DNA from: a virus
Length of the DNA stretch: 22,490 bases
Direction: 5' to 3' (one strand)
Virus record (IMG/VR): IMGVR_UViG_3300006802_007139
Coordinates: 1-22,490 of that record
Made by a program: the position numbers and the translations under genes. Below the pieces are notes generated by a model. The model was given only the letters and a program-made list of their open reading frames with translations, did no database searches and was not told the DNA's origin. Numbering within the stretch: the stretch's first letter is position 1; every line of letters begins with the position of its first letter. Positions 1 through 22,490 of this stretch are shown piece by piece.

Positions 1-1
1 C

Positions 2-535
2 CGTGACGTGTTCTTCGACTGGACGGACAGGTTCGCCCCGCATGAGTGGATCGTTGAGAACAACGCCTTCCAAGGCTTCCTGGCGCAGGATGAGGACATC
101 CGCAGCCATCTGGCTTCCCGTGGTGTGGTCTTTAGGTCTCACCACACTGGCAGCAACAAGATGGATCCTGACTTCGGTGTTGCCTCGATGGCTCCTCTGT
201 TCGGTTCGGTGTCGGTGCGCTCGGATGGCAGGGGGGTGCGACCTGACGGGGATAACCTGATCCATCTCCCTGACATGTCTCCGTCCTACGGGGTGAAGAC
301 GCTGGTGGAGCAGTTGTCGGTGTGGTCGCCTCTGGTGAAGACGAAGCATCGGAAGCAGGACACGGTGATGGCCTTGTGGTTCGCGGAGCTGCGCGCCAGG
401 GAGGTGCTGCACCATCGGACTGGCCGCAGCGACTGGTTCGGGTCCTCATCGTTCACGTCGGAGCGTGACATCGAGTCGCGGATGGTTGTAGCACTGGACG
501 ACTGGATGTCGATGACTCCGGTCCAATACTTGTAG
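2..535 (+). CDS. Phage terminase large subunit, C-terminal part (5' end outside window)
   Basis: The frame is open from the window edge (first full codon at 2) to TAG at 533-535, giving 177 residues. This is the C-terminal, RNase H-like nuclease half of the packaging motor, which cuts concatemeric DNA and works with the portal. Visible hallmarks are the E-N-N-A-F-Q segment (about residues 18-23 of the fragment), a motif typical of terminase nuclease domains, and KQDTVMALWFAE near residues 118-129, which looks like the late acidic metal-binding motif followed by its helix. The ATPase half (Walker A and B) lies upstream of the window and cannot be checked. The portal gene follows at once, the standard order. 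The family assignment rests on motifs and context. Confidence 0.85.
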   Translation, partial: RDVFFDWTDRFAPHEWIVENNAFQGFLAQDEDIRSHLASRGVVFRSHHTGSNKMDPDFGVASMAPLFGSVSVRSDGRGVRPDGDNLIHLPDMSPSYGVKTLVEQLSVWSPLVKTKHRKQDTVMALWFAELRAREVLHHRTGRSDWFGSSSFTSERDIESRMVVALDDWMSMTPVQYL

Positions 536-544
536 GAGTTGCTG

Positions 545-2335
545 GTGGGCGTCTCAGACATCATGGCGCGCTATGACGTGCTGCGCCGTCAGCATGCGCA
601 GCGGGATGCGCGCATGGAGCTGGTGTCGCGGGTGCGCGCCGGGAACGCTGACATCGCCTTCCCCGGCCTGTTCCCCTCGGACTGGCCGAAGCCGATCGTC
701 GCGAACTTCTTGGACACGGTGGCGCGCGACCTCGCGGAGATGATCGCTCCGCTGCCAACGATCACAGCTATGGGTGACTCGTACATCGATGAGCGGTCAC
801 GCTCGGCGGCTGACAAGCGGACGAAGATCGCGAACTACTACGCGTCTGCGGCTCGCCTTTCGACGCAGATGCTGTCTGGCGCCGACCAGTACCTGACGTT
901 CGGGTTCATTCCGCTTCGCGTGGAGCCGAACATGGATGACTCCCGCCCGCACATCCATGTTGACAACCCGGTCGGCGCGTACCCGGAGTTCGACCGGTGG
1001 GGGAACGTGACGGCGTATGCGCGCCGCTGGAAGCAGAAGGCTTCAGTGCTGGCAGCGATCTACCCGGAGTATGCGGGCATCCTGATGCCGAAGCAGCGTT
1101 TCGGGTCGGACGCGCACAAGTCGGATGCGCTCCTCGAGGTCGTCAAGTGGTACGACAAGGACCGCTGCGTCCTGTTCGTCCCTGAGCGTGACAGCCTCGT
1201 CCTGGACGCGTACGAGAACCCGATCTCCCGCGTCCCCGTGGTCATCGCCCGCCGTCCCGGCGTCGATGGTGAGATGCGCGGCCAGTTCGATGATGTCCTG
1301 TGGGTGTACGCGGCGAAGGCGAAGCTGGCGCTGCTGTCACTGGAGGCTGTGCAGGACTCCGTGGAGGCGCCGCTGGCGCTGCCGATGGACGTGCAGCACC
1401 TGCCGATCGGCGGGAAGAGCGTCATCCGCAGCAACTCGCCTGAGCAGATCCGCCGGGTTCCGCTGCAACTGCCACCGGCAGCGTTCACTGAGGGTCAGCT
1501 CCTTGAGAACGAGATGCGGATGGGTGCCCGCTACCCGGAGGCCCGCTCGGGCAACATTGACGCCTCCGTGGTCACCGGTCGCGGCGTGCAGGCGCTCATG
1601 GGCGGCTTCGACACTCAGATCAAGACGGCGCAGGCTGTCATCGGTGAGGCGATCGCGGACGTGATGAGCCTGTGCCTGGAGCTGGACGAGGTGGTGTTCG
1701 GGGCGCAGAAGAAGACGGTTCGCGGCCTGAACGGCGGTGCCCCGTTCGAGCTGTCGTACACTCCCAGCCGCGACATCAGCGGACACTACGTGGTCGATGT
1801 CGAGTATGGGGTGATGTCGGGGCTGGACCCGAACCGTGCCCTGGTGTGGGGTTTGCAGGCTCGCGGAGACAAGCTGATCTCCCGCTCGTTCCTGCGCCGC
1901 AACCTGCCGGTGGCGATGAACGTGAACGAGGAGGAGCGCATCATCGACATCGAGGAGATGCGTGACTCGTTGAAGATGGCTGTCCAGTCGTATGCGCAGG
2001 CTCTGCCTGAGCTGGCGGCGCAGGGGCAGCCGGTGGACAGGATTGTCGCATCGATCTCGAAGGTGATCCAGTCGCGGCGCAAGGGTGAGTCCCTTGAGGA
2101 TGCTGTGGCGGTCGCGTTTGAGCCTGAAGAGCCTGCCGGGGCTGAGGGGCCGTCCGGTGAAGAGCAGCCTGGTATGGAAGATGGCGCTCCCGTTGAATCG
2201 GCTCCCCCCGGCAGTCCTATGCCATCACTGGATGCTGGTGGTGGACCGCCTGCGATGCAGCAGTTGCTCGCTGGTTTGACCGGTTCAGGTAAGCCTGTCC
2301 TGGCTGGTCGTGTTGTTCGACAGATCCCGGCGTAG
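545..2335 (+). CDS. Portal protein
   Basis: A 596-residue protein directly after the terminase. I chose the GTG at 545 because GGAG at 535-538 lies 6 nt upstream; TTG at 539 and ATG at 563 are in-frame alternatives. Portals form the dodecameric ring at the unique capsid vertex through which DNA enters and leaves. Support: position, length in the usual range for large portals, an N-terminal region with long helices, a mixed alpha/beta middle, and a segment around residues 340-380 (S-V-V-T-G-R-G-V-Q then long amphipathic helices) that fits the portal stem/crown helices. Residues about 523-570 are an acidic, Pro/Gly-rich tail, likely disordered. No catalytic motif is expected. The next gene starts 22 nt downstream. 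Confidence 0.8.
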   Translation: MGVSDIMARYDVLRRQHAQRDARMELVSRVRAGNADIAFPGLFPSDWPKPIVANFLDTVARDLAEMIAPLPTITAMGDSYIDERSRSAADKRTKIANYYASAARLSTQMLSGADQYLTFGFIPLRVEPNMDDSRPHIHVDNPVGAYPEFDRWGNVTAYARRWKQKASVLAAIYPEYAGILMPKQRFGSDAHKSDALLEVVKWYDKDRCVLFVPERDSLVLDAYENPISRVPVVIARRPGVDGEMRGQFDDVLWVYAAKAKLALLSLEAVQDSVEAPLALPMDVQHLPIGGKSVIRSNSPEQIRRVPLQLPPAAFTEGQLLENEMRMGARYPEARSGNIDASVVTGRGVQALMGGFDTQIKTAQAVIGEAIADVMSLCLELDEVVFGAQKKTVRGLNGGAPFELSYTPSRDISGHYVVDVEYGVMSGLDPNRALVWGLQARGDKLISRSFLRRNLPVAMNVNEEERIIDIEEMRDSLKMAVQSYAQALPELAAQGQPVDRIVASISKVIQSRRKGESLEDAVAVAFEPEEPAGAEGPSGEEQPGMEDGAPVESAPPGSPMPSLDAGGGPPAMQQLLAGLTGSGKPVLAGRVVRQIPA

Positions 2336-2357
2336 CCGGTTCTCTTTGGAGGAAGTT

Positions 2358-2537
2358 ATGGCCGGTTTCGGCAAGCAGGGCAAGAGTCAGCCGGGTGGTG
2401 GCACCCGTCCGACTGCTCCTACGCGGGACGCTGGGGTTCCTAAGGGGATGTCCCCTTCGGCTTCCGGTGCCTTCGGGGTGAAGGTGGGCGTGAACCCGCC
2501 TGGCAAGGGTAACAACGACAAGCGGAAGGCGAAGTAG
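2358..2537 (+). CDS. Small Gly/Pro/Lys-rich protein, function unknown
   Basis: A 59-residue protein. ATG at 2358 is preferred over an in-frame upstream ATG at 2310, which would lie inside the portal gene, because GGAGGA at 2348-2353 sits 4 nt ahead. The protein is basic and low in complexity, with Gly, Pro, Ser and Lys throughout and a Lys/Arg-rich C-terminus (N-N-D-K-R-K-A-K). It has no signal peptide, membrane segment or enzyme motif. It opens a run of small genes between portal and the giant gene. The basic tail would allow nucleic-acid contact, but that is a guess. I do not recognise a family. Confidence 0.65.
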   Translation: MAGFGKQGKSQPGGGTRPTAPTRDAGVPKGMSPSASGAFGVKVGVNPPGKGNNDKRKAK

Positions 2538-2539
2538 TC

Positions 2540-2728
2540 ATGAAGAAGGCAATGGGTGGAAGCGGCGCGGAGCAGAGGTTTATGTCAAGAGTTGCTGAGA
2601 GGGGTCCGGCCTCGTCCTACAGGCAGCGGCAGGCCAACGCGGCCAAGAAGCGAGCTGGTCGTCCTGGGGCCATCACCAACTCTCGCAGCGCCCAGGCGAT
2701 TGCCCGCCGTCGGAAGAAGTCGCGATGA
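2540..2728 (+). CDS. Small strongly basic protein, function unknown
   Basis: A 62-residue protein starting two bases after the previous stop; the ribosome site is weak, so translational coupling is likely. It is very rich in Arg and Lys (repeated R-Q-R-Q, K-K-R and a terminal A-R-R-R-K-K-S-R) with Ala and Ser between. Such composition suits binding to DNA, RNA or the acidic inside of a capsid, but no known domain is visible. The stop overlaps a following ATG (TGATG at 2726-2730). The function is unassigned. Confidence 0.6.
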   Translation: MKKAMGGSGAEQRFMSRVAERGPASSYRQRQANAAKKRAGRPGAITNSRSAQAIARRRKKSR

Positions 2729-2787
2729 TGCGTAAGCAGCCCACCGGAAAGGTCATCACGACCCCGGAGCTGCGGCGATCCTACTAG
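2728..2787 (+). CDS. Possible 19-residue peptide
   Basis: A minimal frame begins with the ATG that overlaps the previous stop (TGATG) and ends at TAG 2785-2787. The peptide is MRKQPTGKVITTPELRRSY. The overlapping-stop arrangement is the one used by most genes in this window, and the 22-nt gap that follows carries a separate GGAGG for the next gene. Nothing else supports it as a product; it could be non-coding spacer. Confidence 0.3.
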   Translation: MRKQPTGKVITTPELRRSY

Positions 2788-2809
2788 TACGAGTCGGAGG
2801 TGCGGAGCG

Positions 2810-3037
2810 GTGGACGACCAGGTCACTGCGGCGATGACCGCCCGCATCTCCGAAGGCCACGGCAGCGGATTCATCACAGGATACGTCGCTGTCATCGAAT
2901 GGTGCACATCGGACGGCGAGCTGCTCGCTGTCACTTTGAAGGATTCCGTGTCGCCTCCGTGGCGTCACGCTGGTCTGCTGACTGCCGTGTCCGACGTGTA
3001 TGCGGCTGATGCGGAAGAAGATGTCGAGGAGGACTGA
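2810..3037 (+). CDS. Small acidic protein, function unknown
   Basis: A 75-residue protein with a GTG start at 2810, preceded by GGAGG at 2796-2800. An N-terminal amphipathic stretch is followed by a compact alternating region (about residues 18-50: F-I-T-G-Y-V-A-V-I-E-W, then L-L-A-V-T-L-K-D-S) and a highly acidic tail (A-E-E-D-V-E-E-D). The residue pattern suggests a small beta-sheet domain. In contrast to the two basic proteins before it, this one is strongly acidic. Its TGA overlaps the ATG of the next gene. I recognise no family. Its place between portal and the giant gene suggests a head or packaging accessory. Confidence 0.65.
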   Translation: MDDQVTAAMTARISEGHGSGFITGYVAVIEWCTSDGELLAVTLKDSVSPPWRHAGLLTAVSDVYAADAEEDVEED

Positions 3038-3465
3038 TGGCTGGGAAGCGTGGCGGTTACCAGAAGCCGTCCAGTCCTGCTCCTGCCTCTGGGCCAGGTG
3101 CCCTGTCGCAGCGCACCGATGGTGGTCCGGCTGACTCTCAGCCGATCCGTGTCGCTCCTGGCGGAGGATACGGGGAGCGGGCTGACATGGCTGATCTGCA
3201 AGCGTCAGCTCCGATGGCGAAGGCTCCGTCAATTCCAAGCCGAAGCATGAACGTTGAGGCAACTCCGTTCTCTGCGGCAACTGAGCGTCCCGATGAGCCT
3301 GTGACTGCCGGCATTGATCTTGGTGCAGGACCGGGAAGCGCCGCCCTCGGAATGCAGCAGCCTCCCGCTGGGAGTCTCTCTGCGGTGCTTCAGAAGATGG
3401 CCGGCAACGATCCGACTGGTGATGTGGCTCGCCTGTTCACGCTGGCGGTGAAGCGTGGCTGGTGA
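3037..3465 (+). CDS. Low-complexity small phage protein with RPDEPVTAG motif
   Basis: A 142-residue protein, ATG at 3037 overlapping the previous TGA, with GAGGAGG at 3026-3032. The first ~80 residues are Gly/Pro/Ser/Ala-rich and probably disordered. Residues about 83-104 carry the motif E-R-P-D-E-P-V-T-A-G followed by a Gly-rich D-x-G-x-G-x-G-S segment, and the C-terminus ends in a short helix and R-G-W. The next gene repeats the same motif and a similar end, so the two are paralogous. My impression is that short proteins with this kind of motif occur near the portal in other actinobacterial and freshwater phages; their role is not known to me. A structural or assembly role is inferred only from position. 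Confidence 0.65.
   Translation: MAGKRGGYQKPSSPAPASGPGALSQRTDGGPADSQPIRVAPGGGYGERADMADLQASAPMAKAPSIPSRSMNVEATPFSAATERPDEPVTAGIDLGAGPGSAALGMQQPPAGSLSAVLQKMAGNDPTGDVARLFTLAVKRGW
3283..3348 (+). repeat. Duplicated 22-codon motif, copy 1
   Basis: Encodes the R-P-D-E-P-V-T-A-G motif and Gly-rich segment in the 142-aa gene. It aligns without gaps to 3494-3559 in the next gene; 16 of 22 residues are identical. Confidence 0.85.
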
Positions 3466-3664
3466 GCAGATGATGCCTTTCACTGCACCCACTCAGCGAC
3501 CGGATGAGCCTGTCACTGCTGGTGTCGATGTTGGTCCGGGCGTCGGATCTGAGGCGCTGCGATCAACTGACCAGCGCCTCAACCTTGTCCGAATGCTTGA
3601 GGAAGACGGCAGCGAGGACGCCCTGTACCTGCGACAGGTGGCTATAGGGCGGGGGTGGATCTAG
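3455..3664 (+). CDS. Small paralogue of the preceding gene (RPDEPVTAG motif)
   Basis: A 69-residue protein. GTG at 3455 lies inside the 3' end of the preceding gene (11-nt overlap). Residues about 14-35 repeat the neighbour's motif (Q-R-P-D-E-P-V-T-A-G, then D-V-G-P-G-V-G-S), and both proteins end in a short helix followed by R-G-W. It is essentially the C-terminal half of the neighbour without its disordered N-terminus, so an in-place duplication is likely. The stop abuts the GTG of the giant gene. Function unknown. Confidence 0.65.
   Translation: MAGEQMMPFTAPTQRPDEPVTAGVDVGPGVGSEALRSTDQRLNLVRMLEEDGSEDALYLRQVAIGRGWI
3494..3559 (+). repeat. Duplicated 22-codon motif, copy 2
   Basis: Second copy, in the 69-aa gene. 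Third-base differences from copy 1 are numerous, so the duplication is old or under selection to keep the peptide. Confidence 0.85.
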
Positions 3665-6600
3665 GTGGCTGCGAAGATTGATGGTTCTGGTGGGTCACGG
3701 CCCCGCGTGACTACTCCCAACCAGGCTGACTACCGGGAGCGGCAGCAGCAGCAGGAGCAGGCTGCTCGCACTCGTCCCAGCATCCCGCAGGAGGACTACC
3801 GTGCGCAGCAGCGCACTGCGCCTACGACTGTCTCTCAGGCTGACTATCAGGAGCGGCAGCGAGCTGGGCAGCAGTTTCTGCGCCTGAACCCTGACCTTGA
3901 CTTCTCTCCAGCGGCTGTCGCTCAGCGTGAGCGTGCTGTAGCCCGCAAGGAGTCGGTGAACCCGTACAACTTCGCTGACCGCATAGCGGCGGCTGCGATC
4001 GCGGAGAACACTCAGAGGCTTCCGGGCGGTATGGCGACAAGTGTCGCCAGCAGTCTGGCTCGCAAGGAGTCGCTGCTGGACTATCCGACTCTGCTTGGGG
4101 CAGCGTACCGTTCTGGCCTGTCGAACGACGAGATTCGCAGGGTTGTGAACTTCGCTGAGGCGCACAAGGCTGCGACTGCGCTGACCAACACGATTGACCC
4201 TGAGCGCGCCAATGTGATCTTCTCCTCGATGTCTGGTCCGATGCAGGCAGCAGTTGTTGACATCTTGAAGGCAGCGCAGGACAACCCTTCCCTGGTGAAG
4301 GGAACTGAGGAGAAGTCCTCGTTTGTCGGCAGCCTTGTTGAGGCCGCGTTTGACGGCCTGCTGTGGGTCAACGAGCAGGGTCAGCATTTCGCTCGCGCAG
4401 GTCTTGCTGCCCGAAACGATCTGCTCTCCACTGACAGCGATGTCAGTGTGATGCAGCGCGTCGGCGCTCTCGCAGCTTGGGGTAGCGGCGCCTTCCTAGG
4501 GTCGTCCAACTCGGCGTACTGGGATGCCACGGAGAAGGGCAAGTACGACGAGAAGCGGCTCGGAGAGCTGCGCACCCAGTACGGCGAGAAGCCTGTCAAC
4601 GTCATCCTTCGAGCCAACCAGATCGCTGCTGACGGTGAGCCGGATGCTGTCGGTCGCTGGATCAAGGAGTTCGAGAATGACCCGGACGCGCTGAAGATCA
4701 TTGACAGTGTCATATTTCGGCGCAACGACTCTGTGGAACTTCTGAAACTCACCGACCTGGTCGATGCCACCCACATGGGGAACTACGGTTTCTTGGCTAC
4801 GAACCTGTACACCCCTGACGAGTTGAAGGGGTCTGAGCTTCAGAACCAGACAGCGAACGCTGCGAACGTTGCCGCATTCTTCTTGTACGACCCGACCCTG
4901 CTGGGGTCGAAGGCTCGCGCTGGGTACATCGCCGGCAGGTACGGGCTGCACAAGCTGTCCGGTGGCGCTGACTCTGTGGAGAAGGCTTTCAAGATGCGCC
5001 AAGTGCGCCGCTTCTACGACTCGCTAGGCAAGGATCTGTCGAAGGCTGACGGAGCCATGTACGGGGACGAAGCGACCTATATGGCTCGAGTGAAGAAGAA
5101 GTACGGGTCGTGGCTGGACGAGGTGACCATTGAGGAGATGCGCGCATTCGGCGTGAAGTCCTCTGATGACGCCATGCGCTACTACATGGACACTGACATG
5201 GCGCTGGGCATCCTGCGCGGTCAAGCCATCCGCAGGACGAAGTACATTCCTCACGCGAACATGCTCGCAACTGCCAGGCGTTCGGTTACTGGTGTTCGAG
5301 GAATCAGTCCGAAGGCTCGAGGCGCCTCTGGCATGTACGGCATGTCCGGGTGGACGCGTGGCGGAAACTCTGTTGACCGTCAGGATCAGGCAGCTCGCGT
5401 GGCGGATACGCTGATCACGCAGGCGGATAAGATTGGGGCCGCTGAAGGAATTGGCTTCCGCAGCGGTCGTGGTGTCACGATTACGAAGGCTGGTGGCCGC
5501 AAGGGTCTGCGGGTTTACGGCGAGTTCAACGGGTTCACGTACAATGATAAGACTCTGGCTGCTCGCGTGGACAGGTTCATGCGTCGAGGCGCGCGCATGC
5601 CGAATGGCGCTAACGGCATCAGCATCGTTGATGCTAGTGACGCGAAGCGCGTGTACGACTACGCTCGCGCTTTCCTGACGAAGTACCATGCGAACATCAT
5701 CCGTCAGGCTTGGGTTGATGGGAACCCTGCGACCAGGCTTCGCATCATGCAGGGCTTGAACCGTTCCGCTGGTTACGCGAAGGGCATTCATCTTCGTGAC
5801 CCTGAGAACGGTTACCGGATCATTGACGACTTGTCTTTCGGCACTCGAGCGTCTGACCAGTATGCGGCCACTCAGGCAGGGATCATGGGTGAGCGGCTGG
5901 GTGCTGTCGCGGCGCCAGTGGATGTCACGTCTGCCAGGTATGCGGTGCCTCAGGTTCGGCCCACCGGTGATGCGGCGAAGGATCGGATGATCAGGTCGCT
6001 GAACCTTGAGCTGCGTGACAATATTGCGCGTCAGAATGAGATCCGGGCGAGCATGAAGGATGCTCGCGGGGAGATCAATGTTCGTGAGGCGATGGAAGAG
6101 TTGAAGGCTCTCCGTCAGGAGCGCCTTCAGATCAGCAAGGACATGCGTGTCATCCAGCAGGGAACTGGTGAGGTCGCTGCTCGGACTGCTCGGGCTGCTG
6201 CTCGGAAGAGCACGCCGAAGGGTCAGAACGCTGCTGATCAGGTCACTGCTGGTAAGGCTGCCGCTGTTGACGCTCAGGCCAAGCAGGCTGCTGCTGATCT
6301 GCGATCGGTGAATCGGCAGATCGACAAGTTGGAGAAGAAGGCCGGCGACCAGTCGTCTCGGTTGCAGGAGTTGTACCGCATTCGTGACGAGCTGCGTCGT
6401 GAGGGTGGGACGAAGTATTTCGAGAATCGTGCGCTTCTGGCTGAGAGGCGTCGGATTGAGAAGATCGCCTCGGATGACTTCGCCCGTTTCGACCCGTCGC
6501 TGGTCAACGGCAGGTCATATGCGATCTTCCCGTGGCAGGTTTCAAGTCGGGTGGCGATTCCACGTTGGGATCTGATTGAGTCGGCGCGGGCGAGGACGAG

Positions 6601-9565
6601 CGTACTTGACCAGGTGATGGGTGTCACTCAGTCTGGCGCGGTTCAGCTTGGTGTTGACTTCTGGACGTTTGGCACTCTTGCGTCTCCTCGTTTCGCTGTG
6701 CGTAATGCGATCGAGGACTACTTGTTCTACTTCGGAACGCGCGGGAATGTTAAGGATCTTCAGACTGGTCGAATGGCTTCGACTGGTACGCGTGAGGCTC
6801 GAGGAGTCGTGCAGCCGGCCATTGCTGGCGGGAAGATTCGTGGCCCTGAGACGCGTCAAGGCTTGGGCATTGTCAACCGCAGGCTTCGGAAGATCGGTGA
6901 CAGGTACGCGAAGAAGCATGGTGTTGTCGGAGAGTTCATTGCTCGCATGTTCTCCGCAAACCTTGATCCGAAGGATGTGAAGGCAGCGCGGGACGCCCTC
7001 TCGGCCGGCAACAGGAAGCCGATGGAGGATCTGACTGCTTACGCCATGTACCGCCTGAAGTTCAGTCGGATCATTCCCGGCACTCAGGAGGACAAGTTCC
7101 TCCGCGAGTTCGCCTCAGTTCAGGGTCATCGGGCTCTGGACGAGGTGACTGACACAGCCAGATATCTGACTGATGCGACTCTTCCCGGCGTGAGCACCGC
7201 ATGGAAGGATGTCGCTGGTGCCAAGCAGGTTCCGATCTACCGGAGCATGTACACGGGAGACTACAAGGATCTTGCTCTGACGCCGAACAATCATGCAGCC
7301 TTTGAGCGTCTCTACGCAGACATCTCCCGCACGGTTGAAGGATCCCGCAGCATCGGGAAGATCGCTGTTGCCGGCTTGGCCTCGAATGCTGGCAAGGGTG
7401 GCGAGGCTGCGAGGTCAGCTCGCGTGATCAAGAGGATCGCGGAGAAGGTGAAGGATGACCCGTGGTACAGGCAGAACATGGGAATCCTGTACGAGACTGG
7501 CATGTCCGAGGAGCAGTTCGCCACCCGTTTCTACTACGCGGTGCGAGGACTGTTCGCTGGCCCAGACGGGCGACTCAACGTTGATCTGCTGAAGAAGATT
7601 GTGCGTGAGGAGACTGACGCCAACGGGAAAAAGTTCCCGTCTGTGAAGATGCGTGACGGAGATGTCCCGCGCGTCACTGTCAGCGATCTTCAGAAGTATG
7701 ACAGCACTGTTCTCCCTGACCAGGTTCTGGGCCGTGAAATGATCACGGTTCCCGTGTTCGATGACATGAACTTCATGGACCGGATCTACAAGATCATGGG
7801 TGAGATGAACGGAAGGTTCTCGCGGGAGCCGATCCTGTTCGCGAACTACCTTGACGTGCGCAAGCAGGTCGCCGCTTCCGGCCTTGAGGAGCGTCTGATT
7901 GCTGCGGGCATGAGCCCTGAGAAGGCTAACGCTCAAGTTGTCCGCATGTCCATCGACAATGCGTTCGAGCGGACGATGATGTACACGGACAACCTGGAGA
8001 TTCGCACCCTGTTTGCGTGGAACATGCGGAACGTGGCCCGCTTCTACCGGGCCACTGAGGACTTCTACCGCCGCGCGTCTCGTCTGGTGAAGACGAACCC
8101 GGATGCCTTGTGGAAGGCAGCTCTGACGTATGACGTGATTGGTCATTCTGGTTTCACGTACACGGATGAGAACGGTGAGAAGTACTTCATCTATCCGGGC
8201 ACAAACGTCATGTTCGATGCGATGGCGAATCTGATCGGAATGACCAACGGGTCGCAGAGAGGCTTCGCTGCCCCTACGATCTTCGGCGGCAGGGTGACGA
8301 TGCTGACACCGTCACTGGACCCGAACGCCTGGTTCCCGACGTTCTCCGGCCCTCTGGCCGCGTTCCCGTTGAAGCTTGTTCTTGACAGGTTCCCTGCTGC
8401 GCGTGGAATTGAGAAAGCTCTGCTTGGAACCTACGCGTCTGAGTCTGACGTGTGGAATGCGCTCATCCCGCCCCCGATCATGCGGGCGGTGGCCATCCTC
8501 AGTAAGGACGAGCGGTACTCGCAGTACGCGTCCGCGTACAAGAACGCTGTGCAGATTGCCACCGCAGCCGGCCTGGCCCCCGACGCTGCCACACTGGATG
8601 ACAGTGAGTCGTCTGAGATGGCTAAGAACAAGTATCTGGAACGTGTCGGCAACATTGCGACACATGTCTTGTACATGCGCTTCATTCTGGGATTCTTCGT
8701 CCCGGCTTCGCCGCAGGCTCTCCCGAACGATATCACTGAGTTCGCGAGGAAGATGGGAACCTCCGGTGGGCGCCAGTTGTTCTTGGAGTTCTCCAACCAG
8801 TACGACTCGGTTGAGGAGGCTTCAGCGGCATGGTTCAAGCTGAACCCTGACTACATGCCCTACTCGATCAGCAAGTCGGAGGATGGGCCGAATGTGAACC
8901 GGAAGTCGGCTTTGCAGCCGACGCGTGAGGTTGTTGACTGGTTGGTTCAGAACGAAGGGTTCGTCCGCCGCTTCCCAACATCTTCCACCTTCATAGCGCC
9001 AACCGGTGGAGCATACGACCCGTCTGCGATGGGATTGCTTGAGGCGATGGGTTTCAAGCAGCCGAAGAGCAGCCGTGACTTCGCCTTCGAGGTAATGACT
9101 CAAGAGGGCTGGTACATCTGGTCGCAGACGAAGAAGGACTACCAGGAGCGTGTCGCTGCGACGACGGACAAGGGTGAGAAGGCTCGCCTGAAGGATGCTT
9201 GGAGCGCAGCTCAAGAGGACTTGTTCAGCCGATTCTCAGGCTTGCGCGTGCGTGTTGCCCCCGGTGACGGGAAGGTTCTCGCCCAGGAGACTCTTGACCA
9301 GTCTCGGAAGATGCTTGACTTCATGTATGCGGACGGTAGTCCGATGAAGCCGAATGCGTCGTCGGAAGTGATATCGAAGATGATCGCGACGTTTGATGAC
9401 GCGAATCTTCGCATCTCCACGATCACTGGTTCGACTGACCCGGAGGATGCTGAGAAGCGTCGGCTGCGGACAGCTCTGCGTTCCGCCTTGAACGACATGT
9501 CTGCTGGTGACGTGAACGCTGAGCGTTTCTACCAGACTGTTCTTGACCCGTTGATGGAGGATTAG
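3665..9565 (+). CDS. Giant (1966-residue) virion-associated protein, candidate internal/ejection protein
   Basis: The largest gene here: GTG at 3665, directly after the previous TAG, running to TAG at 9563-9565. Seen in the sequence: residues 13-70 are Gln/Arg-rich with three D-Y-[RQ]-x-x-Q repeats (near 20, 42 and 58); about 770-915 is charged, Ala/Arg/Glu-rich and looks like a long coiled coil; about 1008-1026 holds a conserved-looking F-A-V-R-N-A-I-E-D-Y-L-F-Y segment; about 1660-1682 is a hydrophobic stretch ending F-F-V-P-A-S-P-Q. No RNA polymerase, lytic transglycosylase or protease motif was recognised. Size, helical character and neighbours fit an internal virion or DNA-ejection protein of a short-tailed phage. 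A tape-measure role is less likely, since no tail-tube genes accompany it and the position before the scaffold is wrong. Function is inferred; the reading frame is certain. Confidence 0.85.
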   Translation: MAAKIDGSGGSRPRVTTPNQADYRERQQQQEQAARTRPSIPQEDYRAQQRTAPTTVSQADYQERQRAGQQFLRLNPDLDFSPAAVAQRERAVARKESVNPYNFADRIAAAAIAENTQRLPGGMATSVASSLARKESLLDYPTLLGAAYRSGLSNDEIRRVVNFAEAHKAATALTNTIDPERANVIFSSMSGPMQAAVVDILKAAQDNPSLVKGTEEKSSFVGSLVEAAFDGLLWVNEQGQHFARAGLAARNDLLSTDSDVSVMQRVGALAAWGSGAFLGSSNSAYWDATEKGKYDEKRLGELRTQYGEKPVNVILRANQIAADGEPDAVGRWIKEFENDPDALKIIDSVIFRRNDSVELLKLTDLVDATHMGNYGFLATNLYTPDELKGSELQNQTANAANVAAFFLYDPTLLGSKARAGYIAGRYGLHKLSGGADSVEKAFKMRQVRRFYDSLGKDLSKADGAMYGDEATYMARVKKKYGSWLDEVTIEEMRAFGVKSSDDAMRYYMDTDMALGILRGQAIRRTKYIPHANMLATARRSVTGVRGISPKARGASGMYGMSGWTRGGNSVDRQDQAARVADTLITQADKIGAAEGIGFRSGRGVTITKAGGRKGLRVYGEFNGFTYNDKTLAARVDRFMRRGARMPNGANGISIVDASDAKRVYDYARAFLTKYHANIIRQAWVDGNPATRLRIMQGLNRSAGYAKGIHLRDPENGYRIIDDLSFGTRASDQYAATQAGIMGERLGAVAAPVDVTSARYAVPQVRPTGDAAKDRMIRSLNLELRDNIARQNEIRASMKDARGEINVREAMEELKALRQERLQISKDMRVIQQGTGEVAARTARAAARKSTPKGQNAADQVTAGKAAAVDAQAKQAAADLRSVNRQIDKLEKKAGDQSSRLQELYRIRDELRREGGTKYFENRALLAERRRIEKIASDDFARFDPSLVNGRSYAIFPWQVSSRVAIPRWDLIESARARTSVLDQVMGVTQSGAVQLGVDFWTFGTLASPRFAVRNAIEDYLFYFGTRGNVKDLQTGRMASTGTREARGVVQPAIAGGKIRGPETRQGLGIVNRRLRKIGDRYAKKHGVVGEFIARMFSANLDPKDVKAARDALSAGNRKPMEDLTAYAMYRLKFSRIIPGTQEDKFLREFASVQGHRALDEVTDTARYLTDATLPGVSTAWKDVAGAKQVPIYRSMYTGDYKDLALTPNNHAAFERLYADISRTVEGSRSIGKIAVAGLASNAGKGGEAARSARVIKRIAEKVKDDPWYRQNMGILYETGMSEEQFATRFYYAVRGLFAGPDGRLNVDLLKKIVREETDANGKKFPSVKMRDGDVPRVTVSDLQKYDSTVLPDQVLGREMITVPVFDDMNFMDRIYKIMGEMNGRFSREPILFANYLDVRKQVAASGLEERLIAAGMSPEKANAQVVRMSIDNAFERTMMYTDNLEIRTLFAWNMRNVARFYRATEDFYRRASRLVKTNPDALWKAALTYDVIGHSGFTYTDENGEKYFIYPGTNVMFDAMANLIGMTNGSQRGFAAPTIFGGRVTMLTPSLDPNAWFPTFSGPLAAFPLKLVLDRFPAARGIEKALLGTYASESDVWNALIPPPIMRAVAILSKDERYSQYASAYKNAVQIATAAGLAPDAATLDDSESSEMAKNKYLERVGNIATHVLYMRFILGFFVPASPQALPNDITEFARKMGTSGGRQLFLEFSNQYDSVEEASAAWFKLNPDYMPYSISKSEDGPNVNRKSALQPTREVVDWLVQNEGFVRRFPTSSTFIAPTGGAYDPSAMGLLEAMGFKQPKSSRDFAFEVMTQEGWYIWSQTKKDYQERVAATTDKGEKARLKDAWSAAQEDLFSRFSGLRVRVAPGDGKVLAQETLDQSRKMLDFMYADGSPMKPNASSEVISKMIATFDDANLRISTITGSTDPEDAEKRRLRTALRSALNDMSAGDVNAERFYQTVLDPLMED

Positions 9566-9566
9566 G

Positions 9567-10472
9567 ATGCCCGCAGTTGACTGGAGGCCGGGTAGCACAG
9601 GCGATGGTCCTCGCCGGCCACGTCCGAACCCTTCAGGCCGTCCAGCCTCCCAGCTGGACAACTATCTGGGTGGCAGTGGCGGCGGTTCCGCAAGCGGTCC
9701 TTCGTCTTTGGCGCCGCGTCCGGGGACGCAAGCGGATCGTGAGCGGATCGCGAGGAGTCCGAAGGAGTGGACGTGGCGCGGTGGACGGCCTAACAACTCG
9801 ATGTCGGTTGACTACCAGCAGAGCCTGTGGAACGACTCCCGCAGCGCCCCAAGCCTGTCTCGCTCCTACCGGAAGTGGTGGGATGACAATCTGGAGGTGA
9901 TCCGGGCTCAGTCTCCGACCAAGTACAAGGAGGGACGCACCGCGTACAAGGCGGCAGTTCAGAAGGCTGCCAGCCTGGGCATGGGCGTGAACGAGTACAT
10001 GGCTGAGTATTTCGGGATCAGCTTTGATGGTGCTGATGGCACCCCGTACACGGGTGATGTTCCGCTGACCACGTCAAGCAGTGGAGGAGGGTCCGGCTAT
10101 CGCGGCGGTGGCGGCGGTGGCGGTGGTGGGGGCGGCGGTGGGGGAACCGTGACGCAGACTCGCATTGACATCACGGATCCGACCACGGCACGTAGCCTGA
10201 TCAACCGGACCCTGTCGGACAGCCTCGGGCGTCTGGCAACAGAGCAGGAGATCAGAAAGTTCACGCAGGCTTTGAACGCGGCTGAGAGGGACAACCCTCA
10301 GCTCGCAGTGTCCTCAGGCAGCGGGAACATGTCTTCGACTGTTACGAGTGGCGGGTTGGATCGTGAGCAAGTCCTCCTTGACCAGGTCCGGGGCGGCGCT
10401 GAGTATCAGGCGTTCAACACTGACAGTGTGTTCCGTCAGGCGATGAGCATTCTTGCTGGAAGGGGTGCGTGA
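9567..10472 (+). CDS. Virion accessory protein with poly-glycine linker
   Basis: A 301-residue protein, ATG at 9567 with GGAGG at 9556-9560. The N-terminal ~70 residues are Gly/Pro/Ser-rich. Residues about 65-155 look folded and helical (aromatic-rich, with W-W-D-D-N near 109). A Gly/Ser linker follows that contains 14 consecutive glycines (residues 180-193). The C-terminal domain runs from about 195, with I-T-D-P-T-T-A-R-S-L-I-N, then L-G-R-L-A-T-E-Q-E-I and A-L-N-A-A-E-R-D-N-P, a pattern I associate with phage virion proteins of unassigned role. It sits in an operon with the giant gene and two similar-sized proteins, suggesting a shared internal-virion complex. No enzyme motif is seen. Confidence 0.65.
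   Translation: MPAVDWRPGSTGDGPRRPRPNPSGRPASQLDNYLGGSGGGSASGPSSLAPRPGTQADRERIARSPKEWTWRGGRPNNSMSVDYQQSLWNDSRSAPSLSRSYRKWWDDNLEVIRAQSPTKYKEGRTAYKAAVQKAASLGMGVNEYMAEYFGISFDGADGTPYTGDVPLTTSSSGGGSGYRGGGGGGGGGGGGGGTVTQTRIDITDPTTARSLINRTLSDSLGRLATEQEIRKFTQALNAAERDNPQLAVSSGSGNMSSTVTSGGLDREQVLLDQVRGGAEYQAFNTDSVFRQAMSILAGRGA
10104..10145 (+). repeat. (GGN)14 tract encoding 14 glycines
   Basis: Fourteen consecutive glycine codons of mixed third base, within the 301-aa virion protein gene. The tract is G-rich on the + strand with runs up to six G. It separates the N-terminal from the C-terminal domain. Confidence 0.95.
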
Positions 10473-11398
10473 TGGCTCAGAACCCCGCTCCGAAGAAGAA
10501 GAAGACTCCTGCGCAGATTGCTGCCGAGAGACGGCGTCGAGCGCAGCAGCGTGCCGTCTTCCAGCAGATCAAGGATGACTTCGGGATCACTGATGCTCTG
10601 CTGGACGCTGACCCGACCGACCCGAAGACTGGGTTCTCTCTTCGGGAAGCGTTCGACCAGATCCGGCGTGAGCAGATCACTGATGCGAACCGTGCTGCTG
10701 AGATCATCAACAAGACGACATGGTTCCGCAACAATGGTGTCGGTGTTCTTGAGCGCATTGCGCTCAGGCGTTCCAACCCTGGTGTCTACAAGAAGCGTCT
10801 GGCTGACAAGGCGAACGAGCTGCGCCGCATATTCGTGCAGATGAACCTTGATGTCAGCCGTGGGACGTTGGGCCGGATGGCTAAGGACGCTTTCGAGTAC
10901 GGCTTGGACGCGAACCAGGTCGTTGACAAGTACAAGGCGAAGATCAAGGTCAGTGACGGGTCTGACGGTGAGCAGGCTCTGCGAGGGTTCGCCCGTCAGA
11001 TGGGTGTCCAGTTGACGGACGACTGGTTCAGGAATGCTGCCCTCCAGATGACGACTGGTTCACAGAACTCGGCTACGTATGAGGAGCGCATCCGCGCTCA
11101 GGCGAAGAACACTTACGGGTACTGGGCTGACAGGATCGATGAGGGTGAGACGGTTGAGGAGCTCGCCGGCCAGTACTTGGCGTATGCGCAGCAGTGGCTT
11201 GAAGATCCGAACGTGAACTTGATGGATCGCACTGTGCGGCAGGCGTTGCAGCCTGCTGACGGATCGAATCAGCCGTCTCCTCTGTGGAAGTTTGAGCAGT
11301 CGGTGAAGAAGGATCCGCGTTGGAAGTCCACGAAGAACGCGCAGGCAACTTACGCTGAAACTGCTGGGCGTCTCCTTCAGTCTTGGAGTGTCGCATGA
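10472..11398 (+). CDS. Helical virion accessory protein with basic N-terminus
   Basis: A 308-residue protein. ATG at 10472 overlaps the previous TGA; AAGGGG at 10460-10465 is the likely ribosome site. Residues 1-30 are extremely basic (K-K-K-K, E-R-R-R-R); the rest reads as a helical protein. Notable segments are T-T-W-F-R-N-N-G at about 80-87, a Y-K-K-R-L-A-D-K-A-N-E-L-R-R helix around 110, and repeated short amphipathic helices with Gly turns. There are no membrane segments. It lies between the Gly-rich protein and a similarly helical 279-aa protein, so a joint role in the head interior or DNA ejection is plausible. I cannot assign it to a named family. Confidence 0.65.
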   Translation: MAQNPAPKKKKTPAQIAAERRRRAQQRAVFQQIKDDFGITDALLDADPTDPKTGFSLREAFDQIRREQITDANRAAEIINKTTWFRNNGVGVLERIALRRSNPGVYKKRLADKANELRRIFVQMNLDVSRGTLGRMAKDAFEYGLDANQVVDKYKAKIKVSDGSDGEQALRGFARQMGVQLTDDWFRNAALQMTTGSQNSATYEERIRAQAKNTYGYWADRIDEGETVEELAGQYLAYAQQWLEDPNVNLMDRTVRQALQPADGSNQPSPLWKFEQSVKKDPRWKSTKNAQATYAETAGRLLQSWSVA

Positions 11399-12234
11399 GT
11401 GAGCAGATTCCTGAGTCTCTTGCGCAGTGGGCTGTGGACGCGTTGCAGAAGCAGTTCCAAGACATCGGTCTGGGTGATCTCTGGTCCCTCATAGACAACT
11501 ACATCGTTGAGGGAACGGACACGTTCGATGAGATCATGTCTCGTATCCGCTACGACCAGTCAGCCCAACAGGTGCTTGACCGCCGGTTTCCAGCGTTGAA
11601 GGATCGTCCCGACCTGGACATACCTTCATATCTTGCGTTGGAGAACCAGTACAAGTCGATCATTCAATCCGCTGGATTGCCGGAAGGTTTCTACGACCAG
11701 CGTTCCGACTACACTTCGTGGATTTCCACCGATGTGTCACCGCTGGAGGTTCAGGCCCGTATCGGCACCGCTTCACAAGCGGTGGCGAACGCTGACCGGA
11801 ACGTGAAGCAGGCTCTCGCGGACTACTACGGCGTCAATGATGCTGGGATCATGGCGCACTTCTTGGACCCGAAGAAGGCCGCAGATGTACTTGCCGGCCA
11901 GTACCGTGCCGCCCAAGTGGGTGGGGCGTACCGGTCTGAGGGGATGAGTCTGAGCAAGGATCTGGCTGAGGAGGTCGGCGCAGGCGACTTCGGTGGTCGC
12001 GAGCTGATGATGGGTGCGCAGCAGGTTGCGGGTGACATGGATGCTGCGGGCAAGTTGAGCCGGATCTATGGGGACGACTTGACCAGTGAGGATCTCACTC
12101 GAGAGACGTTCAACTTGGCTGGTGGCTCGGAGGCTCGGAAGAAGAAAGGTCGGCTGGCGTCGAAGGAGCGTGCCTCGTTCAGTGGCGCTTCTGCTGTGAG
12201 TGACAACTCGCTGCGCCAGCGGGCGCAAGTCTAA
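11395..12234 (+). CDS. Helical virion accessory protein, last gene before the intergenic break
   Basis: A 279-residue protein. I use the ATG at 11395 (ATGA overlap with the previous stop) rather than an in-frame upstream start at 11383, because the overlap matches the window's usual coupling. The protein is almost wholly helical. The first 70 residues (G-L-G-D-L-W-S-L-I, then D-T-F-D-E-I-M-S-R-I-R, then R-R-F-P-A-L-K-D-R) look like a short conserved helical module; the middle is Ala/Gln/Gly-rich. The last ~35 residues are Lys/Arg/Ser-rich (A-R-K-K-K-G-R-L-A-S-K-E-R). A hairpin with a T-run follows nine bases after the stop, so this may end the first late transcription unit. Function unknown. 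Confidence 0.65.
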   Translation: MSEQIPESLAQWAVDALQKQFQDIGLGDLWSLIDNYIVEGTDTFDEIMSRIRYDQSAQQVLDRRFPALKDRPDLDIPSYLALENQYKSIIQSAGLPEGFYDQRSDYTSWISTDVSPLEVQARIGTASQAVANADRNVKQALADYYGVNDAGIMAHFLDPKKAADVLAGQYRAAQVGGAYRSEGMSLSKDLAEEVGAGDFGGRELMMGAQQVAGDMDAAGKLSRIYGDDLTSEDLTRETFNLAGGSEARKKKGRLASKERASFSGASAVSDNSLRQRAQV

Positions 12235-12243
12235 GCAACACCA

Positions 12244-12268
12244 CCCAACCTCTTCAGGGTTGGGTTTT
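12244..12268 (+). terminator. Rho-independent terminator candidate
   Basis: A 7-bp stem (CCCAACC at 12244-12250 with GGTTGGG at 12258-12264), a 7-nt loop and a TTTT run at 12265-12268. It follows the stop of the 279-aa gene by nine bases and ends one base before the tRNA/tmRNA-like element. The T-run is short, so readthrough is likely. Confidence 0.65.
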
Positions 12269-12269
12269 A

Positions 12270-12342
12270 GGGGATGGCAGGTTTCGTACCGGCCCAAGCG
12301 TGCAGCCGGTCGGTAACCCCGGTTCGACTCCGGGCATCTCCA
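12270..12342 (+). ncRNA. 73-nt tRNA-like element resembling a tmRNA without its tag-coding middle
   Basis: Seen by hand folding: a 7-bp acceptor-type stem (GGGGATG 12270-12276 with CATCTCC 12335-12341, one G-T pair), discriminator A at 12342, and a perfect T-arm (CCCGG 12318-12322, loop TTCGACT 12323-12329, CCGGG 12330-12334). Between them is a 6-bp stem ACCGGC/GCCGGT (12288-12293 and 12305-12310) with an 11-nt loop. No 5-bp anticodon stem with a 7-nt loop can be drawn and base 8 is G, so it is not an ordinary tRNA. The 5' side carries GGGG, GGTTTCG and AAGCGTGC, features of actinobacterial tmRNA 5' ends, and the 3' side matches a tmRNA end. Pseudoknots and the tag frame are absent, and no CCA is encoded. 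It could be a decayed tmRNA, a new small RNA, or a chance tRNA mimic. Confidence 0.5.
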
Positions 12343-12462
12343 CTCCGCACACGGATCAATCGGCCCCGTGGCGAGTAATGAGTCCGATAGTCGTCACTTC
12401 CAACACTCTACCCCTGGAGTGTCTGCGTGTGGCGCAAACCTTCAAAGATAGGGAGTTACAAG
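12343..12462 (+). promoter_or_regulatory. Leader region of the scaffold gene with hairpins
   Basis: A non-coding stretch of 120 nt. It contains a hairpin at 12403-12422 (ACACTCTA, CCCC loop, TGGAGTGT; 8 bp with one G-T) and a weaker 5-bp stem ATCGG/CCGAT at 12359-12363 and 12384-12388. The ribosome site GGGAG at 12451-12455 lies 7 nt before the scaffold ATG. I could not identify a convincing -35/-10 promoter. The block may be the 5' leader of a separate capsid transcript or the continuation of the RNA just upstream. Confidence 0.35.
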
Positions 12463-12957
12463 ATGGCTGATCAGAATGTTGACATGTTCGATGACGACTT
12501 CGACCTGGACGATGACGGTGACCTCTACGAGGAGCCGGCTCAGTCCACCGCTCTTGTGCGCAAGCTGCGCCGCGAGTTGAACGCTGCCAAGAAGATGATC
12601 AGGGAGAAGGATTCGGCTCTGTCCTCCCTGATGTCTGATGCGCGCACCCGCACCATCAAGGATGTTCTCTCCTCCTCGGGTGCCAATCCGAAGATTGCAG
12701 CGTTCGTGCCTGCTGACATTGAGCCAAGTGAGCAGGCCGTTTCGGCATGGTTGAAGGAGTACGGTGACGTGTTCGGGTTCAGTCCCGCTCAGGACACTGA
12801 TGATCGGCCTAACGGCAGTGTCAACACTGACACTGTTGGGCGCATGAACGCTGCTGAGGCGTTCGGCTCCCCAGTTGAGGTCGCAGGCGATCTGGAAAAC
12901 ATGATTCTGAACGCCTCGTCCCGTGAGGAGCTGCAAGCCCTTCTGCGGAACGCGTGA
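12463..12957 (+). CDS. Capsid scaffolding protein
   Basis: A 164-residue protein. ATG at 12463 is chosen for GGGAG at 12451-12455; an in-frame GTG at 12427 has no good ribosome site. The first ~25 residues are extremely acidic (D-D-D-F-D-L-D-D-D-G-D), followed by a charged helix likely to form a coiled coil (about 28-55: L-V-R-K-L-R-R-E-L-N-A-A-K-K-M). A middle domain contains V-S-A-W-L-K-E-Y-G-D-V-F-G-F, and a helical C-terminus ends L-Q-A-L-L-R-N-A. This profile and the position directly before the major capsid gene are typical of phage scaffolds, which shape the procapsid and then leave. There is no protease motif, so it is not a fused protease-scaffold. Confidence 0.75.
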   Translation: MADQNVDMFDDDFDLDDDGDLYEEPAQSTALVRKLRRELNAAKKMIREKDSALSSLMSDARTRTIKDVLSSSGANPKIAAFVPADIEPSEQAVSAWLKEYGDVFGFSPAQDTDDRPNGSVNTDTVGRMNAAEAFGSPVEVAGDLENMILNASSREELQALLRNA

Positions 12958-12994
12958 TTGCGCATTCCTTTCTATCTAGTTCTGGAGTGTAGTC

Positions 12995-13957
12995 GTGGCT
13001 AACACCTATACAGGTACTGCGACCATCTCGAACCAGACTGGTATCACCAACCTGATCCAGACCGCGTACGACAAGTACATCGAGTTCGCTCTGCGTAGCG
13101 AGCCGATGTTCCGTGCGTTCGCGGACAAGCGTCCGGTTGATGTCACCTCTGCTGGTACGAGCGTGGTCTTCCAGCGGTACGCCGACCTCTCGGCGGCGAC
13201 CACCGCTCTCACTGAGAACGTTGACCCTGACGCGGTTGCTCTGAGCAACACAACCACGGTCACCGTCACTCTCAACGAGTACGGCAACGCTGTGCTCACC
13301 ACGGAGAAGCTGACCCTGTCGGCTCTCTCCGACGTTGACCCTGCTATCGCTGAGCTTGTCGCGTGGAACATGCGTGACTCGCTTGACCAGCTCGTCCGCA
13401 CCACCCTGGTGGGCGGCACGAACGTGGTGTACGCGAACAACGGCAACGTTGACACCACTGGTCCGACGAACACTGTCGGCACCAGCGCGGACATCATCAA
13501 GTCGGCGTATGTCCGGTACATCGTGTCGAAGCTTCGCGGCAACTCTGCGATCCCGTTCGACGGCGGCTACTACACCGGCATCATCCACCCGGATGTGTCG
13601 CACGACCTTCGTGCTGAGACTGGCATGGCGGCGTGGCGCGACCCGCACGTCTACGCGGACAACGCTAACGCTTCGCTGTGGGCTGGCGAGGTCGGCGTGT
13701 ACGAGGGTGTCCGGTTCATCGAGTCGCCTCGTACCTACAGCGCGACTGATGGTGCTGCTTCGGCGAAGGTTCACCGCAGCCTGTTCCTGGGCCGTCAGGC
13801 TCTGGCTGAGGCTGTGTCGCGTGAGCCTGGTGTGGTGATCGGCCCGGTGACGGACAAGCTGATGCGCAGCCGACCGATCGGTTGGAAGTGCCTGATCGGC
13901 TGGGCACGCTACCGCGAGGAGGCCCTGTTCCGGCTGGAGTCCTCCAGCACCTACTAG
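12995..13957 (+). CDS. Major capsid protein, N4-gp56-like family
   Basis: A 320-residue protein, GTG at 12995 with GGAG at 12984-12987. It forms the icosahedral shell. The N-terminal pattern is characteristic: a helix Y-D-K-Y-I-E-F-A-L, then F-R-A-F-A-D-K-R-P-V, then a V-V-F-Q-R-Y-A-D-L beta strand, T-A-L-T-E-N-V-D-P, then V-T-V-T-L-N-E-Y-G-N-A-V-L-T-T-E-K. This order matches the N4-gp56 type of HK97-fold capsid protein. The later Y-Y-T-G-I-I-H-P-D-V (about residues 189-198) and V-Y-E-G-V-R-F-I-E-S-P (about 235-245) are also typical of that family. A strong stem-loop follows the stop, consistent with high, locally controlled expression. The family call is from motif memory. Confidence 0.85.
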   Translation: MANTYTGTATISNQTGITNLIQTAYDKYIEFALRSEPMFRAFADKRPVDVTSAGTSVVFQRYADLSAATTALTENVDPDAVALSNTTTVTVTLNEYGNAVLTTEKLTLSALSDVDPAIAELVAWNMRDSLDQLVRTTLVGGTNVVYANNGNVDTTGPTNTVGTSADIIKSAYVRYIVSKLRGNSAIPFDGGYYTGIIHPDVSHDLRAETGMAAWRDPHVYADNANASLWAGEVGVYEGVRFIESPRTYSATDGAASAKVHRSLFLGRQALAEAVSREPGVVIGPVTDKLMRSRPIGWKCLIGWARYREEALFRLESSSTY

Positions 13958-13973
13958 GAGCACCTAGTGCCCT

Positions 13974-14012
13974 CTCCGGTCCCGTCGCAGTGATCCTGCG
14001 ACGGGACCGGGG
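13974..14012 (+). terminator. Strong stem-loop after the capsid gene
   Basis: A perfect 14-bp inverted repeat (13976-13989 with 13997-14010) around the 7-nt loop GTGATCC, extendable by two pairs to 13974-14012. There is no T-run after it, so it may act as an attenuator, an mRNA 3'-stabilising structure or a processing site rather than a full terminator. Being symmetrical, it would fold on either strand. Confidence 0.6.
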
Positions 14013-14053
14013 TAGGGATCTCTGCAATTGCTCATGAAACTGAAAGGACTCTC

Positions 14054-14437
14054 ATGGCCGGGAACCTGCCCGACACGATCGAGAACCAGATTCTGGATGC
14101 CCTTGTCGGTAATTCCTCGTTCACTGTTACGACACCAATCAAGGTTGCTCTTCTCACCGCGAACGGGTCGGACGCTTCTGCTGGCACTGAGGTGACTGGC
14201 GGGTCGTACGCTCGCGCCACTGTCACCTTCGGCTCCGCATCTGGCGGGTCGATATCGAACTCGGGTGACTTGAACTTCACCAACATGCCGACCTGCACGG
14301 TGACTGGCGTCGAAGTGTACGACTCCAATGGATCTCCGAAGCGCTTGGCGTACGGCGCTCTGACGGCTAGCCGCTCGGTGACGTCCGGCGACACTTTCCA
14401 GATCGCTGCTGGGCAGCTCTCCCTGTCTCTTGACTGA
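14054..14437 (+). CDS. Small beta-rich phage virion protein
   Basis: A 127-residue protein, ATG at 14054 with a GAAAGGA ribosome site just upstream. A short N-terminal helix (N-Q-I-L-D-A-L-V-G) is followed by an all-beta domain: I-K-V-A-L-L-T, then G-T-E-V-T-G-G-S-Y-A-R-A-T-V-T-F-G, then V-T-G-V-E-V-Y-D, and a final T-F-Q-I-A-A-G-Q-L-S-L-S-L-D. I associate this pattern with a family common among phages of Gram-positive bacteria and usually labelled tail fibre or minor tail protein. Directly behind the capsid gene, a decoration, head-tail or fibre-base role is equally possible. No enzymatic residues stand out. Confidence 0.65.
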   Translation: MAGNLPDTIENQILDALVGNSSFTVTTPIKVALLTANGSDASAGTEVTGGSYARATVTFGSASGGSISNSGDLNFTNMPTCTVTGVEVYDSNGSPKRLAYGALTASRSVTSGDTFQIAAGQLSLSLD

Positions 14438-14471
14438 CTTGTCCACCTTGACGCCAGCTTGGAGGTGAAGC

Positions 14472-15719
14472 GTGGCTCTGACCAAGTTCTATCTGAAGCG
14501 GACTTCTACGACGGTCAGCGGCACGCTGGTTGGCACAACCGCGACTGTCTCAGCGACAACACCTACCTACATCGGCGCGGCGGGGAACTTGTCGGAGGAG
14601 ATGAACGGTGTCATCTCCACGGCAGCACAGACATCTTTGACGCTGGCTATCCCAGGGAATACGACTGTTCCTCGTTCTGGTCTGATCGCAAGATGGTACT
14701 CGTCTCCGATCGCTGGTCAGACTATCGGCAGTCAGACGATCACGGTGTCGATCGCTGTCCAAGAGAACAACTTGGACAGCAACTACCAGTTCACTTGGGT
14801 TCTTGCGGTTTGGCGCCCGTCCAATGGAACTTTGGTGGGTCGCGTCTGGGACCAGTTGTCGGCGGCGGCTGAGCCGCCGTCAACTTCTTTCGCGGCTGTC
14901 ACCGTGGGCACTGGTGGTTCGTCCACTTCGGTCACTTGCGAGTTCGGGGACGTGCTGGTTCTGGAGGCGTGGCGGGCGTCCAGCGTCACCGGAGCCACCA
15001 ACACTCGCAACAATCTTGTCGGCTACGACGGGACAACTGAGGGTGGCGCGACGAACAATGCCGCCTACATTGAGTTCGCGAACGCTATCGCATTCTATGA
15101 CACTGGTGACGCTGCACTGTCGGCGTCACTGTCGTTGACTGCTTCCGGTTCTCCGCTGACCTCTGGATCAGCTCCGTTGTCGGCGTTGTCGGCGTTGTCG
15201 GCGGCGGGAGACATTGTCGCTCCAATAATCACTGGAAGCGCATCATTGTCTTCATCGATGTCGATGTCGGTGCTGAGCAAGGTTCTGATTGCCGGATCAT
15301 CGACTCTGGCTTCCTCGCTTTCTCTGACTGCTGCCTGGTCGGTTGCGACTGTCTCTGGTTCGGCAGTGTTGATCTCGGATGCGTCGTTGAACGCAGCGTG
15401 CCGCCTGGTCAGGCGGTCGTCTGTGTCTCTGACGAGCAGGGCCGCTTTCAACGAGATCCTGTTCAACATCATTGAGGGCAAGAGGTTCCGTGGTCCCACA
15501 TATGTGATGAAGGGATCTGACGAGTTGTGGTTCGTTGGTCAGTCGGTTGGCGTGACGGTTGTGAAGCGCCAGGATGGTTCCTGGTTTGAGACTGTGTCTC
15601 CGGTTGACTCTGAGTTGCAGGCTGCTGCGCGCGTGTACCGTGGCGGCTACACGTATCCTTTGTCGGATGCTGATGCGGCTGAGCTGACTGCTGCTGGGTA
15701 CGGGGCGTACATCTCATGA
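14472..15719 (+). CDS. Repeat-containing tail or head-fibre protein
   Basis: A 415-residue protein, GTG at 14472 behind GGAGGTGA at 14461-14468. Residues 1-215 look like a beta-sandwich (many alternating T/V/S strands, R-W-Y-S-S-P and V-L-A-V-W-R-P-S-N-G). Residues about 216-325 are low-complexity repeats built on L-S-A-S-L-S-L-T-A and G-S-A-x-L, resembling a fibrous shaft. Residues about 340-415 form a separate C-terminal domain with W-F-V-G-Q-S-V-G-V-T-V-V-K-R and R-V-Y-R-G-G-Y-T-Y-P-L-S-D-A-D-A-A-E-L-T-A-A-G-Y. The layout suggests an elongated virion fibre with a terminal binding or docking module. Its TGA overlaps the next ATG. The exact location in the virion cannot be read from the sequence. 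Confidence 0.6.
   Translation: MALTKFYLKRTSTTVSGTLVGTTATVSATTPTYIGAAGNLSEEMNGVISTAAQTSLTLAIPGNTTVPRSGLIARWYSSPIAGQTIGSQTITVSIAVQENNLDSNYQFTWVLAVWRPSNGTLVGRVWDQLSAAAEPPSTSFAAVTVGTGGSSTSVTCEFGDVLVLEAWRASSVTGATNTRNNLVGYDGTTEGGATNNAAYIEFANAIAFYDTGDAALSASLSLTASGSPLTSGSAPLSALSALSAAGDIVAPIITGSASLSSSMSMSVLSKVLIAGSSTLASSLSLTAAWSVATVSGSAVLISDASLNAACRLVRRSSVSLTSRAAFNEILFNIIEGKRFRGPTYVMKGSDELWFVGQSVGVTVVKRQDGSWFETVSPVDSELQAAARVYRGGYTYPLSDADAAELTAAGYGAYIS
15176..15202 (+). repeat. Three tandem copies of a 9-bp unit
   Basis: GTTGTCGGC occurs three times in a row (15176, 15185, 15194) inside the 415-aa gene and encodes the (L-S-A)3 segment of its shaft. Perfect short tandem repeats of this kind can change copy number by slippage without breaking the frame. 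Confidence 0.9.
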
Positions 15720-16789
15720 GCGTCGAGGGTCACCGTCACGATCAGTATGCGCGTCGCGATCACACTCATTCTGCTGGTGCCGTGGCCGCGCATGCTTCTA
15801 CGCATGCTGCTGCCGGGTCGGATCCGGTGACTTTGTCTCAGAGCCAGGTGACTAACCTGACGACTGATCTTGCTGGCAAGGCTGCGTCGGCGCATTCGCA
15901 TGTGCAGGGTGACGTGACCAGCTTGACGACCGACCTGGCGGCGAAGGCGCCGTTGGCGTCCCCGGCTCTGACTGGGACTCCGACTTCTCCGACTGCTGCG
16001 GTGGACACGAACACGACTCAGGTGGCTTCGACTGCGTTCGTCTTGGGTCAGGCTGCGGGGACTGCTTCTCCGATGAACGGGACTGCTGCGGTTGGGACTT
16101 CGACTCGGTTCGCGCGTCAGGATCATGTGCATGCGTCTGACACGTCGAGGGCTCCGCTGGCTTCCCCTGCTTTGACTGGTACGCCGTCAGCTCCTACGGC
16201 TGCTGCTGACACGAACACCACCCAGTTGGCGACGACTGCGTTTGTTGTTGGGCAGGCTGGTTCTGCCACTCCTGCCGGCTTGGGCACTGCTGCTGTGGGC
16301 ACGTCGTTGCGCTATGCGCGGCAGGATCATGTGCATAAGAACCAGTTCACGTTTGGCCGATGCTCGACTACGACAACGGCTGCGACATCAGGAACGTACG
16401 TTGTTCCTACGGGCTTTGCTGCCTCGTATGCGTTGACCAGCGGCAAGACTTACAGCTACCAGATCATCGGGTCGTACTCCTGCGCGGCGACAACGTACTC
16501 GATCCGGTTCCGCTTGCAGTACCCGGCGCTGACATCAGGGACTGCGGTGCTCCAGACGAACTTGTCGCTGACGACGTACACGCTGTCCGGTTCGGTCACT
16601 ACTCTTGCTGCCTCTCCAACAACGTTTGCCCCTGGCAATCCGCTCAACACCGGAGCGAACTTCTTCCGAATGGAAGGCTTCCTGATCCCATCCGCGAACG
16701 GGAACTTCATCTTCGACTTCACCCCGAACGCTGCCGGCTCCAGTGACATAAAGGCTGGCACCTACCTAGTTCTGACGGAGGTTCAGTGA
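15716..16789 (+). CDS. Tail fibre protein with HxH motifs and two 68-residue repeats
   Basis: A 357-residue protein, ATG at 15716 overlapping the previous stop as ATGA. Five H-x-H motifs are visible: residues 6-8, 16-18, about 60-62, 137-139 and 205-207. Two units of exactly 68 residues (78-145 and 146-213) each hold A-P-L-A-S-P-A-L-T-G-T-P, D-T-N-T-T-Q, T-A-F-V-x-G-Q-A and R-Q-D-H-V-H. Such repeats are known from phage tail fibres, and in structurally studied fibres H-x-H pairs bind metal along a trimer axis; applying that here is inference. Residues about 214-357 form a beta-rich C-terminal domain, plausibly the receptor-binding tip. There is no chaperone or carbohydrate-cleavage motif that I recognise. 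Confidence 0.75.
   Translation: MSVEGHRHDQYARRDHTHSAGAVAAHASTHAAAGSDPVTLSQSQVTNLTTDLAGKAASAHSHVQGDVTSLTTDLAAKAPLASPALTGTPTSPTAAVDTNTTQVASTAFVLGQAAGTASPMNGTAAVGTSTRFARQDHVHASDTSRAPLASPALTGTPSAPTAAADTNTTQLATTAFVVGQAGSATPAGLGTAAVGTSLRYARQDHVHKNQFTFGRCSTTTTAATSGTYVVPTGFAASYALTSGKTYSYQIIGSYSCAATTYSIRFRLQYPALTSGTAVLQTNLSLTTYTLSGSVTTLAASPTTFAPGNPLNTGANFFRMEGFLIPSANGNFIFDFTPNAAGSSDIKAGTYLVLTEVQ
15947..16354 (+). repeat. Two 204-bp coding repeats in the fibre gene
   Basis: Units at 15947-16150 and 16151-16354 encode the two 68-residue fibre repeats, in frame and of equal length. They are diverged at many third positions and in the stretch before the H-V-H motif, so the duplication is not recent. Confidence 0.85.
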
Positions 16790-17067
16790 TGGCTTGCCGA
16801 AGCGGCTGCAAGACGCAGGATCACGCGTCGTGGGGTGAGTGTGCGCGCAGCTCGAACCTTCGCATCGGTTGGGCCGCTTCTGCGCGCGGCCTTGACCTGA
16901 CTGCGCAGAAGGCGTGGGACCGGGAGCTGGACGAGTACGGATCAGCTCGCGCTCAAGGCATCCAGCCGCGTTCCACGAAGACGCGGGACATCCGTGCCGC
17001 CGTCAAGGTGAGCAACATGACAGGTTCAGCGTTCAACGCTGACTCGAAGATTCCGGTGGTGGCCTGA
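16789..17067 (+). CDS. Small Cys-containing phage protein
   Basis: A 92-residue protein. ATG at 16789 (TGATG overlap with the previous stop) is preferred to a GTG three bases earlier. The N-terminus has C-x3-C-x10-C (Cys 3, 7 and 18) with His 12 nearby, a pattern that could bind a metal or form a disulphide. The middle is a charged helix (K-A-W-D-R-E-L-D-E-Y) followed by A-R-A-Q-G-I-Q-P, then a short C-terminal strand region. My impression is that small proteins of this pattern recur among the tail genes of actinobacterial phages without a known role. It lies directly before the connector candidate, its stop overlapping that start. Confidence 0.6.
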   Translation: MACRSGCKTQDHASWGECARSSNLRIGWAASARGLDLTAQKAWDRELDEYGSARAQGIQPRSTKTRDIRAAVKVSNMTGSAFNADSKIPVVA

Positions 17068-17969
17068 TGGCGGCGACGTTCAACGACATGATCACTGATG
17101 TGCTGGCTCTCCTGCACGGGTATGTGCGCACTCAGGAGCAGTCCACGCATCTGACTGCGACCATCAACTCGTCTGCCACCTCTTTGTCGGTTGGTGACCC
17201 GGCGCGCGTGTCCCGTGGCATCGCTGAGATCGAGGACGAGCTGGTGTACGTGGACTCGGTTGATCGTTCGGCTGCTTCGGGCCAGGTGACGGTTGCCCCG
17301 TATGGTCGCGGATATCTTGGTTCGACGGCTGCCTCGCACAGTGCGAACACTCAGGTGGTGTTCTCTCCACTGTTCCCACGGGTTCGTGTGAAGCGTGCGA
17401 TCAATGACACGATCAACTCTGTCGGCAATGACCTGTTCGCGGTGGGTACGAGCACGTTCACGTACACGCCGTCGATTGTCACCTACGGCCTTCCCGCTGA
17501 CACGATTGATGTCTTGTCGGTGTCGTTCGACACGGTTGGGCCGTCGCTGATGTGGGCTCCGGTGAACCGTTTCCGGTTCGACGCGAACGCGAACACCACT
17601 GACTTCGCGACGGGGAAGACGATCGACATCTACGGAGCTGTCACTCCTGGCCGGACGGTTCAGGTGAAGGTGTCGAAGTATCCGTCTGAGATGTCTGCGA
17701 ACACGGATGTGTTCGCGACGGTGACTGGTCTGCTGGAGTCAAGTCGGGACTGCGTCGTGTACGGGGCTGCGGCTCGTCTGACCGCTGGCGTGGACTCGGC
17801 CCTGATGAATGTGCAGGCGATCGAGCCGAACGCTCTGGATGACACGGTTCAGCCAGGTGCTGGCGCGAACTTGTCCCGAACCTTGTATCAGCTTCACCGT
17901 CAACGGTTGATGGAGGAGCGGATGAGATACCTGAATAAGTATCCGACTCCTGTCTACTACGCGAGGTGA
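17067..17969 (+). CDS. Head-tail connector / tail adaptor protein candidate
   Basis: A 300-residue protein, ATG at 17067 overlapping the previous TGA. The N-terminal helix (F-N-D-M-I-T-D-V-L-A-L-L-H-G-Y) and the helix at about 109-125 (R-V-R-V-K-R-A-I-N-D-T-I-N-S-V-G-N-D-L-F) match the helical pattern of adaptor proteins of short-tailed phages (gp4/gp11-like), which form the ring under the portal. An inserted beta domain at about residues 27-105 (L-S-V-G-D-P-A, then D-E-L-V-Y-V-D, then Y-G-R-G-Y-L-G-S-T-A-A-S-H) is followed by a beta region and a C-terminal helix that ends in M-R-Y-L-N-K-Y-P-T-P-V-Y-Y. The domain order and the nozzle-like gene downstream support the call. A tail-fibre base protein is the main alternative. 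Confidence 0.6.
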   Translation: MAATFNDMITDVLALLHGYVRTQEQSTHLTATINSSATSLSVGDPARVSRGIAEIEDELVYVDSVDRSAASGQVTVAPYGRGYLGSTAASHSANTQVVFSPLFPRVRVKRAINDTINSVGNDLFAVGTSTFTYTPSIVTYGLPADTIDVLSVSFDTVGPSLMWAPVNRFRFDANANTTDFATGKTIDIYGAVTPGRTVQVKVSKYPSEMSANTDVFATVTGLLESSRDCVVYGAAARLTAGVDSALMNVQAIEPNALDDTVQPGAGANLSRTLYQLHRQRLMEERMRYLNKYPTPVYYAR

Positions 17970-17972
17970 TGC

Positions 17973-19226
17973 ATGGCTAGGAAGTTCTCGTCTGTCGCTG
18001 TCGAGACGACGCTGTCGGGGACGATCACGTCTGGTGCTACGTCGATGACGGTCGGCTCCGTTACTGGCTGGCCGAGCTCGCCTTCGGTGTCTGCCCCTTA
18101 CACGGTGATCCTTGACCCGGACACTGCCTCTGAGGAGGTGGTGGAGGTAACCGGTGCTGCTGGCACCGTCTTGACGATTGTTCGTGGTGTTGACGGTACG
18201 ACGGCTAAGGCTCACAACGCTGGCGCTGTGGTCAAGCATGGCGTTTCAGCTCGGGACTTCTCGGAGCCTGCGGATCACATCGACAACACGACGACTGCTC
18301 ACGGTGTTTCTGGTGCCGTGGTCGGGACGGCGTCAACGCAGACTCTGACGAACAAGACGATTGATGCTTCGCTGAACACCATCTCGAACATCACTTCAGC
18401 GATGATCACGGATGGCACGATCGTCAACGCTGACATCAACGCTTCCGCTGCTATCGCCGCATCCAAGATTGCTGGCACCGCTGTCACTCAGGCTGACTCT
18501 GGCACGGTGACTTCAACGATGATCGTGGATGGGACGATCGTGGATGCGGATGTGAACGCGTCTGCTGCTATTGCGAAGACGAAGATCGCCGGGACGGCGA
18601 TCACTGCCGCTGATACCGGGACAGTCACGTCCACGATGATCGTGGACGGGACGATCGTCAACGCCGACATCAATGCGGCGGCAGCCATCGCCGTCTCTAA
18701 GCTTGCCTCTTCTTCGGTCACGATCGGTGGAGCGACAGCGACTCTTGGCGGGTCGAACGTGACTAGTCTGACGGGGATGACTCTGGACGGGACATCAACG
18801 ATCGGCGGGGTGGCTGGTTCCGCACTCAGTTCGGGTTGGGACACGTACGCGGTGACCATGACCGCCTCCGGGGGCGGCTTGAACCTGGGCACTGGCGGGT
18901 CCACTTCTGGACGGTACAAGCAAGTCGGGAAGACGGTGTGGTTCTCGATCTATGTCACGTTCGGCTCTAGCGGAGTCAACGCGGGGACCGGCAACTACGT
19001 GTTCTCCCTCCCCTCAAGCGCTCCCCTGTTCGCGACGAGCGTTTCTGGGAACGCCCGGATCTACGACTCTTCAGCGTCGGACAGGTACTTCCGGTTTGTC
19101 TCGCCCTCGTCCACCACGCAGTTCAACTTGTGCAGCGCGGACAACGTGCTGGTCGGCGCGGCGGCGCCGATCGTTTTTGCTGCCAGCGACACGATCACGA
19201 TCCACGGATTCTACGAGGCTGCGTGA
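17973..19226 (+). CDS. Tail fibre protein with three 39-residue repeats
   Basis: A 417-residue protein, ATG at 17973. Domains in order: an N-terminal beta domain (about 10-95) of the S-G-A-T-S-M-T-V, then E-V-V-E-V-T, then V-D-G-T-T-A-K-A-H type; a linker with H-I-D-N-T-T-T-A-H-G-V-S-G and Q-T-L-T-N-K-T-I, common in phage fibres; three 39-residue repeats (141-257) containing D-G-T-I-V-x-A-D and A-A-I-A; then a beta-rich C-terminal domain from about 285 (S-G-W-D-T-Y, then G-R-Y-K-Q-V-G-K-T-V-W-F) that looks like a receptor-binding head domain. The likely role is host recognition. It lies between the connector and nozzle candidates, the expected place for an attached fibre. Its TGA overlaps the next ATG. 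Confidence 0.75.
   Translation: MARKFSSVAVETTLSGTITSGATSMTVGSVTGWPSSPSVSAPYTVILDPDTASEEVVEVTGAAGTVLTIVRGVDGTTAKAHNAGAVVKHGVSARDFSEPADHIDNTTTAHGVSGAVVGTASTQTLTNKTIDASLNTISNITSAMITDGTIVNADINASAAIAASKIAGTAVTQADSGTVTSTMIVDGTIVDADVNASAAIAKTKIAGTAITAADTGTVTSTMIVDGTIVNADINAAAAIAVSKLASSSVTIGGATATLGGSNVTSLTGMTLDGTSTIGGVAGSALSSGWDTYAVTMTASGGGLNLGTGGSTSGRYKQVGKTVWFSIYVTFGSSGVNAGTGNYVFSLPSSAPLFATSVSGNARIYDSSASDRYFRFVSPSSTTQFNLCSADNVLVGAAAPIVFAASDTITIHGFYEAA
18393..18743 (+). repeat. Three 117-bp coding repeats in the fibre gene
   Basis: Units at 18393-18509, 18510-18626 and 18627-18743 encode T-S-x-M-I-x-D-G-T-I-V repeats of 39 residues. Units 2 and 3 are closest in their first half (near-identical around the M-I-V-D-G-T-I-V coding stretch); unit 3 diverges at its end. 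Such in-frame repeats are likely sites for shaft-length change by recombination. Confidence 0.85.
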
Positions 19227-21121
19227 TGACTGGCTTCGACATCACGCAGCGTGTCGTCTCCTACCTCGGAATCGTGGCTGGGGCTTCATCGTCGTGGTCG
19301 AACAGCGACTTCAACTACGACTACGCAGTGGCCGGGATCCCGTTCCTGTCCGCTGCGAATGACAAGAGCAACTTCATCGCTGCCCCGTACGCTAGGTCGT
19401 TCGTCCCGATGCGCAAGGATCAGGTCGATCAGCAGCCTCAGCCCGGTGAGAACTCGCTTTCTGGCTGGTGGCTCCGGTCGCAGGCGAACTGGACTGGTGG
19501 AGCTGGGATCAAGTACTTCGAGCCGGTCAGCGACGAGCGCATCATGCGCTCGTTCCGCGACTCGCTGGGCGTTGACTGCTGGACGGCTGGTCAGCTCTCA
19601 CTGTTGAACGCGGTGACCGCTTCAGCGGCGTACACGGGTCGGGTGTGGCTGATCCAGACTGGCGCGGCGGACGTGTATGCGGTGCGTGGTGGTTCCACTC
19701 CGGTGATTGACCGGAGTGGTGCGACGACTGCGTTGACGGCGCAGACGACGCTGGCTCTCACTGATGATGGTGTCTCCTTCTACCGCCTGTCGGCGGTGGG
19801 CATGTACAAGGGGACTATCGCGTCTGGTGGCGAGTCGGCCTACTTCACTACCACTCAGCCGACGTGTACGACGGGAACCTTGGCGTGGGTGAAGTCGCGG
19901 CTGATGGCCGCACTGGACAACAAGGTGTACGAGTTGACCCCGGCTACGACGGGAGCCCTGCCAACTGCGACGTACACGCATCCGCTGTCGGGCTGGGTCT
20001 GGTCGAGCATCTGTGAGGGTCCGGCGGCGATCTACGCCGCCGGGTACGCGGGGAACAAGAGCGCGATCTACAAGTTCGCGCTGGACAGCACGATGAGCGG
20101 TGGTGGGCTGCCGGTCTTGTCGCAGGCGGTGGTGGCAGCGGAGCTTCCTGCTGGTGAGCGCATCCACCACATCACCACCTACTTGGGCCGGTACATGGCG
20201 GTGTCCACGTCGCGTGGCGTGCGGGTGGCGGTTATCGACGGCAACGGCGACTTGTCGTATGGGCCGCTGATCTGGACGGATGCGGCCTGCTACACGGCGA
20301 TCGGTGATGACCGCTTCTTCTACGTGGGGACGACTCTGTCGTCCGGGCCTGGCCTGATCCGCATCGACTTGTCTGACCCTGACCAGGATGGCCGGTTCCC
20401 TTACGCGACCGACTTGCAGTCAGCGCTGGCTGGGTCTGGGTACGCGGACAATGTGGTGATGCTGGGTCGCACGTCGAGGAAGGTGTTCTCGACGTGGGAT
20501 GCGGCTGACGGGTATGTGGTCACTGAGTCCACGAACAAGGTGGCGTCTGGCTGGCTGCGCTCGGGGCAGGTCCGGTTCTCCACGTTGGAGCCGAAGCACT
20601 TCGAGCTGGTGAAGGTGCGGTGGCTTTCTCCGCTTCCTGGTTCGTTCGCGGTGTCCGCGATCGACGCTTCCTTGTCTGAGACTCCGATCTTGACGATCGA
20701 CAACTCCATTGAGCAGGTTGACTTGCAGATGCCTTCGACATCTGGCGCTGTCTCGTACGGGGTCCGCTTGGACTTGAGCCGTGACGGAACGGCGGTGACG
20801 ACTGGGCCGACGATCACGGGCTGGCAGTTGAAGGCGGTGCCTGCTTCGACGCGCAAGGAGCTGATCCGGGTTCCGCTGCTGTGCTTCGACTTCCAGCGGG
20901 ACACGTTCAAGCAGCAGTCCGGTTATCTGGGGTTCGCCCTGGACCGCTACCGGCTGCTTCGGGACACGATCCGTGACGGTGCTGTCGTCACCTTCCAAGA
21001 CTTGTTCTCCGATGAGGAGGTCAAGGTTGTGGTGGAGGACATCCAGTTCGAGCAGTTCGCTCCTCCGGGGATTGAGGCTGGCTTCGGAGGGATCCTCACC
21101 GTCGAGATGCGGGAGGTGTGA
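19226..21121 (+). CDS. Tail nozzle-like (gp12-type) protein
   Basis: A 631-residue protein. I use the ATG at 19226 (TGATG overlap with the previous stop); an in-frame upstream start inside the fibre gene at 19130 gives a non-homologous-looking, Arg/Cys-rich extension and is rejected. The body is almost entirely beta: repeated strands such as G-R-V-W-L-I-Q-T-G, S-R-L-M-A-A-L-D-N-K-V-Y-E-L, S-A-I-Y-K-F-A-L-D, R-F-F-Y-V-G-T and G-L-I-R-I-D-L-S-D, suggesting propeller-like blades. The C-terminal ~150 residues are a distinct region ending F-G-G-I-L-T-V-E-M-R-E-V. In T7-like phages the nozzle contains a beta-propeller and follows the adaptor gene, which fits here. The assignment is by architecture, not clear homology. 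Confidence 0.6.
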   Translation: MTGFDITQRVVSYLGIVAGASSSWSNSDFNYDYAVAGIPFLSAANDKSNFIAAPYARSFVPMRKDQVDQQPQPGENSLSGWWLRSQANWTGGAGIKYFEPVSDERIMRSFRDSLGVDCWTAGQLSLLNAVTASAAYTGRVWLIQTGAADVYAVRGGSTPVIDRSGATTALTAQTTLALTDDGVSFYRLSAVGMYKGTIASGGESAYFTTTQPTCTTGTLAWVKSRLMAALDNKVYELTPATTGALPTATYTHPLSGWVWSSICEGPAAIYAAGYAGNKSAIYKFALDSTMSGGGLPVLSQAVVAAELPAGERIHHITTYLGRYMAVSTSRGVRVAVIDGNGDLSYGPLIWTDAACYTAIGDDRFFYVGTTLSSGPGLIRIDLSDPDQDGRFPYATDLQSALAGSGYADNVVMLGRTSRKVFSTWDAADGYVVTESTNKVASGWLRSGQVRFSTLEPKHFELVKVRWLSPLPGSFAVSAIDASLSETPILTIDNSIEQVDLQMPSTSGAVSYGVRLDLSRDGTAVTTGPTITGWQLKAVPASTRKELIRVPLLCFDFQRDTFKQQSGYLGFALDRYRLLRDTIRDGAVVTFQDLFSDEEVKVVVEDIQFEQFAPPGIEAGFGGILTVEMREV

Positions 21122-21336
21122 TGCGTTACAGCAGAGGCGACAAGGCTGCGTGCATCGCAGAGGTGAAGCGGCGCCTTTCAGTGTTCCCGGTGGACAGGGA
21201 GTTCGACCAGGCGCTTGCGGAGCGGGTGCGTGGGATCCAGATGGTGTCTGGGATTCCGGTCACTGGTGTGTTGGACGTGGAGACGGCTGAGGCTGCAGGG
21301 GTGGCGCATCTGCTTCGGGAGCGGGCATGGACCTGA
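21121..21336 (+). CDS. Stand-alone peptidoglycan-binding domain protein
   Basis: A 71-residue protein, ATG at 21121 sharing a base with the previous TGA, preceded by GGGAGGTG. The whole protein matches the layout of a PG_binding_1 domain: S-R-G-D-K-A-A-C-I-A-E-V-K-R-R-L-S-V, then F-D-Q-A-L-A-E-R-V-R-G-I-Q, then G-I-P-V-T-G-V-L-D-V-E-T-A-E-A-A-G. Such three-helix domains normally sit at one end of a cell-wall hydrolase; here there is no catalytic domain, signal peptide or membrane helix. It opens the lysis cassette, so it may assist the endolysin, or decorate the tail tip encoded just upstream. The family call is fairly secure, the role is not. Confidence 0.65.
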   Translation: MRYSRGDKAACIAEVKRRLSVFPVDREFDQALAERVRGIQMVSGIPVTGVLDVETAEAAGVAHLLRERAWT

Positions 21337-21602
21337 TGACTGTCTCGCAGTGGGCGCAGCTCGGGTTGACGTTGTGCGGCCTCTTGGCCGCGATCTACGG
21401 GCTGTTGACTTGGTCGAACCGGCACTTGGAGCAGAAGATCGCGCGCGAGATCAAGGAGGCGACGTATCCGATCTCGGCGCATGCGAATGGTGGGTTGTCG
21501 CTGCCGGATGTCGCTCGTCGAACTGAGGGCATTGAGAAAGAGTTGATCGAGTTGCGCGGACAAGTGGATCTGCTTGTCCGCATCTACACTGAGGAGTCCT
21601 GA
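21327..21602 (+). CDS. One-helix membrane protein of the lysis module
   Basis: A 91-residue protein. ATG at 21327 is chosen because GGGAG (about 21317-21321) is well spaced; the ATG at 21336 is the alternative. A single transmembrane segment spans about residues 10-28 (L-G-L-T-L-C-G-L-L-A-A-I-Y-G-L-L). The remainder is soluble, with H-A-N-G-G-L-S-L-P-D-V-A-R-R-T and a coiled-coil-like end (G-I-E-K-E-L-I-E-L-R-G-Q-V-D-L-L-V). It overlaps the preceding gene by 10 nt and the next by one base. Candidates are a pinholin or class III holin, an antiholin or a spanin-like accessory; the position favours a lysis role. Confidence 0.6.
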   Translation: MDLMTVSQWAQLGLTLCGLLAAIYGLLTWSNRHLEQKIAREIKEATYPISAHANGGLSLPDVARRTEGIEKELIELRGQVDLLVRIYTEES

Positions 21603-21826
21603 TGGCTGGCTGGCTTGACCGTGTCCCTGCTGAGGTGCGTCACCTGATCTTCGCGTGCAGCAGTGTCGCCGCGCTCGCACTGCTCCAGTGGGTGCAGGCC
21701 GGCGGAGTTCAGGTTCCTGCTCCGCTCCAGGTTGTGGTTGCTGCTGTGGTGCCGGTGCTGATCGCGTATGTCACTCCGTTCACGCGGCAGTACGGAGTTG
21801 GCTCCGATCGGGTTGGTGACCTGTGA
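21602..21826 (+). CDS. Holin candidate (two membrane helices)
   Basis: A 74-residue protein, ATG at 21602 overlapping the previous stop. Two hydrophobic segments are visible: about residues 14-32 (L-I-F-A-C-S-S-V-A-A-L-A-L-L-Q-W-V) and about 40-58 (P-L-Q-V-V-V-A-A-V-V-P-V-L-I-A-Y-V), joined by a short Gly/Pro turn. This small two-helix topology, with charged termini, just before an endolysin gene is the usual signature of a holin, which perforates the membrane at a set time so that the endolysin reaches the wall. The stop overlaps the endolysin GTG. The sequence itself is not diagnostic of a named holin family. Confidence 0.7.
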   Translation: MAGWLDRVPAEVRHLIFACSSVAALALLQWVQAGGVQVPAPLQVVVAAVVPVLIAYVTPFTRQYGVGSDRVGDL

Positions 21827-22490
21827 GCTGGCCGAATCCGCAGCGTCTGGTTCAGAGGATGCGCGATTACGGCCTGGACCCGGTGCTGTGTGATGGCTGG
21901 GACAACCCGGTCTATGCGGCGAACGCCGGTCTGACGCTGGCTCGCGATCCGAAGTTCGTGATCCTGCATGACACTGGCACGGAGGTTCCGACTGATCGGC
22001 TGCGTGACACGCACTCGCTTGACTGGATCCTGTCTGGGGTGAAGAACTCGAGTGGTCGCACGGTGCGTGCGTGCCACTTCTACGTGTCGAGGTCGGGGAA
22101 GCCGTATGTGACGTACGCGTATCCGACGTGGCATGCGGGTCGTGGTGGCCCGTACGCCGGGATCGCTGAGAACGCGATGAACGGGTGGTCGTACGGCATC
22201 GAGCATGAGTCGAGTGGTCTGGGCTGGGATCTGACGGACGCGATGGTGGCTACTGGGACGAAGATGGTGGCTGCTGCTCTGGACGTGGCTGGCCTTTCTA
22301 CGTCGGCTGCGATCAACCACAAGACGTGGGCTCCGAACCGGAAGGTTGACACGAAGCAGCCGGATGCGTGGTGGCAGGCGAAGATCGCGGTTGCGAGGCT
22401 GCGGGCTGGCAGTGGCAGCAAGCCGCTGCCGGTTGTGAGCCTTTCGGGTGTGCTGCGGAACCAGTGGAAGGATGTGCGCCAGGTGCAGTC
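21823..22490 (+). CDS. Endolysin: N-acetylmuramoyl-L-alanine amidase (Amidase_2), 3' end outside window
   Basis: GTG at 21823 overlaps the holin stop (GTGA). The frame stays open to the window edge: 222 codons plus two bases. The family cleaves the amide bond between MurNAc and L-Ala in peptidoglycan. Zinc-site candidates are His 49 in V-I-L-H-D-T-G, His 166 in I-N-H-K-T-W-A-P, and Asp 176 in R-K-V-D-T, with Lys 174 as a likely catalytic partner; W-H-A-G-R-G-G (103-109) and G-I-E-H-E-S (125-130) are also typical. After a Gly/Ser linker near 188-193, the sequence L-R-N-Q-W-K-D-V-R-Q-V-Q-S at the edge looks like the start of a wall-binding domain. There is no signal peptide, consistent with release through the holin. 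Confidence 0.9.
   Translation, partial: MSWPNPQRLVQRMRDYGLDPVLCDGWDNPVYAANAGLTLARDPKFVILHDTGTEVPTDRLRDTHSLDWILSGVKNSSGRTVRACHFYVSRSGKPYVTYAYPTWHAGRGGPYAGIAENAMNGWSYGIEHESSGLGWDLTDAMVATGTKMVAAALDVAGLSTSAAINHKTWAPNRKVDTKQPDAWWQAKIAVARLRAGSGSKPLPVVSLSGVLRNQWKDVRQVQ

Follow-up and report, generated by a model that had tools for sequence, protein, structure and literature searches.

A widespread phage family of tagless mini-tmRNAs, putatively directed at host ribosome rescue

The window analyzed here, a virus record of 22,490 bases, carries at positions 12270-12342 a 73-nt gene that corresponds to the tRNA-like domain of a tmRNA (mini-tmRNA). Judged from sequence comparisons, this element belongs to a family which is widespread in phages and whose RNAs are about 65–89 nt long, and it is probably a real, active phage RNA and not a broken relic; a discrete RNA has not been shown. 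With modest confidence we favor the reading that it is a functional tmRNA gene consisting of the tRNA-like domain only, whose RNA would compete with the tmRNA of the host and thereby damp trans-translation. Data on expression, charging or SmpB binding are not available.

Results

The element in the window

The mini-tmRNA is located between a gene of the structural region and a scaffold-like gene (Table 1). A preliminary description of this DNA had given it the same limits and had listed an acceptor stem, a T-arm and a 6-bp stem closing an 11-nt loop, all of which are present. The acceptor consists of seven pairs with G3·U70 among them, and a full CCA is not encoded at the 3′ end. G3·U70 and A73 are the alanine identity elements of tRNA-Ala and of tmRNA. 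The short arm can be drawn in two registers: either ACCGGC (12288-12293) pairs with GCCGGT (12305-12310), or ACCGG (12288-12292) pairs with TCGGT (12310-12314), the latter being homologous to the arm of the relatives. The registers are mutually exclusive because CGGT is repeated, and either is possible for the window copy. The hairpin preceding the mini-tmRNA is terminator-like or leader-like; hairpins with z below -1.5 were present at this place in 10 of 22 syntenic copies versus 8 of 44 copies in other contexts.

Table 1. Features in and around the mini-tmRNA of the window
Feature	Position	Strand	Remarks
Upstream structural-region gene	11383..12234	+	phrog_8424, function unknown; stop at 12234
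Hairpin, 9 bp	12243..12265	+	after the stop codon of the upstream gene, TTTTA behind; -14.0 kcal/mol, z -4.1
Mini-tmRNA	12270..12342	+	tRNA-like domain only, without tag frame and pseudoknots
Acceptor stem, 5′ strand	12270..12276	+	GGGGATG; G3 of G3·U70 at 12272
D-loop region	12277..12287	+	no D stem; tmRNA-type GGTTTCG at 12280-12286
Short P2-like arm	12288..12314	+	6 bp with 11-nt loop, or 5 bp in the family register
T-arm	12318..12334	+	CCCGG-TTCGACT-CCGGG, 5 bp
Acceptor stem, 3′ strand, and discriminator	12335..12342	+	CATCTCC (12335-12341), U70 at 12339; A73 at 12342
H-type pseudoknot in scaffold-gene leader	12350..12388	+	CACGG/CCGTG-type stem and ATCGG/CCGAT
Downstream gene, scaffold-like by position	12463..12957	+	phrog_7813, function unknown; start approximate
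Major capsid protein gene	12995..13957	+	phrog_1357, E 2e-82

The tmRNA model of Rfam (RF00023) aligns end to end (1-374) with the element, whereby 29 nt take the place of 326 model positions. The match reached 34.6 bits (E 1.6e-12 for the window stretch) and 43.4 bits in a second search, and in neither search was the gathering score of 47 bits met. The hallmarks of the tRNA-like domain of RF00023 are all there, namely the 7-bp acceptor, G3·U70, A73, the T-arm and the GGNUUCG D-loop. With 29 nt for 326 positions the pseudoknots PK1–PK4 are absent inside the RNA, and so is a tag reading frame with stop codon, there being only about 30 nt between both ends; inspection of the alignment by eye revealed no stop codon shared consistently by the arms of the relatives. 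A covariance model trained on 38 other sequences, the window excluded (model R1), matched the window with 55.5 bits (E 1.9e-10 in 596 kb). Full-length tmRNA and tRNA-Ala reach about 28–31 bits with R1, which thus tells the family apart from both. The element also fits the definition of a DS6A-type TLD-only tmRNA, that is, a phage-borne tRNA-like domain with little else (PMC4131195).

The Rfam and R1 matches confirm the preliminary idea of two tmRNA ends joined together. As to the actinobacterial 5′ cues named in support of it, the GGTTTCG D-loop holds, and AAGCGTGC is a weak cue that is not conserved in relatives. Of the suggested programs, the Rfam models gave the tmRNA match below the cut-off and ARAGORN a tRNA-Arg at 12256-12343, which we rejected since the 5′ end of its acceptor is wrongly placed. 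The tmRNA* calls of ARAGORN in L105 and L110 look spurious because they extend into the downstream coding region. A permuted (two-piece) tmRNA was ruled out as well, the order being 5′ part then 3′ part and RF04321 giving only E 0.57. Plain RNA folding of the element was uninformative (z -1.3), and blastn and megablast searches with the window or the element against phage records gave no useful matches.

Size of the family

Two patterns were used for collecting relatives. Pattern 1, comprising only the 5′ end of the element and the T-arm with 20–50 nt between, found 99 stretches in viral contigs, nearly all of them one coherent RNA. Applied to bacterial and archaeal genomes (257 Gb), it found 12: L186, L187 and L188 resemble genuine mini-tmRNAs, and the other nine resemble chance matches. 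Chance hits thus contribute little, and it is in viral sequence that the family is concentrated. Pattern 2 used only the inner hairpin and the T-arm, without the acceptor and the 5′ half, and yielded 92 viral stretches with 60 distinct sequences, again nearly all the same RNA. Pattern searches and synteny together give well over a hundred loci in phage sequences. What had been called unusual is thus a gene common in environmental phages, with one published phage precedent (DS6A). L188 lies on a contig of a Sinomicrobium MAG binned as Bacteroidota, which suggests a host range beyond Actinobacteria; the phage nature of this contig is unchecked.

The common layout reads GGGG..G...GGNTTCGAC, a short stem, in most copies a CCGCAYGCGG-like hairpin, the returning stem, GGAC, the T-arm and ...CTCCA. 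The window copy has 73 nt versus 78–80 nt in most relatives and lacks the inner hairpin, which is common in the family, not universal; simple arms also occur in L022, L049, L061 and L084. Every pair of the window copy is intact. Its exact form is found elsewhere only in the identical contig L054, so there is no covariation among close relatives for this subtype.

Covariation and alanine identity

The preliminary description had proposed looking for compensatory changes in related phages, and covariation is indeed strong. The 38 distinct sequences share one common structure, in which RNAalifold predicted 20 pairs, 12 with double compensatory changes; 97.5% of the paired cells can pair as against 74% in shuffles. 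The covariation score was 0.60 versus 0.13 in shuffles, with 0.13 or below in slid controls, and for the syntenic set it was 0.58 versus 0.12. Together with the model matches this supports a tagless, tRNA-sized tmRNA mimic, for which, as said, no discrete RNA is in hand.

G3·U70 is present in 38 of 38, 25 of 25 and 58 of 60 distinct sequences in three sets. The last is the pattern-2 set, and its 58 sequences have an independently located acceptor of at least six (nearly always seven) pairs including G3·U70; the two exceptions are a sequence with a deletion and an apparent chance match. Pair 4:69 is variable and pair 3:70 invariant, and Streptomyces phages with a changed 4:69 keep G3·U70. That 3:70 is fixed while 4:69 varies, in acceptors that remain intact, argues for alanylation as a selected property and against decay. 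The structure of the mini-tmRNA is under selection.

In L111, L116 and L130 the GG of the D-loop is changed to AG together with a change of TTC to TGC in the T-loop, and the near relative L115 is unchanged at both places. These paired changes are possibly compensatory in the contact between D-loop and T-loop.

Genomic position and carriers

At capsid-related loci the RNA was found in 36 of 80 cases, on the capsid strand and ending about 640–740 nt before the capsid gene; counting only loci with enough upstream sequence, 35 of 69 have it just before the scaffold and capsid genes. In L026, L064, L066 and L099, with capsid identities of about 30–36%, it stands directly before the scaffold gene. 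Its presence is patchy, as it is missing in L101–L104 and in a clade at about 55% identity. A second group of phages carries it between a head protease gene and a capsid gene, and further copies are near endolysin, replication, helicase or recombinase genes. The closest capsid relatives (L101–L103), which lack the mini-tmRNA, have a different hairpin with a GCAA loop at roughly its place, about 720 nt ahead of the capsid gene. The Streptomyces phages FlowerPower (L181, 3302-5373) and Percastrophe (L197) have about 20 tRNA genes at the position of the mini-tmRNA; this site ahead of the scaffold gene thus accommodates tRNA-like genes.

Among cultured phages R1 finds the mini-tmRNA in the Streptomyces phages Riptide, Tomas, BRock, Mildred21, Anedea, Shaeky and LuckySocke and in the Stenotrophomonas phage Jojan60. 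These copies have no RNA annotation and lie within or beside tRNA clusters; under current annotation mini-tmRNA genes are either unmarked or called tRNAs. Mildred21 (L200) has the unannotated mini-tmRNA at 14947-15023 and an annotated full-length tmRNA at 26067-26335. Several isolates were rejected as carriers: GMA2 and S-CRM01 contain a full-length or permuted tmRNA instead, NiceHouse an ordinary tRNA-Ala, and Konstantine and Validus gave no model match. In the Gordonia phage GMA2 (L275) a Pistol ribozyme match was seen at 1344-1400 inside the tRNA cluster, downstream of the unannotated full-length tmRNA.

We also inspected 27 records with family members. SmpB was not found in them, so that host SmpB would be used. 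An Rfam tmRNA match above the cut-off (47 bits) is present in 20 of the 27, and the best match of each record having one is tRNA-sized, about 68–90 nt. The record of L142 has no Rfam match although R1 detects the mini-tmRNA there. No full-length tmRNA was found in the 27 records, nor with Rfam in 16 syntenic loci.

The adjacent pseudoknot

The pseudoknot directly 3′ of the mini-tmRNA is a separate conserved RNA, which exists also where the mini-tmRNA is absent. In 28 distinct sequences both stems covary strongly, with 96% paired cells and a covariation score of 0.58 versus 0.18. The sequences were chosen for the second stem, whose pairing percentage is hence partly given by construction; the first stem was unselected. 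Rfam gave no match to it in the window and the syntenic loci. The region extends to about 12455 and includes, behind the pseudoknot, a further small hairpin, whose loop is of the CCCC type, and a GTGTGG..GCAA motif (window; relatives L101–L180). The pseudoknot may regulate translation of scaffold and capsid.

Discussion

Most likely the mini-tmRNA, charged with alanine and bound by SmpB, competes with the trans-translation of the host; we infer this mechanism, and none of its steps has been demonstrated. It would be transcribed along with the late structural operon, excised by RNase P and 3′ processing enzymes and completed by CCA addition. Host AlaRS would charge it with alanine, host SmpB and EF-Tu would bind it, and it would then vie with the tmRNA of the host for SmpB and for stalled ribosomes without offering a tag template, so that trans-translation and the tagging of viral products would be damped during infection. 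When expressed in E. coli, the TLD-only molecule of mycobacteriophage DS6A inhibits tmRNA, possibly through titration of SmpB (Mao 2009, as cited by PMC4131195 and PMC11915505). Interference with ribosome rescue, already raised in the preliminary description, is our best guess and not a result.

Three observations do not sit easily with a competitor. In Mildred21 a mini-tmRNA coexists with a full-length tmRNA, a strange combination if the former were purely an inhibitor. The window copy is without the inner hairpin kept by most relatives. Finally, the invariant G3·U70 suggests that charging matters, and this counts against competition because a similar TLD-only molecule was reported to be inhibitory whether or not it can be charged (PMC4131195). 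The invariant charging signal and the coexistence in Mildred21 therefore leave room for an active, tag-free role.

Such a role could be a tagless rescue, in which the alanyl mini-tmRNA together with SmpB moves into stalled ribosomes and takes over the nascent chain, and another factor then releases the viral protein without a degradation tag. We regard this as unlikely, but it is not idle: alanine identity is conserved more strictly than titration needs, and mitochondrial tmRNAs without tag frame have been retained together with SmpB (PMC11915505). The difficulty is that the RNA offers neither a template nor a stop codon for termination. It can be entertained only tentatively that the family is a large, independently evolving class of phage RNAs acting actively on stalled ribosomes without a tag. 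Similarly speculative is the extension that the conserved short arm, often with the CCGCAYGCGG hairpin, replaces the tag frame and the pseudoknots and serves a new function, for example tag-free release of nascent viral chains or SmpB-independent entry.

The mini-tmRNA could instead be a processing signal acting in cis, the tRNA-like fold being cut by RNase P and RNase Z and the upstream transcript thereby split from the scaffold/capsid mRNA. Its place behind a structural gene and ahead of scaffold/capsid in the window family, and between head protease and capsid in the second group, would suit this, as would the hairpin before the mini-tmRNA and the pseudoknot after it. However, many copies are elsewhere, near endolysin or replication genes or inside the tRNA clusters of cultured phages, and an invariant G3·U70 would not be needed; we consider this quite improbable.

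A decayed tmRNA, the plain alternative in the preliminary description, or a remnant of an integration site is refuted for the family. Some phages do use host tmRNA genes as integration sites and contain the 3′ portion of the gene (PMC10865867), but here compensatory changes occur in all arms, the acceptor is intact in 58 of 60 copies with a single deletion seen, both ends are present and not the 3′ half alone, the position is conserved down to about 30% capsid identity, and a full-length tmRNA was lacking both at the same place and elsewhere in the 27 records. An attachment site was rejected because both ends are present and copies occur in structural operons and tRNA clusters. An unusual, tRNA-Ala-like tRNA for decoding, in line with G3·U70, A73 and the ARAGORN tRNA call, is hardly credible for an element without D stem, without an anticodon arm with a 7-nt loop and without a match to the Rfam tRNA model (RF00005) at its cut-off.

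Tagless tmRNAs of such size are known from phage DS6A and from two plastid genes (PMC4131195, PMC11915505), and the phage family therefore counts as a widespread variant of this known kind. In a tmRNA database of 2025 no more than 9 entries are "standard, no CDS" tmRNAs, and phage tmRNAs of all types number 79 (PMC11915505). Like the DS6A molecule (Hudson 2014, PMC4131195; PMC11915505), the mini-tmRNA is phage-encoded, has little beyond the tRNA-like domain and no tag frame; unlike this single described phage case, the family occurs widely, its arms covary and an inner hairpin is often conserved, and homology of the short arm to DS6A is untested. The CDS-less plastid tmRNAs of Mallomonadaceae (about 65 bp) are likewise tRNA-sized without coding part, but they are organellar and reported to be closest to other plastid tmRNAs (PMC11915505). 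The mitochondrial tmRNAs of jakobids and oomycetes (RF02544) also lack a tag reading frame; these are organellar and usually circularly permuted, whereas the phage family has the standard 5′-then-3′ order. With bacterial tmRNA (RF00023) the family shares the acceptor stem, D-loop, T-arm and G3·U70, yet it lacks the tag frame and pseudoknots (about 300 nt). Full-length phage tmRNAs such as those of Mildred21 and GMA2 resemble it in lying near tRNA clusters; they are complete, with 94.6–106.8 bits over the full Rfam model and only about 28 bits with R1.

To sum up, the phage mini-tmRNAs are a widespread variant of an already known tagless tmRNA. With well over a hundred phage loci, several of them in cultured phages of laboratory Streptomyces, one can directly test why phages retain the signal for alanine charging and yet discard the tag, and whether it is common for them to disturb bacterial ribosome rescue or to redirect it.
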